This document shows positions 1-64,000 of a stretch of DNA of 64,000 nucleotides, in pieces. Source of the stretch: Litoreibacter albidus (GTDB lineage: Bacteria > Pseudomonadota > Alphaproteobacteria > Rhodobacterales > Rhodobacteraceae); the NCBI RefSeq assembly GCF_900107015.1, contig NZ_FNOI01000004.1, forward strand, positions 124,001 through 188,000, given 5' to 3'. Every line of letters starts with the position of its first letter. Position 1 is the stretch's first letter. The translations under genes were made by a program, and so were the position numbers. Below the pieces are notes generated by a model. The model was not told where the DNA came from. It was given only the letters and a program-made list of their open reading frames with translations, and ran no database searches.

Positions 1-302
1 ACACCCGCGATGCCAACAATCTGGGCATCCGTGACGGTGAGCAGGTTTGGGTCGAAGGTCCGGAAGGCGGCAAGGTCAAAGTTATGGCCATGGTGACAGA
101 GCGTGTTGGCGAGGGCGTGGCGTTCATGCCGTTCCACTTCGGCGGGCACTTTGAGGGCAAGGATTTGCGCGACAAGTACCCAGAAGGCGCCGACCCATAT
201 GTTTTGGGTGAATCCACCAACGTCGCACAAACCTACGGCTATGACAGCGTAACTCAGATGCAAGAGACCAAAGCGACTCTTTGCAAAATCTGGACAGCAT
301 AA
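1..302 (+). CDS. Formate dehydrogenase alpha subunit, C-terminal fragment
   Basis: Only the last 99 codons are present; the reading frame is open from base 3 and the gene starts outside the window. The fragment contains the small beta-barrel typical of the molybdopterin-dinucleotide binding domain: it begins TRDANNLGIRDGEQVWVEG and continues with a HFGG segment. In this family that domain closes over the Mo/W-bisMGD cofactor that oxidises formate to CO2. The FeS subunit follows 12 bases later and the cytochrome b subunit after that, which fixes the assignment. The N-terminal FeS and catalytic (Sec/Cys) motifs cannot be seen. Confidence 0.88.
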   Translation, partial: TRDANNLGIRDGEQVWVEGPEGGKVKVMAMVTERVGEGVAFMPFHFGGHFEGKDLRDKYPEGADPYVLGESTNVAQTYGYDSVTQMQETKATLCKIWTA

Positions 303-314
303 AGGAAACCAATC

Positions 315-908
315 ATGGCTAGAGCAAAGTTTCTCTGCGACGCTGAACGCTGCATCGAATGCAACGCCTGCGTAACGGCATGTAAAAACGAACATGAGGT
401 CCCTTGGGGCATCAACCGTCGCAAGGTGGTCACCGTCAACGACGGGAAGCCGGGCGAACGCTCCATTTCTGTCGCATGTATGCACTGCTCCGACGCACCC
501 TGCATGGCCGTGTGCCCTGTAGACTGCTTCTACCAGACGGCCGACGGCATCGTGCTGCACTCCAAAGACCTGTGCATCGGTTGCGGCTACTGCTTCTACG
601 CGTGCCCGTTCGGCGCGCCGCAGTATCCACAAGCGGGCAACTTCGGGTCGCGCGGGAAGATGGACAAATGCACGTTCTGTGCAGGTGGGCCGGAAGAAAA
701 CCACTCCTCCGCTGAATTCGCCAAGTATGGCCGCAACCGCATTGCGGAGGGCAAACTGCCAATCTGCGCGGAAATGTGTTCCACCAAGGCGCTGCTTGCA
801 GGGGACGGTGACACCGTGTCCAGCATCTACCGCGAGCGCATCGTTGCACGCGGCTTCGGCGCAGGCGCTTGGGGCTGGGGTACAGCCTACGATCAAAAAG
901 GCGGCTAA
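315..908 (+). CDS. Formate dehydrogenase iron-sulfur (beta) subunit
   Basis: A 197-residue ferredoxin-like electron-transfer subunit. Four cysteine clusters are visible in order: [11 protein letters not shown] near residue 14, CMHC...C...CPVDC near 55, [14 protein letters not shown] near 84, and CTFC with a later CAEMC near 115-150. This is the four-[4Fe-4S] pattern of FdnH/FdoH-type subunits. It passes electrons from the molybdopterin subunit to the membrane cytochrome. The start is supported by an AAGGAA ribosome site just upstream. It has no C-terminal membrane helix, so it belongs to the shorter soluble form of the family. An intrinsic terminator follows the gene although the operon continues. 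Confidence 0.95.
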
Positions 909-932
909 CCCCGCCCGTCAGGACTAAATTGA

Positions 933-964
933 ACGGGCGGCCAAATTCTGGCCGCCCGTCTTTT
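933..964 (+). terminator. Intrinsic terminator or attenuator inside the formate dehydrogenase operon
   Basis: A perfect 10-bp stem (ACGGGCGGCC pairing with GGCCGCCCGT) with a 7-base loop is followed by CTTTT. It lies between the FeS subunit and the cytochrome b subunit, so it would make the downstream genes less abundant or separately transcribed. Confidence 0.75.
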
Positions 965-988
965 GCGAAACACTAGAGGATTGCTCAG

Positions 989-2173
989 ATGCTTCGTCTA
1001 TTTGCAGCTTTTTTGCTTATCTGCAGCCTTATGGCCCCCGCTTTGGCGCAAGAGGCTGCCCCGAACCCGCGCGCGGAAACTGGCGGGGCTCAAACGCTTG
1101 AAGACATTATGCGGCGCCAATCGGCGCAGCAGGTCGACGAGACCTTCCGCAGCTCTGTAACTGGTGACCCGGACGCCGCAGCCCCGACGACGGCGCCGCT
1201 GGGCACGCGTGGGGGCCAGTCCGATCCTGATCTGTGGCGCGCCCTTCGCTATGATACCGCCGATGTACGTACCCAGACACGTGGCCCTGCTGCGAAAACC
1301 TTGATCCAAGACGGCGGCATGTGGTGGTTGCGGTTCCGCGAAGGCCCGCTGCTGACCTATGGCGCGGCCCTCTTGGGCATAACGCTGGTTTTGCTGGCGC
1401 TGTTCTACCTGATCCGTGGGCGCATCCGTATTGACGGCGAGAAGACCGGCCGCACAATCACCCGCTTCACGAGTGTTGAACGCTTTGGCCACTGGTTGCT
1501 TGCAAGCTCCTTCCTGATCCTTGGCGTAACCGGCCTGATCTCCTTGTTCGGGCGAAAGGTGCTGATACCTGCCTTCGGGCACGATGCGTTCTCAACCGTC
1601 GCCATTGCCACAAAGTGGATTCACAACAACATCTCATGGGCCTTCATGCTGGCCTTGGTCATCATCTTTGTCTTCTGGATCGTCCACAACCTACCAGACA
1701 AGACTGACCTGAAATGGCTGGCCCAAGGTGGCGGTATTTTCGGGGGCGGACACCCGCCTGCGAAGAAGTTCAACGCCGGTCAAAAGCTCATCTTCTGGTC
1801 CACCATCGTGCTCGGCACATCCATCTCGGTCTCCGGTATCGCCTTGTTGTTCCCGTTTGAGTTCAACTTGTTTGGAGCGACGTTCAGCACGTTGAATGAT
1901 TGGGGCGTTCCGGGCTGGGTCGGGCAAGACGCCCTACCCCATCCACTCGCACCACAAGAAGAAATGCAATACAGCCAGCTCTGGCACGCTATTGCGAGCT
2001 TCGTCCTCCTCTCCATCATCCTCGCGCATATCTACATCGGCTCCGTCGGTATGGAGGGTGCGTTCGATGCCATGGGCAGCGGCGAAGTAGAAGAACAATG
2101 GGCGCGCGAGCACCACAGCCTGTGGGTCGACGAGGTGAAGAACGCAGAAAAAAACCAAAGTAGGGAGACGTAG
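989..2173 (+). CDS. Formate dehydrogenase cytochrome b (gamma) subunit
   Basis: A 394-residue membrane subunit that carries electrons from the FeS subunit to the quinone pool through haem b. Residues 1-20 form a signal peptide ending ALAQ, followed by about 90 polar residues facing the periplasm. Then come hydrophobic helices near residues 115-137, 165-190, 210-235, 265-290 and 330-350, with histidines in or near them (RFGHW, WIHN, QLWHA, LAHIYIG) as expected for haem and quinone sites. This matches FdoI-type cytochrome b556 with an N-terminal extension. The start codon has an AGAGGA ribosome site 8 bases upstream. Confidence 0.93.
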   Translation: MLRLFAAFLLICSLMAPALAQEAAPNPRAETGGAQTLEDIMRRQSAQQVDETFRSSVTGDPDAAAPTTAPLGTRGGQSDPDLWRALRYDTADVRTQTRGPAAKTLIQDGGMWWLRFREGPLLTYGAALLGITLVLLALFYLIRGRIRIDGEKTGRTITRFTSVERFGHWLLASSFLILGVTGLISLFGRKVLIPAFGHDAFSTVAIATKWIHNNISWAFMLALVIIFVFWIVHNLPDKTDLKWLAQGGGIFGGGHPPAKKFNAGQKLIFWSTIVLGTSISVSGIALLFPFEFNLFGATFSTLNDWGVPGWVGQDALPHPLAPQEEMQYSQLWHAIASFVLLSIILAHIYIGSVGMEGAFDAMGSGEVEEQWAREHHSLWVDEVKNAEKNQSRET

Positions 2174-2174
2174 A

Positions 2175-2306
2175 ATGAAGGCTTTTCTATGCGCTATGAT
2201 TGCTTTGGTGGTCATCGCTTTCGGGGCCAACCAGATCCTGCTGAACAGCGGTTTCTCGGCCCAAGACACCACGGCGTCGCCCAGTAACGTTAGGCTTCAC
2301 GACTGA
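2175..2306 (+). CDS. 43-residue membrane peptide of the formate dehydrogenase operon
   Basis: The frame begins one base after the cytochrome subunit stop (TAG A ATG), with GGGAGA upstream. The product starts MKAFLCAMIALVVIAFGANQ, one hydrophobic helix or signal-like segment followed by a short polar tail ending VRLHD. The spacing and the ribosome site suggest translational coupling with the formate dehydrogenase genes. I do not recognise a named family. A role as a small accessory or assembly subunit of the membrane complex is inferred only from position. Confidence 0.6.
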   Translation: MKAFLCAMIALVVIAFGANQILLNSGFSAQDTTASPSNVRLHD

Positions 2307-2373
2307 TCACGTAACCTGGAATCGCGGCACACGACCGCACTAAGGCCAGCTTTTACGACCTGTAAACCAAAAA

Positions 2374-2403
2374 GGGACGGAGCAACATGCTCCGTCCCCT
2401 TTG
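2374..2403. terminator. Bidirectional intrinsic terminator
   Basis: An 11-bp perfect stem (GGGACGGAGCA with TGCTCCGTCCC) and an ACA loop, preceded by five A and followed by CTTT. It sits between the rightward formate dehydrogenase operon and the leftward nrdJ gene and can serve both. Confidence 0.85.
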
Positions 2404-2431
2404 CGTTAGTTATTCCGTATCCCCTAAGTGG

Positions 2432-4705
2432 CTAGCCGCACTTGGAATGTCCACAGGATCCGCATGTCATGCACCCCTCGACCATACGCAGGTCGAACTG
2501 GCCGCAGCTCGGGCATGCAGGCCCGCGGCCCTCGGACAAGTTAACGACTTGCGCTTGGGGGTCTGATTTCAGCCCCATCCCCTCACCTTCGATGAAGCCG
2601 GTTGCGATCATGTGTTTCTCGATCACGCCGCCAATCGCTGCCAGAATGGACGGGATGTATTTCCCCTGCATCCATGCCCCGCCACGTGGATCGAACACCG
2701 CTTTGAGTTCCTCAACCACAAACGACACATCACCCCCGCGCCGGAAAACTGCCGAGATCATTCGAGTGAGGGCGACTGTCCACGCAAAGTGCTCCATGTT
2801 TTTGGAGTTGATGAACACTTCAAACGGGCGACGGTGGCCGTTTAACACAATGTCATTGATGGTGATGTAGATCGCGTGCTCCGAGTCGGGCCACTTCACC
2901 TTGTAGGTCTGCCCTTCGAGTTCCGCTGGGCGATCGAGCGGTTCGGACATATAGATAACATCCCCGTCTGTTGCCGTCTCGGGGTTCTCCGACGGTGTGG
3001 TGTCCGCGGTCTCGCTCACGCTCAAAACCGAGCCGGTCACCGCATTCGGGCGGTAGGTTGTGCAGCCTTTGCAGCCACTGTCCCAAGCTTCCATGTAGAC
3101 GTCTTTGAAGTCGTCGAAGCTGATGTCTTCAGGGCAGTTGATGGTCTTGGAGATCGACGAGTCCACCCACTTTTGCGCCGCCGCTTGCATGCGCACGTGA
3201 TCCAACGGGGCAAGGGTTTGCGCGTTCACGAAATAGTCCGGCAATGCCTTGTCACCAAACTTCTCGCGCCACAGGTTTACCGCATAATCAACGACTTCCT
3301 CCTCGGTGCGGGAGCCGTCTTTCTGCAATACCTTGCGTGTATATGCGTAGGCAAAGACCGGCTCGATCCCCGAAGAGACGTTGCCCGCGTAAAGCGAGAT
3401 GGTGCCGGTTGGCGCGATAGATGTCAGCAGCGCGTTGCGAATACCGTGTTCACGGATCGCGTCGCGCACGTCCTCATCCATCATCTGCATGGTGCCGGAC
3501 GCCAGATAGGCCTCCGCATCAAACAAGGGGAACGGGCCTTTTTCCTTCGCCAAATCAACCGACGCCAGATATGCGGCGCGCGCGACCGCGTGCAGCCAGC
3601 GTTCCGTCAGACGCGCCGCCTCTTCAGAGCCATAGCGCGAGCCAACCATCAACAAGGCATCCGCTAAGCCTGTGACGCCCAACCCGATGCGGCGTTTTGC
3701 GGCCGCTTCGCGGGCCTGTGCCTCCAGCGGGAATTTGGATGCGTCCACAACGTTGTCCATCATCCGCACGGCGACACGGACCAACTCGTCCAGTTTGGCC
3801 TCGTCCAGATCGGCCCCTTCTTCGAATGGACGATCGACCAGTTGCGCCATATTGATCGAGCCCAACAGGCAGGCCCCGTAAGGTGGCAACGGCTGTTCGC
3901 CGCAAGGATTTGTTGCCGCAATCTGCTCCACGTAGGACAGATTGTTGGCCTTGTTGATACGGTCGATAAAGATCACGCCTGGCTCTGCGTACTCATAAGT
4001 GCCGCACATGATTTTGTTCCACAAATCCACCGCGCGCACTGTCTCATAGACCTTCCCGTCAAAGACCAAGTCCCACGGACCGTCAGCCTTTACGGCGTCC
4101 ATGAAGTCGTCGGTGATCAGCACGCTCAGGTTAAACATGCGCAGCCGTGCGGCGTCTTGCTTAGCAGCGATGAAAGCCTCCACGTCAGGGTGATCACAAC
4201 GCATCGTCGCCATCATGGCCCCGCGACGCGACCCCGCCGACATAATCGTGCGGCACATCGCGTCCCACACGTCCATAAAGGACAACGGGCCGGAGGCATC
4301 GGCGGCGACGCCCTTAACATCCGCGCCCTTGGGACGGATGGTCGAGAAATCATACCCGATGCCGCCGCCTTGCTGCATGGTGAGTGCGGCTTCTTTCAAC
4401 ATCTCGAAAATACCGCCCATGTTGTCTGGGATCGTGCCCATCACAAAACAGTTGAACAACGTCACCGAGCGGCCTGTGCCCGCGCCTGCAATGATGCGGC
4501 CTGCGGGCAAGTATTTGAAATCTGACAAGGCGTTGTAAAACGTCTCTTCCCACGTGGCGGGGTCGCTCTCTACTTTGGCCAAGTCCTTGGCAATACGGCG
4601 CCATGTGTCCTCGACGTCCGCATCAATTGGCGCGCCTTTCGCGTCCTTAAAGCGGTATTTCATATCCCAGATTTGCGCAGCGATGGGGGCAGCGAAAGCG
4701 GTCAT
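2432..4705 (-). CDS. nrdJ: Adenosylcobalamin-dependent ribonucleotide reductase (class II)
   Basis: A 757-residue oxygen-independent reductase that makes deoxyribonucleotides using B12. The family markers are visible: FNCFVMG near residue 85 carries the first redox cysteine; NPCGEQ near 266 carries the cysteine that forms the thiyl radical and the adjacent glutamate; SIAPTGTISL is the phosphate-binding loop; and a C-terminal cysteine cluster (CPSCGQF, then CMTCGSCGHSKCG) passes electrons from thioredoxin. No intein is present. It stands alone and is divergent from the DUF1489 gene. There is no room for a cobalamin riboswitch in the 82-base upstream gap. Confidence 0.96.
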   Translation of the reverse strand: MTAFAAPIAAQIWDMKYRFKDAKGAPIDADVEDTWRRIAKDLAKVESDPATWEETFYNALSDFKYLPAGRIIAGAGTGRSVTLFNCFVMGTIPDNMGGIFEMLKEAALTMQQGGGIGYDFSTIRPKGADVKGVAADASGPLSFMDVWDAMCRTIMSAGSRRGAMMATMRCDHPDVEAFIAAKQDAARLRMFNLSVLITDDFMDAVKADGPWDLVFDGKVYETVRAVDLWNKIMCGTYEYAEPGVIFIDRINKANNLSYVEQIAATNPCGEQPLPPYGACLLGSINMAQLVDRPFEEGADLDEAKLDELVRVAVRMMDNVVDASKFPLEAQAREAAAKRRIGLGVTGLADALLMVGSRYGSEEAARLTERWLHAVARAAYLASVDLAKEKGPFPLFDAEAYLASGTMQMMDEDVRDAIREHGIRNALLTSIAPTGTISLYAGNVSSGIEPVFAYAYTRKVLQKDGSRTEEEVVDYAVNLWREKFGDKALPDYFVNAQTLAPLDHVRMQAAAQKWVDSSISKTINCPEDISFDDFKDVYMEAWDSGCKGCTTYRPNAVTGSVLSVSETADTTPSENPETATDGDVIYMSEPLDRPAELEGQTYKVKWPDSEHAIYITINDIVLNGHRRPFEVFINSKNMEHFAWTVALTRMISAVFRRGGDVSFVVEELKAVFDPRGGAWMQGKYIPSILAAIGGVIEKHMIATGFIEGEGMGLKSDPQAQVVNLSEGRGPACPSCGQFDLRMVEGCMTCGSCGHSKCG

Positions 4706-4787
4706 AACGGTCGGTCCTTAGCAAATGGGAATCGGATTGAAGTCAGCAGTCGGAGGACTACTATAGATAGCTACAGATAGGGAACCA

Positions 4788-5216
4788 ATGGCATATACTA
4801 ATCTCGTCAAGCTCAGTGTCGGCACGGAGAGCGTCGCCAACCTACAGGACTGGCAAAACATGCGTCGGGCAGAGTTGCCGGACGGTTTGCCGCGCCATGT
4901 TACCAGAATGTGGCCCAAACGCGAAGCGGAGTTGTTGAATGGCGGCTCAATCTATTGGGTCATCAAGGGCTCCATCCAAGCCCGCCAGAAGATTTTGCGC
5001 TTGGACGAAGTGATTGGCAACGACGGCATACGCCGCTGCGCCATCGTGCTGGAGCCTGAAATTATTCTAACCGCTGCCGTCTTGAAGCGCCCGTTTCAAG
5101 GCTGGCGCTACCTGAAGCCAGAAGACAGCCCGCCCGACCTTTCCGCGCAGCGCGAAAATGACGACGCCTTGCCGCCAGAAATGTCCGCCGCTCTAGCGGA
5201 TATCGGTATTTTCTAG
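4788..5216 (+). CDS. DUF1489 family protein
   Basis: A 142-residue soluble protein of unknown function. It has the pattern of DUF1489: an N-terminal LVKLSVG, then W-rich stretches including TRMWPKR and IYWVIKG, and a C-terminal RPFQGWRYL. Its end overlaps the convergent hisG end by 24 bases. It shares an 82-base divergent upstream region with nrdJ, where TATAGA at about 4761 could be its -10 box. The family is largely confined to Alphaproteobacteria; no biochemical role can be given. Confidence 0.85.
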   Translation: MAYTNLVKLSVGTESVANLQDWQNMRRAELPDGLPRHVTRMWPKREAELLNGGSIYWVIKGSIQARQKILRLDEVIGNDGIRRCAIVLEPEIILTAAVLKRPFQGWRYLKPEDSPPDLSAQRENDDALPPEMSAALADIGIF

Positions 5217-5891
5217 CCCAAGGACTTCGAGAAACCCGCTAAGATCGCAATCTGCCCAATCAGCGGACTTGCTCACAAACAACGTGGCTTGCGATGCCAG
5301 TATCGGCCCGTCAGACAGCATCCGCAGGTGGTTCGCCTCCAACGTCGCGCCGGTTGATGTGATGTCGGCCACCGCCTCAGCAGTCAGGTTCGCAACGGTC
5401 CCCTCCGTCGCACCTTGGCTGTCCACCAACTGGTAGTCGGCTACACCGTGGTGTTGCAGATATTCGCGCACCAAACGGTGGTACTTGGTCGCTATCCGCA
5501 GGCGAAAGCCGTGCTCTTTGCGGAATGCGGCGGCGGCGGCGTCCAGATCATCCACCGTTTCCACGTCGGACCAGAAGTTCGGCACGGCGATGATAAGGTC
5601 GGCGTGGCCAAAACCCATCTCGGCAACCGGCGTTACCTTTTCGGACCAAAGCGGGATTTTCTCGCGCACCATATCAGTGCCCGTCACACCAAGGTGGATG
5701 CGCCCTGCTGCCATCTCGCGCGGGATTTCGCCCGCAGACAGCAGCACAAGCGAAACGTCGTCCACGCCCGACACCTCAGCCGCGTATTCGCGGTCAGACC
5801 CTGTTCGCGCCAACGTCAAACCGCGCGCAGCGAACCACGCGAAGGTGTCTTCCATCAAACGCCCTTTGGACGGTATTCCCAGCTTGATCAT
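5193..5891 (-). CDS. hisG: ATP phosphoribosyltransferase catalytic subunit, short form
   Basis: A 232-residue enzyme for the first step of histidine synthesis, joining ATP and PRPP. It is the short form without the C-terminal regulatory domain: the N-terminus is IKLGIPSKGRLMEDT and a PRPP-loop-like VDSQGATEGTVANLTAEAVADI lies near residues 150-170 (only key residues matter: S-G-AT-GT). Short HisG works only together with HisZ, encoded directly upstream with a 4-base overlap, so an octamer with HisZ is expected. Confidence 0.95.
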   Translation of the reverse strand: MIKLGIPSKGRLMEDTFAWFAARGLTLARTGSDREYAAEVSGVDDVSLVLLSAGEIPREMAAGRIHLGVTGTDMVREKIPLWSEKVTPVAEMGFGHADLIIAVPNFWSDVETVDDLDAAAAAFRKEHGFRLRIATKYHRLVREYLQHHGVADYQLVDSQGATEGTVANLTAEAVADITSTGATLEANHLRMLSDGPILASQATLFVSKSADWADCDLSGFLEVLGLENTDIR

Positions 5892-6919
5892 TGCAGCGCC
5901 TCCAACAATTCGGGCCGGATCACGCCACCCACTGCAGGGATCGAGCGCCCCTGCCCCAGCATCCGCGTCAAAGCGTCATAACGCCCGCCCGTTGCAACAG
6001 GCACGGGTGTGTCACCGTGGAATCCGAACACAAACCCGTCGTAATATTCCATCGTGGTACGCCCGTAGGCCCCTGCGAAGTTCACACTCTCCACATCCAC
6101 ACCGCGTTTCGACATCGCATTCAAACGCGCCTCAAGCTGGTCCAGCGCGGGGGAGATCGCAGGCATATCCCCCGCAATCAGCCGCAACCGCGCCAAGGCT
6201 TTGGGTGCCACGTCAGCGACGCCGAGGATCGATTGGATGGCGTGTAGTTCCGTAGGGTCCAAGGGTGGCGTCTTCGCGTCTTCACGCAGTGCCGCGACGC
6301 GTGTTTCCACTTCAGCAGCGGAGCGCAGGCCGATCTCTGGCACATCGCTTGGAATATCGGCCACCACTCGAGTCGACGGAACGCTGAACCGGTTCAGCAG
6401 CGCGCGAAAGCGCTCAGGCCGCCACAGATGCCGCAGCAACGCACTGCGCCGCCGCTGTGTTGTCGACAACCCCGCCACGGCGGCGATCAAGATGCCAATG
6501 TCGCCGGTGTGTGCTTTCACAGGCGCATCCTTTAACGCGGATGAGAACAACGCAAAGACATCAGCATCAGCGCCCGCAGGGTCCGAGCCATCAAAGACTT
6601 CGTAGCCCACTTGCAGGAATTCCGATGGACGGCCATTGCCCGCCTCTTGCTTGCGAAACACCAGACCTTGGTAGGTGTAGCGCGCAGGCTCCGCCCCGTC
6701 TTCCATGTGCCGCTGCACAACCGGAACAGTGAAATCCGGGCGCAGCATTTGCTCACCCAACACGGGGTCGGAGGTCACATAAGCACGCGCGCGAATGTCC
6801 TCGCCGTAGAGGTCGAGCAAAGTGTCTGCGGGTTGCAGCACCGAGGTTTCTACCGGCACGGCACCGGCATCACGAAACAGGCACGAAAGCCGCTCTGTTT
6901 GTTCACGCACGCGGTCCAT
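5888..6919 (-). CDS. hisZ: ATP phosphoribosyltransferase regulatory subunit
   Basis: A 343-residue paralogue of histidyl-tRNA synthetase that lacks aminoacylation and activates short HisG. The class II core is recognisable from LRPDFTVPVVQRHM near residue 60 and the motif 3-like end GGRYDALTRMLG near residue 312. It lies between hisS and hisG, 3 bases after hisS and overlapping hisG by 4. The set hisS-hisZ-hisG on one transcript links charging of tRNA-His with histidine synthesis. Confidence 0.94.
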   Translation of the reverse strand: MDRVREQTERLSCLFRDAGAVPVETSVLQPADTLLDLYGEDIRARAYVTSDPVLGEQMLRPDFTVPVVQRHMEDGAEPARYTYQGLVFRKQEAGNGRPSEFLQVGYEVFDGSDPAGADADVFALFSSALKDAPVKAHTGDIGILIAAVAGLSTTQRRRSALLRHLWRPERFRALLNRFSVPSTRVVADIPSDVPEIGLRSAAEVETRVAALREDAKTPPLDPTELHAIQSILGVADVAPKALARLRLIAGDMPAISPALDQLEARLNAMSKRGVDVESVNFAGAYGRTTMEYYDGFVFGFHGDTPVPVATGGRYDALTRMLGQGRSIPAVGGVIRPELLEALQ

Positions 6920-6922
6920 ACT

Positions 6923-8410
6923 CTAGCCCAGCATTTTCTTGATTGTGGCGACCAGATCGGCCCGCGCAACTTCGCTTTGCGCAGGCTGGCCCTTCCATTC
7001 CTCTAGCGTCGCGGTCTTGGCAATCTCCGCGCCAAGCACCAAGTCTTTGACCTGCACAACACCGCGCTCGGCCTCGTCCGAGCCTTCGATGATAGCAATA
7101 GGAGAGTTCCGCTTGTCCGCGTATTTCAGCTGGTTGCCGAAGTTCTTGGGGTTGCCCAAATAAACTTCCGCGCGAATGCCCGCGCGGCGCAACTCCCCCA
7201 CGATGCCTTGGTAATGCGCCATACGCGCACGGTCCATCACGGTAACGATCACCGGACCCACGGTTTCCTTGCTCATGCGGCCTTTGGCCTGCAACGCGGC
7301 CAGCAGACGGTCAACGCCGATGGATATCCCTGTGGCCGGAACTTCTTGGCCGGTGAAACGCTTGACCAGATCGTCGTAACGTCCGCCCCCCGCAACAGAG
7401 CCAAACTGGCGCGGGCGGCCCTTTTCGTCTTTTATCTCAAAGGTAAGTTCCGCCTCGAAAACGGGACCGGTGTAGTACCCAAGGCCACGCACAACGCTAG
7501 GGTCGATCTCGATGCGGTCAGAGTTATATCCCTGCGACGCCATTAGCTCCGCAATGGTTTCCAACTCCTCGACACCCGTCACACCGGTCTCGGATCCCGT
7601 CACCAATTCATTCAGCCGCGCCACCGTCGCAGCCCCGCTGTCACGTTTCGCTTGCATGAAGCCCATGACGATTTCCGCCTGCTCATCACTAAGCCCCGCG
7701 CCCTTCGTGTAGTCGCCGCTATCATCTTCGCGCCCCGCGCCAAGCAAGGCGCGTACGCCGTCCGTGCCAAGGCGGTCCAGCTTGTCGATGGCCCGAAGAA
7801 CGATCCCACGTTCGGTCACAAATTTATCCGGATCGGACGGGTCCAACACGCCCGCCACTTCCATCACCCCGTTCAAAACCTTGCGGTTGTTCACGCGCAC
7901 AATGTAGTCGCCGCGCGGGATGCCAACGGCTTCCAAGGTATCCGACAGCATCGCGCAAATCTCGGCGTCAGCGGCGACCGAGGACGCGCCCACAGTATCG
8001 GCGTCGCACTGGTAAAACTGGCGGAAGCGCCCGGGCCCAGGTTTCTCGTTGCGCCAAACCGGCCCCATCGCATAACGGCGGTAGGGCGTTGGCAGATCGT
8101 TGCGGTTCTGCGCGTAGACACGGGCCAGCGGCGCGGTCAGATCATAGCGTAGCGCCAGCCAATCGGCGTCCTCGTCTTCTTGCCATGCGAACACACCCTC
8201 GTTAGGGCGGTCGACGTCGGGCAGAAACTTGCCAAGGGCCTCAACGGTTTCTACGGCGCTACTTTCCAGTGCCTCGAATCCGTAAAGCTGGTAGACTTCT
8301 GATATCTGGTCCAGCATCGCCTTGCGCTGAGTGACCTCCGCGCCAAAATAGTCGCGAAACCCTTTCGGGGTGACGGCTTTAGGGCGGGGCTGCTTTTTGA
8401 CTTTGGCCAT
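6923..8410 (-). CDS. hisS: Histidine--tRNA ligase
   Basis: A 495-residue class II aminoacyl-tRNA synthetase that charges tRNA-His. Visible motifs include [13 protein letters not shown] near residue 90, the motif 2 region [20 protein letters not shown] near 120-140, the histidine loop [11 protein letters not shown] near 310, motif 3 GGGRYDDLV with GISIGVDRL, and a C-terminal anticodon-binding domain. It is the first gene of hisS-hisZ-hisG. The start ATG sits 102 bases from the divergent slyX start, and a 7-bp hairpin lies in that gap. Confidence 0.96.
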
Positions 8411-8449
8411 GACACGCTGTCCTGCTTGTATTGTTTGGCCAAGGCTTTA

Positions 8450-8468
8450 CCCCGCAGCCCTTGCGGGG
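8450..8468. other. Hairpin in the hisS/slyX intergenic gap
   Basis: A perfect 7-bp inverted repeat, CCCCGCA with TGCGGGG, with a 5-base loop. On the hisS strand it would fall about 40 bases before the start codon if the leader is long enough. No T-run follows, so it is not a normal terminator. Its function is unknown. Confidence 0.3.
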
Positions 8469-8512
8469 GCAAGCAAAGCGCCATATCTGCGACATGAAAA
8501 CCGGAGGATACA

Positions 8513-8716
8513 ATGACTGACACGACCCAGCTGGAAGAGAAAATCGCCCATCTGACCCGCACGGTCGAGGATTTGTCCGATATCGTTGCGCGCCAAGAGA
8601 CTGAAATCGCAACCCTGACCCGTCGCGTGGAAATGCTGTTGCAACGTTCTGCGGAGCAGGAACTCGACGTCGGCGGCACTGCCGTTTTAGCGGATCAACG
8701 CCCGCCGCATTGGTAG
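8513..8716 (+). CDS. slyX: SlyX family coiled-coil protein
   Basis: A 67-residue protein, nearly all heptad-like coiled coil (TQLEEKIAHLTRTVEDLSDIV, then EIATLTRRVEMLLQR), ending with RPPHW, the short C-terminal signature of the SlyX family. GGAGG lies 5 bases before the ATG. The role of SlyX is poorly known. It converges on dnaE with only 2 bases between stops. Confidence 0.85.
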   Translation: MTDTTQLEEKIAHLTRTVEDLSDIVARQETEIATLTRRVEMLLQRSAEQELDVGGTAVLADQRPPHW

Positions 8717-8718
8717 GG

Positions 8719-11700
8719 CTAGACCTCTTCCACCATCACCACGCCGCCTAGCGACTTGATCGCGCCTTTTACCTGCGGGTTCACTGCGAAGCGGTCGCCA
8801 AGTGATACCTCGACCTCCCCCGGCAAGTCCGGTGACATCAAGCACAGCGAGACGGGGCCGCGTGAGCGGATTTTCGGGTCTTGGCCCGACCGCTCCAACA
8901 CCGACGCAATAGCCGCAATCGCGCTGTCGTCTTCGACAAATATCTTAAGTCCGATGGACCCCGCGTCCGCCACGGCGCCGTCCACAGGCTGCGCGCCGCG
9001 ACACAACAGCTTCAACTGCTCGGATTCCAGCGTCGCCTCGACGGTCAGCACCACATTGGCACCTGTCACCATATGCTCGCCGGATTTCTCCAACGTGTCG
9101 GAGAAGACGGTGACTTCGAATTGCCCCGTCGGATCTGAGGCCTGCACGAACGCGAACCGGTTGCCCCGCGCCGACTTACGGTCCTGACGCCCAGCGATGT
9201 TCGCCGCAAGCTGCGCGACGAACGGCCCACCTTGGGCGCGGTTCTCCACCTCTGTCAGGGTCATCACGCCTTTGCGTTTCAGCGACAGCATGTAGTCATC
9301 CAGCGGGTGGCCCGACAGGTAGAACCCAATCGCCTTGAACTCCTCCATCAACCGTTCTGCGGGCAGCCAGTCATCCACTGGAGACAAGCGCGGCTCTGGC
9401 AGGTCATCGCCTGCCTCGCCAAACAGCGATACTTGGTTGGAATTGCGCTGCTCGTGGATCGCGGCGGAATAGTTCACCAACCCGTCGAGCGACGCGAACA
9501 CACGGTGGCGGTTCGAATCCAGCTGATCAAACGCGCCGGAGCGCGCAAGCATTTCCAACGGGCGTTTGCCCACACGTTTCAAGTCGACGCGCCGCGCCAC
9601 ATCATAAAGCGTGGTAAACGGCGTGCCGTCGCGCCCTTCAACCACCAGCTTCATTGCCTCGACACCGACGTTCTTCAACCCGCCAAGCGCGTAGACCACG
9701 CAGCCGTCCTTCACAGTGAACGTCGCATCAGAGCGATTCACGCAAGGCGGCACCACCTCGATGTCCATGCGTTTGGTGATCTCGTCGAAATACACCGCCA
9801 ACTTATCGGTAAGGTGCAGATCGCAGTTCATCACGCCGGCCATGAACTCGACGGGGTGATTGGCCTTCAGCCAAGCCGTCTGGTAGCTGACCACCGCATA
9901 GGCGGCGGCGTGAGATTTGTTAAAGCCGTAGTTGGCGAATTTCTCCAACAGGTCAAAGACCTCGCGGGCCTTCTTGGCGTCGACGCCGTTCTCCTTGGCG
10001 CCTTTCTCGAATTTCGGACGCTCCGCATCCATCGCCTCTTTGATCTTCTTACCCATCGCACGGCGCAGCAAGTCGGCGCCACCAAGCGAGTAGCCCGCCA
10101 TAACCTGAGCGATCTGCATAACCTGCTCTTGGTAAACGATGATGCCTTGGGTCTCGGCCAGAATGTGGTCAATCGATGGGTGGACGGACTCTAGCTCTTT
10201 GGTGCCGTTCTTCACCTCGCAATAGGTCGGGATGTTCTCCATGGGGCCGGGGCGGTAAAGCGCCACCAGCGCCACGATGTCCTCAATACATGTGGGTTTC
10301 ATGCGCCGCAGCGCATCCATCATGCCCGAGCTTTCCACCTGAAACACAGCAACCGTTTTGGCGGCGGAATAGAGGTCGTAGGATTTCTTGTCGTCTAGCG
10401 GGATCGCACCAATGTCGTTTAACGCGCCTTCCGGCGGCTCGAACAAGGTGTTGCCTTCGGCGTCGATATGCAACGGTCGCAGGGGCGTGATCAGGTCGAT
10501 GGCGTTTTGGATGACGGTCAGCGTTTTTAGGCCCAAGAAGTCAAACTTGACCAAACCGGCTTGCTCGACCCATTTCATGTTGAACTGCGTCGCTGGCATG
10601 TCGGACCGCGGGTCTTGGTACAGTGGCACCAACTCGTCCAGCGGACGATCACCGATCACCACACCCGCCGCGTGGGTCGAGGCGTTGCGCAAAAGCCCCT
10701 CAACCTGTTGGCCATAGTCTAGCAGGCGTGCGACGACCTCCTCGTTCTTCGCCTCCTCACGCAGCTTTGGCTCATCGGCGAGGGCCTTCTCGATCGACAC
10801 CGGCTTGACCCCTTCGACAGGGATCATCTTCGACAGGCGGTCAACCTGCCCGTAAGGCATCTGCAACACCCGCCCGACGTCGCGCACCGCCGCCTTGGAT
10901 AGCAGTGCACCAAAGGTGATGATCTGCCCCACCTTGTCGCGGCCATACTTTTCCTGAACGTAGCGAATGACTTCCTCGCGGCGGTCCATGCAAAAGTCGA
11001 TATCGAAGTCGGGCATGGAAACCCGTTCGGGGTTCAAGAACCGCTCGAACAGCAGGGAGTACCGTAAAGGGTCCAGATCGGTGACGGTCAGCGCATAGGC
11101 CACCAGCGACCCCGCACCGGACCCACGGCCCGGACCCACAGGGATGTGGTGGTCCTTGGCCCATTTGATGAAGTCGGCCACGATCAGGAAGTAGCCGGGG
11201 AACCCCATGCCCTCAATGATGCCCAACTCGAATTCCAGCCGCGCCTCGTAGTCTTCAACGCTGGCCGCATGGGGGATCACCGCCAGCCGCGCCTTCAGCC
11301 CCTCTTCGGCTTGGCGGCGCAATTCGACCACCTCGTCATCGGCAAACTTCGGCAAAATCGGATCGCGTTTATACACTTTAAACGCGCAGCGTTTGGCAAT
11401 CTCGATGGTGTTTTCCAGCGCCTCCGGCAGGTCGGCGAACAGCGTCGCCATCTCTTGTGGCGACTTGAAGTAATGCTGCGGCGTCAGACGGCGACGACCT
11501 TCTTGCTGGTCCACATACGCGCCCTCAGAAATACAGATGAGCGCGTCATGCGCCTCGTACATGTCGGGTTTCGGGAAGTACGCGTCATTGGTGGCCACCA
11601 AGGGCAAGCCCAGCGCGTAAGCCATCTCCACATGGCCGCGCTCCGACTTTTGCTCAGCTTCCGGCAGCCCGCCATCTACCGGATGACGTTGCAATTCCAC

Positions 11701-12216
11701 ATACAGCCGGTCTGGGTAAATTCGCGCGAGATCACGCATCAACTGGTCAGCCTTGGGCGTCTGTCCCGCCCTAAGCAACCGACCGATGGGGCCATCCGGC
11801 CCACCCGTCAGGCAAATTAACCCTTCGCTGTGCACATCCAACTGCTCCACCGAAACCTGAGGCAGCGCACCATCGGAATCAATGTAGAGGCAGGAATTCA
11901 GCTTCATCAGATTTTCGTAGCCGCGCTCTGTCTGAGCAAGCAAAACGATAGGTGCAGGCGCCTTGGGGCGCTCCCCTTGAACGGCCTTTTCATAGGTCAG
12001 ATCAACCTGACAGCCGATGATAGGCTGCACACCCTCTCCCGACGCGTATTCGGAAAACTCTAAGGCCGCAAACATGTTGTTCGTGTCCGTCAACGCGACG
12101 GCGGGCATGCCTGCCGCTGCGCACAGGCCGGGCAGCTTCTTCAGGCGCAACGCCCCTTCCAGAAGGGAGTATTCGGAGTGGGTGCGCAGGTGAATGAATC
12201 GGGGGGAATTGCTCAT
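8719..12216 (-). CDS. dnaE: DNA polymerase III alpha subunit
   Basis: A 1165-residue replicative polymerase catalytic subunit. Domains in order: N-terminal PHP domain (FIHLRTHSEYSLLEGA, residues 6-75); palm with PDFDIDF near residue 393 giving the metal-binding aspartates; the NASTHAAGVVIGD and RPGPMENIP segments of the polymerase core; the helix-hairpin-helix and beta-binding region (KKAREVFDLLEKFANYGFNKSHAAAYA); then an OB-fold near residues 985-1070. The length fits DnaE1 and there is no intein. Expected partners (tau/gamma, epsilon, beta clamp) lie elsewhere. Confidence 0.97.
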   Translation of the reverse strand: MSNSPRFIHLRTHSEYSLLEGALRLKKLPGLCAAAGMPAVALTDTNNMFAALEFSEYASGEGVQPIIGCQVDLTYEKAVQGERPKAPAPIVLLAQTERGYENLMKLNSCLYIDSDGALPQVSVEQLDVHSEGLICLTGGPDGPIGRLLRAGQTPKADQLMRDLARIYPDRLYVELQRHPVDGGLPEAEQKSERGHVEMAYALGLPLVATNDAYFPKPDMYEAHDALICISEGAYVDQQEGRRRLTPQHYFKSPQEMATLFADLPEALENTIEIAKRCAFKVYKRDPILPKFADDEVVELRRQAEEGLKARLAVIPHAASVEDYEARLEFELGIIEGMGFPGYFLIVADFIKWAKDHHIPVGPGRGSGAGSLVAYALTVTDLDPLRYSLLFERFLNPERVSMPDFDIDFCMDRREEVIRYVQEKYGRDKVGQIITFGALLSKAAVRDVGRVLQMPYGQVDRLSKMIPVEGVKPVSIEKALADEPKLREEAKNEEVVARLLDYGQQVEGLLRNASTHAAGVVIGDRPLDELVPLYQDPRSDMPATQFNMKWVEQAGLVKFDFLGLKTLTVIQNAIDLITPLRPLHIDAEGNTLFEPPEGALNDIGAIPLDDKKSYDLYSAAKTVAVFQVESSGMMDALRRMKPTCIEDIVALVALYRPGPMENIPTYCEVKNGTKELESVHPSIDHILAETQGIIVYQEQVMQIAQVMAGYSLGGADLLRRAMGKKIKEAMDAERPKFEKGAKENGVDAKKAREVFDLLEKFANYGFNKSHAAAYAVVSYQTAWLKANHPVEFMAGVMNCDLHLTDKLAVYFDEITKRMDIEVVPPCVNRSDATFTVKDGCVVYALGGLKNVGVEAMKLVVEGRDGTPFTTLYDVARRVDLKRVGKRPLEMLARSGAFDQLDSNRHRVFASLDGLVNYSAAIHEQRNSNQVSLFGEAGDDLPEPRLSPVDDWLPAERLMEEFKAIGFYLSGHPLDDYMLSLKRKGVMTLTEVENRAQGGPFVAQLAANIAGRQDRKSARGNRFAFVQASDPTGQFEVTVFSDTLEKSGEHMVTGANVVLTVEATLESEQLKLLCRGAQPVDGAVADAGSIGLKIFVEDDSAIAAIASVLERSGQDPKIRSRGPVSLCLMSPDLPGEVEVSLGDRFAVNPQVKGAIKSLGGVVMVEEV

Positions 12217-12318
12217 GCCGCTACATTAGGTTGCGCTAAGCCCGCCGAAAACCCCGAAACGATGATCGTCAGCGCCCTCTGTTGTTGCAGGTTGCGTGCC
12301 GTCAGGTTAGTTAGGATC

Positions 12319-12621
12319 ATGGCTAACCATTCACTCGATACGCTCTTCGCCGCCCTTGGCGACCCGACACGCCGCGCCATCATAGAGCGGCTGGCCCACG
12401 GCCCCGCAGCGGTCAAGGAACTGGCCGCCCCACACGACATGGCGCTGCCGTCATTCTTGCAGCATATAAAAGTCATGGAGGCTGGCGGCATCATCGCGAC
12501 CCGCAAGGAAGGCCGTCAACGCATGTGCCGGATGGAACCCAACGCGCTTATCCCGTTGCAAGGTTGGTTGGAATGGCAACGACTGGCTTGGGAAGCCCAA
12601 ATTCATCAACAGAAAGACTGA
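12319..12621 (+). CDS. ArsR-family winged-helix regulator
   Basis: A 100-residue HTH protein. LFAALGDPTRRAIIERLAHGP is the ArsR entry helix, followed by the recognition-helix segment MALPSFLQHIKVMEAGGII and the wing TRKEGRQRMCRM. No metal-binding cysteine pair (CxCxxC) is seen in the helices, so it belongs to the metal-independent group that usually stands beside an AHSA1/SRPBCC gene; no such partner is here. An open frame extends further upstream, but this ATG has AGGA next to it and matches the family N-terminus. Its target is unknown; the xdh operon starts 128 bases downstream. Confidence 0.85.
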   Translation: MANHSLDTLFAALGDPTRRAIIERLAHGPAAVKELAAPHDMALPSFLQHIKVMEAGGIIATRKEGRQRMCRMEPNALIPLQGWLEWQRLAWEAQIHQQKD

Positions 12622-12749
12622 AACGCTTGCCAAAAGGCGTTTCCTGCGCTTTCCTGCGTAGCAACAAAATCCCACGCGCCTTCTACGTCGCATCGAAGGC
12701 ATGCAGTTTTGGGATAACATGACACGTAACGCGGCAGGATAATTTCCAT

Positions 12750-14105
12750 ATGCTAACGTTTCTTCTGAACGGAGAGACCGTGGAGGCCGAGGTCGGCCCG
12801 ACCGAGGCCTTGCTCGACTTTCTGCGCGAACGGCGCGCCCTGACAGGGACAAAAGAAGGCTGCAACGAAGGCGACTGCGGCGCGTGCTCTGTGATCGTCA
12901 CCGACGAGCATGGCGTATCCAAGGCGATGAACGCCTGCATCTTGTTTATGCCCCAACTCGCAGGCCGTGCGGTGCGCACGGTGGAGGGCGTGTCCGGACC
13001 GCACGGTGAGTTGCATCCCGTGCAACGCGCGATGGTGGATCACCACGGCTCTCAGTGCGGGTTCTGCACGCCCGGCTTCATCACCACGATGGCAGCGGCG
13101 CATAAGAACGGCGCGACCAATCACGAAGACCAGCTGGCCGGAAACCTGTGCCGCTGCACAGGCTACGCCCCCATCATCCGCGCCGCCCAAGAGGCTGAGG
13201 CGCAGCCAGTGCCCGACTGGATGGACGACCGCGCGGTGGGCTCTGCCCCGCCCTACCCTATGCCGGAAAGCTCCGACGCGCTGGCGGCGTGGTACAAGGA
13301 CAACCCTGACGGCACCCTGATTGGCGGGGCCACCGATGTTGGCCTCTGGGTGACAAAGCAGCTGCGTGAGTTGAACAACATAGCTTTCACCGGACGTTGC
13401 GCCGACTTGCAACGCATTGAGACCACGGAAGACGGGCTGCGGATTGGAGCGGCCTGCACGATCTCGCAGCTTCTGGAAGCCGTGGCACCGCTATACCCGT
13501 CTTTCGCCGAAATGCTCCGGCGGTACGGATCAACCCAAGTGCGCAACGCAGCCACCATTGGTGGCAACATCGCCAATGGCTCCCCCATCGGGGACGGCCC
13601 GCCTGCGTTGATCGCCCTTGGCGCGACGCTTCATTTACGATGCGGCGATACACGCCGCGACATGCCGCTTGAGGATTTCTTCATCGAGTACGGCAAGCAA
13701 GACCGCCAAGCCGGCGAGTTCGTGGAGTTTGTGACAATCCCGAAGCAGCGCGACACCGTGAAATGCTACAAACTATCGAAACGCTTTGACCAAGACATCT
13801 CTGCCGTGTGCGGATGCTTCAACATCGTCGTCGCAGGTGGCTCAGTCGCGAAGGCCCGCATCGCGTTCGGCGGCATGGCCGGCACGCCAAAACGGGCAAC
13901 ACATGTGGAGAACGCCCTGATCGGCAAAGCATGGTCAGAGGACAACATGGAAGCGGCGCTCGACGGGTTCGACAAGGACTACACCCCGATGAGTGACATG
14001 CGCGCATCGGCCGAGTACCGCATGCAAACCGCCAAAAACATGCTCCGCCGCGCCTACGTTGAAAGTCTCGGGATCCCCACCTCCGTGCTGGAGGTGCACC
14101 CATGA
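12750..14105 (+). CDS. xdhA: Xanthine dehydrogenase small subunit (FeS/FAD)
   Basis: A 451-residue subunit carrying two [2Fe-2S] clusters and FAD. Cysteines 38, 43, 46 (CNEGDCGAC) and 63 bind the first cluster; 103, 106 (CGFCTPGF) and 134, 136 (CRCTGY) bind the second. The FAD domain starts near residue 180 with the nucleotide segment LIGGATDVGLWVT and includes ATIGGNIANGSPIGD near 270. It takes electrons from the Mo subunit and passes them to NAD+. Its stop overlaps xdhB by 4 bases. The start has only a weak ribosome site. Confidence 0.96.
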   Translation: MLTFLLNGETVEAEVGPTEALLDFLRERRALTGTKEGCNEGDCGACSVIVTDEHGVSKAMNACILFMPQLAGRAVRTVEGVSGPHGELHPVQRAMVDHHGSQCGFCTPGFITTMAAAHKNGATNHEDQLAGNLCRCTGYAPIIRAAQEAEAQPVPDWMDDRAVGSAPPYPMPESSDALAAWYKDNPDGTLIGGATDVGLWVTKQLRELNNIAFTGRCADLQRIETTEDGLRIGAACTISQLLEAVAPLYPSFAEMLRRYGSTQVRNAATIGGNIANGSPIGDGPPALIALGATLHLRCGDTRRDMPLEDFFIEYGKQDRQAGEFVEFVTIPKQRDTVKCYKLSKRFDQDISAVCGCFNIVVAGGSVAKARIAFGGMAGTPKRATHVENALIGKAWSEDNMEAALDGFDKDYTPMSDMRASAEYRMQTAKNMLRRAYVESLGIPTSVLEVHP

Positions 14106-16369
14106 GCGTCGGCAAAAACACCGCCCATGACGCGGGCCCGCTGCATGTAACAGGCGCGGCGCGCTATACCGATGACATCCCGACGCCACGCGGCACGTTG
14201 CATCTGGCCTTCGGCCTCAGCACCGTGGCCAAGGCCGACATTTTAGGAATGAATCTCGATGACGTCCGCAGCGCGCAGGGCGTTGTCGACGTCCTTAGTG
14301 CCGCAGACCTGCCGCACGACAACGACGTCAGCCCGTCAAACCATGATGAACCGTTGCTCGCGGATGGCACCGTCCACTACTTGGGCCAGCCGCTGTTCAT
14401 CGTTGTCGCAACCTCCCACTTAGCAGCGCGCAAAGCTGCGCAACTGGCCAAAGTGGACTACGCGGAGCAGACGCCAATCCTAACGATCGACGACGCAATG
14501 GCCGCGAATTCCCGTTTCGAGGACGGCCCACGCATCTACACCAAGGGTGACGCGGATACATATCTCGCGAAAGCCGCACACCGCGTACAAGGCAGTTTCG
14601 AGATCGGCGGCCAAGAGCATTTCTATCTGGAAGGTCATGCCGCGCTTGCCGTACCGCAGGAAGGCGGCGACATGGTCATCCATGCGTCATCGCAACACCC
14701 GACCGAGATCCAGCACAAAGTAGCAGAGGCCCTTGGCCGCCCGATGAACGCCGTGCGCGTCGAAGTCCGGCGCATGGGCGGCGGGTTCGGTGGCAAGGAA
14801 AGCCAAGGCAACGCGCTGTGCGTCGCCTGCGCGGTGGTTGCAGACAAACACGGCCACGCGGTGAAAATGCGCTATGACCGTGACGACGACATGATTATCA
14901 CAGGGAAGCGTCATGAGTTTCGTGTGGATTACGACGTGGGCTTTGACGAGCATGGCCGCATCGCTGCGGTGGACTTCACGCACTATGTGCGTTGCGGCTG
15001 GGCGCAGGATTTATCCCTACCGGTTGCCGACCGCGCGATGCTTCACGCGGACAACGCTTACAATCTGGAACACGCCCGCATCACCTCCCACCGACTGAAA
15101 ACCAACACTCAAAGCAACACGGCTTTCCGTGGGTTTGGCGGCCCGCAAGGGGTGATCGGGATCGAGCGGGTGATCGACCACATCGCTGACGTCTTGGGCA
15201 TGGACGCCTTGGATGTCCGGCGCGAGAACTTCTATGCCTCCGCCGATAGCGACACCACACAAACCACGCCCTACGGGATGGAGGTCACCGATAGCATCAT
15301 CCAAGAGCTGGTCGATGAACTGGTGCTCTCATCCGAATACCACACCCGCCGCCAAGCCGTGGCGGAGTGGAACGAGAAAAACCCCGTCCTGAAGCGCGGC
15401 ATCGCGCTGACGCCGGTGAAGTTCGGTATTTCCTTCACGCTGACCCACCTGAATCAGGCGGGCGCGTTGGTGCATGTCTACCAAGACGGCTCCATTCACC
15501 TGAACCACGGCGGCACCGAAATGGGTCAGGGACTGTTCACCAAGGTGGCCCAAGTCGCGGCGCAATCCTTCGGGGTGCCCCTCGACATGGTCAAGATCAC
15601 CGCCACCGACACCGGCAAGGTGCCCAACACATCGGCCACCGCCGCGTCGTCGGGCTCCGATCTGAACGGCATGGCAGTGCTGAACGCCTGCGAAACCATC
15701 AAAGCACGCATCGCGGCGCATCTGTCTGACGGCGAGGTTAAGTTCGACGGGGGTATGGTCCTATTCGACGGCCAGAAACTCAGCTTTTCTGAGGCCGCCG
15801 CGAAAGCCTACGAGAACCGGATTTCACTGTCCGCGACGGGTTTCTACGCCACGCCCGACGTCCAGTGGGACCGGATCAAGGGCCATGGCCGCCCGTTCTT
15901 CTACTTCGCCTACGGCGCCGCTGTGACAGAGGTGGTGATCGACACCCTAACGGGCGAGAACCGTATTCTGCGCACCGATATCCTGCATGACTGCGGACGA
16001 TCCCTGAACCCTGCGCTCGACATTGGCCAGATCGAGGGGGGCTATGTTCAAGGCGCGGGTTGGCTCACCACTGAGGAACTGGTCTGGGACACTAAGGGCA
16101 ATCTGAAAACACACGCCCCCTCGACCTACAAAATCCCGACCGCATCGGACCGCCCCGAGGTCTTCAACGTCGTGCTTTGGGATGGCGAGAACCGCGCCGA
16201 TACTGTTTTCAAGTCCAAGGCCGTGGGCGAGCCGCCGTTCATGCACGGCATTTCCGCATGGCTGGCGCTCTCTAACGCGATTGCAGCTTGCGGCGACGCC
16301 TATCCAGACCTTGATGCGCCTGCGACGCCAGAGCGTATTTTGATGGCCTGCCAGAAGCAGCGCGCGTGA
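14102..16369 (+). CDS. xdhB: Xanthine dehydrogenase large subunit (molybdopterin)
   Basis: A 755-residue Mo-cofactor subunit that hydroxylates hypoxanthine to xanthine and urate. Family segments are visible: HVTGAARYTDDIP at the N-terminus, GQEHFYLEGHAALAVP near residue 177, RMGGGFGGKE near 220 (Mo ligand loop), RGFGGPQG near 345 with the conserved substrate-site arginine, GTEMGQGLFTKV near 475, and the C-terminal VGEPPFMHG containing the catalytic glutamate. It is encoded between xdhA and xdhC with 4-base overlaps on both sides, consistent with fixed stoichiometry. Confidence 0.96.
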   Translation: MSVGKNTAHDAGPLHVTGAARYTDDIPTPRGTLHLAFGLSTVAKADILGMNLDDVRSAQGVVDVLSAADLPHDNDVSPSNHDEPLLADGTVHYLGQPLFIVVATSHLAARKAAQLAKVDYAEQTPILTIDDAMAANSRFEDGPRIYTKGDADTYLAKAAHRVQGSFEIGGQEHFYLEGHAALAVPQEGGDMVIHASSQHPTEIQHKVAEALGRPMNAVRVEVRRMGGGFGGKESQGNALCVACAVVADKHGHAVKMRYDRDDDMIITGKRHEFRVDYDVGFDEHGRIAAVDFTHYVRCGWAQDLSLPVADRAMLHADNAYNLEHARITSHRLKTNTQSNTAFRGFGGPQGVIGIERVIDHIADVLGMDALDVRRENFYASADSDTTQTTPYGMEVTDSIIQELVDELVLSSEYHTRRQAVAEWNEKNPVLKRGIALTPVKFGISFTLTHLNQAGALVHVYQDGSIHLNHGGTEMGQGLFTKVAQVAAQSFGVPLDMVKITATDTGKVPNTSATAASSGSDLNGMAVLNACETIKARIAAHLSDGEVKFDGGMVLFDGQKLSFSEAAAKAYENRISLSATGFYATPDVQWDRIKGHGRPFFYFAYGAAVTEVVIDTLTGENRILRTDILHDCGRSLNPALDIGQIEGGYVQGAGWLTTEELVWDTKGNLKTHAPSTYKIPTASDRPEVFNVVLWDGENRADTVFKSKAVGEPPFMHGISAWLALSNAIAACGDAYPDLDAPATPERILMACQKQRA

Positions 16370-17295
16370 GTTTCGACGCCCATGCATTGCGTCACGCGCT
16401 CGAACAACACGGTCGTGTCGCTAGGATCGTGATAGCAGCAGACCACGGTTCCTGCCCGCGCGAAACGGGAACCGCCATGCTGGTTTGGTCTGGCGGACAA
16501 TCGGGGACAATTGGCGGCGGTGCGCTGGAGTTGGAGGCCGTGAGGCGCGCCCGCGTCGCGCAGTCCGCATCAGTCACCCGCGTACCGCTTGGCCCAGCTT
16601 TGGGGCAATGCTGTGGGGGGGCTGTCACCTTGGTAACAGAGGTGTTTGATACGGTGCCGCAACTTGAAACCGGCTTCGCACGCCGCGTTCAGGGCGACAG
16701 CCCGCAGCCCTTGGCAATCACGCGTGCTATGGCAAATGCGCGCAACGGCTCTGGCGAGCAGTTGATTTTCGAGAGCGGTTGGATCTTCGAACCCGTAGAA
16801 CCCGCACGGGTCCCACTATGGGTTTGGGGGGCCGGTCATGTCGGGCGTGCCATTGTAAATACCGTGGCCCCTACGCAAGCCTTCGATATAACCTGGATCG
16901 ACAGCGCGTCGGATCGCTTTCCAATGGACCGACCTGCCATCCCGCATGTGACGGAGCTTGTCGCGACCAGTATTCCCGACGCCGCCCATCTGGCCCCGAA
17001 GAATGCACGGCACCTCATCCTTACCTACTCCCACGTCTATGATTTCGAACTGTGCCATCGCCTGCTCAGCCATGGGTTTGGAGCTGCGGGGCTTATTGGT
17101 TCCGCCACTAAATGGGCGCGATTTAGGTCGCGACTTCAGGACCTTGGCCATAGCAGCGCACAAATTTCACGCATACGCTGCCCAATCGGTCAACCGTCGC
17201 TTGGCAAACACCCGCAAGCCATTGCGGTGGGCGTGACAACTGAGCTACTTGTGTCGTTGCAAACGAAGACCTTGGGGAAGGATGTCGCGGTTTGA
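16366..17295 (+). CDS. xdhC: Xanthine dehydrogenase accessory protein XdhC
   Basis: A 309-residue chaperone that binds the molybdenum cofactor and helps its sulfuration and insertion into XdhB. It has the N-terminal XdhC/CoxI segment (IAADHGSCPRETGTAMLV, then GTIGGGALE and LGQCCGG) and a C-terminal Rossmann domain with VWGAGHVGRAIV near residue 150. The start is GTG inside a GTGA overlap with the xdhB stop, so its translation depends on xdhB. It overlaps the following transporter gene by one base. Confidence 0.94.
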   Translation: MSFDAHALRHALEQHGRVARIVIAADHGSCPRETGTAMLVWSGGQSGTIGGGALELEAVRRARVAQSASVTRVPLGPALGQCCGGAVTLVTEVFDTVPQLETGFARRVQGDSPQPLAITRAMANARNGSGEQLIFESGWIFEPVEPARVPLWVWGAGHVGRAIVNTVAPTQAFDITWIDSASDRFPMDRPAIPHVTELVATSIPDAAHLAPKNARHLILTYSHVYDFELCHRLLSHGFGAAGLIGSATKWARFRSRLQDLGHSSAQISRIRCPIGQPSLGKHPQAIAVGVTTELLVSLQTKTLGKDVAV

Positions 17296-18842
17296 TGGAT
17301 GAACGGTTGAGCATAGCAGGTGAAGACCTGCTGACGATCGAGGGTCTGACCAAGGCCTACCCCGGTGTTGTTGCGAACGACCACGTCTCCCTCTCTATCC
17401 GCCCCGGAGAAGTGCACGCGCTGCTGGGCGAAAACGGCGCCGGAAAATCCACGTTGGTCAAAATGATCTACGGGCTGGTCAAGCCCGACGCTGGCACAAT
17501 GACATTTAAGGGCGCGCCATTTGCCCCCGCCGAACCCCGCGCCGCGCGTGCAACGGGGGTGGCAATGGTGTTCCAACACTTCTCCCTTTTTGAGGCATTG
17601 GATGTTGCGGAGAACATCGCCCTTGGTATGGAAAACCCGCCAAAGATGCGTGACCTGTCGGCCCGCATCCGCGAGGTCTCCGAGACCTACGGCCTGCCGT
17701 TGGACCCTGATCAACTGGTTGGTGACTTGTCCGCAGGGGAGCGCCAACGGGTAGAGATCATTCGCTGCCTGCTGCAAAACCCCAAGCTCTTGATTATGGA
17801 CGAGCCTACCTCGGTTCTGACCCCGCAAGAGGTCGCGATCCTGTTCCAGACCTTGGAAAAGCTGCGCGGCGAGGGTTGCTCGATCCTTTATATCTCGCAC
17901 AAACTGGAAGAAATTCGCGCGCTTTGTGACTACGCCACAGTCCTGCGCTTGGGCAAGAAAGTTGCCACCTGCAACCCGCGTCAAGAAACCGCCCGCGCCA
18001 TGGCCGAAATGATGGTCGGCGGGGAGTTGCATGTCCCGCAGAAAACACCGCGCCAGCCACAAGACGTCGCATTAGAGATCACCGCCCTAGATGTTGCGGC
18101 ACGTGCGGCGTTCGGCACATCCCTGAAGGGCATCAACCTGTCGGTACAAAAAGGCGAAATTCTTGGCATCGGTGGTGTCGCAGGTAACGGCCAAGACGAG
18201 CTGTGCTCCGTGATCTCGGGCGAAATTCTGTCACCGGACGCGAAGGTTAAACTGGCGGGTGCGCCCATAGGTCAACTTGGCCCCAACGCGCGCCGTGCGT
18301 TGGGCGTGCTGGCCGCCCCAGAGGAGCGGTTGGGCCACGCCGCCGCGCCGGACATGTCTCTCACAGAAAACGCCCTGCTGTCGGGTGCCGTGCGAGAGGG
18401 CTTGCAAAGCCACGGCATGATCGACTGGGGCAAAACCCGCGAATTCGCGAAGCAGATCATCCAGAAGTTCGACGTCAGGACCCCCTCTCCCAATACCGCA
18501 GCGCGGGCACTGTCCGGAGGCAACCTGCAAAAATTCGTCATTGGTCGCGAGATCATTCAGAACCCGACTGTCTTCGTCGTCAACCAACCGACATGGGGCG
18601 TTGATGCCTCTGCCGCAGCGGCGATCCGACAGGCACTGTTGGACCTTGCGGCCGCAGGTGCGGCGATCGTCGTGATCAGTCAGGACTTGGACGAGCTCAT
18701 GGAAATATCCGACCGCTTCGCGGCGCTGAACGAAGGCCGCCTTAGCGCACCAGTCGAAGCGGCAGGACTGACAGTGGATCAAATCGGACTGATGCTGGGC
18801 GGGGCCCATGATCTGGAACCCGCGAAGGTGGCACAGCTATGA
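17295..18842 (+). CDS. ABC importer ATPase, double domain, purine/nucleoside type
   Basis: A 515-residue protein with two fused ABC domains. The first has Walker A GENGAGKST (residues 45-53), a short signature LSAGERQRVEI near 150 and Walker B LLIMDEPTSVL. The second has the degenerate P-loop GVAGNGQDEL usual in this family and the signature LSGGNLQKFVIGREI. This is the RbsA/NupA-like architecture paired with BMP substrate-binding proteins. I chose the ATG that shares one base with the xdhC stop (TGATG); a TTG one codon earlier is possible. Context with xdhABC points to uptake of xanthine, hypoxanthine or related nucleosides. Confidence 0.92.
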   Translation: MDERLSIAGEDLLTIEGLTKAYPGVVANDHVSLSIRPGEVHALLGENGAGKSTLVKMIYGLVKPDAGTMTFKGAPFAPAEPRAARATGVAMVFQHFSLFEALDVAENIALGMENPPKMRDLSARIREVSETYGLPLDPDQLVGDLSAGERQRVEIIRCLLQNPKLLIMDEPTSVLTPQEVAILFQTLEKLRGEGCSILYISHKLEEIRALCDYATVLRLGKKVATCNPRQETARAMAEMMVGGELHVPQKTPRQPQDVALEITALDVAARAAFGTSLKGINLSVQKGEILGIGGVAGNGQDELCSVISGEILSPDAKVKLAGAPIGQLGPNARRALGVLAAPEERLGHAAAPDMSLTENALLSGAVREGLQSHGMIDWGKTREFAKQIIQKFDVRTPSPNTAARALSGGNLQKFVIGREIIQNPTVFVVNQPTWGVDASAAAAIRQALLDLAAAGAAIVVISQDLDELMEISDRFAALNEGRLSAPVEAAGLTVDQIGLMLGGAHDLEPAKVAQL

Positions 18843-19924
18843 TTACCCTAGAAAAACGCCCGCAACCGTCCAAGCTGTGGACAGCAATCACCCCCGTTCT
18901 GGCGGTTATCGCCACGATGATCGCGGGCGGACTTATGTTTGCGCTGCTCGGAAAAGACCCGTTCATCGCCATTCGCACAATTTTCTGGGACCCGCTGTTC
19001 AACGAGCAATTCGCGGCATTCTCGCGACCGCAACTTTTGGTCAAAGCCGCACCGCTGATCCTTATCGCGACCGGTTTGGCCATGGGGTTTCGTGCTGGCG
19101 TCTGGAACATTGGGGCCGAGGGGCAATACATCATGGGCGCCATTTCTGGCGCGGCTGTGGGCTTGGCCTTCCACCCGACGGAAAGCGTTTTCATCTTTCC
19201 ATTGATGGTCGCCGCTGGCGCATTGGGCGGCTTCCTTTGGGCGATGATCCCCGGCATCCTTAAGGTGAGGTTTCACACCAACGAAATTCTGGTTTCCCTG
19301 CTGCTGGTCTATGTGGCGGAGTTCATTCTGGCCTCGATGGCCTTGGGCGCGTTGCGCAATCCAGAGGGCAATGGCTTCCCGGGGTCACGCAATTTTAAGG
19401 AGTACCCTTCCGCCTTCAACGCGGAGCTATTGCCGAACACTGGCCTTCACTGGGGCGTTGTCGCGGCTATCGTCGCCGTAATTTTCGCATATATCTTGTT
19501 CTCGAAACACATGATGGGCTTTCACATCCGCCTCGCGGGGCAAGCCCCCAAAGCCGCGCGCTTCGGCGGGGTGGAGCCTGCACGGTTGATCTTGTTCTGC
19601 CTTGGCACATCCGGCGCACTTGCTGGCCTTGCGGGGCTGTTCGAGGTCTCCGGTCCGGCAGGTCAAATCAGCATCGACTTCAACGTGGGTTACGGCTTCA
19701 CCGCGATCATCGTGGCCTTCCTAGGCCGCCTGAACCCGATTGGCATATTGCTGGCCGGTTTGCTGATGGCGCTGACCTATATCGGCGGCGAGTTGGCAAG
19801 CTTCATGCTGGGGGTGCCGTCTGCGGCCATTCAGGCGTTCCAAGGGATGCTGCTGTTCTTCTTGTTGGCGGTCGATGTGCTGACCAACTACCGCATTCGA
19901 TTTGGCAAAAGGGAGGTTGTGTAA
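18839..19924 (+). CDS. ABC importer permease 1, purine/nucleoside type
   Basis: A 361-residue inner-membrane permease with about 8-9 hydrophobic segments. GLAMGFRAGVWNIGAEGQYIMGA near residue 80 is the signature of BPD_transp_2 permeases (NupP/YufP type), and FHTNEILVSLLLVY near 145 is the second conserved stretch. It overlaps the ATPase by 4 bases and is followed without a gap by the second permease, so the two probably form a heterodimer. Confidence 0.93.
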   Translation: MITLEKRPQPSKLWTAITPVLAVIATMIAGGLMFALLGKDPFIAIRTIFWDPLFNEQFAAFSRPQLLVKAAPLILIATGLAMGFRAGVWNIGAEGQYIMGAISGAAVGLAFHPTESVFIFPLMVAAGALGGFLWAMIPGILKVRFHTNEILVSLLLVYVAEFILASMALGALRNPEGNGFPGSRNFKEYPSAFNAELLPNTGLHWGVVAAIVAVIFAYILFSKHMMGFHIRLAGQAPKAARFGGVEPARLILFCLGTSGALAGLAGLFEVSGPAGQISIDFNVGYGFTAIIVAFLGRLNPIGILLAGLLMALTYIGGELASFMLGVPSAAIQAFQGMLLFFLLAVDVLTNYRIRFGKREVV

Positions 19925-20869
19925 ATGGACCTTTCAGCAATCTCCCCCACCCTGTTGGTCGCGTCCCTTATGGTCGCCGCAACGCCGATCTTGCTGGCCG
20001 CACTTGGCGAGTTGATCGTTGAGAAGTCCGGCGTTCTCAACCTCGGGGTTGAGGGCATGATGATCACCGGTGCCATTTGCGGTTTTGCAATTGCTGTGGA
20101 AAGCGGCTCCCCCGTGTTGGGCTTTGCCGCAGCCGCAGTGGGCGGCGCGGTGCTTTCCCTCATATTCGGGCTACTCACGCAGATCCTGTTGTCCAATCAG
20201 GTGGCCACCGGCCTCGCGCTGACGCTGTTCGGTTTGGGGCTGTCGTCGATGTTGGGGCAAGGCTATGTCGGGCTGCGCCCGCCAAGCGTTGAGAAACTTA
20301 ACTTCGGCCCCTTGGGCGACATTCCTTTCATCGGCCCTGTGCTCTTCAATCACGACTGGATGGTCTATGTGACCTTGCTCTTATGCGTGGGTTCTTGGGT
20401 GGTACTTAAGTTTACCCGCGTCGGGCTAATCCTGCGCGCGGTGGGTGAAAATCACGATGCTGCCCACGCGCTTGGCTATAAGGTAGTCAAAGTCCGATTG
20501 CTGGCGATCATGTTCGGCGGGGCCTGTGCGGGGCTTGGCGGAGCGTATCTTAGCCTGATCCGCGTGCCGCAATGGACCGAAGGCATGACCGCCGGTGCAG
20601 GCTGGATCGCGCTGGCGATCGTGGTGTTTGCCTCGTGGCGCCCCTTGCGTGTTCTGCTGGGTGCCTATCTTTTTGGCGGCGTGACCGTTTTACAGTTGAA
20701 TTTGCAAGCCGCAGGCTTGGCAATACCTGTGGAATACTTGTCCATGTCTCCGTATCTGATAACCATCGCCGTGCTGGTCATTATGTCTGCCCCGCGCAAG
20801 GGTGGAAAAAGCCGCGCTTCACTTGCCGCGCCTGCCTGTCTGGGCCGCGCATTCCACGCCTCCAACTGA
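19925..20869 (+). CDS. ABC importer permease 2, purine/nucleoside type
   Basis: A 314-residue inner-membrane permease, the partner of the preceding one. KSGVLNLGVEGMMITGA near residue 36 is the equivalent of the permease 1 signature, and RAVGENHDAAHALGYKV near 173 is the cytosolic coupling region. The C-terminus APACLGRAFH is typical of the YufQ/NupQ branch. It starts on the base after the permease 1 stop. The BMP substrate-binding gene follows after 37 bases. Confidence 0.93.
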   Translation: MDLSAISPTLLVASLMVAATPILLAALGELIVEKSGVLNLGVEGMMITGAICGFAIAVESGSPVLGFAAAAVGGAVLSLIFGLLTQILLSNQVATGLALTLFGLGLSSMLGQGYVGLRPPSVEKLNFGPLGDIPFIGPVLFNHDWMVYVTLLLCVGSWVVLKFTRVGLILRAVGENHDAAHALGYKVVKVRLLAIMFGGACAGLGGAYLSLIRVPQWTEGMTAGAGWIALAIVVFASWRPLRVLLGAYLFGGVTVLQLNLQAAGLAIPVEYLSMSPYLITIAVLVIMSAPRKGGKSRASLAAPACLGRAFHASN

Positions 20870-20906
20870 GGCCAACATAAGTTCTAAACCTGGGGAGAAA
20901 CCACAC

Positions 20907-21980
20907 ATGAAACGCAGAACCATCCTTGCAGGGGCCGTAGCCGCCCTTGCCATGACCAGCGGCGCATTTGCCGAAGACAAAACCAAAGTAGGCTTCGTCT
21001 ACATCGGGCCAGTCGGCGACGGCGGCTGGACATACGAGCACGACCAAGGCCGTTTGGCTGTTGAAAAAGAGTTCGGCGACAAGGTCGAAACCATCTACCA
21101 AGAGAACGTGCCTGAAAGTGCCGACGCAGAGCGCGTTATCACGCAAATGGCCTTGTCCGGCGCGGACCTGATCTTCACGACGTCTTTCGGCTACATGGAC
21201 CCGACGCTGGCCGTTGCGGCCAAGTTCCCGAACGTGAAGTTCGAGCACGCCACCGGCTTCAAACGCGCTGACAACGTGTCGACATACTCCGCACGCTTCT
21301 ATGAGGGCCGTGCAGTGCAAGGTCACATCGCGGGCAAGATGACCAAGACCAACAAGGTCGGCTACATCGGGTCCTTCCCGATCCCTGAGGTTATCCGCGG
21401 CATCAACTCGGCCTACATCCACGCCAAGAAGGCAAACCCAGACGTGGAGTTCAGCGTAGTTTGGGCCTACACATGGTTTGATCCAGCAAAAGAAGCCGAC
21501 GCGGCGACCGCGCTGATTGAGCAAGGCGCGGACGTAATCTTGCAGCACACCGACTCCACCGCACCGCAGGCAGCGGCTCAAAAGGCTGGTAACGTGATCA
21601 CCTTTGGCCAAGCATCCGACATGTCGGAATATGCGCCAATGCCACGCGTTTCCTCGATCATCGACAATTGGGGCCCCTACTACATCGCCCGCACCAAGGC
21701 CGTTATGGATGGCACTTGGGAAAGCACCGACACTTGGGACGGCATCGCGCCGGGCATGGTTGGCATCGGTGAAATCTCCGACGCGGTTCCAGCGGACGTG
21801 AAGGCTGAAGCCTTGGCGCTGAAAGACAGCATCGCAGACGGCTCCTACATGCCGTTCACCGGCCCCTTGAAAAAGCAGGACGGCTCCGACTGGCTGGCTG
21901 ACGGCGAAACAGCTGATGACGGCACTTTGGCTGGCATGAACTTCTACGTTGAAGGCATCAAAGGTGACATCCCGAACTAA
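20907..21980 (+). CDS. BMP-family substrate-binding lipoprotein-like protein of the purine importer
   Basis: A 357-residue periplasmic binding protein. Residues 1-22 form a signal peptide (KRRTILAGAVAALAM...AFA) without a lipobox cysteine. The mature part starts KTKVGFVYIGPVGDGGWTYEHDQGR, the BMP/PnrA signature, and contains ITTSFGYMDP-like and DVILQHTDSTAPQ segments. BMP proteins bind nucleosides or purine bases. Together with the ATPase, both permeases and XdhABC it forms an uptake-and-oxidation unit. GGGGAGA lies 8 bases upstream of this ATG, favouring it over an upstream in-frame ATG at 20802. Confidence 0.93.
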   Translation: MKRRTILAGAVAALAMTSGAFAEDKTKVGFVYIGPVGDGGWTYEHDQGRLAVEKEFGDKVETIYQENVPESADAERVITQMALSGADLIFTTSFGYMDPTLAVAAKFPNVKFEHATGFKRADNVSTYSARFYEGRAVQGHIAGKMTKTNKVGYIGSFPIPEVIRGINSAYIHAKKANPDVEFSVVWAYTWFDPAKEADAATALIEQGADVILQHTDSTAPQAAAQKAGNVITFGQASDMSEYAPMPRVSSIIDNWGPYYIARTKAVMDGTWESTDTWDGIAPGMVGIGEISDAVPADVKAEALALKDSIADGSYMPFTGPLKKQDGSDWLADGETADDGTLAGMNFYVEGIKGDIPN

Positions 21981-22002
21981 GGGGCGCCATCAAATGACGA
22001 CG

Positions 22003-22033
22003 AAGGCCCGCGCATCATCGCGGGCCTTTTTTG
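22003..22033 (+). terminator. Intrinsic terminator of the purine operon
   Basis: A perfect 10-bp stem (AAGGCCCGCG with CGCGGGCCTT), a 6-base loop and a run of T follow the BMP gene by about 20 bases. Confidence 0.88.
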
Positions 22034-22050
22034 TGCTTACCGCATGCGGC

Positions 22051-22326
22051 CTAAAGCGTCGGAAACAGGTACAGCCCAAGCAGCAACAAGCCAAACAGGG
22101 TTAACGACAGGTTAAATCCGCGCCGCCACGCAGGCGCGTCAGCCAGCCCAAGATACCGCGATAAAATTAGACGCGACTTCAATAGGGCCAGCACGAGCAC
22201 GACAATACCTGTGATCCGCGTGTCAGCCCCGCCACCCACCAACGTAGAGGCTGCAGCGGTCAGTCCGCTGAACACAAGTAGCGCAAGCCAAGCGCGGGTG
22301 AGAGCGTCCATTTTCAACATGCTCAT
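22051..22326 (-). CDS. norF: NorF-like / cytochrome oxidase subunit IV-like membrane protein
   Basis: A 91-residue protein with three hydrophobic helices (WLALLVFSGLTAAAS, ITGIVVLVLALLKSRLILS, LSLTLFGLLLLGLYLFP), the size and layout of NorF and of CyoD/COX4-like small subunits. The ATG overlaps the stop of the upstream norE-like gene (ATGA), indicating coupling. NorEF assist nitric oxide reductase in denitrifiers, but no norCBQD is in the window. Assignment to NorF rather than another subunit IV-like protein rests mainly on the NorE-like partner. Confidence 0.7.
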   Translation of the reverse strand: MSMLKMDALTRAWLALLVFSGLTAAASTLVGGGADTRITGIVVLVLALLKSRLILSRYLGLADAPAWRRGFNLSLTLFGLLLLGLYLFPTL

Positions 22327-22880
22327 GCTAGTAAGTAAATTACGGGAAACAGCAGAACCCAGACTAGATCGACCATGTGCCAGAAGGCGGCCCCCATCTC
22401 GACGTCCTCCGGCGTGTCCCGCCAAGCCACCAGCAACAGCACCAAAACACCCGCCACAACATGCGCCGCGTGAAACCCGGTTAACAGAAAGTACAACATG
22501 AAGAACGGGTGGGTGTCGTAGCTGATCCCCTGCGCGGCCTTATCGGCAAACTCGGCGGACTTGATGGCAATAAAGACCGCGCCCAACGCCGCCGCTACAA
22601 CGAGCGCCAACCGCGCCGCAGTGCGCCTAGCGTTCAGACGGAGATGCAGCCCCTTCGCGGCCAAGTATCCGCTTGTGATCAAAATCACCGTGTTCACCGC
22701 CGCGCTCGTGCGATCCAAATGCGATTGCGCCTCGGCGAAGCCGATTGGATCACTGATGCGCAGCGACAAAAACACGACAAGCCCCGCGCCAAAAATCAGC
22801 AGTTCGCTGATGATCAGAACCCACATCATCAAATCGCCCGGAAGCTCCTCTAGCAGGCTAGGTGGTGCGTGGTCAGTCAT
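22323..22880 (-). CDS. norE: NorE-like / cytochrome oxidase subunit III family protein
   Basis: A 185-residue membrane protein with five helices. LPGDLMMWVLIISELLIFGAGLV near residue 11 and HPFFMLYFLLTGFHAAHVVAGVL near 120 carry the glutamate and histidines of the COX3 family; the length matches NorE rather than a full oxidase subunit III (about 260). The frame is open much further upstream, but that part is antisense to the aldo/keto reductase; the MTDHAPP start fits the family. It is the first gene of a two-gene unit with the norF-like gene. Confidence 0.8.
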   Translation of the reverse strand: MTDHAPPSLLEELPGDLMMWVLIISELLIFGAGLVVFLSLRISDPIGFAEAQSHLDRTSAAVNTVILITSGYLAAKGLHLRLNARRTAARLALVVAAALGAVFIAIKSAEFADKAAQGISYDTHPFFMLYFLLTGFHAAHVVAGVLVLLLVAWRDTPEDVEMGAAFWHMVDLVWVLLFPVIYLLA

Positions 22881-22960
22881 CTCTTGTCCTTTTAAACCGC
22901 CCGCCAAAAGCGCTGCGATGTCTTTGGCCCTGACTATGGCAGCTTCGCACTGGCGGAGGG

Positions 22961-22974
22961 TTGTTCTAGGACAA
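22961..22974. promoter_or_regulatory. Candidate Fnr/Dnr/NnrR-type operator
   Basis: TTGTTCTAGGACAA has the TTG-N8-CAA layout of Crp/Fnr-superfamily sites. It lies 81 bases upstream of the norE-like start, a sensible distance for activation of norEF. The inner bases are not those of an ideal Fnr (TTGAT-N4-ATCAA) or NnrR site, so this is tentative. Confidence 0.3.
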
Positions 22975-23027
22975 TGACGCGCGGAATGATCTTTATTGCC
23001 GGCATGATCTCTGCCAGTCTCATGGGC

Positions 23028-23963
23028 ATGACACATTTGATCACGGCCAACGGGGCCCCCGCATCCAAGCTTTGCTTCGGCACCATGCAGTTCGGTGGCA
23101 AGGCTGATATCGTCGCCAGCCAGTCCATGTATGAGGATTGCCGAACCGCAGGCATCAACTTCTTCGACACGGCCTACGTTTACACCGGCGGTCAGTCGGA
23201 AACGATGCTTGGTCGCTTTGTACAGTCCGAGCGCGACGACGTCATCGTCGCCACCAAGGCCGCATACGACAAGCCCGCGACCAAATCCAACGTGCTGCAA
23301 TCCTTCGAGGAAAGCCGCGAGCGGATGAAGATCGACACGGTTGATCTGATGTATCTGCACAGGTTTGACCCGGACACTCCTCTGTCTGAAAGCCTCGAAG
23401 CGCTGGCGGAGCTGCGCGAAGACGGGTTGATCCGGTATATCGGCATTTCCAACTTCGCCGCATGGCAAGTGATGAAAGCGGCGCAAGCGGCACGAGGTTT
23501 GGGCGCGACGATTGATGTGCTGCAACCGATGTACAACCTCGTAAAGCGGCAGGCAGAGGTGGAGATCCTTCCCGCCTGTGCAGACCAAGGTATCGCGGTT
23601 GTGCCGTATTCACCATTGGGCGGCGGGTTGTTGACTGGCAAATATGCCCGCGAGGACGCCAGCGGTCGCTTGGCCGAAGATGCGCGCTACAACGCGCGGT
23701 ACGATGTTGCGTGGATGCATGAAGCCGCCGCCGCCCTGCCAGCAATCGCGGCGCAAAACGGGACCGACGCCGCCACATTGGCGGTGGCTTGGGTCGCCAA
23801 AAATCCGCACATCGCTGCCCCGATCATCTCCGCACGCTCCAGCGAACAGTTGGCCCCTTCATTAGCCGCCTTGGACTTCGAAATGGGTGACGCTTTGTAT
23901 GACCAACTGACCGCGTTAAGCCAAGCCCCGTCCCCCGCCACAGACCGCCTCGAAGAGGTATGA
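23028..23963 (+). CDS. Aldo/keto reductase
   Basis: A 311-residue NADPH-dependent TIM-barrel oxidoreductase. FFDTAYVYTGGQSETMLG carries the catalytic Asp and Tyr, VIVATKAAY the Lys and LMYLHRFDP the His of the Asp-Tyr-Lys-His tetrad; IGISNFAAWQVMKA and the C-terminal PIISARSSEQL (coenzyme loop) follow. The substrate cannot be predicted. The frame is open from 22974, but the family begins at THLITANGAPASKL, so I chose the ATG at 23028; its ribosome site is poor. It overlaps the next gene by 4 bases. Confidence 0.88.
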   Translation: MTHLITANGAPASKLCFGTMQFGGKADIVASQSMYEDCRTAGINFFDTAYVYTGGQSETMLGRFVQSERDDVIVATKAAYDKPATKSNVLQSFEESRERMKIDTVDLMYLHRFDPDTPLSESLEALAELREDGLIRYIGISNFAAWQVMKAAQAARGLGATIDVLQPMYNLVKRQAEVEILPACADQGIAVVPYSPLGGGLLTGKYAREDASGRLAEDARYNARYDVAWMHEAAAALPAIAAQNGTDAATLAVAWVAKNPHIAAPIISARSSEQLAPSLAALDFEMGDALYDQLTALSQAPSPATDRLEEV

Positions 23964-25033
23964 GCGATTTTCTTGTGATCGGCGGCGGCATCGCTGGCGC
24001 ATCCGCTGCGGCGCGGCTGTCAGAGCTGGGTAGCGTCACTTTGCTGGAGCGCGAAGACGCCCTTGCCTACCACGCCTCCGGCAGGTCCGCCGCCATGTTC
24101 GAGGAAACTTATGGAAGTCCCTCCACCGTCGCGCTGAACCGTGCGAGTAAGGATTGGCACCTGAACGTGAACGGCTCGCGGGACATGCCGCGCGGTATGA
24201 TGTTGTTGGGGCGCGCTGGAAATGAACAAGCTTTCACCGACGACATGAAGTCTATGCATCTGCGTCGTCTCACGCTCGAAGAAGCCCAAGACTTGTTCCC
24301 CGTGTTGGACCCAGAAACCGTTCTTCAAGTCGCATACCACGAAGCCGCGTGGGACATCGACACCGACGCGGCAATCCAACGCTTCATCCGCCAGCTTCGC
24401 GGCAATGGTGGCACAGTGGTAACGCGGGCCGACGTCACAAAAATCACGAAAACAAGTGATGGCTGGCAGGTGACTGCGGACGAGACATATACGGCGCGCC
24501 AGATCATAAATGCGGCGGGGGCTTGGGCGGAGCAGATTGCGACGCTCGCGGGCGTCGCGCCGTTGGGGCTGCACCCCCTGCGCCGATCCATGGCGCGTGT
24601 CTCCGCACCGGACGGCTATAACGTTGCGCGGTGGCCGATGTTGTTCGGCCCCGGGGAGGAATGGTACGCCAAACCCGACGCGGGGGCGTTGCTGATCTCC
24701 CCCGCGGACGAAACGCCTGTTGCCCCAATGGATGCGTGGGCCGAGGACATGACATTGGCGGAAGGCATTGCCCGCTATGACGCCCATGTGACGCAGCCGG
24801 TTCAGCGCATGATTGCGAACTGGGCGGGGTTGCGCACCTTCACCCCAGACCGGTGCCTGGCCATTGGCGCGTCAGACACGGCAGGGTTCTGGTGGTGTGC
24901 GGGGCAAGGTGGCTACGGGTTTCAAACCGCGCCTGCCGCCAGCCAGCTATTGGTCGACCTGATAAGCGGCGACCAGTCCGAACTGGACGCCGAAACAGTT
25001 GCAGCCCTATCGCCCACGCGGTTTCAAAGCTAG
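23960..25033 (+). CDS. FAD-dependent oxidoreductase, DAO family
   Basis: A 357-residue flavoprotein of the glycine/D-amino-acid oxidase group. The N-terminal dinucleotide fold FLVIGGGIAGASAAARLSELG occupies residues 4-24; HASGRSAAMFEETYG near 35-50 and the C-terminal FWWCAGQGGYGFQTAPAAS near 310 are the conserved FAD contacts. It probably oxidises an amino acid or related amine. It is translationally coupled to the aldo/keto reductase (4-base overlap) and converges on a second flavin amine oxidase, which suggests local amine or amino-acid catabolism. The substrate is not predictable. Confidence 0.87.
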   Translation: MSDFLVIGGGIAGASAAARLSELGSVTLLEREDALAYHASGRSAAMFEETYGSPSTVALNRASKDWHLNVNGSRDMPRGMMLLGRAGNEQAFTDDMKSMHLRRLTLEEAQDLFPVLDPETVLQVAYHEAAWDIDTDAAIQRFIRQLRGNGGTVVTRADVTKITKTSDGWQVTADETYTARQIINAAGAWAEQIATLAGVAPLGLHPLRRSMARVSAPDGYNVARWPMLFGPGEEWYAKPDAGALLISPADETPVAPMDAWAEDMTLAEGIARYDAHVTQPVQRMIANWAGLRTFTPDRCLAIGASDTAGFWWCAGQGGYGFQTAPAASQLLVDLISGDQSELDAETVAALSPTRFQS

Positions 25034-25064
25034 CAGGGAGGGGCGTCGCCGCCCCCAACCCGAC

Positions 25065-27551
25065 TTAACCATCGACAAGGATGGTCGCGTTCTTGGGGTC
25101 ATACGGGCTGTCTTCAACGACCGTTGCGTCCCACAGCTTGCGTTGCATGCGGACCTGCACCTTGGTGCCCACCGCCGCCAAATCCGGCGTAACATACCCT
25201 ATGCCGATGCTTTTCCCAAACGCGACGGAGTAGCCGCCCGACGTCAAACGCCCCACTTTGGTATCACCGGAATACAACGCCTCGCGCCCCCACGGATCCG
25301 CGTCGTCGGGCCCGTCGATCATCAGCGTTACACATTTGGACCGGATGCCCTTGGCCTCCATGGCCGCCTTACCGTGGAAGTCTTTTGACAAGTCCACGAA
25401 GCGCGGCAGGTCGGCCTCTAACGGGGTCGCGTCGCGGCCCAATTCCGTGCCGAAGGCACGGTAGGACTTCTCCATTCTGAGCCAGTTTTGCGCCCGTGCG
25501 CCCACCAGTTTCATGCCATGCGGCTCACCTGCTTTTTCCAGAAGGTCGAAGAGGTAATTCTGCATCTCAATTGGGTGGTGTAACTCCCACCCCAGCTCCC
25601 CCGTGTAGGCGACGCGGATAGCATTGACGGGACACATGCCTAACTCGATCTGCTTTGCACTCAGCCACGGGAAACGCTTGTTGCTAAGCGCAGTTTCAGG
25701 GTCGCGGTCCTTGATCACCGCATTCAGCACATCGCGTGATTTTGGACCGGCAATCGCGAACACGCCCCATTGCGTCGTGACATCCTGACATTCGATCCGC
25801 CCGAACTGAGCTTCCTTGTCCTCAATGGCCTTGCGCAGGTAATCCGCGTCATAGGCCGTCCACGCACCAGCGGATACGAGGTAGAATTCGTCATCTGACA
25901 GCCGCACGATGGTGTATTCCGTGCGCGTGGTGCCTGCGTCAGTGAGGGCGTAGGTCAGGTTGATGCGCCCCACTTTTGGCAGCTTGTTCGTGGTGAACCA
26001 ATCCAAGAATGCCTCTGCGCCCGGCCCTTTGACCACGTGCTTGGTGAAGGCCGTGGCGTCCACAAGGCCCACGCCCTCTCGGATGGCTTTGGCTTCCTCG
26101 ACGGCATATTGCCACCAGCCGCCACGGCGGAAAGAGCGGCTGTCATGGTCGTTGAATCCCGTCGGCGCATAATAGTTCGGGCGCTCCCAGCCATTGACCC
26201 AACCAAACTGGGCACCGCGCGCAGCTTGGCGATCGTAGGCGGGGGATGTTCGCAGCGGCCGCGCGGCGGGGCGTTCCTCGTCGGGGTGGTGAAGGATGTA
26301 GACGTGTTCGTAGCACTCTTCGTTCTTGCGCGCGGCGAACTCTGTGGTCATCCACGAGCCGTAGCGTTTGGGGTCAAGCGACGCCATATCGATCTCTGCT
26401 TCGCCCTCGACCATCATCTGGGCAAGGTAGTAGCCGGTGCCACCCGCTGCCGTGATCCCGAAGGAGAACCCCTCCGCCAGCCACATATTGCGCAGCCCGG
26501 GCGCGGGGCCGACAAGTGGGTTCCCGTCGGGGGTGTAACAGATGGGGCCGTTGAAATCATCCTTGAGGCCGCATTCCTCACACGACGGAATGCGGTGGAT
26601 CATCTCCATATATTGCTGCTCTATCCGCTCCAGATCCAGCTGGAACAGATCGGCGCGGAAGCTGTCAGGCACGCCATACTCGAACCGCGTGGGTGCGTTC
26701 TTCTCGTAGACGCCCAATATCCAACCGCCGCGCTCCTCACGTACGTAGCTCTGCGCATCCGCATCCCGAATAACGGGATGCTCGGGGTTGGTTTTGCGCC
26801 AGTCTACCAGCGCAGGGTCCTGCTCCATCACGATGAACTGATGCTCTACAGGGATCGCTGGGATCTTGATCTTCAAAAGCTCCGCCGTGCGTTGCGCGTG
26901 GTTGCCGGTTGCGGTGACAACATGTTCCGCCGTGATCACGGCCTGCTCCTCGGAGGCCACGAGGTTGCCGCCCTTTTCCACCATTTTGGTGACGGTCACG
27001 CGCCATTCCGACCCTGTCCATTCGTAGCCGTCAACTTGCCACTTCCGTTCCACCGTCACACCATGTTGGCGCGCTCCCTTCGCCATCGCCATGGTGACGT
27101 CGGCGGGGTTAATGTAGCCGTCGGTGTTGTGGTAAATGGCGCCCTTCAAGTCATCCGTGCGGATCAGGGGCCAGCGGTCTTTTATTTGGGCGGGTGTCAT
27201 CCATTCATGCGGTACGCCGACCGTTTCAGCAGTCGACGAATAGAGCGCATATTCGTCCATTCTTTCTTGGGTACGGGCCATGCGCAGATTACCGCAAACT
27301 GAAAATCCGGCGTTTAGGCCGGTTTCCGCCTCTAGCTGCTTGTAGAACTTGATGGAGTAGTCGTGGATGTGGGTCGTCGCGAAGGACATGTTGAAATAGG
27401 GCAGCAAGCCCGCCGCATGCCAAGTGGAGCCAGACGTCAGCTCGTCGCGTTCCAGCAGCATTGTATCCCAGCCCGCCTTGCCCAAATGGTAGGCGATGGA
27501 GGTCCCAACGGCACCGCCGCCGACGACCAATGCTTTGACATGCGTTTTCAT
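25065..27551 (-). CDS. Dimethylglycine/sarcosine dehydrogenase-like protein (DAO + GcvT)
   Basis: An 828-residue two-part enzyme. Residues 1-400 form a DAO flavin domain (ALVVGGGAVGTSIAYHLGKAGW). The histidine of SGSTWHAAGLL (residue 45) is the residue that binds FAD covalently in dimethylglycine and sarcosine dehydrogenases. Residues 430-820 are GcvT-type aminomethyltransferase domains (LVDATAFTKHVVKGPGAEAFLDW, YTGELGWELHHP), which hand the released one-carbon unit to tetrahydrofolate. It likely demethylates an N-methylated glycine derived from choline or betaine. Exact substrate is open, since family members differ. Confidence 0.9.
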   Translation of the reverse strand: MKTHVKALVVGGGAVGTSIAYHLGKAGWDTMLLERDELTSGSTWHAAGLLPYFNMSFATTHIHDYSIKFYKQLEAETGLNAGFSVCGNLRMARTQERMDEYALYSSTAETVGVPHEWMTPAQIKDRWPLIRTDDLKGAIYHNTDGYINPADVTMAMAKGARQHGVTVERKWQVDGYEWTGSEWRVTVTKMVEKGGNLVASEEQAVITAEHVVTATGNHAQRTAELLKIKIPAIPVEHQFIVMEQDPALVDWRKTNPEHPVIRDADAQSYVREERGGWILGVYEKNAPTRFEYGVPDSFRADLFQLDLERIEQQYMEMIHRIPSCEECGLKDDFNGPICYTPDGNPLVGPAPGLRNMWLAEGFSFGITAAGGTGYYLAQMMVEGEAEIDMASLDPKRYGSWMTTEFAARKNEECYEHVYILHHPDEERPAARPLRTSPAYDRQAARGAQFGWVNGWERPNYYAPTGFNDHDSRSFRRGGWWQYAVEEAKAIREGVGLVDATAFTKHVVKGPGAEAFLDWFTTNKLPKVGRINLTYALTDAGTTRTEYTIVRLSDDEFYLVSAGAWTAYDADYLRKAIEDKEAQFGRIECQDVTTQWGVFAIAGPKSRDVLNAVIKDRDPETALSNKRFPWLSAKQIELGMCPVNAIRVAYTGELGWELHHPIEMQNYLFDLLEKAGEPHGMKLVGARAQNWLRMEKSYRAFGTELGRDATPLEADLPRFVDLSKDFHGKAAMEAKGIRSKCVTLMIDGPDDADPWGREALYSGDTKVGRLTSGGYSVAFGKSIGIGYVTPDLAAVGTKVQVRMQRKLWDATVVEDSPYDPKNATILVDG

Positions 27552-27728
27552 TTTAACCGACTCCCATTGGGCTTACTTAGCTTCTGTCTAGCAAGGCATT
27601 CGCCAATTCCAGATCACCATTCGACCCAAAATCCACCATTTCCGACAACACAAGCACAGCCAGTTGCGCCAAGATTGCCGCGCGGATATTCTGCTCGGAA
27701 TTGTTCTCCCTCAATTGGATTAGATCCC

Positions 27729-28520
27729 ATGCTACGTTCCGTCGTTTTTCTAGCTGCCCTCACCCTCGCCTCGCCCTCCGTCGCCGCACAATGCGGGAAC
27801 AGTGCTGGCGGGTTCAACGCGTGGAAAGCAGCCTTCGCAAGTGAGGCGGCGTCGGCAGGCGTTGGCCAGCGCGGACTCGCTGCCTTGGCTGGCACAAGCT
27901 ATGCGAAGCGCACGATTGCTGCGGACCGCAATCAGAAGAGCTTCAAGTATTCCTTGGATAAGTTCATGAAAGTGCGCGGCGCGGACACCATCATCGCCCA
28001 AGGCCGCAAACGCAAAGCCAAGAGCGCGGGCTTCTACAGCTCTCTAGAGCAAAAGTACGGTGTTCCCGCTGGAGTCATTATCGCCATCCACGGGATGGAA
28101 ACCGGCTTCGGCCGATTTATGGGCGACAGCAACGTCGTCTCTTCTATCGCGACTTTGGCCTACGACTGCCGCCGCTCCGACTTCTTCACCGGCCACACGT
28201 TAGCAGCCCTCAAGCTGGTCGACCGCGGTATCATCTCCCCGAACTCCGTGGGCGCGAAACACGGCGAAGTCGGTCACACGCAATTTCTGCCAGGTAATGT
28301 GCTGAAATACGGCCAAGACGGAAACGGCGACGGTCGCATTGACCTGAACAACCTATCGGACGCACTGGCGTCCACGGCGAATTTCTTGAAAGGAAAGGGC
28401 TGGAAGCGCGGCGCTGGATACCAAGAGGGCCAAGCCAACTTCGCGGTGATCAAGCAATGGAACGCGGCTGGGGTGTACCAAAAGGCAATTGCCATCATGG
28501 GCGGCAAGATCGACGGGTAA
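27729..28520 (+). CDS. Lytic murein transglycosylase, MltB-like
   Basis: A 263-residue secreted cell-wall enzyme that cleaves the glycan strand with anhydromuramic acid formation. The signal peptide covers residues 1-20 (VVFLAALTLASPSVAAQ). IIAIHGMETGFGRFMG near residue 118 carries the catalytic Glu of the MltB family, and GEVGHTQFLPGNVLKYGQDGNGDGRIDL near 178 is the second conserved block (key residues G-Q-F-P and D-G-D-G). No lipobox is evident. An open frame continues upstream, but the signal peptide defines this ATG. A strong terminator follows. Confidence 0.9.
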   Translation: MLRSVVFLAALTLASPSVAAQCGNSAGGFNAWKAAFASEAASAGVGQRGLAALAGTSYAKRTIAADRNQKSFKYSLDKFMKVRGADTIIAQGRKRKAKSAGFYSSLEQKYGVPAGVIIAIHGMETGFGRFMGDSNVVSSIATLAYDCRRSDFFTGHTLAALKLVDRGIISPNSVGAKHGEVGHTQFLPGNVLKYGQDGNGDGRIDLNNLSDALASTANFLKGKGWKRGAGYQEGQANFAVIKQWNAAGVYQKAIAIMGGKIDG

Positions 28521-28547
28521 CCCCGCGAAATCTACCCCTGGATGTAG

Positions 28548-28578
28548 AAGAGCCCCGCTAGACCAGCGGGGCTCTTTT
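28548..28578. terminator. Bidirectional intrinsic terminator
   Basis: A 12-bp stem (AAGAGCCCCGCT with AGCGGGGCTCTT) with a 5-base loop, followed by TT. It separates the convergent transglycosylase and stress-flavoprotein genes and can act on both strands. Confidence 0.82.
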
Positions 28579-28581
28579 CGT

Positions 28582-29091
28582 TTATGCGGCAGCGGCGAAG
28601 TTAATCACCTTGTGTGTGCCAGCGTCCGCAGTTCCATCGCCCATATTGGCGCGCAGAACCTCGAAGCCGAACATCAGCGGGTTGCCCGGAGAGGACCAAA
28701 TGGCAGCTTCACGCAAAGGCATGTGCAGCAGGCAAATCTTTTTGTCCTCGCGACCATCTTCAAAGAAGGCGGCCGCTACAGCGGTCCAGATTTCGTCCAG
28801 CTTCGCCTCATCTTGGCTTTGATGGATTGGGCCTGACAAGCACGCGTAGTAATCTTGCGACGTGCTTTGGACGCAGAAGTGCGCCGTGCTGCCCTGCCCC
28901 ACCGCACGCACCAAGTCGGTGTCGGTCGATGTGATGAACCACAATTCGCCCGTGTCACGGTCGAAGTAGTGGGTCATCGGCTGCATGTGCTGGCCAGAGC
29001 CTTCGACCCCAAGCATGCCCGCACGGATATCATCAAGCTGGTCGAACAGTTGGCCACGGGCATCGGTTTCAGTACGGTCAGTGTCAGCCAT
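28582..29091 (-). CDS. Pyridoxamine 5'-phosphate oxidase-like general stress protein
   Basis: A 169-residue flavin-binding split-barrel protein. MLGVEGSGQHMQPMTHYFDRDTGELWFITSTDTDLVRAV shows the PNPOx-like core (key parts: GQ-MQPM and ELWFITS), as in the B. subtilis GSP26 group; the binding partner may be FMN, FAD or F420. It starts 2 bases after the CsbD stop, so both share the EcfG-type promoter at 29326-29350, which fits a general stress role. Confidence 0.85.
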   Translation of the reverse strand: MADTDRTETDARGQLFDQLDDIRAGMLGVEGSGQHMQPMTHYFDRDTGELWFITSTDTDLVRAVGQGSTAHFCVQSTSQDYYACLSGPIHQSQDEAKLDEIWTAVAAAFFEDGREDKKICLLHMPLREAAIWSSPGNPLMFGFEVLRANMGDGTADAGTHKVINFAAAA

Positions 29092-29093
29092 GA

Positions 29094-29288
29094 TTAGCTC
29101 GCCATGAAGCTGTCGACTTCGGCGCGCGCTTCTTCCTTGGTTTTCCCGTATTTCTGCTGCAGCAGGCCTTCGATCTCTTCGCGCTTACCTGCGGCTTGAT
29201 CCAACTCGTCGTCGGTCAGCTCACCCCATTTTGCTTGGGCTTTGCCCTTCCACTCTTTCCAGTTGCCTTCGACTTGATCCCAATTCAT
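29094..29288 (-). CDS. CsbD family stress protein
   Basis: A 64-residue hydrophilic protein starting MNWDQVEGNWKEWKGKAQAK and continuing WGELTDDELDQAAGKREEIEG, the CsbD signature. AAAGGAA lies before the start. Members are induced by general stress in many bacteria, with unknown mechanism. The upstream promoter matches the alphaproteobacterial sigma-EcfG consensus, and the gene heads a two-gene unit with the flavin-stress protein. Confidence 0.93.
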   Translation of the reverse strand: MNWDQVEGNWKEWKGKAQAKWGELTDDELDQAAGKREEIEGLLQQKYGKTKEEARAEVDSFMAS

Positions 29289-29325
29289 CTCGTATTCCTT
29301 TCATTCGGTTACGGTATGAAGGGAC

Positions 29326-29350
29326 AACGGGCCGCGGCCCGAAATGTTCC
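29326..29350 (-). promoter_or_regulatory. Sigma-EcfG (general stress response) promoter
   Basis: On the minus strand GGAAC is followed by 16 bases and then CGTT, an exact match to the EcfG consensus GGAAC-N16/17-CGTT. The -10 end is 38 bases before the CsbD start. The spacer is a GC-rich palindrome (GGGCCGCGGCCC). Confidence 0.72.
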
Positions 29351-29389
29351 GGATCGCAGGGGAAATCCGCCGACAAGTCCGGCAGAACG

Positions 29390-30376
29390 TTAGAGCGTCC
29401 CGGGAACGACTTGATCTGGGGGACGGTGGCCGTCTGCGAAGGTCTTGATATTCAGCAGGACTTTTTCGCCCATCTCTAGGCGCCCCTCACGGGTCGCCGA
29501 CCCCATATGCGGCAACAGCACCACGTTTTTTAACTCGCGCAAGCGCGGGTTGATTTGGGTGCCGTGCTCAAACACATCCAAGCCCGCCCCCGCCAAATCG
29601 CCAGCCCGCAGCATCCGCGTCAGCGCGTTCTCGTCAATGACCTCCCCACGGGACGTGTTTACGATCACAGCGTCGGGCTTCATGAGCTTTAGGCGGCGTG
29701 CGTTCATCAAGTGATAGGTCGAGGGCGTATGCGGGCAGTTGATCGACACAACGTCCATCCGCGCGATCATCTGGTCGAGGCTCTCCCAATAAGTTGCCTC
29801 CAAGTCGTTCGCGATGCCCTCATGAACCTTTTTACGGTTGTGGTAGTGGATCTGCATTCCAAACGCACGTGCGCGGCGCGCCACAGCCTGCCCGATCCGC
29901 CCCATGCCAAGAATGCCAAGACGGCGCCCAGAAATGCGCCCTCCCATTAAGGCCGTCGGGGACCAGCCGTCCCAGTCACCCGATTGCATGACCGCGAGGC
30001 CTTCGGGAATGCGGCGGGTCACCGCCAGAATCAGCGCCATCGTCATATCGGCGGTGTCTTCCGCCGCAGCCCCCGGTGTGTTCGACACGAGTATCCCGCG
30101 CTGACGTGCGGTGTGCACATCAATGTGGTCCACCCCCGCACCGTAGTTGGCGATCAGCTTCAGCTTTTCGCTCGCTTGCCCAAGAAGCCCCGCGTCAATC
30201 TTATCCGTCAATGTCGGGACCAGCACATCAGCGGTTTTTACGGCCTCTACCAGTTCTTCCCGTGTCATGGGTACGTCGTCGGACCGCAAGGAGACATTGA
30301 ACAACTCTGTCATTCGGGTCTCTACATGCTCGGGCAACCGTCGCGTCACGACAACACTCAGCTTCTGGTTTGGCAT
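29390..30376 (-). CDS. D-isomer-specific 2-hydroxyacid dehydrogenase (glyoxylate/hydroxypyruvate reductase-like)
   Basis: A 328-residue NAD(P)-dependent dehydrogenase. LGILGMGRIGQAVARRARAFG near residue 155 is the Rossmann loop; VSINCPHTPSTYHLMN near 215, VIVNTSRGEVIDENAL near 240 (Arg) and GLDVFEHGTQINPRL (Glu), then LLPHMGSAT (His) near 290 supply the catalytic Arg-Glu-His triad. Likely substrates are glyoxylate or hydroxypyruvate. It appears monocistronic; its stop is 101 bases before the CsbD start. Confidence 0.92.
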   Translation of the reverse strand: MPNQKLSVVVTRRLPEHVETRMTELFNVSLRSDDVPMTREELVEAVKTADVLVPTLTDKIDAGLLGQASEKLKLIANYGAGVDHIDVHTARQRGILVSNTPGAAAEDTADMTMALILAVTRRIPEGLAVMQSGDWDGWSPTALMGGRISGRRLGILGMGRIGQAVARRARAFGMQIHYHNRKKVHEGIANDLEATYWESLDQMIARMDVVSINCPHTPSTYHLMNARRLKLMKPDAVIVNTSRGEVIDENALTRMLRAGDLAGAGLDVFEHGTQINPRLRELKNVVLLPHMGSATREGRLEMGEKVLLNIKTFADGHRPPDQVVPGTL

Positions 30377-30491
30377 AAGGGCTCATCCTTGAGTGGAATT
30401 TCTGCACCCATAGTGACAAGATCGCAGCCAAAGGGGCAAGCCAAGAAATGCCCCGCATAAAACAAGCGCAGCAGTGCAAGCAGGACGATTA

Positions 30492-30992
30492 ATGAAACGG
30501 GTTATCAAGATTGCGGCTTTGGTCGCATGTTTGCTATGGTCTCCAGTGCTGGCCCTCGCCGCAGAGCGTGGCCCCGTCACCAACCTACCGCTTCCGCGCT
30601 TTGTTTCGCTGAAGGCCGCCGAGGGCAACGTGCGTCGCGGCCCATCCCTGTCCCACCGCATCGACTGGGTATTTAAGCACCGCAATATGCCTTTGCAGAT
30701 CGTAGCAGAGCACGGCCACTGGCGACGCGTCATCGACCGCGACGGCGCAGGCGGTTGGGTCCATTACTCCTTGTTGTCCGGCTCCAGATTCGGCCTGATC
30801 GAGGAAGACATGTCCCCGATCTACAAAACCGCAGACACCGGCTCGCTTATCGTGGCACACGCTGAAATGGGCGTCGTCGCGCGGCTGGGGCAATGCGATA
30901 AATACTGGTGCCGCGTGACTGTAGACGGCGCAAAAGGCTGGATGCCCCGCGAAAAAATGTGGGGACTTATGCCCGGAGAGATCCGCGAGTAG
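30492..30992 (+). CDS. Secreted SH3-domain protein
   Basis: A 166-residue exported protein. The signal peptide is MKRVIKIAALVACLLWSPVL...ALA (about 24 residues). Two bacterial SH3-like repeats follow: LKAAEGNVRRGPSLSHRIDWVF with GGWVHYSLLSG, then APAETGS-like region with VVARLGQCDKYWCRVTVDGAKGWMPREKMWG. It probably binds cell wall or another envelope partner. I took the ATG at the signal peptide rather than one six codons upstream. Confidence 0.85.
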   Translation: MKRVIKIAALVACLLWSPVLALAAERGPVTNLPLPRFVSLKAAEGNVRRGPSLSHRIDWVFKHRNMPLQIVAEHGHWRRVIDRDGAGGWVHYSLLSGSRFGLIEEDMSPIYKTADTGSLIVAHAEMGVVARLGQCDKYWCRVTVDGAKGWMPREKMWGLMPGEIRE

Positions 30993-31007
30993 CCGTCCGC
31001 GACAGTG

Positions 31008-31835
31008 CTAAACCAAAAAGCTGAACCGCGCCGCCACATCTCGCCACAGCGCCTCTGACGCGGCAGTCAGAAGCTGGCCCTTGCGCATCGTGGGATGGTA
31101 CGCACGCCCGTCCAGAAGGCGCGCGACACCGCCAGCTTCTTGGTAAATCAGCACACCCGCCGCGTGGTCCCACACATTGAGCATCCCGTTCAGGCAAAAC
31201 TGCGCCCCGCCCTGAGCCAGCGTGCGGTACTCATGGCAAGAACAGCGCAACGACAACGTTCGCCGAAATGCTGGTAGCTCTGCCGCGATCTTCGCTTGCT
31301 CCGCTTTGGTGAACAACGAAATGCCAACAAACCCGAAACAATCGGTCGCCTCTGCCGGCGCATCCAACAAGAGCCGCCGGCGCTTGCCCTTCGCGTCGCG
31401 AAACCATGCGCCCTGTCCTTTTTGCGATACGATCCAATCGTCGTAGCTAGGGTCATACAGCATGCCGAACACTGTTTCCCCGTCCTCAACGACCGCTAAA
31501 ATCACACCGTAGGTAGAGAGCCCGTGGGCGAAGTTCCACGTTCCGTCGATGGGATCAATGACAACGACCTGCCCCTGCCCCACGCGGTCTAGAATAGAGG
31601 CGTCAGCGGACACCGCCTCCTCCCCCACAATCGCAGCGTCGGGCAGCAGCTTTGCCACTGCCGCCGCAATGGCTAGCTCAGCCGCACGATCGGCAACCGT
31701 CACCAGATCATCTGGGGCCGATTTGCTGTCGATGTCAGACGTATCCAGATTGCGAAAGAACGGCCTGACTTCTTTGGCCGCAACATCGCGGACGATCTGG
31801 ATAAGCGCGTCCACCTGCTCAGACGTAAGGCTCAC
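31008..31835 (-). CDS. Inositol monophosphatase family protein
   Basis: A 275-residue Mg2+-dependent phosphatase. AIVGEEAVSAD near residue 68, VVIDPIDGTWNFAHG near 95 (DPxDGT metal site) and VWDHAAGVLIYQEAGG near 222 (WDxAAG) are the three family motifs. The substrate may be inositol phosphate, histidinol phosphate or 3'-phosphoadenosine phosphate (CysQ-like); nothing in the sequence decides this. It overlaps the M3 peptidase by 4 bases, so the two are co-translated. Confidence 0.9.
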   Translation of the reverse strand: MSLTSEQVDALIQIVRDVAAKEVRPFFRNLDTSDIDSKSAPDDLVTVADRAAELAIAAAVAKLLPDAAIVGEEAVSADASILDRVGQGQVVVIDPIDGTWNFAHGLSTYGVILAVVEDGETVFGMLYDPSYDDWIVSQKGQGAWFRDAKGKRRRLLLDAPAEATDCFGFVGISLFTKAEQAKIAAELPAFRRTLSLRCSCHEYRTLAQGGAQFCLNGMLNVWDHAAGVLIYQEAGGVARLLDGRAYHPTMRKGQLLTAASEALWRDVAARFSFLV

Positions 31836-33859
31836 GCCACGTTATCTAACCCGCGCCCCTTTAACAAAGCCTCCACCCCCGGTAGCCGCCCACGGAACTC
31901 TGTGTAAAGCTCGTCCGCCTCACGCAGCCCGCCGACGGACAGGATATGTGTCTCCAGTTTCTGCGCCGTGGCCCCATCGAATGCGTCACCTGCGTCCTCG
32001 AATGCCTCAAATGCATCTGCGTCCATGACCTCTGACCACATGTAGCTGTAGTACGCGGACGAATATCCGTCCCCAGCGAAGACATGCGCGAAATGTGGCG
32101 TGGCGTGGCGCATCCGGATCGCGGGCGGCATGCCCATCGCGTCCAGAATTTCGCTTTGCCGCGCCATCGGATCGGCGGGCGCGTCGCCTGAGTGGAATTC
32201 CAGATCAACCATCGCGGAGGCGACGTATTCAACGGTCGAGAAACCTTGATCATACGTGCCCGCGTCCAGCATACGCTTTAGCATATCAGCGGGCATGGGC
32301 TCGCCGGTCTCCGCGTGGGTCGCGAATTTTTGCAACACTTCAGGGACCTCCAACCAGTGCTCGTACAGCTGGCTGGGCAATTCAACAAAGTCACGTGCCA
32401 CGGACGTGCCGGAGATGGATTCGTAAGTCACATCGGACAGCATCTGGTGCAAAGCATGACCAAACTCGTGGAACAGCGTCCGCGCGTCGTCGTAGCTTAA
32501 CAAGGCGGGGCTGCCTTTCGCCGGTTTAGCAAAGTTGCAGACATTGATCACATGCGGGCGGATGTCGGCGCGCAGTTTTTGCTGCGACTGCATGGCAGAG
32601 CACCACGCACCGGACCGCTTGCCGCCCCGTGCAAAGTAGTCACCGATAAACACCGCGATGTGCTTTCCATCTCGGGTGACATCCCATGCGCGGGCGTCAG
32701 GGTGATGCAAATCGGCGGTGATCGGCGCGAACTGCAAACCAAAAAGGCGCGTCGCACAGTCAAACGCGGCCTCAATCATCCGGTCCAGTTGCAAGTAGGG
32801 CTTGATCGCGGCCTCGTCCAAGTCATGCTCCGCCGCGCGGCGTTTTTCGGAATAATAGCGCCAATCCCAAGCTTCCAGATCGCCGTTGATCCCGTCCGCA
32901 TGCATCATTTCCGTCAGCTTTTGGGCGTCCAGATCGGCTTGCGCCTTTGCTGGGTGCCAAACTTGCGTCAGCAAATCGCGCACCGCGTCCGGCGTTTTGG
33001 CCATTTCGGTTTCCAACTTGTAGCTCGCAAAGTCTTTATACCCCAACAGTTTGGCCCGCTCTTCGCGCAACTTCAGGGTTTCCGCAGCGATGGCGCGGTT
33101 GTCGGTGTCGCCGCCGTTGGCGCCGCGTGCGACCCAAGCCTCATAGGCCACTTCACGCAGGTCGCGTCGCGGTGAAAACTGCAAGAACGGCACGATCAGT
33201 GAGCGCGACAACGTCAGCAGATAGCCGTCCTCGCCAGCGGCGTCAGCCGCCGCGCGGGCCGTTGCCACGACGAAATCCGGCAAGCCTTCAAGAACCTCCT
33301 CCGACAGCGGCATGGACCAGTCCCGCTCATCCGCCAGCAGGTTCTGGGTGAACTGCGTCCCGATCACTGCAAGCCGTTCTTTGACCTCTTTCAAACGGTC
33401 AAAATCAGCCCCTTCCAACTGCGCGCCAGCGCGCACGAAACCGCGCCGCGTCAGCTCCAGCACCCTCAATTGTTCCGCCGTCAGGTTCAAATCGTCTCGC
33501 TTGTTCCACAGGGTTTCGACGCGGGCGAACAGCTTGGGGTTCATCGAGACTTCCGATCCCCATGCCGCCAGCTTCGGGGAAAACCCGCGCTGCAACGCTT
33601 CGCGGGCCGGATTGCTGTCAACGCCAGCAAGCATGTAAAATGGCGCCAGAACCTTGTGCATTGCCTCACCCATCAGTTCCAACGCGTCGATCGTGTTCTC
33701 GAACGTTGGCGCGTCGGCATTATCCGTGATTGTGGCCAGTTCAGCGCGCGCTTCGTCCAACGCGGCGTCAAATCCCGGGGCGAAATCATCATCAGATATG
33801 TCGGCGAATGGCGGCAGGCCGAAGGGGGTATTCCAGTCAGCGAGAAGAGGATTGGTCAT
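31832..33859 (-). CDS. M3 family zinc peptidase (Dcp/oligopeptidase A type)
   Basis: A 675-residue cytosolic metallopeptidase that degrades short peptides. TLFHEFGHALHQML near residue 460 has the HExxH zinc site, and the third ligand Glu follows in VELPSQLYEHW. The N-terminus NPLLADWNTPFGLPPFADI is typical of the Dcp branch. The start is set at the MTNPLL codon; a longer in-frame start eight codons upstream does not fit the family. Its stop overlaps the phosphatase start. Confidence 0.93.
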   Translation of the reverse strand: MTNPLLADWNTPFGLPPFADISDDDFAPGFDAALDEARAELATITDNADAPTFENTIDALELMGEAMHKVLAPFYMLAGVDSNPAREALQRGFSPKLAAWGSEVSMNPKLFARVETLWNKRDDLNLTAEQLRVLELTRRGFVRAGAQLEGADFDRLKEVKERLAVIGTQFTQNLLADERDWSMPLSEEVLEGLPDFVVATARAAADAAGEDGYLLTLSRSLIVPFLQFSPRRDLREVAYEAWVARGANGGDTDNRAIAAETLKLREERAKLLGYKDFASYKLETEMAKTPDAVRDLLTQVWHPAKAQADLDAQKLTEMMHADGINGDLEAWDWRYYSEKRRAAEHDLDEAAIKPYLQLDRMIEAAFDCATRLFGLQFAPITADLHHPDARAWDVTRDGKHIAVFIGDYFARGGKRSGAWCSAMQSQQKLRADIRPHVINVCNFAKPAKGSPALLSYDDARTLFHEFGHALHQMLSDVTYESISGTSVARDFVELPSQLYEHWLEVPEVLQKFATHAETGEPMPADMLKRMLDAGTYDQGFSTVEYVASAMVDLEFHSGDAPADPMARQSEILDAMGMPPAIRMRHATPHFAHVFAGDGYSSAYYSYMWSEVMDADAFEAFEDAGDAFDGATAQKLETHILSVGGLREADELYTEFRGRLPGVEALLKGRGLDNVA

Positions 33860-33909
33860 AGGGTCTAGCTCCTTTGTGCCCAACCTATGCGCTTACGCGC
33901 CGGATGCAA

Positions 33910-34707
33910 TCAATCCTGACCGGGTTGGCGCATATGCCGTTCGAATCTGCGTAAAGCCAACGACAAGGTGACCGTCAGTGTCAGGTATATGAGCGCCACC
34001 ACGTTGTAGGTCTCAAAGTAGCGAAAGTTCCCCGCCGCAGTGACTTTACCCAGTTGGGTAATGTCGCCCACCCCTAGAACGGAGACCAAGCTGGAATCTT
34101 TGACCATCGCGACAAAGTCATTGCCCAGCGGTGGCAGAATAGTGCGAATAGCTTGCGGGAAAACGATGTAGCGAAACCGTTGCCAGCGGTTCAATCCAAG
34201 CGTCTGCGCCGCCTCCACCTGCCCGTGATCTACAGAGGCAAGCCCCGCGCGAAACACCTCCGCGATGAACGCAGAATAGCCGATGGCAAGCGCCAGTGTG
34301 GCCCGCCACAAGAGCGGAAATTGCCGCGTGCGGATGAGTTCCACATCAAACGGTTGAAGCGCCCAATTCGCCAGCGCCACCAACCCCGGGGCCAGAACGA
34401 ACGCCACATAGAGCAGCAATACGATGATCGGGATGCCGCGCACGACTTCGGTGTAGAACCGCGCAATCTGGCGGACGATGATGCTGCGGGAGGTGGACAT
34501 CAACGCCAGCCCAAGGCCCATCAATGTCGCAACCGTGAAGCCGACCAGCGTGACAGTCACCGTAATCTTGATGCCCTTGGACAGCGTGCCAAGCACCTGC
34601 GAATACAGCTCATCCGCCACCACTTGGTAGCCCAGATAGGCAACGACGCCCCCAAGCAGCACCAGCCAATAGGGGAAGTCGTCAGAACTTTTTGATGGGC
34701 CAAGCAC
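33910..34707 (-). CDS. Polar amino-acid ABC transporter permease
   Basis: A 265-residue inner-membrane permease with about five helices. FYTEVVRGIPIIVLLLYVAF near residue 97, YSAFIAEVFRAGLASVDHGQVEAAQTLGL (the EAA loop, near 155) and PPLGNDFVAMVKDSSLVSVLG mark the HisM/GlnP family. The substrate-binding gene lies 7 bases upstream. No ATPase gene of the set is adjacent, so the transporter must borrow one. Confidence 0.92.
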   Translation of the reverse strand: MLGPSKSSDDFPYWLVLLGGVVAYLGYQVVADELYSQVLGTLSKGIKITVTVTLVGFTVATLMGLGLALMSTSRSIIVRQIARFYTEVVRGIPIIVLLLYVAFVLAPGLVALANWALQPFDVELIRTRQFPLLWRATLALAIGYSAFIAEVFRAGLASVDHGQVEAAQTLGLNRWQRFRYIVFPQAIRTILPPLGNDFVAMVKDSSLVSVLGVGDITQLGKVTAAGNFRYFETYNVVALIYLTLTVTLSLALRRFERHMRQPGQD

Positions 34708-34714
34708 CTAGAAT

Positions 34715-35503
34715 TTAGCCGCCGAGTTTGTAGTCCAAGAACCACTTCTTATTGAGCGCATCCAAGGTCCCATCCTTATCCATATCAGCGATGGCCGCGT
34801 TGATCGGCGCGACCAGTTCGGACCCTTTGGGGAAGATGAAGCCGAAGTCCTCGGTGCCCAGTTTTTCGCCCACGATCTTCAACGCACCCTCCGATGCGGC
34901 CACATAGCCGTTGCCCGCCGTGCTGTCAGTCAACACCAGATCAACGTCGCCCGTGCGCAGCGCTTGCACGCCCGCGCCGAAGGTCTCAAACTTGATGATG
35001 CGCGCATTTTCCTCGTTGCCATCCAGCACGTCGTAGACGCCCACATAAAACGGTGTGGTCCCCGGCTGTGCCGCCATCAGCAAGTCTTCGTCCGCCGCAA
35101 AGGACGCAGCATCGTTGAACCGGTCTTCATCACCGCGGACCATCATGATCATCTCGGACGTCATGTAGGCGTCGGAAAAGTCGACTTTTTCCTTGCGATC
35201 ATCACGAATGGTGATGCCGGTCATCCCCATATCATACTGCTCTTGCGAGACGGCAGGGATCATCGCGTCCCAGCTTGTATTCTCATAAACCACTTTGAAA
35301 TTCAGACGCTTGGCAATCTCCGCAACCGCATCGTACTCCCAGCCAATTGGTGTGCCAGTGCCTGGCTCGATGAATTGCAGGGGCGGGTAAGCGTTCTCGG
35401 TGGCAACGACGACCTCTTTGCCGTCCAAGTCGGGCAAATTCCCGTCGGCCAGAGCAGTGGTCGCGGTAAGGGCGGCAAGTGCCGCGGCAGCGAAACGAAG
35501 CAT
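34715..35503 (-). CDS. Periplasmic amino-acid binding protein of an ABC transporter
   Basis: A 262-residue SBP_bac_3 protein. A signal peptide covers residues 1-19 ([18 protein letters not shown]). The mature part has [14 protein letters not shown] near residue 30, [36 protein letters not shown] and [12 protein letters not shown]. These are the amino-acid contact segments of the glutamine/arginine/cystine group. The specificity is not readable. It is the first gene of the pair with the permease. Confidence 0.92.
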
Positions 35504-35603
35504 GGATCAGGTTCCCTGATTTGTTGAACTACGGGAACCTATCTGCCACCCATAGGGAATGGCAAGGCAAGCCGTCCAAACCATTCGCCGCGTGTACCGT
35601 CGT

Positions 35604-35867
35604 TCAGGCTTTTTTCGCGGCTGGTTTCTTTTTGGCTTCCAACGCTTCAAGACGCGCCGTCAGGGCTATGTTTTCTTCACGCGCCTTCTGCGCCATCAGT
35701 CGCACGGCTTCAAACTCGTCGCGTGTGACGAAATCGCGGTCAGCCAACCAGCGGTCCATCATGCCTTTAAGGGCATTGTCGGCCTCGCCTTTGGCACCTT
35801 GGGCCACACCCATCGCGTTGGTCATCAGTTGCGACATGTCGTCGAAAAATTTGTTACGGGTCTGCAT
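35604..35867 (-). CDS. ubiK: UbiK-type ubiquinone accessory factor
   Basis: An 87-residue BMFP-domain protein starting [20 protein letters not shown], then an amphipathic helix, [20 protein letters not shown] and a coiled-coil end with a short lysine/alanine tail (KKKPAAKKA). UbiK supports the soluble ubiquinone-synthesis complex and binds lipid. It is divergent from lgt across a 92-base gap, a common arrangement in this order. Confidence 0.85.
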
Positions 35868-35959
35868 CTAATCACTCCTTCGTCACCTGCCCCTATATGG
35901 GTCGGGTTGAGCGCGCGCACAAGGTTGACTTCGTCGCAGCCTCAGCGCACCAACCGCTT

Positions 35960-36844
35960 ATGACAATATTTGCCCTGCCCTTCCCCGACATCAGCCCCGA
36001 AATCTTCACCTTGGAGTTGGGGAGCTTCGCCTTTTCGCTGCGCTGGTACGCCCTTGCTTATATCGTTGGACTCATCGTTGCGTGGCGCATCGTCGTGGGC
36101 CTGATGAAACGTCCCGCATTGTGGGGCGAGGGCGGCGCGCCGATGACCAAGGACCAGCCGGAGGATCTGCTGACGTGGATCATCCTAGGCGTCGTATTGG
36201 GCGGGCGCCTAGGCTACGTGATGTTTTATCAGCCGGGATACTACCTGTCGAACCCTGCAGAAATCCTGAAGGTATGGGAGGGCGGCATGTCCTTCCATGG
36301 CGGATTTCTTGGGGTTGTGGTCGCGGGGCTTGCCTACTGCTGGAAGTACAAACTACCCGCGATGCGCGTCGGTGACGCGGTGGCTGTGTCCGCGCCCATC
36401 GGCCTGATGCTGGGTCGTATCGCCAACTTCATCAACGCGGAACTTTGGGGCCGCCCGACCGATATGCCGTGGGGCTTCGTGTTCCCCGGACAGGCGGCAC
36501 AAGACTGCCCGGGCGTGGATGGGCTCTGCGCGCGCCACCCCTCGCAACTATATGAAGCTGGTCTTGAGGGGTTGCTACTCGCGACCGTGATGCTGTGGCT
36601 GGCATACCGCCGTGGTTGGCTCATGCGCCCCGGCGCAATGATCGGTGTGTTTTTAACCGGCTACGGCTTGGCCCGTGGCTTCGTCGAATTCTTTCGCCAG
36701 CCTGACGCGCAATTCGTCTCGGACGGCAACCCGCTCGGCTTGGCGTGGCATCTCGGCGGCTATGGACTGACAATGGGGCAAATCCTGTCCCTTCCGATGA
36801 TCGTGCTGGGGCTGGCCCTGATCGTGCGGGCCAAACGTCGATGA
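35960..36844 (+). CDS. lgt: Prolipoprotein diacylglyceryl transferase
   Basis: A 294-residue inner-membrane enzyme that adds diacylglycerol to lipobox cysteines. [16 protein letters not shown] near residue 88, [14 protein letters not shown] near 115 (His of the HGGL block), and [21 protein letters not shown] near 155 (key N-E-GR) are Lgt signatures; [13 protein letters not shown] supplies another. There are seven hydrophobic segments. I used the internal ATG that gives the family N-terminus; the frame is open 21 codons further. It overlaps the methyltransferase gene by 4 bases. Confidence 0.94.
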
Positions 36845-37905
36845 ATGCGCTGCGCGACCTGCTCACCCGCCAGATCGCAGTCGATGGCCCGATAAGCTTG
36901 GCCGACTATATGCAGACCTGCCTGCTGCACCCTGAACACGGCTACTACGCGACCCGCGACCCCTTCGGCGCTGCAGGTGACTTCATCACCGCGCCAGAAG
37001 TCAGCCAGATGTTCGGGGAGGTCTTGGGCCTGTGCCTCGCTCAATCCTGGATCGACCAAGGCCGCCCTGATGCCTATCTCGCGGAACTCGGTCCCGGTCG
37101 CGGCACCCTAATGCGCGACGTGTTACGCGCAACGGCTGGCGTGGCGGGGTTCCCGCGAAAAGTGGTGCTGGTAGAGGCCAGCTCGCATCTGCGGGATGTC
37201 CAAGCCGAAACCCTGAACGGGCATGACGTTGAGTGGGTAGAACACGCAGCAGCCCTGCCAGACGGCCCTATACTCCTGCTCGCCAACGAATTTTTCGACG
37301 CGCTGCCCATTCGTCAGTTCATACGCGCCACTAAAGGCTGGAGCGAGCGGCGCGTCGGCCTGCACGACACCACGCTGGCCTTCGGCCTGACCGAGGATAC
37401 CCGCGTTGATGCTCTGTCACACCGCCTTGCCGACACAGGTGTGGGCGACGTGGTGGAGCTGTGCCCGTCCGCCGCGCCAATCATGACCGAAATCGCCGCG
37501 CGCGTGTCCCAAGGTGGGGCTGCGATCATCATCGACTACGGTGACTGGCGGTCCTTGGGGGACACATTCCAGGCCTTGAGGTCGCATAAACCCGTTGACC
37601 CGCTCGCCACCCCTGGCGCGGCAGACCTGACAGCGCACGTCGACTTCGAGGCGTTGTCCGCCGCCGCAACCTCTTGCAACGTTAGCCCGATGACCCCGCA
37701 AGGGCTGCTTCTTGAGCGCTTGGGCATCACCACGCGCGCACAGGCTTTGGCGCGAAATATGACCGACGACGCATTGGAAACCCATATCGCAGCGCATCGC
37801 CGCTTGACGCACCCCGATGAAATGGGGACGCTGTTCAAAGCAATTGCCCTGACGCCGCACGATGCCCCCCTGCCCCCAGGCTTTGACCGAGCGAGTTCGA
37901 CATGA
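36841..37905 (+). CDS. SAM-dependent methyltransferase, MidA/NDUFAF7 family
   Basis: A 354-residue protein (DUF185). [27 protein letters not shown] near residue 38 is the family signature (key residues G-x-GDF-T-PE-S), [18 protein letters not shown] near 80 the SAM loop, and [15 protein letters not shown] near 143 a conserved block. The mitochondrial homologue dimethylates an arginine in a complex I subunit; a similar role is likely but unproven in bacteria. ATGA overlaps connect it to lgt before and pgeF after. Confidence 0.9.
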
Positions 37906-38654
37906 CATTGGAAATCCTTACCGCAGATAGCCTCGGCCCTGTCCGGCACGGCTTCTTCACGCGCAAAGGCGGGGCCTCATCGGGCATTTTCGAGGGGTTG
38001 AATTGCGGACAAGGCTCGTCAGATCAAACGGAAGCCGTGCTGACCAACCGCGCCCGCGTGGCGCAGGCCATGCAGGTCGCGCCCGACCACCTCGTTTCTT
38101 TGCATCAGTGCCACTCCGCCGACGTTGTCGTTGTGGACGGCCCCCTCGCCGAAAAACCCAAAGCAGACGCCATGGTCACCGCGACCGAGGGCTTGGCATT
38201 GGGCGTTTTAACCGCCGACTGCCAGCCGGTACTATTTCATGATGCCCAAGCCAAAGTGATCGGCGCGGCGCATGCGGGATGGGGCGGCGCGCTTGACGGT
38301 GTACTCGAGAATACCGTCGACGCCATGGTTGCTCTGGGAGCCGCGCGCGAAAACATCCACGCCGTCGTCGGCCCCTGCATTAGCCAAGCGGCGTATGAGG
38401 TCGGACAAGAGTACTTCGAGCGATTCTTGGACGCGGACCCCAGCTATGCGAGGTTCTTTGCGGGCGGGCACGGAGACAAAATGCAGTTCGACCTGCCTGC
38501 ATTCGGGCTGCAACGGCTGCGCGACGCTGGCGTGCACGCCGAATGGACGCGCCACTGCACCTATAACGATCCCGCGCGGTTCTATTCCTACCGGCGCAGT
38601 GTCCACCAGAAAGAGGCCGACTACGGACGCCTGATTGCAACAATCAGGCTCTAG
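37902..38654 (+). CDS. pgeF: Peptidoglycan editing factor PgeF (laccase domain)
   Basis: A 250-residue multicopper-type hydrolase/oxidase (YfiH/DUF152). HGFFTRKGGASSGIFEGLN at the N-terminus, LHQCHSADVV near residue 66, LTADCQPVLF near 103 and GAAHAGWGGALDGVLE near 122 provide the His/Cys metal site. PgeF hydrolyses wrongly built UDP-MurNAc-Ser peptides in E. coli. It ends the lgt-midA-pgeF operon. Confidence 0.92.
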   Translation: MTLEILTADSLGPVRHGFFTRKGGASSGIFEGLNCGQGSSDQTEAVLTNRARVAQAMQVAPDHLVSLHQCHSADVVVVDGPLAEKPKADAMVTATEGLALGVLTADCQPVLFHDAQAKVIGAAHAGWGGALDGVLENTVDAMVALGAARENIHAVVGPCISQAAYEVGQEYFERFLDADPSYARFFAGGHGDKMQFDLPAFGLQRLRDAGVHAEWTRHCTYNDPARFYSYRRSVHQKEADYGRLIATIRL

Positions 38655-38703
38655 AATCGCGTTTGTCTCGCGAAACATGACGACGGCATGGCACGGTGCG
38701 GCC

Positions 38704-38718
38704 TTAATCACGCCTTAA
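38704..38718. promoter_or_regulatory. Candidate CtrA box
   Basis: TTAA, seven bases, TTAA, the full consensus spacing of alphaproteobacterial CtrA sites, 24 bases before the ATG of the small membrane protein at 38743. The same pattern occurs once inside the norF-like coding region, so chance is possible. Confidence 0.35.
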
Positions 38719-38742
38719 ACTTCCGCTGCTACTAACCAGCCC

Positions 38743-38967
38743 ATGCAGCAGATTTCCTCAATAACCTTTGAATTACTGGCCTTTGCGTTCCTCGCTGTTG
38801 TGGTCGTCCTGCGCCACAATCGGCTTCAGAATACTTCGCAAAAAGTTAACACACGACATTCTGATGCCCCATTGCCGTGGTGGATTGGTCCTGTCCCCAA
38901 ATGGGACACGAATTCATCTAATGGGGCCATAAAGCAGCGACGACGCCGCAGTGCCCCAACCAACTGA
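38743..38967 (+). CDS. Small single-helix membrane protein, unknown
   Basis: A 74-residue frame beginning MQQISSITFELLAFAFLAVVV, one hydrophobic helix, followed by a basic polar tail ending RRRRSAPTN with the segment PLPWWIGPVPKW. I do not recognise a family. No clear ribosome site precedes the ATG, but a CtrA-type box does, and the frame sits between pgeF and another small gene on the same strand. Confidence 0.4.
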   Translation: MQQISSITFELLAFAFLAVVVVLRHNRLQNTSQKVNTRHSDAPLPWWIGPVPKWDTNSSNGAIKQRRRRSAPTN

Positions 38968-38981
38968 GACGGAGCAAAGCT

Positions 38982-39179
38982 ATGCGCAAGAACAACCGCT
39001 GGATGACTTGGGTGCTGGAAGAAAGCGCGCGTGTTGATGTCGCAATGCCTTGGGCACGCGGTGCCCGTAGCGCCCCCAAAGCGCGCTTGCCGCTCAGTGC
39101 ACCGAGCCTCAGCAAAGTGGCGCGCCAAGTGATACCCGCCACGCCGACAGCTTACCGCGCGGTCGCAGGGGCACGCTAA
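38982..39179 (+). CDS. Small basic protein of Rhodobacterales type, unknown
   Basis: A 65-residue protein starting MRKNNRWMTWVLEESARVDVAMPWARGARSAPK. The pattern of aromatic N-terminus followed by PW-RGAR resembles small uncharacterised proteins frequent in roseobacters; this is recall of a pattern, not a database match. It is basic, with no membrane helix. ACGGAGC lies 7 bases before the ATG. Function unknown. Confidence 0.6.
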   Translation: MRKNNRWMTWVLEESARVDVAMPWARGARSAPKARLPLSAPSLSKVARQVIPATPTAYRAVAGAR

Positions 39180-39222
39180 CGCGGCCTTAACAGCGACAAT
39201 TCAAGACGCCAACTGAACACCG

Positions 39223-39252
39223 GGATGAAGCGGAGAGACCGCTGCTTCATCC
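39223..39252 (-). terminator. Hairpin overlapping the stop of the TPR-sulfotransferase
   Basis: GGATGAA and GCGG pair with CCGC and TTCATCC around a 5-base loop, with a 3-base bulge. The TGA stop of the minus-strand gene lies in the stem. No T-run follows, so it may protect the mRNA end more than terminate transcription. Confidence 0.35.
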
Positions 39253-40905
39253 ATCCTCGACACTGCCGTACTGCTTCAAGAACGGCTGCATGTCGCGTTC
39301 AAACCGCTTCCACGCACCGACGGACGACGAATACATAGGTTGACGCACCTGCGTGGCCGACAGCGTTCTCACCTCCCGCTTGGTCTCGTAGAACGATAAA
39401 CACGTGTCTTCCCACTCCAGCCCTGCCGCCGCGACAAGCGCTTTGGATTGTCCTTCGGGGTCTGCAATCAGGTCTTCGTAGCGTATTTCGTGGAACCTGT
39501 TCGGGCACCTGTCTCGCCAGAAATCCACCATGTCTTCAAACTGGCGCAGGAAAATTGCAATGTGATCCAGCCGGTTGGCATAGCGGTGCAGCCCCGCCTT
39601 GAACTGGTTCTTGTAAATAGACAACGCATTGTCGCGCGGATCACGGCGAACCACTACAAAGCGGGCGTTCGGCATAAGTTTCGCCAAAAACCCCAAGGTC
39701 GCGTAGCTGGAGATCGACTTGTCCGTGACATGCGGCACGTCGGGGAACAACCGCGCCAAATCCGCCTCAAACTCCCTCACGGCCTCCGCGCATTTCGCCC
39801 AAAACATCTCGCCACCGCCACTTTGCCCCGTGATCAGATCTGCGATTTTCGGCTGGATAAGCCCCATCTCCCCGCCACCCTCGACGCGCGAATGGGAGGC
39901 CAGAATTTGCTCCACCAGTGTGGTGCCGGAGCGCGGCGCGCCCGTAACGAAGATAGGCGCAGCCGTGCTGGTTGGGACAGCCATGTCACCAAACTCGTCG
40001 AACAACTTCCGCGTCCGCTCCGCAATCGCCTCCACCGCCGCCGCGTCATAAGGATAGGCTTTCGCCAAAGCATGATTGGCTTGATCAAGGTAGCCGAACA
40101 CCTTGGAGTGCTGGCCACTGTCCTCCATCGCTTTCGCCAATGCATAGGCCAAGTTCGGCAGGTCTTCGTCGCCCGCGCGCCGCATTTTCAACGCGGCTTT
40201 CATCTTAGGAATATTCGGGTCGTCCGCTGCCATTTTCGTCAATGACGCATAGGACGCGTAGTGCCAGCCAGCCTTGGGCGACAGATCTATTGCCTTTTGC
40301 AACGTCGCCCGCGCCTCGTCCAGCTCTCCCATAGACTGCAACAAACTAGATTTGCGCGACAGCAGCAGCGCATTCGTCGGGGCTAGCGCCAAGCCGTTCT
40401 CGATCTGCTCGCGCGCCAGCGCGTACTGCTTCAACTCGACCAATGCCGCGCTGTATTCCGCGAAAACTTGAGGTTGGCGAAATCCACCCGAAAGCGCCGC
40501 CTTAAACAGCTGCGCTGCCTTCTCCCACGACTTGGCGCGAAGCTGTGCAAGCCCCTCGTAAAACGCAAAGGCGGGGGTTTGCTTCAACACTGGGCTGGCG
40601 CGTTTACGCAGCAACTCGAAATTCTGCGGGTTGGGGTGTTTGCTCGCCATATCCAGATAGCTGATCCAGATCGCGGGCTCATTGGGGCGCAGCTTCAACG
40701 CGGCCTCAAAGCCCGATGCAGCTTGCGCGACTTTGCCAAGCAGCACGGACACTTCGGCAAGGTTGAAGTGCACCTCTGCCAAGTTGGGCGCGCCTTTCAG
40801 CAGCTTTTTGTACCCGCGCTCCGCGTCGCCCAAACGACCCGACAGCTGCGCTTGGCGGGCCTTGGCGAATTGATCCTTGATTTGCTGTTTACCTAATGTC
40901 GCCAT
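39247..40905 (-). CDS. TPR-repeat sulfotransferase family protein
   Basis: A 552-residue protein. Residues 1-280 are tetratricopeptide repeats (for example NLAEVHFNLAEVSVLLGKVAQAASGFEAALKL, key pattern A-L-P). Residues 310-545 form a sulfotransferase domain with the PAPS 5'-phosphate loop IFVTGAPRSGTTLVEQIL near residue 320 and the 3'-phosphate region RFVVVRRDPRDNALSIYKNQF near 420. It should transfer sulfate from PAPS, perhaps to a polysaccharide or protein bound through the repeats. No secretion signal is present, so the active site is cytosolic. A PAPS synthetase is encoded 5 kb away. Confidence 0.88.
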   Translation of the reverse strand: MATLGKQQIKDQFAKARQAQLSGRLGDAERGYKKLLKGAPNLAEVHFNLAEVSVLLGKVAQAASGFEAALKLRPNEPAIWISYLDMASKHPNPQNFELLRKRASPVLKQTPAFAFYEGLAQLRAKSWEKAAQLFKAALSGGFRQPQVFAEYSAALVELKQYALAREQIENGLALAPTNALLLSRKSSLLQSMGELDEARATLQKAIDLSPKAGWHYASYASLTKMAADDPNIPKMKAALKMRRAGDEDLPNLAYALAKAMEDSGQHSKVFGYLDQANHALAKAYPYDAAAVEAIAERTRKLFDEFGDMAVPTSTAAPIFVTGAPRSGTTLVEQILASHSRVEGGGEMGLIQPKIADLITGQSGGGEMFWAKCAEAVREFEADLARLFPDVPHVTDKSISSYATLGFLAKLMPNARFVVVRRDPRDNALSIYKNQFKAGLHRYANRLDHIAIFLRQFEDMVDFWRDRCPNRFHEIRYEDLIADPEGQSKALVAAAGLEWEDTCLSFYETKREVRTLSATQVRQPMYSSSVGAWKRFERDMQPFLKQYGSVEDG

Positions 40906-40960
40906 GGACTTGCACCCTACCCCTGCTTCTGAAGCAGCACGCTATCATTGGCGCTATGAG

Positions 40961-41698
40961 TTATCCAGTCTCCGACAGCAGCATCAGCGCAGCGGAGCTT
41001 TGACTGCGACGCCAGACGGGTTGCGGCGCGGTTTGCGCATGGTGCGCACCTGACAAGCTTGGCATAGAAAAGCGGCGCGCCAGTGGCTTGACGCTGGGGG
41101 CCACGGTGCGCGCGGGCAGATCACGAAAATTATGCGCGAATACTCGCTCGCCGAGGAAGCTATACACAGCACCCAGCACGCGCTCCGGATCACTCAGCAA
41201 TCGCTCGTAGTCGAGCAGCAACAAGCGGTCGGCGGCGGCGCTACCGAGCAAGTCTTGCACCTGCCCCATTGGCGCACCGATTAAGCCGTCTTTTGACATG
41301 AGCGACGCAGGGGAACGTGCGTCGCCAGTCTCCTCCGCGATCTCGGCAGCGATGCGTGCGGGGTCGCGCACCATGACAACAAAGCGCGACAACGGGAACA
41401 AGGTGCTCAGCCGACGCATATGTCCGAGCCACTTCGGGTTGTTGTCGATCACCACGGCATCTAGTGGACGCGCGTGGTGAACCGCATCCAGCGACCCACG
41501 CAACAGCGCCGCACGGGTATCACCATCTAAGTCTGACAGGGGCGAATCAGGCGCCTCGCGACCAGCGTCCAGAAGCCCGAACACCTGTTCTGCCGCACTG
41601 TCGCTCGACACGGAAAACCGCGGGTTTTGCGCCAGCAGCCCCGCAAAGTGACGCGCCCCCGCCGTAGGAAAGCCCGCCACAAAGTGGTAGCGGGTCAT
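40961..41698 (-). CDS. Sulfotransferase-fold protein with degenerate PAPS loop
   Basis: A 245-residue protein with the sulfotransferase outline: YHFVAGFPTAGARHFAGLLAQNPRF at the N-terminus, VIDNNPKWLGHMRRLSTLFPLSRFVVMVRDPARIAAEI near residue 95-125 (key R-V-R-P), and LLLLDYERLLSDPERVLGAVYSFLGE near 170. The normal PRSGTT/S loop is replaced by FPTAGARHF, losing the usual Arg and Ser/Thr, so PAPS binding is doubtful. Alternative in-frame starts lie at 41743 and 41884; I chose the ATG directly before the conserved YHF segment, with AAAGG 8 bases upstream. Confidence 0.7.
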   Translation of the reverse strand: MTRYHFVAGFPTAGARHFAGLLAQNPRFSVSSDSAAEQVFGLLDAGREAPDSPLSDLDGDTRAALLRGSLDAVHHARPLDAVVIDNNPKWLGHMRRLSTLFPLSRFVVMVRDPARIAAEIAEETGDARSPASLMSKDGLIGAPMGQVQDLLGSAAADRLLLLDYERLLSDPERVLGAVYSFLGERVFAHNFRDLPARTVAPSVKPLARRFSMPSLSGAHHAQTAPQPVWRRSQSSAALMLLSETG

Positions 41699-42020
41699 GG
41701 AGACGACCTTTAGCACCTGATCGTTGCTCTTTAACTGCACCATTCGCCTCTTTGTATGGGTGTTCCAAGTGTGACAGACCGATTCGTGGCTGTCCATCGC
41801 GCTCTGCATCACGCGCGGCTTACGATTTCCATCGTATTGAGCGCTCGGTAGAAACGGTGGGAAAGCTGCGCAGCGATTGTTCACGTAAGGCAGCTCACTG
41901 ACGCCAAATATTTGACTTTACCCCTTCAAACAGCGCATTGTGGGGCTCTTATAAACAAGCAGTTCTGCGCGCCGGTGGGGACCGACGCAGTCACGCTACG
42001 ACCTGAAAAAGGGACGACGC
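41699..42020. other. Divergent intergenic region before the sulfotransferase-like and Hint genes
   Basis: This 322-base gap may partly encode a longer N-terminus of the sulfotransferase-like gene (starts at 41743 or 41884). Nearer the Hint gene it holds a TTGACT -35-like hexamer (41912-41917) without a good -10 at the right spacing, and a TATAAA (41950-41955) without a good -35. I see no RNA gene or repeat in it. Confidence 0.4.
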
Positions 42021-42797
42021 ATGGCCTATAATCCCCATCTTTCCAACGACCTTCGCGCCCCGCAATCTACCGAAATGTACCGCACCGCCGCACAGCCCCG
42101 CAGGCGTGCGGTCGCCCGCCCCTACGACATCGCGTGGCTTACCCCGCAAGGTGAGCCGCGCTACGAAACTCTGGTTGCTCCCTCGCAACCCGTTATTGAA
42201 AGCGCCTGCGCAAACATGGCGCGCGGTGCGATTGTCGCGACTGCAAATGGACCGGTTGCCGTCGAAGACCTGACACCCGGTATGATGATCCACACGTCGG
42301 AGCATGGCCCGATCCCCCTGCAGTGGATCGGATCTTACGAGATGTCCCTGCGCGAGGCGCAATCCACCGACCGTGGCGCGCTCTACCGCGTCACCAGCGA
42401 AACATTCGGCCTGTCCAAGCCGTCGCAGGATTTGCTGGTCACGCCGCGCGCGCACATCTTGTTCTCCCACCCGAAATGCAAGGCGCTGTTCGGCGTTGAT
42501 CAGGCATTCGCACCCGTGCGCGCGTTTGAGGACGGCATGTCGGTGTTTTCGGTTCAGCCCGTGTCGCCTGTTGCTGTTTTCAACTTGGGCTTTGACCGCC
42601 AGTCGACCATCAAGGTCAACGGTCTGGAAATGGAAAGCTTCCATCCCGGCCCGCACGCAGAGGCTTTGCTGGATCACGAAACGCTCTACGCGCTGCTTCG
42701 ACTATTTCCACAAGCACGCGGTTTGGACTTCTTCGGCCCGCAACTCATCAACCGCCTGACCACATTCGAGGTGCGCGCCCTTCGCGAGGGGGCTTAG
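42021..42797 (+). CDS. Hint-domain protein (splicing-inactive type)
   Basis: A 258-residue protein. Residues 60-200 form a Hedgehog/intein fold: MARGAIVATANGPVAVEDLTPGMMIHTSEHGPIPLQWIGS, with the typical VEDL, PGM and QWIG positions. The usual first Cys/Ser at the splice junction is absent and there is no C-terminal HN pair, so self-cleavage is unlikely. The segment MESFHPGPHA is shared by many roseobacter Hint proteins. The N-terminal 55 residues are basic and unstructured-looking. Function unknown; some relatives are attached to secreted repeat proteins. It overlaps lrp at the 3' end by 4 bases. Confidence 0.8.
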   Translation: MAYNPHLSNDLRAPQSTEMYRTAAQPRRRAVARPYDIAWLTPQGEPRYETLVAPSQPVIESACANMARGAIVATANGPVAVEDLTPGMMIHTSEHGPIPLQWIGSYEMSLREAQSTDRGALYRVTSETFGLSKPSQDLLVTPRAHILFSHPKCKALFGVDQAFAPVRAFEDGMSVFSVQPVSPVAVFNLGFDRQSTIKVNGLEMESFHPGPHAEALLDHETLYALLRLFPQARGLDFFGPQLINRLTTFEVRALREGA

Positions 42798-43294
42798 ACG
42801 ATCTGCGACAGTCTTTCTTCGACAATCTCGAACGGCACACCGGGGTCGTCTTTGGCGACGCGGATAACCAATGACGTCTTCACGCTGGCCACATTCTCCG
42901 CCGACGTCAGTTCTTCCGTTAGGAAGCTTTGAAAACTACTCAGGTCTGGCGCGACGCATTTGAGGATGAAATCAACTTCGCCGTTCAGCATGTGACACTC
43001 TCGTACCAGCGGCCAGTCCTTGCAGCGCGCCTCGAAGGCTGACAGGTCGGCCTCCGCTTGGCTTTGCAGCCCCACCATCGCAAAAACCTTCACCTCAAAC
43101 CCAAGCGCGCGCGCCTCCACATTCGCGTGGTAACCGCGGATATACCCCGATTCCTCAAGTGTGCGCACACGGCGCAAACACGGCGGCGCGGAGATACCCA
43201 CCCGTTTGGCCAGCTCCACATTTGTCATGCGCCCGTCGGCCTGCAACTCCGCTAGAATTTTGCGATCTATCTCGTCAAGTTTTGACACGGCCAT
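42794..43294 (-). CDS. Lrp/AsnC-family transcription regulator
   Basis: A 166-residue regulator. The N-terminal HTH is LDEIDRKILAELQADGRMTNVELAKRVGISAPPCLRRVRTLEESGYI (key helix S-PPCLRR), followed by the RAM/AsnC ligand domain (VKVFAMVGL, CHMLNGEVDFILKC). It senses an amino acid. The start is the ATG 6 bases after AAGGAG; an upstream ATG seven codons earlier lacks a ribosome site. It is divergent from trxB, an arrangement common in this order, and may regulate itself through the AT-rich region between. Confidence 0.92.
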   Translation of the reverse strand: MAVSKLDEIDRKILAELQADGRMTNVELAKRVGISAPPCLRRVRTLEESGYIRGYHANVEARALGFEVKVFAMVGLQSQAEADLSAFEARCKDWPLVRECHMLNGEVDFILKCVAPDLSSFQSFLTEELTSAENVASVKTSLVIRVAKDDPGVPFEIVEERLSQIV

Positions 43295-43345
43295 TGGGGA
43301 CTCCTTCGTTGCCATTTGTCTTACTCCACGGCAGCCTCACGCGCA

Positions 43346-43392
43346 ATAATATTTCAAGCATGCGCAACATATTAAATGATATGCAATTTCCA
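43346..43392. promoter_or_regulatory. AT-rich region with dyad between lrp and trxB
   Basis: In a GC-rich setting this stretch is AT-rich and includes the dyad CATAT-N6-ATATG (43368-43383) beside AATAATATTT. Such sequences suit Lrp-type autoregulation 74-90 bases from the lrp start. A TATATG (-10-like) for trxB lies near 43470. Confidence 0.35.
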
Positions 43393-43507
43393 CGGACCCT
43401 TTGTTAAAGAAGCCCAGCCTGTCGCAAAATGACTCCCGCCCCCTTTCGCTTGCGGTTCGCGCCAATTATATGTTGCTGACCTCAAAAAACGCCGATGGGA
43501 ATCCGCA

Positions 43508-44449
43508 ATGACCGACACGCGCCACACCAAAGTTTTGATCATCGGCTCCGGCCCAGCAGGATACACCGCCGGGGTATACGCATCGCGCGCGATGCTGGAA
43601 CCGATCTTGGTTCAAGGGATTGAGCCAGGCGGCCAGCTGACCACCACCACAGAAGTCGAAAACTGGCCCGGCGACACCGAGGTGCAAGGCCCCGACCTGA
43701 TGGTGCGCATGCAAGATCATGCCAAGGCAATGGGCTGCGAAATCATCAGCGACATCATCACAGACCTCGATACATCGTCGCGCCCGTTCAAGGCGAAAGG
43801 CGACAGCGGCACGCTCTACACCGCCGACGCGGTTATCTTGGCAACCGGCGCACGCGCAAAATGGCTGGGGCTTGAGAGCGAAGAGAAATTCAAAGGCTTC
43901 GGCGTGTCAGCTTGTGCGACTTGCGACGGCTTCTTTTACCGCGGTCAGGAGATCGTCGTGATCGGGGGCGGCAACACCGCCGTTGAGGAAGCCCTGTTTC
44001 TCACCAACTTTGCATCCAAAGTGACCCTCATCCACCGCCGCGACGAGTTGCGCGCGGAACGCATCCTGATCGACCGCCTGCAAAAGAACCCCAAGATCGA
44101 AACATTGTGGTTCCATGAGCTTGCAGAAGTCACCGGCACCGAAGCGCCGCTCAGCGTTGAAGGCGTGAAGGTTAAGCACACCAAAACCGGTGTGGTTACA
44201 GAGATCCCGTGCAAAGGCGTGTTCGTGGCGATTGGCCACGCGCCGTCTAACGAGTTGGTTAAAGATGTGTTGGAAACTCACATGGGTGGCTACGTGGTCA
44301 CAAAACCCGACAGCACCGAAACGTCGATCCCCGGCATCTTCGCCGCTGGCGACCTGACGGACCACAAGTACCGCCAAGCCGTCACCAGCGCCGGTATGGG
44401 CTGCATGGCCGCACTGGAGGCAGAGCGTTTCATCGCTGAGGAAACCTGA
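43508..44449 (+). CDS. trxB: Thioredoxin reductase
   Basis: A 313-residue NADPH/FAD disulfide reductase that keeps thioredoxin reduced. VLIIGSGPAGYTAGVYASRA is the FAD fold, CATC (residues 136-139) the redox pair, VVIGGGNTAVEEALFLTNFA near 150 the NADPH fold, and GIFAAGDLTDHKYRQAVTSAGMG near 277 the C-terminal FAD contact. Thioredoxin also serves NrdJ and PAPS reduction, both relevant to genes in this window. Confidence 0.97.
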   Translation: MTDTRHTKVLIIGSGPAGYTAGVYASRAMLEPILVQGIEPGGQLTTTTEVENWPGDTEVQGPDLMVRMQDHAKAMGCEIISDIITDLDTSSRPFKAKGDSGTLYTADAVILATGARAKWLGLESEEKFKGFGVSACATCDGFFYRGQEIVVIGGGNTAVEEALFLTNFASKVTLIHRRDELRAERILIDRLQKNPKIETLWFHELAEVTGTEAPLSVEGVKVKHTKTGVVTEIPCKGVFVAIGHAPSNELVKDVLETHMGGYVVTKPDSTETSIPGIFAAGDLTDHKYRQAVTSAGMGCMAALEAERFIAEET

Positions 44450-44475
44450 CCCGCACACCGAAATATAACGTTAAC

Positions 44476-44512
44476 AAGAGGGCGCCCCGAGAGATCGGCA
44501 GGCGCTCTTTTA
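44476..44512 (+). terminator. Intrinsic terminator after trxB
   Basis: AAGAGGGCGCC pairs with GGCGCTCTT (one bulged G), with a 14-base loop, and ends in TTT TA. It lies 27 bases after the trxB stop. Confidence 0.6.
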
Positions 44513-44590
44513 GTGTTGCCGAATTGTAGCGCTGCATGTCAGGTTGCTTTCCCCGCAACTCCCCCCTTGTTTTTGGCGCAGAGTCTGCGA

Positions 44591-44610
44591 TGTGTTCATG
44601 CGTGAACACA
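44591..44610. promoter_or_regulatory. Operator-like palindrome before the MarR-PAPS synthetase gene
   Basis: TGTGTTCATGCGTGAACACA is a perfect 8-bp inverted repeat with a 4-base centre, ending 12 bases before the start codon. A second perfect repeat, CGCAGA-G-TCTGCG (44577-44589), lies directly beside it. Position and shape fit an autoregulatory operator for a MarR-type dimer. Confidence 0.5.
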
Positions 44611-44622
44611 CTTTGAGTCGAC

Positions 44623-46698
44623 GTGATGACCCTACTGAGTAAACCCGCACTGGACGACGAAGACCTGCTCTTCCGACTTCTGCGCCAGCTTGATCTGGCG
44701 CCGGGCGCGTCCCAGCGGGCGACAGCCACAGCGCTAAAGGTGTCGCTCGGGCGGCTCAACTCGCTGCTGCGCGCGGCAGCGGACGCGGGGCTAATCACCG
44801 TGGACCAACGCGCTGGCCCCGACAAACGCCAACGCTTCGCCTATGCCCTAACCACCCGCGGGGCCGCGAAGAAAAACCAACTGATCAGTGCTTTCCTCAA
44901 ACGAAAGCTTTCCGAATACCACGCCCTTCACGCCGAGTTAACCGGCACCAAATCAAGCATTTCCCCCTTAAGCGACAGGACTAGACTTATGAATAATTAC
45001 CTAACACCCATTCCAGAACTCTACGTGTCGTACGACAGCGCCCAGAAGATGAAGACCGAAGCGGCGAACCTAACCTCGTGGGATCTGACGCCGCGCCAGA
45101 TCTGCGATCTGGAGCTTTTGATGAACGGCGGCTTCAACCCGCTTAAAGGGTTCTTGTCCGAAGAAGACTACAACGGCGTCGTCGAAAACATGCGTTTGTC
45201 CACAGGCGAACTCTGGCCAATGCCGATCACTCTAGATGTGGGCGACGACTTCGCGCAGTCCGTTGAGGTCGGTCAAGACATCGCCCTGCGCGACCAAGAA
45301 GGCGTGATCCTTGCGATGATGTCGGTCACGGACAAATGGGAACCTAACAAAGCCAATGAGGCGGAGAAGGTCTTTGGCGCGGATGACAGCGCCCACCCAG
45401 CAGTGAACTACCTGCACAACCAAGCAGGCAAAATCTACCTCGGCGGCCCCATTACCGGCATCCAGCAGCCCGTGCATTATGACTTCCGCGCCCGCCGCGA
45501 TACCCCGAACGAAATGCGCGCATACTTCCGCAAAATGGGGTGGCGCAAAGTTGTGGCCTTCCAAACGCGCAACCCGCTGCACCGCGCCCACCAAGAGTTG
45601 ACGTTCCGCGCCGCGAAAGAGGCGCAAGCCAACCTGCTGATCCACCCTGTCGTTGGCCTGACCAAACCCGGTGACATTGACCACTTCACCCGCGTCCGCT
45701 GCTACGAAGCGGTGCTGGATCAATACCCATCCTCTACAACGTCCATGAGCCTTTTGAACCTTGCCATGCGTATGGCTGGCCCACGTGAGGCTGTCTGGCA
45801 CGGGCTGATCCGCAAAAACCACGGCTGCACCCACTTCATCGTTGGCCGCGACCACGCAGGCCCCGGCAAAAACTCTGCAGGCGAAGACTTCTACGGCCCC
45901 TACGACGCACAAGACCTGTTCCGCGAGCATCAGGAAGAAATGGGCATCGAAATGGTCGACTTTAAGCACATGGTCTATGTGCAGGAGCGCGCCCAATACG
46001 AGCCAGCCGATGAAATCGAGGACCGCGAGAACGTCACGATTCTGAACATCTCAGGCACTGAATTGCGCCGCCGCTTGGCCGAAGGCTTGGAAATCCCGGA
46101 GTGGTTCTCCTTCCCTCAGGTGGTTAGCGAGTTGCGCAAGTCCCGCCCACCTCGCGCCAGCCAAGGCTTCACCGTGTTCTTCACCGGCTTCTCCGGCTCC
46201 GGCAAATCCACGATCGCCAACGCGCTCATGGTCAAGCTGATGGAAATGGGCGGACGTCCGGTGACACTTCTGGACGGCGACATCGTTCGTAAAAACCTCA
46301 GCTCGGAGCTGGGCTTCTCGAAAGAGCACCGCGACCTGAACATCCGCCGCATCGGCTATGTCGCGTCCGAGATCACCAAGAACGGCGGCATCGCAATCTG
46401 CGCGCCTATCGCCCCCTACGCCACGACCCGCCGCGCGGTGCGCGAAGATGTCGAAGCCTTTGGTGCCTTCATCGAAGTGCACGTCGCGACCTCCATCGAG
46501 GAATGCGAGCGCCGTGACCGCAAGGGCCTCTACAAGCTGGCCCGCGAAGGCAAGATCAAGGAATTCACAGGCATTTCAGACCCCTACGACGTGCCAGAGA
46601 ACCCCGAACTGTCGGTCGAGACCGAAAATGTGGAAGTCGACAACTGCGCCCATCAGGTGATCCTGAAGCTGGAATCGATGGGCCTGATCAAAGGTTAA
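44623..46698 (+). CDS. MarR (EPS-associated type) domain fused in frame to ATP sulfurylase/APS kinase
   Basis: A 691-residue frame in three parts. Residues 1-110 form a winged helix of the MarR EPS-associated kind: DLLFRLLRQL, ASQRATATALKVSLGRLNSLLRAA, FAYALTTRGAAKKNQLISAFLKRKLSEY (key: SLG-LN, FLKRK-EY). Residues 123-510 are ATP sulfurylase (PIPELYVSYDSAQ at its usual N-terminus, QTRNPLHRAH near 314, GRDHAGPGKN). Residues 515-691 are APS kinase with P-loop FTGFSGSGKST. Together the enzyme parts make PAPS from sulfate. No stop separates the regulator from the enzyme; the enzyme alone would start at ATG 44989. GTG 44623 or ATG 44626 begins the frame. True fusion, read-through of a lost stop, or a base error are all possible. 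Confidence 0.85.
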   Translation: MMTLLSKPALDDEDLLFRLLRQLDLAPGASQRATATALKVSLGRLNSLLRAAADAGLITVDQRAGPDKRQRFAYALTTRGAAKKNQLISAFLKRKLSEYHALHAELTGTKSSISPLSDRTRLMNNYLTPIPELYVSYDSAQKMKTEAANLTSWDLTPRQICDLELLMNGGFNPLKGFLSEEDYNGVVENMRLSTGELWPMPITLDVGDDFAQSVEVGQDIALRDQEGVILAMMSVTDKWEPNKANEAEKVFGADDSAHPAVNYLHNQAGKIYLGGPITGIQQPVHYDFRARRDTPNEMRAYFRKMGWRKVVAFQTRNPLHRAHQELTFRAAKEAQANLLIHPVVGLTKPGDIDHFTRVRCYEAVLDQYPSSTTSMSLLNLAMRMAGPREAVWHGLIRKNHGCTHFIVGRDHAGPGKNSAGEDFYGPYDAQDLFREHQEEMGIEMVDFKHMVYVQERAQYEPADEIEDRENVTILNISGTELRRRLAEGLEIPEWFSFPQVVSELRKSRPPRASQGFTVFFTGFSGSGKSTIANALMVKLMEMGGRPVTLLDGDIVRKNLSSELGFSKEHRDLNIRRIGYVASEITKNGGIAICAPIAPYATTRRAVREDVEAFGAFIEVHVATSIEECERRDRKGLYKLAREGKIKEFTGISDPYDVPENPELSVETENVEVDNCAHQVILKLESMGLIKG
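44963..44991 (+). other. Five-C tract and internal ATG at the regulator/enzyme junction
   Basis: The junction reads through CCCCC (44963-44967). With four C the next codon would be TAA; with six C a TAG would follow five codons later, just before ATG 44989. Either change would end the regulator and leave the sulfurylase with its ordinary start. No strong ribosome site precedes this ATG (AGGA is 10 bases away). Confidence 0.6.
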
Positions 46699-46714
46699 AT
46701 CGTAAGCTTTCAAG

Positions 46715-46747
46715 AAAAAGGCCCTCCAGAACCGGAGGGCCTTTTTT
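46715..46747 (+). terminator. Intrinsic terminator after the PAPS synthetase
   Basis: A stem AAAAAGGCCCTCC / GGAGGGCCTTTTT with a 6-base loop and a T-run. It also has an A-run upstream, so it can serve the convergent PhzF gene. Confidence 0.9.
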
Positions 46748-46768
46748 ATTTCTACCCCTGCGGCGCAA

Positions 46769-47644
46769 TCAGGGCAGCATGGTCCCGCGCATCACAATGC
46801 GCCCCTGCCCCGCGACTTTTACGCCTGTGATTGCGTCGCGCGGGCCCAAAACCTCTACGCGCGCCAATCCAGGCCGGCCCATGTCATGCCCTTGCTCAGC
46901 GCAGTAACTTGGCGATTTAATCAACCCATGATGCCACAAATACGCCGCAGCGCAGCCCGTGGCCGATCCGGTGAACGGGTCTTCTTTCGGGCTTGGTGGC
47001 TTCATCAGCAGGCGGCTGAAGGTGTCGCCCTCTGCCGTAGCGCCGTTCAAGCTCACCAAATAGGGCTCCATCACTGGCTTGCCTTCAAAAGACACGGCGT
47101 TTTGAAACGCCTCCATCGCGCTTGCGTTCATCTTAGCACGACGCAGCGCAGCGTGGTCACGTACCACGGTTATGACAAACGGCAATCCGGTTGAAACCAC
47201 CTGAGGCAGCCCCACGATATCGTTCTCGTCAAGACCTACGACCTCGGCCACACGCTCCAATGGCACCACCTGCCCGAAAACCGGCGCGTTCTGGGTCATG
47301 GTGATCCAATTATCGTCCGACACGTCGACCGTGATGATGCCCGCCCCCGTCTCCAGCGTCAGGCGCGGGCCGGACACCCGTCCCCGCGCCAACGCCGACC
47401 GGACGGATGCAACAGTCGGGTGACCTGCGAACGCGATCTCGTGCGACGCCAGAAAGTAGCGCACTTTCAGGTCCGCCACATCGGAAGGGCCGATGAAGGT
47501 ACACTCCACCAGCCCCGTTTCCTTCGTGTATCTCAGGCAAACATCCGAGGACAGTTCACCCTCGTCGTAGACCACCGCACAGCCGTTTCCGGCGAACGCG
47601 GTGTCGGTAAAGGCGTCAACCCAATCGAAGGGATATTCGCTCAA
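46769..47644 (-). CDS. PhzF-family isomerase/epimerase
   Basis: A 291-residue protein with the two-lobed diaminopimelate-epimerase fold. FDWVDAFTDTAFAGNGCAVV at the N-terminus, IAFAGHPTVASVRSAL near residue 70 and DPFTGSATGCAAAYLWHHG near 217 are the PhzF signatures. The real substrate is unknown in most members; this does not indicate phenazine synthesis. It overlaps the DUF1150 gene start side by 4 bases, in one leftward transcript with hsp20 and DUF1150. Confidence 0.9.
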   Translation of the reverse strand: MSEYPFDWVDAFTDTAFAGNGCAVVYDEGELSSDVCLRYTKETGLVECTFIGPSDVADLKVRYFLASHEIAFAGHPTVASVRSALARGRVSGPRLTLETGAGIITVDVSDDNWITMTQNAPVFGQVVPLERVAEVVGLDENDIVGLPQVVSTGLPFVITVVRDHAALRRAKMNASAMEAFQNAVSFEGKPVMEPYLVSLNGATAEGDTFSRLLMKPPSPKEDPFTGSATGCAAAYLWHHGLIKSPSYCAEQGHDMGRPGLARVEVLGPRDAITGVKVAGQGRIVMRGTMLP

Positions 47645-47871
47645 TGCACCGTCACCGGCGCATAGTCGTTCTGACGCGCCAGCAAGAAGGCCACATCGCG
47701 ATCTTGAACGACAGCCAGTCGCTCTCCATCAGCGGCGTGCACGGCGTAGAGCTGCTTGGCGCCGTCCAGCTCCTCTAGGACTTCGGCAGACAATTCGGCC
47801 GCATCAACCGCACGCACGTAGACGATACGGGCGTCGCCACCCAAGCTTTTCAGGTCAATTTGAGTATCCAT
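47641..47871 (-). CDS. DUF1150 family protein
   Basis: A 76-residue protein: MDTQIDLKSLGGDARIVYVRAV, then LYAVHAADGERLAVVQDRDVAFLLARQND, the DUF1150 pattern (key: G-R-A--DR--AF-LARQN). It follows hsp20 by 5 bases, the usual neighbour of this family in Alphaproteobacteria, so it is probably heat-induced with it. Molecular role unknown. Confidence 0.9.
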   Translation of the reverse strand: MDTQIDLKSLGGDARIVYVRAVDAAELSAEVLEELDGAKQLYAVHAADGERLAVVQDRDVAFLLARQNDYAPVTVH

Positions 47872-47876
47872 GACAC

Positions 47877-48287
47877 TTATCCTTTGTTGATCTTGATAGT
47901 TTGCACAATCGCATCAGGTACGGCCCGCTTCAGGTCCACATGCAGCAGCCCGTTTTCCGTAGAGGCTCCGGCGACTTCAACGCCGTCGGCCAGCACAAAC
48001 GCTTTCTGAAACTGGCGCGCGGCGATGCCTCTGTGCAGGAAAATACGGTCCTCGCCTGCCTCGGCTTGCTTGCCGCGCACGATCAGTTGCCGGTCTTCGA
48101 CGGTGATGGACAGATCGTCCTCCCCGAACCCCGCAACAGCCAGCGTAATGCGATACGTATTTTCGGCAGATTGTTCGATATTGAATGGCGGATAGCCGTT
48201 CTCGGATTTGGCGGTGCGTTCCACCAGCCGTTCCAGCTGGTCGAACCCCAGCAAAAATGGGTGTGACCCCAAGGTTAGCTTTGTCAT
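47877..48287 (-). CDS. Small heat-shock protein, Hsp20 family
   Basis: A 136-residue alpha-crystallin chaperone. YPPFNIEQSAENTYRITLAVAGF begins the core; DRIFLHRGIAARQFQKAFVLADGVEV is its middle, with GLLHVDLKRAVP near the end as the shortened C-terminal extension. It holds unfolded proteins during heat stress. Upstream are a sigma-32 type promoter and a leader resembling ROSE thermometers, giving control of both transcription and translation. It heads a unit with DUF1150 and perhaps the PhzF gene. Confidence 0.94.
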   Translation of the reverse strand: MTKLTLGSHPFLLGFDQLERLVERTAKSENGYPPFNIEQSAENTYRITLAVAGFGEDDLSITVEDRQLIVRGKQAEAGEDRIFLHRGIAARQFQKAFVLADGVEVAGASTENGLLHVDLKRAVPDAIVQTIKINKG

Positions 48288-48293
48288 GGCACA

Positions 48294-48342
48294 GTCCTAG
48301 ATGATGAAGCGACTTTGCGAAAATGGCCCCCTAAGGCAGCCA
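48294..48342 (-). ncRNA. Candidate ROSE-like RNA thermometer in the hsp20 leader
   Basis: On the minus strand two hairpins are possible. The first (48342 to 48324) pairs TGGC with GCCA. The second (48313 to 48294) pairs GTCGCT with AGGAC, leaving one G bulged. The second holds UCGCU opposite the ribosome site AGGA, the U(U/C)GCU-AGGA rule of ROSE elements, and AGGA is 7 bases before the ATG. The leader (about 56 bases) is shorter than classical ROSE. Confidence 0.55.
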
Positions 48343-48349
48343 CCTCATG

Positions 48350-48379
48350 AAAATGGGGGCAGTTTCGCGATGAATCAAG
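48350..48379 (-). promoter_or_regulatory. Candidate sigma-32 (RpoH) promoter of hsp20
   Basis: On the minus strand CTTGA, spacer, CCCCATTTT: CTTG is 17 bases from the -10 block. This matches the RpoH consensus (CTTGAA, CCCCATNT). Transcription would start near 48343, exactly at the base of the first leader hairpin. Confidence 0.6.
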
Positions 48380-48476
48380 AGCGAGTTCAGTGAATCACTA
48401 GACACAGCGCCTCCGCATGCTCACATTGGATGCAACCTCAGGAAAGAGCACTAAGCCCGTGAAATCATCCGAAAAC

Positions 48477-48677
48477 ATGACCAAGAACGATGTGCTCCGC
48501 GTGAAGCTTGAGGTTCTCAAACGCGAGCACCGCGATCTGGACGACGCAATCGCAGCGTTGCAGGAAAAACCAGCGCCCGATCCGCTCACCGTGCGGCGGC
48601 TGAAAAAGCAAAAACTGTCCTTGAAAGACCGCATCTCCGTGCTTGAGGACCAGCTTACCCCAGATATTATTGCGTGA
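48477..48677 (+). CDS. DUF465 family protein
   Basis: A 66-residue, mostly helical protein: VLRVKLEVLKREHRDLDDAIAAL, then PDPLTVRRLKKQKLSLKDRISVLED, the DUF465 pattern (key: LK-EHR-LD--I, LKK-KL-LKD-I). Function unknown. In-frame starts at 48417 (ATG) and 48459 (GTG) are possible; I chose the ATG closest to the conserved part, although none has a strong ribosome site. Confidence 0.75.
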   Translation: MTKNDVLRVKLEVLKREHRDLDDAIAALQEKPAPDPLTVRRLKKQKLSLKDRISVLEDQLTPDIIA

Positions 48678-48734
48678 CCGTCCCAACCCGCTATAAGGGC
48701 GGCTTAAAATCGGCATACTGAAAGCGGTCCCATC

Positions 48735-49229
48735 ATGAGCAACGCATCCGTCCCCGTCGGCATTATTATGGGCAGCCAATCCGATTGGCCCACGATGAAA
48801 GAGGCCGCCGATATGCTCGACGCGTTGGGGATCCCCTACGAGGCAAAAATCGTCTCTGCCCACCGCACCCCCGACCGCCTGTGGGAGTATGGAAAAACCG
48901 CCGTGGATCGCGGCTTGCAAGTGATCATCGCGGGCGCTGGCGGCGCGGCGCACCTGCCTGGTATGATGGCGTCGAAAACCCGCGTTCCGGTGATCGGCGT
49001 GCCAGTGCAGACCAAAGCGCTGTCGGGCGTGGACAGTCTCTACTCCATCTTGCAAATGCCACGCGGGTTTCCCGTGGCCACGATGGCCATCGGTGCCGCT
49101 GGTGCCGCGAACGCAGGCCTCATGGCCGCAGGTATTCTGGCACTGCAAGACAGTGACCTCGCCGCACGCCTCGACACTTGGCGCGCAGAGCTTTCCGCCT
49201 CCATCCCGCAGGAGCCTACAAATGACTAA
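48735..49229 (+). CDS. purE: N5-carboxyaminoimidazole ribonucleotide mutase
   Basis: A 164-residue class I PurE that moves CO2 from N5-CAIR to CAIR in purine synthesis. [21 protein letters not shown] near the N-terminus, [15 protein letters not shown] near residue 38 and [18 protein letters not shown] near 65 are the catalytic segments (Ser, Asp, His). It overlaps purK by 8 bases; the two act in sequence. Confidence 0.96.
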
Positions 49230-50295
49230 CGCACTGCCCACTGGGGCAACCATCGGCATCCTCGGTGGCGGCCAATTGGGCCGCATGCTGTCAGTCGCTG
49301 CGTCACGCTTGGGCTTCAAAACCTGTGTGTTCGAGCCGGGCGGCGATTGCCCCGCATCGCATGTCGCCAACGACCACATGCAAGCGTCCTATGATGACGC
49401 CGACGCCTTGCGCAAATTCGCAAATTCGGTCGATGTCATCACCTATGAATTCGAAAACATCCCCGCCTCCGCACTCGATCAGTTGGAAGCGCTGCGCGAT
49501 GTGCGCCCGAACCGCCGCGCGCTAACGGTGAGCCAAGACCGGATGTCGGAGAAGGCGTTCCTAGAAGACATCGGCCTGACCGTCGCGCCCTTTATGGCCG
49601 TCGACACGCTGGACGACATGCATAAAGCCGTGGCCGCCGTTGGCACCCCGTCAATCTTGAAAACCCGCACGTTAGGATATGATGGCAAAGGTCAAGCGCG
49701 TCTCAGCGCTCCGTCGGACGCCGAGGGCGCTTTCGCCGCGATGGACGGGGCAAGCGCCGTTCTGGAAGGCTTCGTGGATTTCTCATGCGAGATATCCGTG
49801 ATCGGCGCGCGCTCCGCTGACGGGCAAGTCGCATGCTTCGATCCGGGCGAAAACGTGCACCGCGACGGCATATTGCACACCACCACCGTACCCGCGTCGG
49901 TATCCGCGTCCTTGCGCACGGACGCCGTACTGATGACGGGCCGCATTTTAAACGCACTGGATTACGTCGGCGTGCTCGGGGTAGAGCTGTTCGTCACTCC
50001 GGCAGGTCTGATCGTGAATGAAATCGCACCGCGCGTGCATAATTCCGGCCATTGGACGCAAAACGGATGCGTTATCGACCAGTTCGAGCAACACATTCGC
50101 GCAGTGGCAGGCTGGCCGCTGGGCGATGGAAGCCGCCACGCGGATGTTGTGATGGAAAACCTGATCGGCGCGGACATGGACACTATCCCCGCCCGGTCAG
50201 CAGACCCAGCCGTCGCCCTGCATCTCTACGGTAAAGCCGACGCAAAAGCGGGCCGCAAGATGGGCCACATAAACCGGATCAGCCCGAAGTCGTAA
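49222..50295 (+). CDS. purK: 5-(carboxyamino)imidazole ribonucleotide synthase
   Basis: A 357-residue ATP-grasp enzyme that carboxylates AIR with bicarbonate. [21 protein letters not shown] is the N-terminal fold, [12 protein letters not shown] near residue 150 the ATP loop, and [19 protein letters not shown] near 268 the metal/ATP site. The start is the ATG 7 bases before the purE stop, preceded by AGGAG. It converges on a hydrolase gene with one base between stops. Confidence 0.96.
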
Positions 50296-50296
50296 C

Positions 50297-51145
50297 CTAG
50301 TCCGCGCTCACGGCTTCAAGCGTTTGCTCAACGGTTTCCGTCACCGCCGCACCCACGTCTGTGGCCGCCTCTGTCACGACTTGCCCTACGTCCGTGGCCA
50401 CGTCCGACGCGGTTTCGCCCGCTTTCTCTGCCACTTGAATAACGACATCTGTAAGCGTCAGACTACGGTCAAAAGCGCCCTCTTCCAAAAAGTGAATCGT
50501 TTCAGCGACGACCAGCGGCGAATTCATCATGAACGTATGCGTCAGCGCGAATTCCATATGGTCCGCCATGCCCTCGATCTTGGTGCTTTCAACCGACACT
50601 TTGCCGTCGTCCGGACCGGGAATAAGCAGCGAATAAAACGGATTAAGCGTCTGCGTCCCAGCAATCACACCCAAAGGGAAGTCAACAGGCCCCAAAGTAT
50701 TCGGCAGGGAATCCGCGCCCGTATGCAGCTGAGCGCCAGCGGGGCCATTCACCCACTCGAACGGCTCCCACGCGCTGAGCTGGTCCACCAGTTCCGAGCC
50801 TTTGTTGGGCGGGGCCAGCATCACAACGCGGCCCAAATGTTCCAGCTCGTTATTCTTCAACCAGTTGCGCACAAGTATGCCGCCCATGCTGTGGGTCACG
50901 AAATGGATCGGTGTGTTGGCACCGCACTCGGCAATCGCGGCGGGGATTGTGGCCTCGGACAATTCGTCAATTGTCTCGGTCGTGGATGGGTAGGACGGGT
51001 TCACCGTTTGGTAGCCGCTGCTGGCTAAACTTTGCTCCATCACCGACAGCGAAAAGCCGCTCCGTGCCAACCCGTGCAACAACACCACGCAGTCGGCCAT
51101 TGCGGCGGTCGGAAGCATAAAGACTATCAAGGCTATGTATCTCAT
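50297..51145 (-). CDS. Secreted alpha/beta hydrolase, lipase-like
   Basis: A 282-residue exported protein. A signal peptide covers residues 1-17 ([16 protein letters not shown]). [22 protein letters not shown] near 19 is the oxyanion segment and [16 protein letters not shown] near 83 the nucleophile elbow GHSMG-like (here THSMGG, Ser). An Asp ([12 protein letters not shown]) and His (THTFMM) near 180-205 may complete the triad. The last 50 residues are an unusual low-complexity helix rich in A, T, V, D, E and Q. The fold resembles bacterial triacylglycerol lipases/PGAP1; the substrate is unknown. Confidence 0.85.
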
Positions 51146-51285
51146 AGGCTCTACTTAGACGTTAACCGTTTAGATTTCACCACTGCCTGTAACGACTTTG
51201 CGTCATTTGAGCACGGAACGTGTCTTTTCCCCCTGATTCAGGCGTGAAACCCGACATCCCAACAGGCAATTGATGATGCCCCCTG

Positions 51286-51314
51286 TTGACAACCCTTACA
51301 TCGCGGCCACATGT
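51286..51314 (+). promoter_or_regulatory. Candidate promoter of topA
   Basis: A perfect TTGACA -35 box is followed after 17 bases by ACATGT, a poor -10. It lies 39-67 bases before the topA ATG. AAGGAGAGG is the ribosome site. Confidence 0.45.
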
Positions 51315-51352
51315 AACCGCTCATCGCAGTAGTCGTTTAAGGAGAGGCATTC

Positions 51353-53992
51353 ATGCCCGTAGTTGTCGTCGAGTCGCCTGCCAAGGCTAAGACAATCAAC
51401 AAATATCTCGGCCCCGGCTACACGGTGCTTGCCTCTTATGGCCACGTCAGAGACCTGCCCCCGAAGGACGGTTCAGTCGATCCCGATAATGATTTCGACA
51501 TGCTTTGGGAGGTCGCAAGCGACTCGAAAAAGCACGTCAAAGCAATCGCCGACGCATTAAAAGATGACAACAACCTGATCCTCGCGACCGACCCCGACCG
51601 CGAAGGAGAAGCGATTTCGTGGCACCTTGAGGAAACCCTGCGCAAGCGCAAGGTTATCAAGAAAGACACGCCCGTCAGTCGCGTGGTCTTTAACGCCATC
51701 ACCAAAACCGCCGTCACCGAGGCCATGAAAAACCCGCGCCAAGTCGACCAGCCGCTGGTCGACGCCTATCTGGCACGCCGTGCGCTCGACTACCTTGTGG
51801 GCTTCAAACTGTCGCCCGTCTTGTGGCGCCGCCTGCCTGGGGCAAAATCCGCAGGCCGTGTGCAGTCGGTTTGCCTGCGCCTGATCGTCGACCGCGAGAT
51901 GGAAATCGAGAAATTCAACGCCCAAGAATACTGGACGGTGAAGGCGATGCTCTCCAATTCGCGCGGCCAAGATTATGAGGCCCGTCTGACTACCCTCGCG
52001 GGCAAGAAGCTCGACAAGTTCGATATCGCCAATGACACCGCCGCCGAACTGGCTGTATCCGCGATCAACTCGCGCGATCTGAAAGTCACCAGCGTTGAGG
52101 CCAAACCCGGCTCGCGCAACCCGTCCGCCCCCTTCATGACCTCCACCTTGCAGCAGGAAGCCAGCCGCAAGTTCGGCATGGGCGCGCGCCAAACCATGAG
52201 TGCCGCACAACGCCTCTACGAGGCCGGACACATCACATACATGCGGACAGACGGCATCGACATGGCACCGGAAGCCGTGACCGCCGCCCGCGACGCAATC
52301 AAAGACAAGTTCGGCGATAAATACGTCCCGTCCGAGCCGCGCATCTACAAAAATAAAGCCAAGAACGCCCAAGAGGCGCACGAGTGTATTCGCCCGACCG
52401 AATTGGCCAAAGGTGTCGAAGACCTGTCGATCATGGATGCGGATCAACGCAAGCTGTACGACCTGATCTACAAACGCACCATCGCGTCCCAAATGGCTGC
52501 GGCCAAGCTGGAGCGCACAACCGTTCTGATCGGTTCCGACGACAGACAGGTAGAGCTGCGCGCCTCCGGCCAAGTGATGATGTTCGACGGGTTCTTGCGC
52601 GTCTACGAAGAAGGTAAGGATGACGCCGTCATCGACGACGATGACAAGTCCCTGCCCCAGATCAACCAAGGCGAGGCCGCGCCGAAGAAGTCGGTCACGC
52701 CCGAACAGCACTTCACCCAGCCGCCGCCACGCTACACCGAGGCGACACTCGTGAAGCGCATGGAAGAGCTCGGCATTGGTCGCCCGTCCACATACGCATC
52801 GATTGTCACCACGATCCAAGACCGCAGCTATGTGATCAAGGACAAGAACCGACTGATCCCTGAAGACAAAGGCCGTCTGGTGACGGTGTTCTTGTCAAAC
52901 TTCTTCTCGCGCTACGTCGAATACGACTTCACCGCCGCGCTGGAGGCCGAGCTTGACGACGTCTCCGCCGGTGACCGCGACTACAAAACCGTGCTGGAAC
53001 GCTTCTGGCGCGACTTCTCCGTCGCCATCGCGGAAGCGCTGGACCTCTCGATCACGGAAGTGCTGGAGAAGCTGAACGACGTACTGGCCCCGCACATCTT
53101 TCCGCCGAACGAGGAAGGCACCGATCCGCGTCTGTGCCCCAACTGCGGCGAGGGTCGCCTGTCCATGCGGACCGCGCGTTCCGGCGGCGCATTCATCGGC
53201 TGCTCGCGCTACCCGGATTGCAAATATACGCGCCCCTTCGGCCCGCCCAACCCTGAACTGGAAGCCAGCGCCATCCCACCGGAGGGCAAACTTCTGGGCG
53301 AGGACGACGGTGACAAGATCTGGATCCACAAAGGCCGCTTCGGCCCCTACGCCCAACGCGGCGAAGTAACCGAGGAAAACAAAAAGCCGAACCGCCAGTC
53401 GATCCCGAAAGAATGGCCACCCGAGGATATCGACCTGCCGCAAGCCGTGCGCCTGCTGTCTTTGCCGCGCCTGATCGGTCAGCACCCTGAGGACGGCGTG
53501 AACGTCTGGTCCAACATCGGGCGCTACGGCCCCTACATCAAACACGCCGACACCACGTCAAACCGTGGTGGCACCAACGCGAACTTGGAAACGCTGGAAG
53601 ATGTGTTCACAGTCGGCATGAACCACGCGGTGCAACTGCTCGCCGAAAAAGTCGCATCCCGCGGTGGACGCGGCGCGGCGGCGAAAACCCTGCGTGACAT
53701 GGGCGAACACCCTGATGAAGGCGGCGCAATCTCCATCATGGAGGGCAAATACGGGCCTTACGTGAAATGGGAAAAGGTCAATGCCACCATCCCCAAAGAG
53801 GTCGCCCCCGACGATCTGACCGTGGAGCAAGCGGTGCAGTTGATCGAGGACAAGCAGGCGAAAGGCGGCAAGAAACGCAAAGCCCCAGCCAAGAAGAAAG
53901 CCCCCGCAAAAAAGGCGGCGGCAAAGAAACCCGCTGCGAAAAAAGCACCGGCTAAGAAGGCTCCGGCGAAAAAGGCGGCTGCTAAGGAATGA
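51353..53992 (+). CDS. topA: DNA topoisomerase I
   Basis: An 879-residue type IA topoisomerase that relaxes negative supercoils. Residues 1-115 are Toprim (VVVVESPAKAKTINKYLG; DPDREGEAISWHL near 82). The active tyrosine is in ITYMRTDG near residue 296. One C-terminal zinc ribbon (CPNCGEGRL...GCSRYPDCKY) lies near 590, followed by zinc-less repeats (GRFGPYAQ, GRYGPYIKH, GKYGPYVKWEK). The tail after residue 835 is lysine/alanine rich with PAKK repeats and should bind DNA. It overlaps the following micropeptide gene by 4 bases. Confidence 0.96.
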   Translation: MPVVVVESPAKAKTINKYLGPGYTVLASYGHVRDLPPKDGSVDPDNDFDMLWEVASDSKKHVKAIADALKDDNNLILATDPDREGEAISWHLEETLRKRKVIKKDTPVSRVVFNAITKTAVTEAMKNPRQVDQPLVDAYLARRALDYLVGFKLSPVLWRRLPGAKSAGRVQSVCLRLIVDREMEIEKFNAQEYWTVKAMLSNSRGQDYEARLTTLAGKKLDKFDIANDTAAELAVSAINSRDLKVTSVEAKPGSRNPSAPFMTSTLQQEASRKFGMGARQTMSAAQRLYEAGHITYMRTDGIDMAPEAVTAARDAIKDKFGDKYVPSEPRIYKNKAKNAQEAHECIRPTELAKGVEDLSIMDADQRKLYDLIYKRTIASQMAAAKLERTTVLIGSDDRQVELRASGQVMMFDGFLRVYEEGKDDAVIDDDDKSLPQINQGEAAPKKSVTPEQHFTQPPPRYTEATLVKRMEELGIGRPSTYASIVTTIQDRSYVIKDKNRLIPEDKGRLVTVFLSNFFSRYVEYDFTAALEAELDDVSAGDRDYKTVLERFWRDFSVAIAEALDLSITEVLEKLNDVLAPHIFPPNEEGTDPRLCPNCGEGRLSMRTARSGGAFIGCSRYPDCKYTRPFGPPNPELEASAIPPEGKLLGEDDGDKIWIHKGRFGPYAQRGEVTEENKKPNRQSIPKEWPPEDIDLPQAVRLLSLPRLIGQHPEDGVNVWSNIGRYGPYIKHADTTSNRGGTNANLETLEDVFTVGMNHAVQLLAEKVASRGGRGAAAKTLRDMGEHPDEGGAISIMEGKYGPYVKWEKVNATIPKEVAPDDLTVEQAVQLIEDKQAKGGKKRKAPAKKKAPAKKAAAKKPAAKKAPAKKAPAKKAAAKE

Positions 53993-54126
53993 TCAAGGGA
54001 CTGCTGTTTTTACTGGCAATCTTTTGCACGCTGGTCGGGTTGTTGGTGTTCGCCAAATCCCGACCAGCCCCCAGCCCTGACGGCGCGGGCTTGAACGTCG
54101 GTCATCAAACTGTCACCGTCGCCTAG
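53989..54126 (+). CDS. 45-residue membrane peptide coupled to topA
   Basis: The ATG overlaps the topA stop (ATGA). The product begins MIKGLLFLLAIFCTLVGLLV, one hydrophobic helix, followed by FAKSRPAPSPDGAGLNVGH and a short end. Tight coupling and a clean helix-plus-tail layout favour a real gene. I do not recognise a family. The hairpin at 54134-54151 follows its stop. Confidence 0.55.
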   Translation: MIKGLLFLLAIFCTLVGLLVFAKSRPAPSPDGAGLNVGHQTVTVA

Positions 54127-54133
54127 GTAGAAG

Positions 54134-54151
54134 GGTCTTGCTTCCAAGACC
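54134..54151. other. Perfect hairpin between the topA unit and the phosphodiesterase gene
   Basis: GGTCTTG and CAAGACC pair perfectly around CTTC. There is no T-run after it, so termination is only possible, not clear. Confidence 0.35.
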
Positions 54152-54179
54152 GCCCCTCTAACCTATAAGGCGCACCCAG

Positions 54180-55382
54180 ATGATCCGCTCCATTCTCGCT
54201 ACGTCCGCCCTCTGCATAGCGCTTGCCGCGCCGGCGCTGCCCGACACGGCGCACGTCGGGCCCAGACCGCTCTATCTCGTTGATCAGATGGCGGATGGTG
54301 CCTTGAAGGACAAGTTGCTGTCTTGCGCCGACCAACCCGTGCGCCGCACCGATTTCTCCATCGGTCATCGCGGGGCCGCCTTGCAATTTCCAGAGCACAC
54401 CGCCCAAAGCTATACAGCCGCCGCCCGCATGGGGGCGGGCATTGTCGAATGCGACGTGACCTTCACCGCCGACAAGCAACTGGTGTGCCGTCACGCTCAA
54501 AATGATCTGCACACCACCACCAATATTCTGGGCACCGATCTGGCCAGCAAATGCACCGCGCCCTTCACCCCCGCATCGGGGGAGACCAAAGCCAACGCCG
54601 AGTGCCGCGCCTCAGACCTGACGCTCGCAGAGTTCCAGACCCTGCGCGGCAAGATGGACGCCGCAAACCCCAACGCCACCACCACGCAGGAGTTCATGGA
54701 CGCCACCGCAAACTGGCGCACCGACCTTTATGCGGCCCACGGCACGCTGCTCACCCACGCGCAAAGCATTGCGTTGATCAAATCCCACGGTGCAAAGTTC
54801 ACGCCGGAGCTAAAAGCCCCCGTTGTTGCCATGCCGTTCGACGGCATGACCCAAGAAAACTACGCGCAAATGCTGATTGACGACTACAAGGCCGCAGGCA
54901 TCCCCGCGTCGGACGTCAGGCCCCAAAGCTTCAACCTTGCTGATGTGCTCTATTGGATCGATGCGGAGCCTGACTTCGGCAAGCAAGCGGTCTACCTCGT
55001 GTCTTGGGCGGGGGATTTTGACGAACAAGACCCAGCAACGTGGCAAGAAGACTTCGCTGCGCTACGCGCCCAAGGCGTCAACTACCTCGCGCCGTCAATG
55101 AACATGATGCTGACAAACGCAGACGGCGAAATCGCGGCCTCAGCCTATGCGCGCGCTGCGCGGGAGGCTGGGCTGCAGCTGATCGGTTGGTCGCTGGAAC
55201 GTTCCGGCCCGCTAGATGGCGGCGGCGGCTGGTACTACGGCTCAATCAATGACCTCGTGACGTCCGACGGGGACATGTACGCGGTGATCGACGTGCTGGC
55301 CCAAGACGTGGGCGTTGTAGGGCTGTTTTCGGACTGGCCCGCGACCGTCAGCTATTATGCCAGCTGCATGGACCTGCCATAG
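54180..55382 (+). CDS. Periplasmic glycerophosphodiester phosphodiesterase
   Basis: A 400-residue exported enzyme. Signal peptide residues 1-19 (IRSILATSALCIALAAPAL). FSIGHRGAALQFPEHTAQSY near residue 60 carries the catalytic His and Glu, VECDVTFTADKQLVCRH near 90 the Asp and second His, and FTPELKAP near 205 the metal Glu of the GDPD barrel. It splits glycerophosphodiesters to glycerol-3-phosphate and an alcohol. The insert between the second His and the barrel end is longer than in cytosolic UgpQ, as in GlpQ-like members. Confidence 0.9.
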   Translation: MIRSILATSALCIALAAPALPDTAHVGPRPLYLVDQMADGALKDKLLSCADQPVRRTDFSIGHRGAALQFPEHTAQSYTAAARMGAGIVECDVTFTADKQLVCRHAQNDLHTTTNILGTDLASKCTAPFTPASGETKANAECRASDLTLAEFQTLRGKMDAANPNATTTQEFMDATANWRTDLYAAHGTLLTHAQSIALIKSHGAKFTPELKAPVVAMPFDGMTQENYAQMLIDDYKAAGIPASDVRPQSFNLADVLYWIDAEPDFGKQAVYLVSWAGDFDEQDPATWQEDFAALRAQGVNYLAPSMNMMLTNADGEIAASAYARAAREAGLQLIGWSLERSGPLDGGGGWYYGSINDLVTSDGDMYAVIDVLAQDVGVVGLFSDWPATVSYYASCMDLP

Positions 55383-55453
55383 TGCCTTGAATTCGGGCGC
55401 GCGCTGCCCGACATAGACACCATGCATTTTGCCAATCGGGGGCCGACCACTTT

Positions 55454-56032
55454 ATGACTACGCCGAATACTGCCGCGCTGGATTTTCTTCTGACACGCCG
55501 CTCGCGCCCTCATAAAACGCTCACCGCCCCCGCGCCGGACCGCGCGGCGCTCCTGCCTCTGCTCACCGCCGCCGCACGCACCCCCGATCATGGCAAGCTG
55601 GAGCCATGGCGTTTCATCGTCCTGGAGCAGGCCGCGCTGCACCGCTTGGCGGACCTCACTCGCGCACGCGGGGCGGAGCTGGGGCAAGACGTCGACCAAA
55701 TCGACAAAGTATCGGGCATGTTCAAAACCGCCCCGCTGTCTGTGGCCGTCGTCGCCTCCCCCAAACCGTCGCCGAAAGTTCCCGAAGTGGAGCAAACCCT
55801 CAGCGCCGGAGCCGCCTGTCTTGCCCTTCTCAACGCGGCGCTTGCGGCAGGCTGGGGCGCGAACTGGCTCACGGGCTGGACCGCGTTCGACCGCCCGTTC
55901 CTAAGTCAGGGGCTGGACCTCGCCGAGCATGAGTTTGTCGCGGGCTTCATCCATCTGGGCACCGAAACCTCTACCCCGCCGGACCGCCCGCGCCCCGATC
56001 TGGATGCCATCACGACATGGGTGACAGAATGA
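55454..56032 (+). CDS. Nitroreductase family protein (YdjA-like)
   Basis: A 192-residue FMN-dependent reductase. LDFLLTRRSRPHKTLTAPAPDRAAL at the N-terminus provides the FMN phosphate contacts (RRS), TPDHGKLEPWRFIVLE near residue 40 the second contact, and GAACLALLNAALAAGWGANWLTGW near 117 the typical dimer helix. The physiological substrate is unknown. Its stop overlaps the next start by 4 bases. Confidence 0.88.
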   Translation: MTTPNTAALDFLLTRRSRPHKTLTAPAPDRAALLPLLTAAARTPDHGKLEPWRFIVLEQAALHRLADLTRARGAELGQDVDQIDKVSGMFKTAPLSVAVVASPKPSPKVPEVEQTLSAGAACLALLNAALAAGWGANWLTGWTAFDRPFLSQGLDLAEHEFVAGFIHLGTETSTPPDRPRPDLDAITTWVTE

Positions 56033-56724
56033 TCATTTCGGACTTCCTCAAAGCCATCGGCCAGATCGGCGACCGCCGCTTCCTTACCGTGCTTCTCATT
56101 GGCGTGGCCCTCACGCTGGCGCTTTTGTTCGGGTTCACGGTGGTCTTCGCGTGGACCGTCGGGTTGGTGCTGCCAGACAGCTTCTCACTGCCATGGATCG
56201 GGGAGATCACATGGATTGACGACGTCCTGTCGTGGGCCGTTGTCCCCGTGATGATCGGGGCCTCCGTGTTCTTGATGGTGCCCGTCGCCTCCGCCTTCAC
56301 CGGCCTGTTCCTAGACCGCATCGTCGACGCGGTGGAGGCCGAACACTACCCCGGCTTGGCCCCTGTCACCCCCCTGCCAATGGCGGAGGTGCTGCGCGAG
56401 ACGTCCAAGTTCCTTGGCCTTCTGGTCGCCGTCAACATCGTGGCGCTGGTTTTGTGCATCATCTTCCCGCCTTTCGCGCCGTTGATCTTCTGGGGCGTGA
56501 ACGGGCTGCTGCTTGGCCGTGAATACGCCACGCTGGTGGCGCAACGGCGGCTCGGCACGGACGGCGCGCGCGACTTTCGCAAGCGCCACCGCGCGCAGAT
56601 ATGGATCGCGGGCACGCTCATGGCGGTCCCGCTGACGATCCCTTTCGTGAACCTGCTCATCCCGATCTTGGGCGTCGCAACCTTCACACACCTCTACCAC
56701 CGCTTGGCAGGTAAGGCGGTTTAG
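56029..56724 (+). CDS. EI24/CysZ-like membrane protein
   Basis: A 231-residue membrane protein with about five helices (VLLIGVALTLALLFGF, WAVVPVMIGASVFLMVPVA, LGLLVAVNIVALVLCIIFP, IAGTLMAVPLTIPFVNLLIPI). SDFLKAIGQIGDRRF at the N-terminus and FLDRIVDAVEAEHYPG in the middle fit the EI24 domain family, which includes the sulfate permease CysZ. Sulfate transport is only suggested. The ATG within ATGA couples it to the nitroreductase; a start four codons earlier is unlikely. Confidence 0.8.
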   Translation: MIISDFLKAIGQIGDRRFLTVLLIGVALTLALLFGFTVVFAWTVGLVLPDSFSLPWIGEITWIDDVLSWAVVPVMIGASVFLMVPVASAFTGLFLDRIVDAVEAEHYPGLAPVTPLPMAEVLRETSKFLGLLVAVNIVALVLCIIFPPFAPLIFWGVNGLLLGREYATLVAQRRLGTDGARDFRKRHRAQIWIAGTLMAVPLTIPFVNLLIPILGVATFTHLYHRLAGKAV

Positions 56725-56745
56725 CTGTCTGTCTAGCTGTCTGGG
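56722..56745. repeat. 12-base tandem repeat at two convergent stops
   Basis: TAGCTGTCTGTC is followed by TAGCTGTCTGGG (10 of 12 identical). The first copy holds the stop of the EI24-like gene; the stop of DUF1467 on the other strand spans the copy boundary. It looks like a small local duplication. Confidence 0.6.
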
Positions 56746-57008
56746 CCGAACCGCTTATATAGGTTCATGCTGTCGGCGTTGATGTAGCCATAGATAATCG
56801 CCAGACACATCGGCACCCAGATCACCACGGCAATCATCGTGGTGATCGCAAACTTGCGCTTCATCCGCGGATTTGACGGGGCGGAGCGCGGAGTGCCATG
56901 CGCAACGTCCCCCGCCTCGCTTTGGCTCCGTGTGCCAAAAGGCAGCACGCAAAACAGCGTCAAAAACCAGATGACCGCGAACACCACGATGGCGGATGTG
57001 ATGGCCAT
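56733..57008 (-). CDS. DUF1467 family membrane protein
   Basis: A 91-residue protein with two helices: ITSAIVVFAVIWFLTLFCVLPFG, then a basic loop (RMKRKF), then AITTMIAVVIWVPMCLAIIYGY. The LPFG-R motif after helix 1 is the DUF1467 signature. Its ATG overlaps the epimerase stop by one base (TAATG), a pairing common in this order. Function unknown. Confidence 0.9.
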   Translation of the reverse strand: MAITSAIVVFAVIWFLTLFCVLPFGTRSQSEAGDVAHGTPRSAPSNPRMKRKFAITTMIAVVIWVPMCLAIIYGYINADSMNLYKRFGPDS

Positions 57009-57412
57009 TACGCTTGCTCCAATTCAACAAGGGTGCCCGTGAAGTCTTTGGGGTGGAGAAACAAAACCGGTTTTCCATGCGCGCCGATCTTCGGCTCGCC
57101 ATTTCCCAGCACCCGCGCGCCGCTGTCTTTCAGACGGTCGCGCGCCACAAGGATGTCGTCCACCTCATAGCAAATGTGATGAATGCCGCCCGACGGGTTC
57201 TTGTCCAAAAACCCTTGGATCGGGCTGTTCTCGCCCAGCGGGTAAAGCAGCTCAATCTTGGTGTTGGGCAGCTCGATAAACACAACCGTAACCCCGTGGT
57301 CCGGCTCGTCTTGGGGGGCACCCACGGTGGCGCCCAAGGTGTTTTGGTACTGGGCGCAGGCCGCCTCAAGATCAGGCACCGCGATTGCCACATGGTTCAG
57401 TCTGCCGATCAT
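57008..57412 (-). CDS. mce: Methylmalonyl-CoA epimerase
   Basis: A 134-residue glyoxalase-fold enzyme that interconverts (R)- and (S)-methylmalonyl-CoA in propionate metabolism. IGRLNHVAIAVPDLEAACAQY holds the first metal His, IELLYPLGENSPI near residue 62 the middle, GGIHHICYEVDDI near 83 the second His, and FTGTLVELEQA at the end the Glu. The start was placed at the ATG directly before this core; in-frame ATGs lie 7 and 21 codons upstream. Confidence 0.93.
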   Translation of the reverse strand: MIGRLNHVAIAVPDLEAACAQYQNTLGATVGAPQDEPDHGVTVVFIELPNTKIELLYPLGENSPIQGFLDKNPSGGIHHICYEVDDILVARDRLKDSGARVLGNGEPKIGAHGKPVLFLHPKDFTGTLVELEQA

Positions 57413-57575
57413 CGCTCTCTCCGTCAGGGTCATGTCAGTCCGGTCGGTTATGACGTCGCCACCAGATGCAAGCAAGCGTCATGAGGTGCGTAAAAACCGC
57501 GCTATTCACGTTCTATTAGGTATCGGCGGTCAAGCTTGGTGTCAGACCCGACTCACCCTCTAGCTGCCGGAGGCC

Positions 57576-58301
57576 ATGATGCCCGACAACACCGCCTACA
57601 TGACACTCACCCCCCACGCGACCGCGCAACGCCCCCTTTTGGGGCTGACCGTTCTGGTCGTCGAAGACAGTCGCTTCGCCTCCGAAGCGGTTCGCCTGCT
57701 GTGCATCCGCTCCGGCGCGCGCATTCGCCGCGCCGACAGCCTGACCGCCGCACGCAGGCATTTGCAGGTCTACCGCCCGTCCGTCGTCGTGGTGGATTTG
57801 GGTCTGCCGGACGGCTCCGGCGTCGACCTGATTGCAGAGCTGGCGAGCGGGTCATCCTCCGCCCGCCCCGTCATGATTGCAACAAGCGGCGCGGACGGCG
57901 ATGGATACGCACAGGCCGCGCTGGATGCAGGCGCGCATGACTTCTGCCCGAAGCCCTTCACCTCGGTCTGTGACTTCCAGCAAATCATTCTAAAGCATCT
58001 TCCAGCCGACATGCGCCCCACCGGCCCGCGGTTGGTGACCCATGAAGCCGTGTCGCCCGATCCGATCGCGCTGAATGAAGACCTGTTTCATCTCGATGAG
58101 CTTTTGGGCAGCGGCTTGGACGCCCTGCCCTATGTCGCCCCCTTCCTGCAGGGGCTATCGCGCCTTGCCAAGGATGAGGAGCTTGCCAGCGTCTCCAAAA
58201 CCTTAACCCGCGCGCAGCAATGCGGGGTCGGGCGGCGCAGCGCCATTCAGGCCACGCGCAACCTGATCCAGCGCCGCTTAAGCGTGCGTGAATTGGTCTA
58301 A
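57576..58301 (+). CDS. Response regulator with a helical C-terminal domain
   Basis: A 241-residue protein. Residues 22-140 form a receiver domain: VLVVEDS (acidic pair 30-31), phospho-acceptor D74 in VVVVDLGLPDGSG, and Lys126 in FCPKPF. Residues 150-241 are helical and not a recognised DNA-binding or enzyme domain (PYVAPFLQGLSRLAKDEELASV). Output may be protein-protein. GGAGG lies before the start. No histidine kinase is next to it. Confidence 0.85.
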   Translation: MMPDNTAYMTLTPHATAQRPLLGLTVLVVEDSRFASEAVRLLCIRSGARIRRADSLTAARRHLQVYRPSVVVVDLGLPDGSGVDLIAELASGSSSARPVMIATSGADGDGYAQAALDAGAHDFCPKPFTSVCDFQQIILKHLPADMRPTGPRLVTHEAVSPDPIALNEDLFHLDELLGSGLDALPYVAPFLQGLSRLAKDEELASVSKTLTRAQQCGVGRRSAIQATRNLIQRRLSVRELV

Positions 58302-59011
58302 AGCGCGGGGTCGCTTGCCACACGAACAAGGCTGGTCAATGCGCCCAACTGCTCGATCTGGCGGCCTTCCGCGTCAAAGTTCGATGGCGCCAACCACGCG
58401 CCGAAAGCCTCTTTCAGCGCTGGCCACTCAGCGTCAATACACGCAAACCACGCAGTATCGCGGTTACGCCCCTTCACCACCGCCGCTTGCCGAAAAATAC
58501 CCTCAAAGCTGAACCCGTAACGTTGGGCGGCGCGGCGCGATCCAAGATTGGTCGCGTCGCACTTCCATTCAAACCGGCGGTAGCCTGCCTCAAACGCCCA
58601 TTGCATCATCAGGAAAATCGCCTCCGTCGCAGCGGGTGTGCGCTGAAGCTCCGGCGAAAAATTTACGTGCCCCACCTCGATAGAGCCCGCCTCCGGCGCG
58701 ATGCGCAGATAACTTGCCACACCGCTGCAATGCCCCGTGGCCAGCGGCTTGATCGCATAGAAAAACGGGTCAGCGCCTTGTGTCACATCCCGCGCCCAGC
58801 GGTGATACGCAGCCGAGGACGCGAACGGCCCGTAAGGCAGGTAATCCCAGATCGCATCGCTGGCGGAATTCGCGCGGTGCAAATCCGCCGCATGAAGGTC
58901 TGGCACCAGACGCTCCAACTGAACATACCGTCCCTGCAAAAGCTCCGCATCGGGCCTTCGGGGCGGCGTCCAGTCATCAACTGCGCGGCGGTTCGGAATA
59001 CTGGATGTCAT
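58298..59011 (-). CDS. GNAT N-acetyltransferase, RimJ/RimL type
   Basis: A 237-residue acetyltransferase. LQGRYVQLERLVPDLHAADLHRA near the start, SIEVGHVNFSPELQRTPAATEAIFLMMQWAFEAGYRRFEWKCDATNLGSRRAAQRYGFSFEG near 115-180 (key: TPAATEA as acetyl-CoA loop and N-SR-A-R-GF) match the group acting on protein N-termini or small amines. The start at the second ATG has AAGGG upstream. It overlaps the response regulator stop by 4 bases. Confidence 0.88.
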   Translation of the reverse strand: MTSSIPNRRAVDDWTPPRRPDAELLQGRYVQLERLVPDLHAADLHRANSASDAIWDYLPYGPFASSAAYHRWARDVTQGADPFFYAIKPLATGHCSGVASYLRIAPEAGSIEVGHVNFSPELQRTPAATEAIFLMMQWAFEAGYRRFEWKCDATNLGSRRAAQRYGFSFEGIFRQAAVVKGRNRDTAWFACIDAEWPALKEAFGAWLAPSNFDAEGRQIEQLGALTSLVRVASDPAL

Positions 59012-59191
59012 AGGGCTGCCCTTGGTGCGTAACATGTTGCGATTCTAGGACGGATCGCCCCCCAGCGCCAAGGCGCAAAACGGCCCAAGCTTGCGTTAAA
59101 ATTAGCCAAGTTGATACCCGCTTGCCGACGTATTCATGCCATTTTTGCCCTGCAAATTCGCGCTCAGCACGCCCCAGTGAAGGAGACCACG

Positions 59192-59380
59192 GTGACCCGA
59201 TTATTCAAAACATTCCTGAAAAAGGAAGACGGCGCAGCCCTTGTTGACGTAACAATGTTGCTGGCCGCAGGGTTGGGTTTGGGGCTGGCAGCGATGGCCA
59301 CGGTGTCTTTGGTATCGGGCGGCGCGCAAGGCAATCAGTCGGCGACAATGGCGCAGCACACCACGCAGCCCACGCTTTAA
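59192..59380 (+). CDS. Flp/Fap-type pilin-like small protein
   Basis: A 62-residue protein starting with GTG, 6 bases after a perfect AAGGAG. A basic N-terminus (TRLFKTFLKKEDGAALVDV) precedes a hydrophobic helix (TMLLAAGLGLGLAAMATVSLV) and a polar Ser/Gln/Thr-rich end. The charged segment, G-A, the position equivalent to Glu5 (here Asp in LVDV) and the helix resemble Flp pilins. No tad/cpa assembly genes are nearby. An in-frame ATG at 59111 has no ribosome site. Confidence 0.6.
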   Translation: MTRLFKTFLKKEDGAALVDVTMLLAAGLGLGLAAMATVSLVSGGAQGNQSATMAQHTTQPTL

Positions 59381-60606
59381 GCCAGTAGCCCCGGATCGCG
59401 CCCCAGACGCAGACCGGGGAAAATCACCGTCTCCAAAGACGCGGTATCAATCGCGTACATGCCGCGCATCAGCCACGCGATATATGATCTGACATCCGCC
59501 GTCGGCATCAGGTCGCGCCGCGCGTAAAGCGCCGCCTCCTCCAAGCCAGGCCAGTCGCCGTAAACCCGCCCGCCGCGTATCGCGCCACCCGCCAAGATCA
59601 TCGCGCCGCCCGTTCCGTGATCCGTGCCACGCGTTCCGTTCTCCCGTGCCGTCCGCCCGAACTCCGTCACCGCGACCACGGCAGTCTTGTCCCAATGCGC
59701 ACCCAGCTCTTGCTTTAACGTCAAGATAGCATCCTGAAGTCCGCTCAACGCGCGCCCGATGCCGCGCGTCTGCGCGCGGTGCGTGTCCCAGCCGCCAAGC
59801 GAAAACGCCGCTATACGCGATGCCTCATTCAGGCGGCGCGCGGCAAAACTGGCCAGAACCGAGGCGTCACCCGCAGCCTGCGCCGACTTGACGGCCTCCC
59901 GCATGCCTTTTCCCGACATCCCGAAACTGTCATCACTCGCGAGCCCAAGACTTTCCGCAATCGCGATCGCGTCCATGCTGGTGCCATGAAACAACGGGTC
60001 ATCATGGTAAATTTGCTCCAACAGCAGCCGCGCTTGGGGCGACATATCCAGCCGCGCATCCGGCGACCAACTCGACACTGGCGCACGCCCTGCCACCAGC
60101 TTCATGTCGGACCGCCCGATGGCGAACGCGGTCTCCGAGCCTGCATTTGGTAGGATTTGCAGCATCCGGTTCAACCAGCCGTCCCGCGACTGGGCCGCGT
60201 CCACGTCCATCCCCGTCCCTGCCTCCAGCAGGTCTTGCCCGTCAAAGTGGCTGCGCTTGTCGCGGTAAGGCGTGGACACCGCATGTGCCGCAGCCAGATC
60301 GCCCTGCTGCCAAAGGGGCATCAGGGCGCTAAGCGCGGGGTGCAGCGCAAAGAACCCGTCCAGATCCGTAGCCCCGTGGTCGCGCGCCATGCCCAGCCCC
60401 GCGCGGTACTGGCGCAGCAACGGGTCGCCTAAGGGCCGCACCACATCAAGCCCATCCATGGCCCCGCGCAAGATGATCACGACCAGCCTGTTTTCGCCCG
60501 GTGCCTGCGCAAAGGTCATCGGCGTCATCAACGGGCTTGCCGCCGCCGAGCAGCCAAGCGCCGCCCCACGCACCAAAAATCTGCGACGTGATATACTGCC
60601 CGCCAT
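59377..60606 (-). CDS. DUF1501 family secreted protein
   Basis: A 409-residue protein with a Tat signal (SRRRFLVRGAALG), so exported folded. The core contains RLVVIILRGAMDGLDVV near residue 40 and VTEFGRTARENGTRGTDHGTGGAM near 320, the DUF1501 signatures related to the sulfatase/phosphatase fold. It lies 2 bases after the DUF1800 gene; the two families regularly occur as a pair. AAAGGAG precedes the ATG; the frame is open 139 codons further upstream but that part lies over the partner gene. Function unknown. Confidence 0.9.
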   Translation of the reverse strand: MAGSISRRRFLVRGAALGCSAAASPLMTPMTFAQAPGENRLVVIILRGAMDGLDVVRPLGDPLLRQYRAGLGMARDHGATDLDGFFALHPALSALMPLWQQGDLAAAHAVSTPYRDKRSHFDGQDLLEAGTGMDVDAAQSRDGWLNRMLQILPNAGSETAFAIGRSDMKLVAGRAPVSSWSPDARLDMSPQARLLLEQIYHDDPLFHGTSMDAIAIAESLGLASDDSFGMSGKGMREAVKSAQAAGDASVLASFAARRLNEASRIAAFSLGGWDTHRAQTRGIGRALSGLQDAILTLKQELGAHWDKTAVVAVTEFGRTARENGTRGTDHGTGGAMILAGGAIRGGRVYGDWPGLEEAALYARRDLMPTADVRSYIAWLMRGMYAIDTASLETVIFPGLRLGRDPGLLA

Positions 60607-60608
60607 TT

Positions 60609-61985
60609 CTATCTCCTTTGGAACCGTGGCGAGGCGAGGACCAATCCCACCCCCTCGCGCCGCGTCTCCGCCGCGCTGGCCGCGAATTTGACCTGCGCAT
60701 CCGCCACGTCCCCCAGCGCCGCGCCGACGAACAATCGCGGGTCCGGCAAGCTGCGGAAAAACGCGGACGGTGCCGACATCGACCATTGGATGCGCGCGGC
60801 CAAGCCCTGCGGCGTCACCCACGCCTCCGCCTCCTCCGGCCAGCCATCCGGGCCTGCGGGACGGAACCATTTCTGCCCCATCGCTGTCATCGGCGTCACA
60901 ATATAAGCCGCGCGTTTGGTTCTGTTCAAACGCTGCAAAGACGCAGGCGGCACCTCCAGCACCCGCAATGCGGAGGCTATAAAATCCAGCGGTTGCTTGA
61001 CCTTTTGGCCAAAGCTGTCCCATGCAAACGGGTGGCGCAGCATCGCCTCATAGACTGGCACCAATGCCCCGCCCGTCGACAGGTATACGTCCGCCATGTC
61101 TGCCACCATCCCCGCATCGGGACTGTCGGCGGTGAAATGCACCGCAAGCTTCTGCGCGATATGGCGTGCGGTGTCAGGGTGCCGCGCCACATCGTCCAAA
61201 AACGCCGTCACATCGCGCAGCGCGGGCGGTCCGCCGCCGTAGGTGCGCCCCAGCACGGTCTCGCCGCCCGGCTCCACTATTTTGTCACGGAAGGTAAAAC
61301 CGGTGCCAAGTTCGGTCGTCAGGCCAGTCAACAGCTCCGCCAACTGGCGCACATCGGTTTGCGTGTACGCCCCGTCAACGCCAAGCGTATGCAGTTCCAG
61401 CAGCTCACGCGCCAGATTTTCGTTCAAGCCACGCCGCCCCTTCGCGCCGCGCGAGTTCGGGCCAACGGATATGTTCTGATCCAGATAATCCAGCATCATC
61501 GGGCTGGTCACGACCGCCTTCAACATATCGGCAAAGTTACCTGCAATATGTGGCCGGATCGTTTCCTCTATGTAGGCGGGCACGGCGTTGCGTGTGAGGT
61601 TGTTCTTGCCAACAACGGTAAAATGATCCGCCCAAAACCGCGTCAGCCGTTCGCGAAAAGGCTGCGTGCTGGTGATGGAGCGCGATAAAGTCGGCGCAAA
61701 CGCCCCCTGAAGCCGCAAGTTCAACGCGCGGCGCGCCGCCTTATAGGCCTTGGTCAGATCCTCCGCGTCGGGACCATTCCGCCCGCGTCGGGAGGCCCGC
61801 TGCAACGCGCTAACGTTCGCGAATTCGGCATGAAGGTTGGAAAACGGCTCAATCGGGAACGCCTTGGCGGCTAAGTCCGGCCCCTTGAGCTGCGCCAGCA
61901 ACGCATCAAGGGACGACGCGGGGGCGATGTCCGGCGCCAGCCCTTCGCCAAAGCGAATAGCGGCAATATCAGGTGTGAACGCCAT
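60609..61985 (-). CDS. DUF1800 family protein
   Basis: A 458-residue protein. AAIRFGEGLAPDI at the N-terminus, ADHFTVVGKNNLTRNAVPAYIEETIRPHIAGNFADMLKAV near residue 125 (key: W/ADHF, IRP-A-G-F), LNENLARELLELHTLGVDGAYTQTDVRQLAELLTG near 187 and KLAVHFTADSPD near 290 are the DUF1800 blocks. No signal peptide is clear, unlike its Tat partner. It is first in the pair. Function unknown; often linked to secreted or surface proteins. Confidence 0.92.
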   Translation of the reverse strand: MAFTPDIAAIRFGEGLAPDIAPASSLDALLAQLKGPDLAAKAFPIEPFSNLHAEFANVSALQRASRRGRNGPDAEDLTKAYKAARRALNLRLQGAFAPTLSRSITSTQPFRERLTRFWADHFTVVGKNNLTRNAVPAYIEETIRPHIAGNFADMLKAVVTSPMMLDYLDQNISVGPNSRGAKGRRGLNENLARELLELHTLGVDGAYTQTDVRQLAELLTGLTTELGTGFTFRDKIVEPGGETVLGRTYGGGPPALRDVTAFLDDVARHPDTARHIAQKLAVHFTADSPDAGMVADMADVYLSTGGALVPVYEAMLRHPFAWDSFGQKVKQPLDFIASALRVLEVPPASLQRLNRTKRAAYIVTPMTAMGQKWFRPAGPDGWPEEAEAWVTPQGLAARIQWSMSAPSAFFRSLPDPRLFVGAALGDVADAQVKFAASAAETRREGVGLVLASPRFQRR

Positions 61986-62090
61986 GGGGCGGCTCTTTCC
62001 TCAACTCGGTTTGCCTCAGTCTAGCCTATAGCTGACGCAAATCCGTTGAAAAAACGTTGCGAACCGCCCCCTCAGTGGCGAATTTCCGCT

Positions 62091-63866
62091 TTAGTCCTGC
62101 GGGATAACGCGCAGGCCCAATTCCATCAGCTGATCGCTCATCGGCTCACTTGGGGCCGACATCATCAGGTCTTCGGCGCGTTGGTTCATCGGGAACAGGA
62201 TCACTTCGCGAATGTTGGCCTCGTCAGCCAACAACATCACGATGCGGTCGATGCCCGCAGCACAGCCACCGTGGGGCGGTGCGCCGTATTTGAACGCGTT
62301 GACCATACCACCAAAGCGCTTGCGCACTTCTTCTTCGCCGTAGCCTGCCAACTCGAACGCCTTGAACATGATCTCCGGTTTGTGGTTCCGGATCGCACCG
62401 GACAGCAGCTCGTAGCCGTTACACGCCAAGTCGTATTGGTAGCCCAGCACGTCCAGCGGGTTGCCTTCCAGCGCTTCCATCCCGCCTTGCGGCATGGAGA
62501 ACGGGTTGTGCGAGAAGTCGATCTTGCCGCTTTCCTCCTCCGCCTCATACATCGGGAAGTCCACGATCCACGCGAAGGCAAACCGGTCCAAATCGGTCAG
62601 TTTCAGCTCGTTGCCGATCTCGACACGCGCACGCCCCGCAACCCCTTCAAAGGACGACGGCTTGCCACCCAAGAAGAACGCCGCATCGCCAACACCCAGC
62701 CCCAATTGCTGACGGATCGCTTCCGTGCGCTCTGGGCCGATGTTCTTGGCCAATGGGCCAGCGGCTTCCATGCCTTCGCCTTGGTCGCGCCAGAAGATAT
62801 AGCCCATACCAGGCAGGCCTTCTTTTTGCGCAAAGGCGTTCATACGGTCGCAGAACTTACGTGAGCCACCTTTGGGCGCAGGAATGGCGCGAATTTCCGT
62901 GCCGTCCTGCTCCAGAATTTTCGCGAAGATCGCAAAGCCGGAGTCCTTGAAGTGCTCGGACACGACCTGCATTTTGATCGGGTTGCGCAGGTCGGGCTTG
63001 TCGGTGCCGTACCACAGCGCCGCGTCCTTATAGGAAATCTGCTCCCACTCGGTATCAACCTTACGGCCACCGCCGAACTCCTCAAACACACCCTGCACCA
63101 CAGGCTGGATGGTGTTGAAGACGTCTTCCTGCTCCACAAAGCTCATCTCAAGGTCAAGCTGGTAGAAGTCGGTGGGCGAGCGGTCCGCGCGCGGGTCTTC
63201 GTCACGGAAACACGGCGCGATCTGGAAATACTTGTCAAAGCCCGACACCATCAGCAGTTGCTTGAACTGCTGCGGGGCTTGCGGCAGCGCGTAGAACTTG
63301 CCCGGATGCAAGCGCGACGGGACCAAGAAGTCACGCGCACCTTCAGGGCTGGAGGCCGTGATAATCGGCGTCTGGAATTCCTTGAACTTCATGTCCCACA
63401 TCCGGCGACGCATGGAGGACACGACGTCGGAGCGCAGGATCATGTTGCGCTGCAACTTCTCACGGCGCAGGTCCAAGAAGCGGTACTTCAGGCGGGTCTC
63501 TTCAGGGTATTCTTGGTCGCCAAACACCATCAATGGCAGCTCGTCCGAGGCGCCCAGAACTTCGATGTCGCGGATGAATACCTCAACTTCGCCCGTCGGC
63601 AGCTTGGCGTTCACCAACTCCGGCGCGCGCGCCATGACGTTGCCGTCAATGCGGATACACCACTCGGAACGGACCTTCTCCACGTCCTTGAACACGGGGC
63701 TGTCAGGGTCGGCCAGAACCTGCGTCACACCGTAGTGATCGCGCAGGTCGATGAAGAGGATGCCGCCGTGGTCACGGACGCGGTGCACCCAGCCGGAAAG
63801 GCGAACATTGTCGCCCACATTGGCGGCGGTCAGGTCGGCACAGGTATGGCTGCGATATGCGTGCAT
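62091..63866 (-). CDS. aspS: Aspartate--tRNA ligase
   Basis: A 591-residue class IIb synthetase of bacterial type. Order: anticodon-binding OB fold ([26 protein letters not shown]), catalytic core ([42 protein letters not shown], motif 2 key FRDE), the bacterial GAD insertion in the middle, and motif 3 [13 protein letters not shown] near residue 545. Members in Alphaproteobacteria may also charge tRNA-Asn; no direct proof here. The start was set at MHAYRSH, since an in-frame ATG 15 codons upstream does not fit the family. Confidence 0.96.
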
Positions 63867-63970
63867 GATATGGGGCCCTCTTTGGCGTAAATCAGTATCG
63901 GGCTGATACACATGCCCAAGGCCACAAAGTCAAGCAAACGGGGCGCAAATTAGCCAAGGAAGCGAATTAA

Positions 63971-63976
63971 TTGACA
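63971..63976 (+). promoter_or_regulatory. Isolated TTGACA -35 hexamer at the window end
   Basis: TTGACA lies 24 bases from the end; the expected -10 box position runs into the edge and shows no clear hexamer. It may belong to a gene outside the window. Confidence 0.2.
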
Positions 63977-64000
63977 ACCCGCGCTAAATCCGGCCCTCTG

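What the first reader, a model, noticed from the sequence alone, without database searches (positions are those of the whole stretch)
44623..46698. MarR-type EPS regulator domain fused in frame to a PAPS synthetase
A winged-helix domain of the EPS-associated MarR kind (residues 1-110) continues without a stop into a complete ATP sulfurylase/APS kinase. A DNA-binding domain on the enzyme that makes PAPS would be an unusual form of control, for example an enzyme that represses its own gene until substrate or product binds. The inference is mine. The alternative is two ordinary genes merged by a lost stop.
Basis: partly seen in the sequence, partly recalled or inferred. Interest (0 to 1): 0.72.

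Follow-up and report, generated by a model that had tools for sequence, protein, structure and literature searches.

The report
Sulfate-activating enzyme with built-in repressor
In many marine Roseobacter-type bacteria the enzyme that activates sulfate carries a DNA-binding domain at its front end, and the gene has that domain's likely binding site at its own promoter plus a conserved second start codon, so one gene probably makes both a self-controlling enzyme and a plain one.

Summary
Window 44623-46698 (+) is one open frame: a MarR_EPS-like winged helix (residues 12-112), then a complete ATP sulfurylase/APS kinase from residue 123. It is an old, selected design, not a lost stop: wherever a recognisable winged helix precedes the enzyme (109 distinct genes) the two share one frame, and the linker evolves like coding DNA. 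Two new facts suggest a mechanism. (1) A palindrome, GTTCA-N4-TGAAC, lies just before the long start codon in 107 of 109 distinct fused genes; of the other two, one is cut by a contig end and one has near-matches. It is absent in all 74 distinct unfused genes compared. The same palindrome precedes 15 of 38 distinct stand-alone MarR_EPS genes, so it is probably the domain's operator. (2) Inside the fused frame the enzyme keeps its own start: a rare AGG Arg codon lies exactly 12 nt before ATG/GTG in 109 of 109. One gene probably makes a repressor-enzyme and a plain enzyme. DNA binding, the two products and the sensed ligand (APS or PAPS) are untested. It works like BirA, PutA or NadR, with a new enzyme and a dual start. 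Nine completed paper searches listed nothing on it.

The parts
44566..44569 (+). CTTG, -35-like element of the promoter
   Evidence: A CTTT/CTTG-type element sits 28-29 bp before the operator in 74 of 107 aligned upstream regions (consensus); the sigma-70 consensus scan found no site
44591..44610 (+). Operator candidate: perfect palindrome TGTGTTCA-TGCG-TGAACACA; conserved core GTTCA-N4-TGAAC at 44594-44607
   Evidence: core present in 107 of 109 distinct fused genes, 0 of 74 distinct unfused; only two copies of the core in the own genome
44612..44617 (+). TTTGAG, conserved weak Shine-Dalgarno-like box of the long form
   Evidence: consensus AcActTTGAGtCg after the operator
44623..44988 (+). 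Winged-helix (MarR_EPS-like) domain plus linker, residues 1-122; start GTG 44623 or ATG 44626; linker from about residue 108
   Evidence: AlphaFold2 model of residues 1-122 mean pLDDT 82.9, MarR proteins lead the PDB matches
44977..44980 (+). AGGA, internal Shine-Dalgarno, encoded by the rare Arg codon AGG
   Evidence: AGG in 109 of 109 distinct fused genes at exactly 12 nt before the internal start; AGG is 57 of 5456 other Arg codons
44989..44991 (+). Internal start codon ATG of the enzyme-only form (MNNYL...)
   Evidence: ATG in 104 and GTG in 5 of 109
44989..46698 (+). ATP sulfurylase / APS kinase (PAPS synthetase)
   Evidence: NF004040 1041.7 bits; nearest solved structures P. chrysogenum ATP sulfurylase 1i2d and A. 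aeolicus 2gks among the top three; RNPLHRAH, GRDHAGPG and GxSGSGKST invariant in 39 fused proteins

Best explanation
The gene encodes a self-regulating PAPS synthetase, a 'trigger enzyme', with two products. The long product (about 691 aa) has an N-terminal MarR-type winged helix that dimerises through its long C-terminal helix and binds the palindrome TGTGTTCA-N4-TGAACACA. That palindrome lies between the promoter-like elements and the long start codon, so binding blocks transcription of its own gene. The enzyme part hangs on a flexible linker and reports the state of sulfate activation: occupancy by APS, PAPS or nucleotide would change the DNA affinity. The short product (about 569 aa, the plain enzyme) starts at the internal AGGA-N8-ATG and supplies activity without repression, perhaps forming mixed oligomers. 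Shown by sequence: the fusion, its conservation, the coding linker, the association of palindrome and domain, and the invariant internal start site. Inferred: DNA binding, repression rather than activation, the two proteins in the cell, and ligand sensing.
For: Fusion: every enzyme locus with a recognisable winged helix within 1600 nt upstream has it in the enzyme's own frame (131 rows, 109 distinct genes); none has it separate. Linker differences per codon position 1/2/3 are 0.20/0.067/0.36, with 456 synonymous to 156 non-synonymous single changes over 183 close pairs. Operator: 107 of 109 fused have GTTCAN4TGAAC; L076 (= L140) is cut at a contig end and L141 has two one-mismatch sites (the last read by eye). 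0 of 74 distinct unfused genes have it in the 800 nt before the NGGF motif, about 650 nt before the start. Core bases are fixed while the spacer varies. In 671 kb around 67 fused genes, all 68 sites lie at the gene start and none elsewhere. On the enzyme tree, well-supported independent pairs that differ in fusion differ in operator the same way (6 of 6 in most of 200 pairings, 5 of 6 with one tie in the rest; median sign-test p 0.031). The operator follows the domain: 15 of 38 distinct stand-alone MarR_EPS loci have it within 500 bp. A second near-copy lies upstream in 23 of 107, 18 of them at 32-33 bp, about three helical turns. Internal start: AGG-N9-ATG/GTG in 109 of 109, AGGA in 108, against AGG as 1.0% of other Arg codons and AGG within 18 nt in only 19 of 74 unfused genes. 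Fold: the domain model has a helix at 78-107, and MarR proteins lead its PDB matches.
Against: No binding, expression or proteome data. The operator could serve activation instead of repression. The own genome has a second stand-alone MarR_EPS gene (L002/L241) whose protein might bind the site instead, although no such palindrome lies within 500 bp upstream of that gene. No ligand pocket was identified, and the full-length model is poor (pLDDT 62). The window's domain scores below the TIGR04176 cut-off (79.6 against 88). 23 of 38 distinct stand-alone MarR_EPS loci lack the exact palindrome, as do 23 of 23 longer class-level relatives. Fusion is labile on the enzyme tree (34 changes by parsimony, at least 6 forced), so it is not essential for the enzyme. 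The fold matches are modest (best E 2e-4, TM about 0.5-0.6).
Confidence: 0.77

Rival explanations
1. Autoregulated fusion without metabolite sensing: the winged helix simply keeps the enzyme level constant (negative autoregulation), and the enzyme part only helps to form the dimer.
For: All operator and fusion evidence fits equally. No ligand site was found. The low-confidence linker (residues 108-135) could mean weak coupling.
Against: A stand-alone repressor would do the same job; tethering it to the enzyme in 109 distinct genes suggests that enzyme state matters. The internal start would already provide enzyme free of the repressor domain.
Confidence: 0.35
2. Another regulator, for example the stand-alone MarR_EPS paralogue or an unknown factor, binds the palindrome, and the fused winged helix does something else, such as oligomerisation or coupling to exopolysaccharide genes.
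For: The own genome holds a second MarR_EPS gene beside a polysaccharide-synthesis gene and a NusG-like gene. The palindrome also precedes stand-alone MarR_EPS genes elsewhere.
Against: The palindrome is absent in all 74 distinct unfused genes compared although some of those genomes have stand-alone MarR_EPS (for example G032, G035, G065). The window genome has only two copies of the core, this one and one inside a frame. Several residues of the putative recognition helix (S41, L42, G43, N46) and wing (D67, R69, R71) are invariant in 39 fused proteins (the assignment to helix and wing is mine).
Confidence: 0.1
3. Two ordinary genes merged by a lost stop; the real product is only the enzyme from MNNYL.
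For: The internal AGGA-N8-ATG is nearly invariant. In L166 (G225) the winged-helix part has decayed with the operator gone, while the enzyme frame runs on.
Against: The winged-helix part and the linker are under purifying selection. No split form was seen in the loci compared.
Confidence: 0.03
4. The invariant AGG is a translational pause site that lets the winged helix fold, not a ribosome-binding site, so only the long product is made.
For: AGG is rare (57 of 5456 other Arg codons) and lies in the linker.
Against: The spacing to the start codon is fixed in 109 of 109, also where the linker is one codon shorter (L098). The next base is A in 108 of 109. The Met is replaced only by GTG (5 of 5), while GTG is 41% of Val codons in these genes.
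Confidence: 0.1

Closest known systems
BirA (group II biotin protein ligase)
   Same: N-terminal DNA-binding domain on an enzyme, controlling genes of its own pathway (start of the abstract of PMC4016012, seen in the listing; that the domain is a winged helix and the product an adenylate is recalled)
   Different: Different enzyme. BirA controls biotin genes (same abstract); here the only convincing site is the enzyme's own promoter. No internal start of this kind is known to me for BirA.
PutA and NadR trigger enzymes of E. coli
   Same: A metabolic enzyme with a DNA-binding domain that controls genes of its own pathway (recalled; seen only as search terms)
   Different: PutA uses a ribbon-helix-helix and NadR a different HTH (recalled). 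Neither is a PAPS synthetase nor has a MarR domain.
MarR_EPS regulators (TIGR04176)
   Same: Homologous N-terminal domain (1.5e-22); same palindrome upstream of 15 of 38 distinct stand-alone loci
   Different: The others are stand-alone proteins in frames of about 117-217 aa; the two neighbourhoods checked lie at polysaccharide or ABC-2 export genes. The fused form is in a sulfate-activation gene. Window score is below the curated cut-off.
Bifunctional ATP sulfurylase/APS kinase (NF004040; A. aeolicus 2gks) and fungal ATP sulfurylase (1i2d, 1m8p)
   Same: Complete two-domain enzyme with conserved catalytic motifs
   Different: The 35 PDB sequences listed are described as sulfurylases or kinases without mention of a DNA-binding part, and the 74 distinct unfused relatives have no recognisable winged helix. 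The fungal enzyme's allosteric inhibition by PAPS is recalled, and only hints at how sensing could work here.

Membership tests
MarR_EPS (TIGR04176) | Score above the curated cut-off of 88 bits | tested here: not met
   Window 79.6 bits. 18 of 52 fused proteins of the family draw do pass, one of them only with neighbouring matches counted, so the domain straddles the cut-off.
MarR_EPS (TIGR04176) | Gene lies with exopolysaccharide genes | tested here: not met
   Nearest neighbours are a thioredoxin-reductase-like gene (Pyr_redox_2), an Lrp/AsnC-type regulator, two sulfotransferases and a PhzC/PhzF-like gene
MarR superfamily fold | Winged helix with long dimerisation helices | tested here: met
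   Model H-H-H-E-E plus helix 78-107; MarR proteins lead the PDB matches, best E 2e-4. Dimerisation itself was not tested.
Bifunctional PAPS synthetase (NF004040) | Score above the 669-bit cut-off | tested here: met
   1041.7 bits, residues 121-690
Bifunctional PAPS synthetase (NF004040) | Enzyme activity | not testable with these tools
   Catalytic motifs intact
Trigger enzymes (BirA/PutA/NadR-like autoregulators) | DNA-binding domain fused to a metabolic enzyme | tested here: met
Trigger enzymes (BirA/PutA/NadR-like autoregulators) | Binds DNA at a gene of its own pathway | tested here: inconclusive
   Operator association 107 of 109 against 0 of 74 is strong but indirect; no binding assay
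Trigger enzymes (BirA/PutA/NadR-like autoregulators) | Substrate or product binding controls DNA binding | not testable with these tools
   None

The most novel reading that the evidence does not exclude
A dual-start gene makes both a metabolite-sensing repressor-enzyme and a repressor-free enzyme of PAPS synthesis. The ratio and mixed oligomers of the two set a feedback loop in which APS or PAPS bound in the enzyme directly tunes its own promoter, at the branch point between cysteine synthesis and sulfation.
Probability: 0.4. Interest if true: 0.85.

Novelty: new variant of a known kind. Interest (0 to 1): 0.74.

Why it matters
It would be the first PAPS synthetase known to me that carries its own transcription control. 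It gives a candidate binding motif for the MarR_EPS domain, which I did not find described. It shows an enzyme and an autoregulator kept in one frame with a conserved second start, so that evolution can drop the regulator and leave the enzyme working. It makes the control of sulfate activation in common marine bacteria directly testable with one gene and one 20-bp site.

Tried and rejected
Lost-stop merger: rejected. Sequencing or assembly artefact: rejected, since many independent assemblies agree. Single-clade curiosity: rejected; fused and unfused genes are interspersed on the enzyme tree (quick method, many weak branches), so the number of gains and losses is unsettled. Regulon search in the own genome: only two exact palindrome cores, the second (C8:4687, L130) inside a 271-aa frame, so no further target is claimed. 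The reversed control pattern has three hits in that genome, so genome-wide counts alone carry no weight. The family-wide pattern search listed only part of the places, so I used it for genome counts and not as an operator census. Sigma-70 consensus scan: no promoter found. Full-length structure: too weak for domain geometry, and its fold search only re-finds sulfurylases and APS kinases in the 50 rows shown. A first count of the internal start with a loose pattern gave AGG at -12 in 98 of 107 and missed two loci, because it chose other Met or Val codons. The refined count gave 109 of 109. The 'other Arg codon' figure comes from the loose count and may hold a few of the true sites, which makes it conservative.

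Counts and dropped rows: 'fused' was defined as enzyme and winged helix in one open frame, so 'no stop inside' is true by construction. The independent facts are that no locus had the winged helix upstream in another frame, and that 66 of 67 loci found by the winged helix alone run into the enzyme. Of 220 loci held, 206 had the enzyme's N-terminal motif. L196 (an enzyme locus) was not recognised by my pattern and was dropped; 13 others (stand-alone regulators, contig-cut ones and L130) hold no such motif. Distinct genes were defined by the 170 bases at the junction: 131 fused rows gave 109, 75 unfused rows gave 74. The fused set is enriched by seeding with the first 122 residues; prevalence is given only by the even draw of 248 genomes. 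Unfused genes are those among the 30 loci and the stretches I chose from the listed matches, not a random draw. Stand-alone MarR_EPS: a first pass read 35 of 65 loci, 14 with the palindrome. A profile then scored all 65, 17 with it. Taking out one fused gene (L263), 23 longer class-level proteins (0 with it) and three repeats leaves 15 of 38.

Full report
What is there. The frame at 44623-46698 (+) encodes 691 residues without a stop. Residues 12-112 match MarR_EPS (TIGR04176) at 1.5e-22, below the model's cut-off. Residues 121-690 match the bifunctional ATP sulfurylase/APS kinase family far above its cut-off. The nearest solved structures include the Penicillium chrysogenum ATP sulfurylase (1i2d) and the Aquifex aeolicus bifunctional enzyme (2gks). 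Nearby are a thioredoxin-reductase-like gene upstream, an Lrp/AsnC-type regulator, two sulfotransferases at 39247-41884 and a PhzC/PhzF-like gene downstream on the other strand.

How widespread. Of 121 relatives searched with the first 122 residues, 35 match at E 0.001 or better. In 20 of these the winged helix runs into the enzyme, two of them cut by contig ends inside it. In one more (G019) the contig ends before the enzyme. Within the genus 12 of 21 genomes show the fusion, and G019 cannot be judged. In an even draw of 248 genomes of the family, 52 carry the fusion, counted the same way from two searches. In an even draw of 289 genomes of the class, only G000 and G277, both of this family, have the domain in a frame long enough for the enzyme; the longest other frame is 490 aa. 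Of 67 named loci, 66 run into the enzyme and one ends at a contig end.

The fusion is selected. I compared 109 distinct fused and 74 distinct unfused genes. Fused means one open frame by definition; the test is that no enzyme locus had a recognisable winged helix upstream in a separate frame. In 183 close pairs the ten linker codons differ mostly at third positions (0.36 per codon against 0.20 and 0.067), and single changes are 456 synonymous to 156 non-synonymous. In the other two frames 25 and 28 of 105 linkers hold a stop. The linker is therefore translated as part of one protein.

The operator. A perfect palindrome, TGTGTTCA-TGCG-TGAACACA, ends 12 bases before the GTG start codon. Its core GTTCAN4TGAAC is found in 107 of 109 distinct fused genes. 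One of the other two is cut by the contig end with half a site visible, and the other has two one-mismatch sites. None of the 74 distinct unfused genes has it in the 800 bases before the enzyme's NGGF motif, about 650 bases before its start. The core bases are fixed while the four spacer bases vary. In 671 kb around 67 fused genes all 68 sites are at this place. In 23 of 107 a second near-copy lies upstream, in 18 of them at 32-33 bp. On the enzyme tree fusion changes often (34 changes, at least 6 forced), and in well-supported independent comparisons the operator goes the same way (6 of 6 in most pairings).

The operator belongs to the domain. Among 38 distinct stand-alone MarR_EPS loci, 15 carry the same palindrome within 500 bases upstream. 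None of 23 longer class-level relatives does. By the genome-wide density, far less than one would be expected by chance (my estimate, about 0.02). One of them, L025, lies directly before an ABC-2 permease gene, and that genome (G068) has only this one copy. This ties the DNA motif to the winged helix rather than to sulfur genes.

The second start. Before the enzyme's first Met every one of the 109 fused genes has the codon AGG exactly 12 nt upstream of ATG (104) or GTG (5), and no other in-frame AGG in the 20 codons searched. It is followed by A in 108 of 109. AGG is 57 of 5456 other Arg codons in these genes. L098, whose linker is one codon shorter, keeps the spacing. Most unfused genes lack an AGG in the last 18 nt (55 of 74). 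The simplest reading is an internal ribosome-binding site kept under selection, so that one mRNA gives a long and a short enzyme. L166 shows the other side: the winged-helix part is decayed and the operator is gone, but the enzyme frame remains.

How it probably works. The AlphaFold model of residues 1-122 is a winged helix with a long helix at 78-107, and MarR proteins lead its PDB matches at modest scores. Residues 108-135 have low confidence in the full-length model, as a flexible linker would. The palindrome lies just downstream of conserved promoter-like bases, where a bound dimer would block transcription. That the enzyme's ligands tune the binding is inference. The best APS/PAPS reductase candidate of the genome has the cysteine pattern CC...CxxC, which by recalled knowledge marks APS rather than PAPS reduction, although it scores below the TIGR02055 cut-off. 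The sulfurylase half would then feed cysteine synthesis while the kinase half feeds sulfotransferases (four PF00685 matches over the cut-off in the genome). A self-sensing enzyme at that branch would make sense.

What is known. Nine completed paper searches gave listings only; I opened no paper. None listed a PAPS synthetase fused to a DNA-binding domain or a binding site for TIGR04176. The library is open-access only, so absence is weak. The kind, an enzyme that represses its own genes, is known from BirA, PutA and NadR. The enzyme, the domain, the operator and the dual start are new in this combination as far as I could see.

Noticed in passing
window 39247-40905 (-) and 40961-41884 (-): A TPR-sulfotransferase and a second sulfotransferase-like gene lie about 3-4 kb before the PAPS synthetase; they may be users of its PAPS.
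   Followed up: partly
L025, L027, L228, L230, L236, L238-L240, L243-L245, L252, L254-L256 (upstream of the MarR_EPS frame): Fifteen distinct stand-alone MarR_EPS genes with the palindrome GTTCAN4TGAAC within 500 bp upstream: a likely operator of this regulator family.
   Followed up: partly
L029 1453-2109, L030 1477-2082 and many class-level matches: Proteins of about 200-240 aa with a MarR_EPS-like N-terminus and a C-terminal part of about 100 aa; the two scanned have no Pfam match over cut-off for that part. Another fusion of the same domain.
   Followed up: no
L166 (G225:C81): A PAPS synthetase whose winged-helix part has decayed and whose operator is gone, with the enzyme frame running on: a natural loss of the regulator.
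   Followed up: partly
L002/L241 (own genome C3): The genome's second MarR_EPS gene lies between a polysaccharide-synthesis gene (Polysacc_synt_2) and a NusG-like gene and lacks the palindrome within 500 bp upstream.
   Followed up: partly
L060 and L090: Records titled Nocardioides marinus and Maritalea mobilis carry roseobacter-type fused genes and branch with roseobacters in the enzyme tree, so the titles are probably wrong.
   Followed up: no
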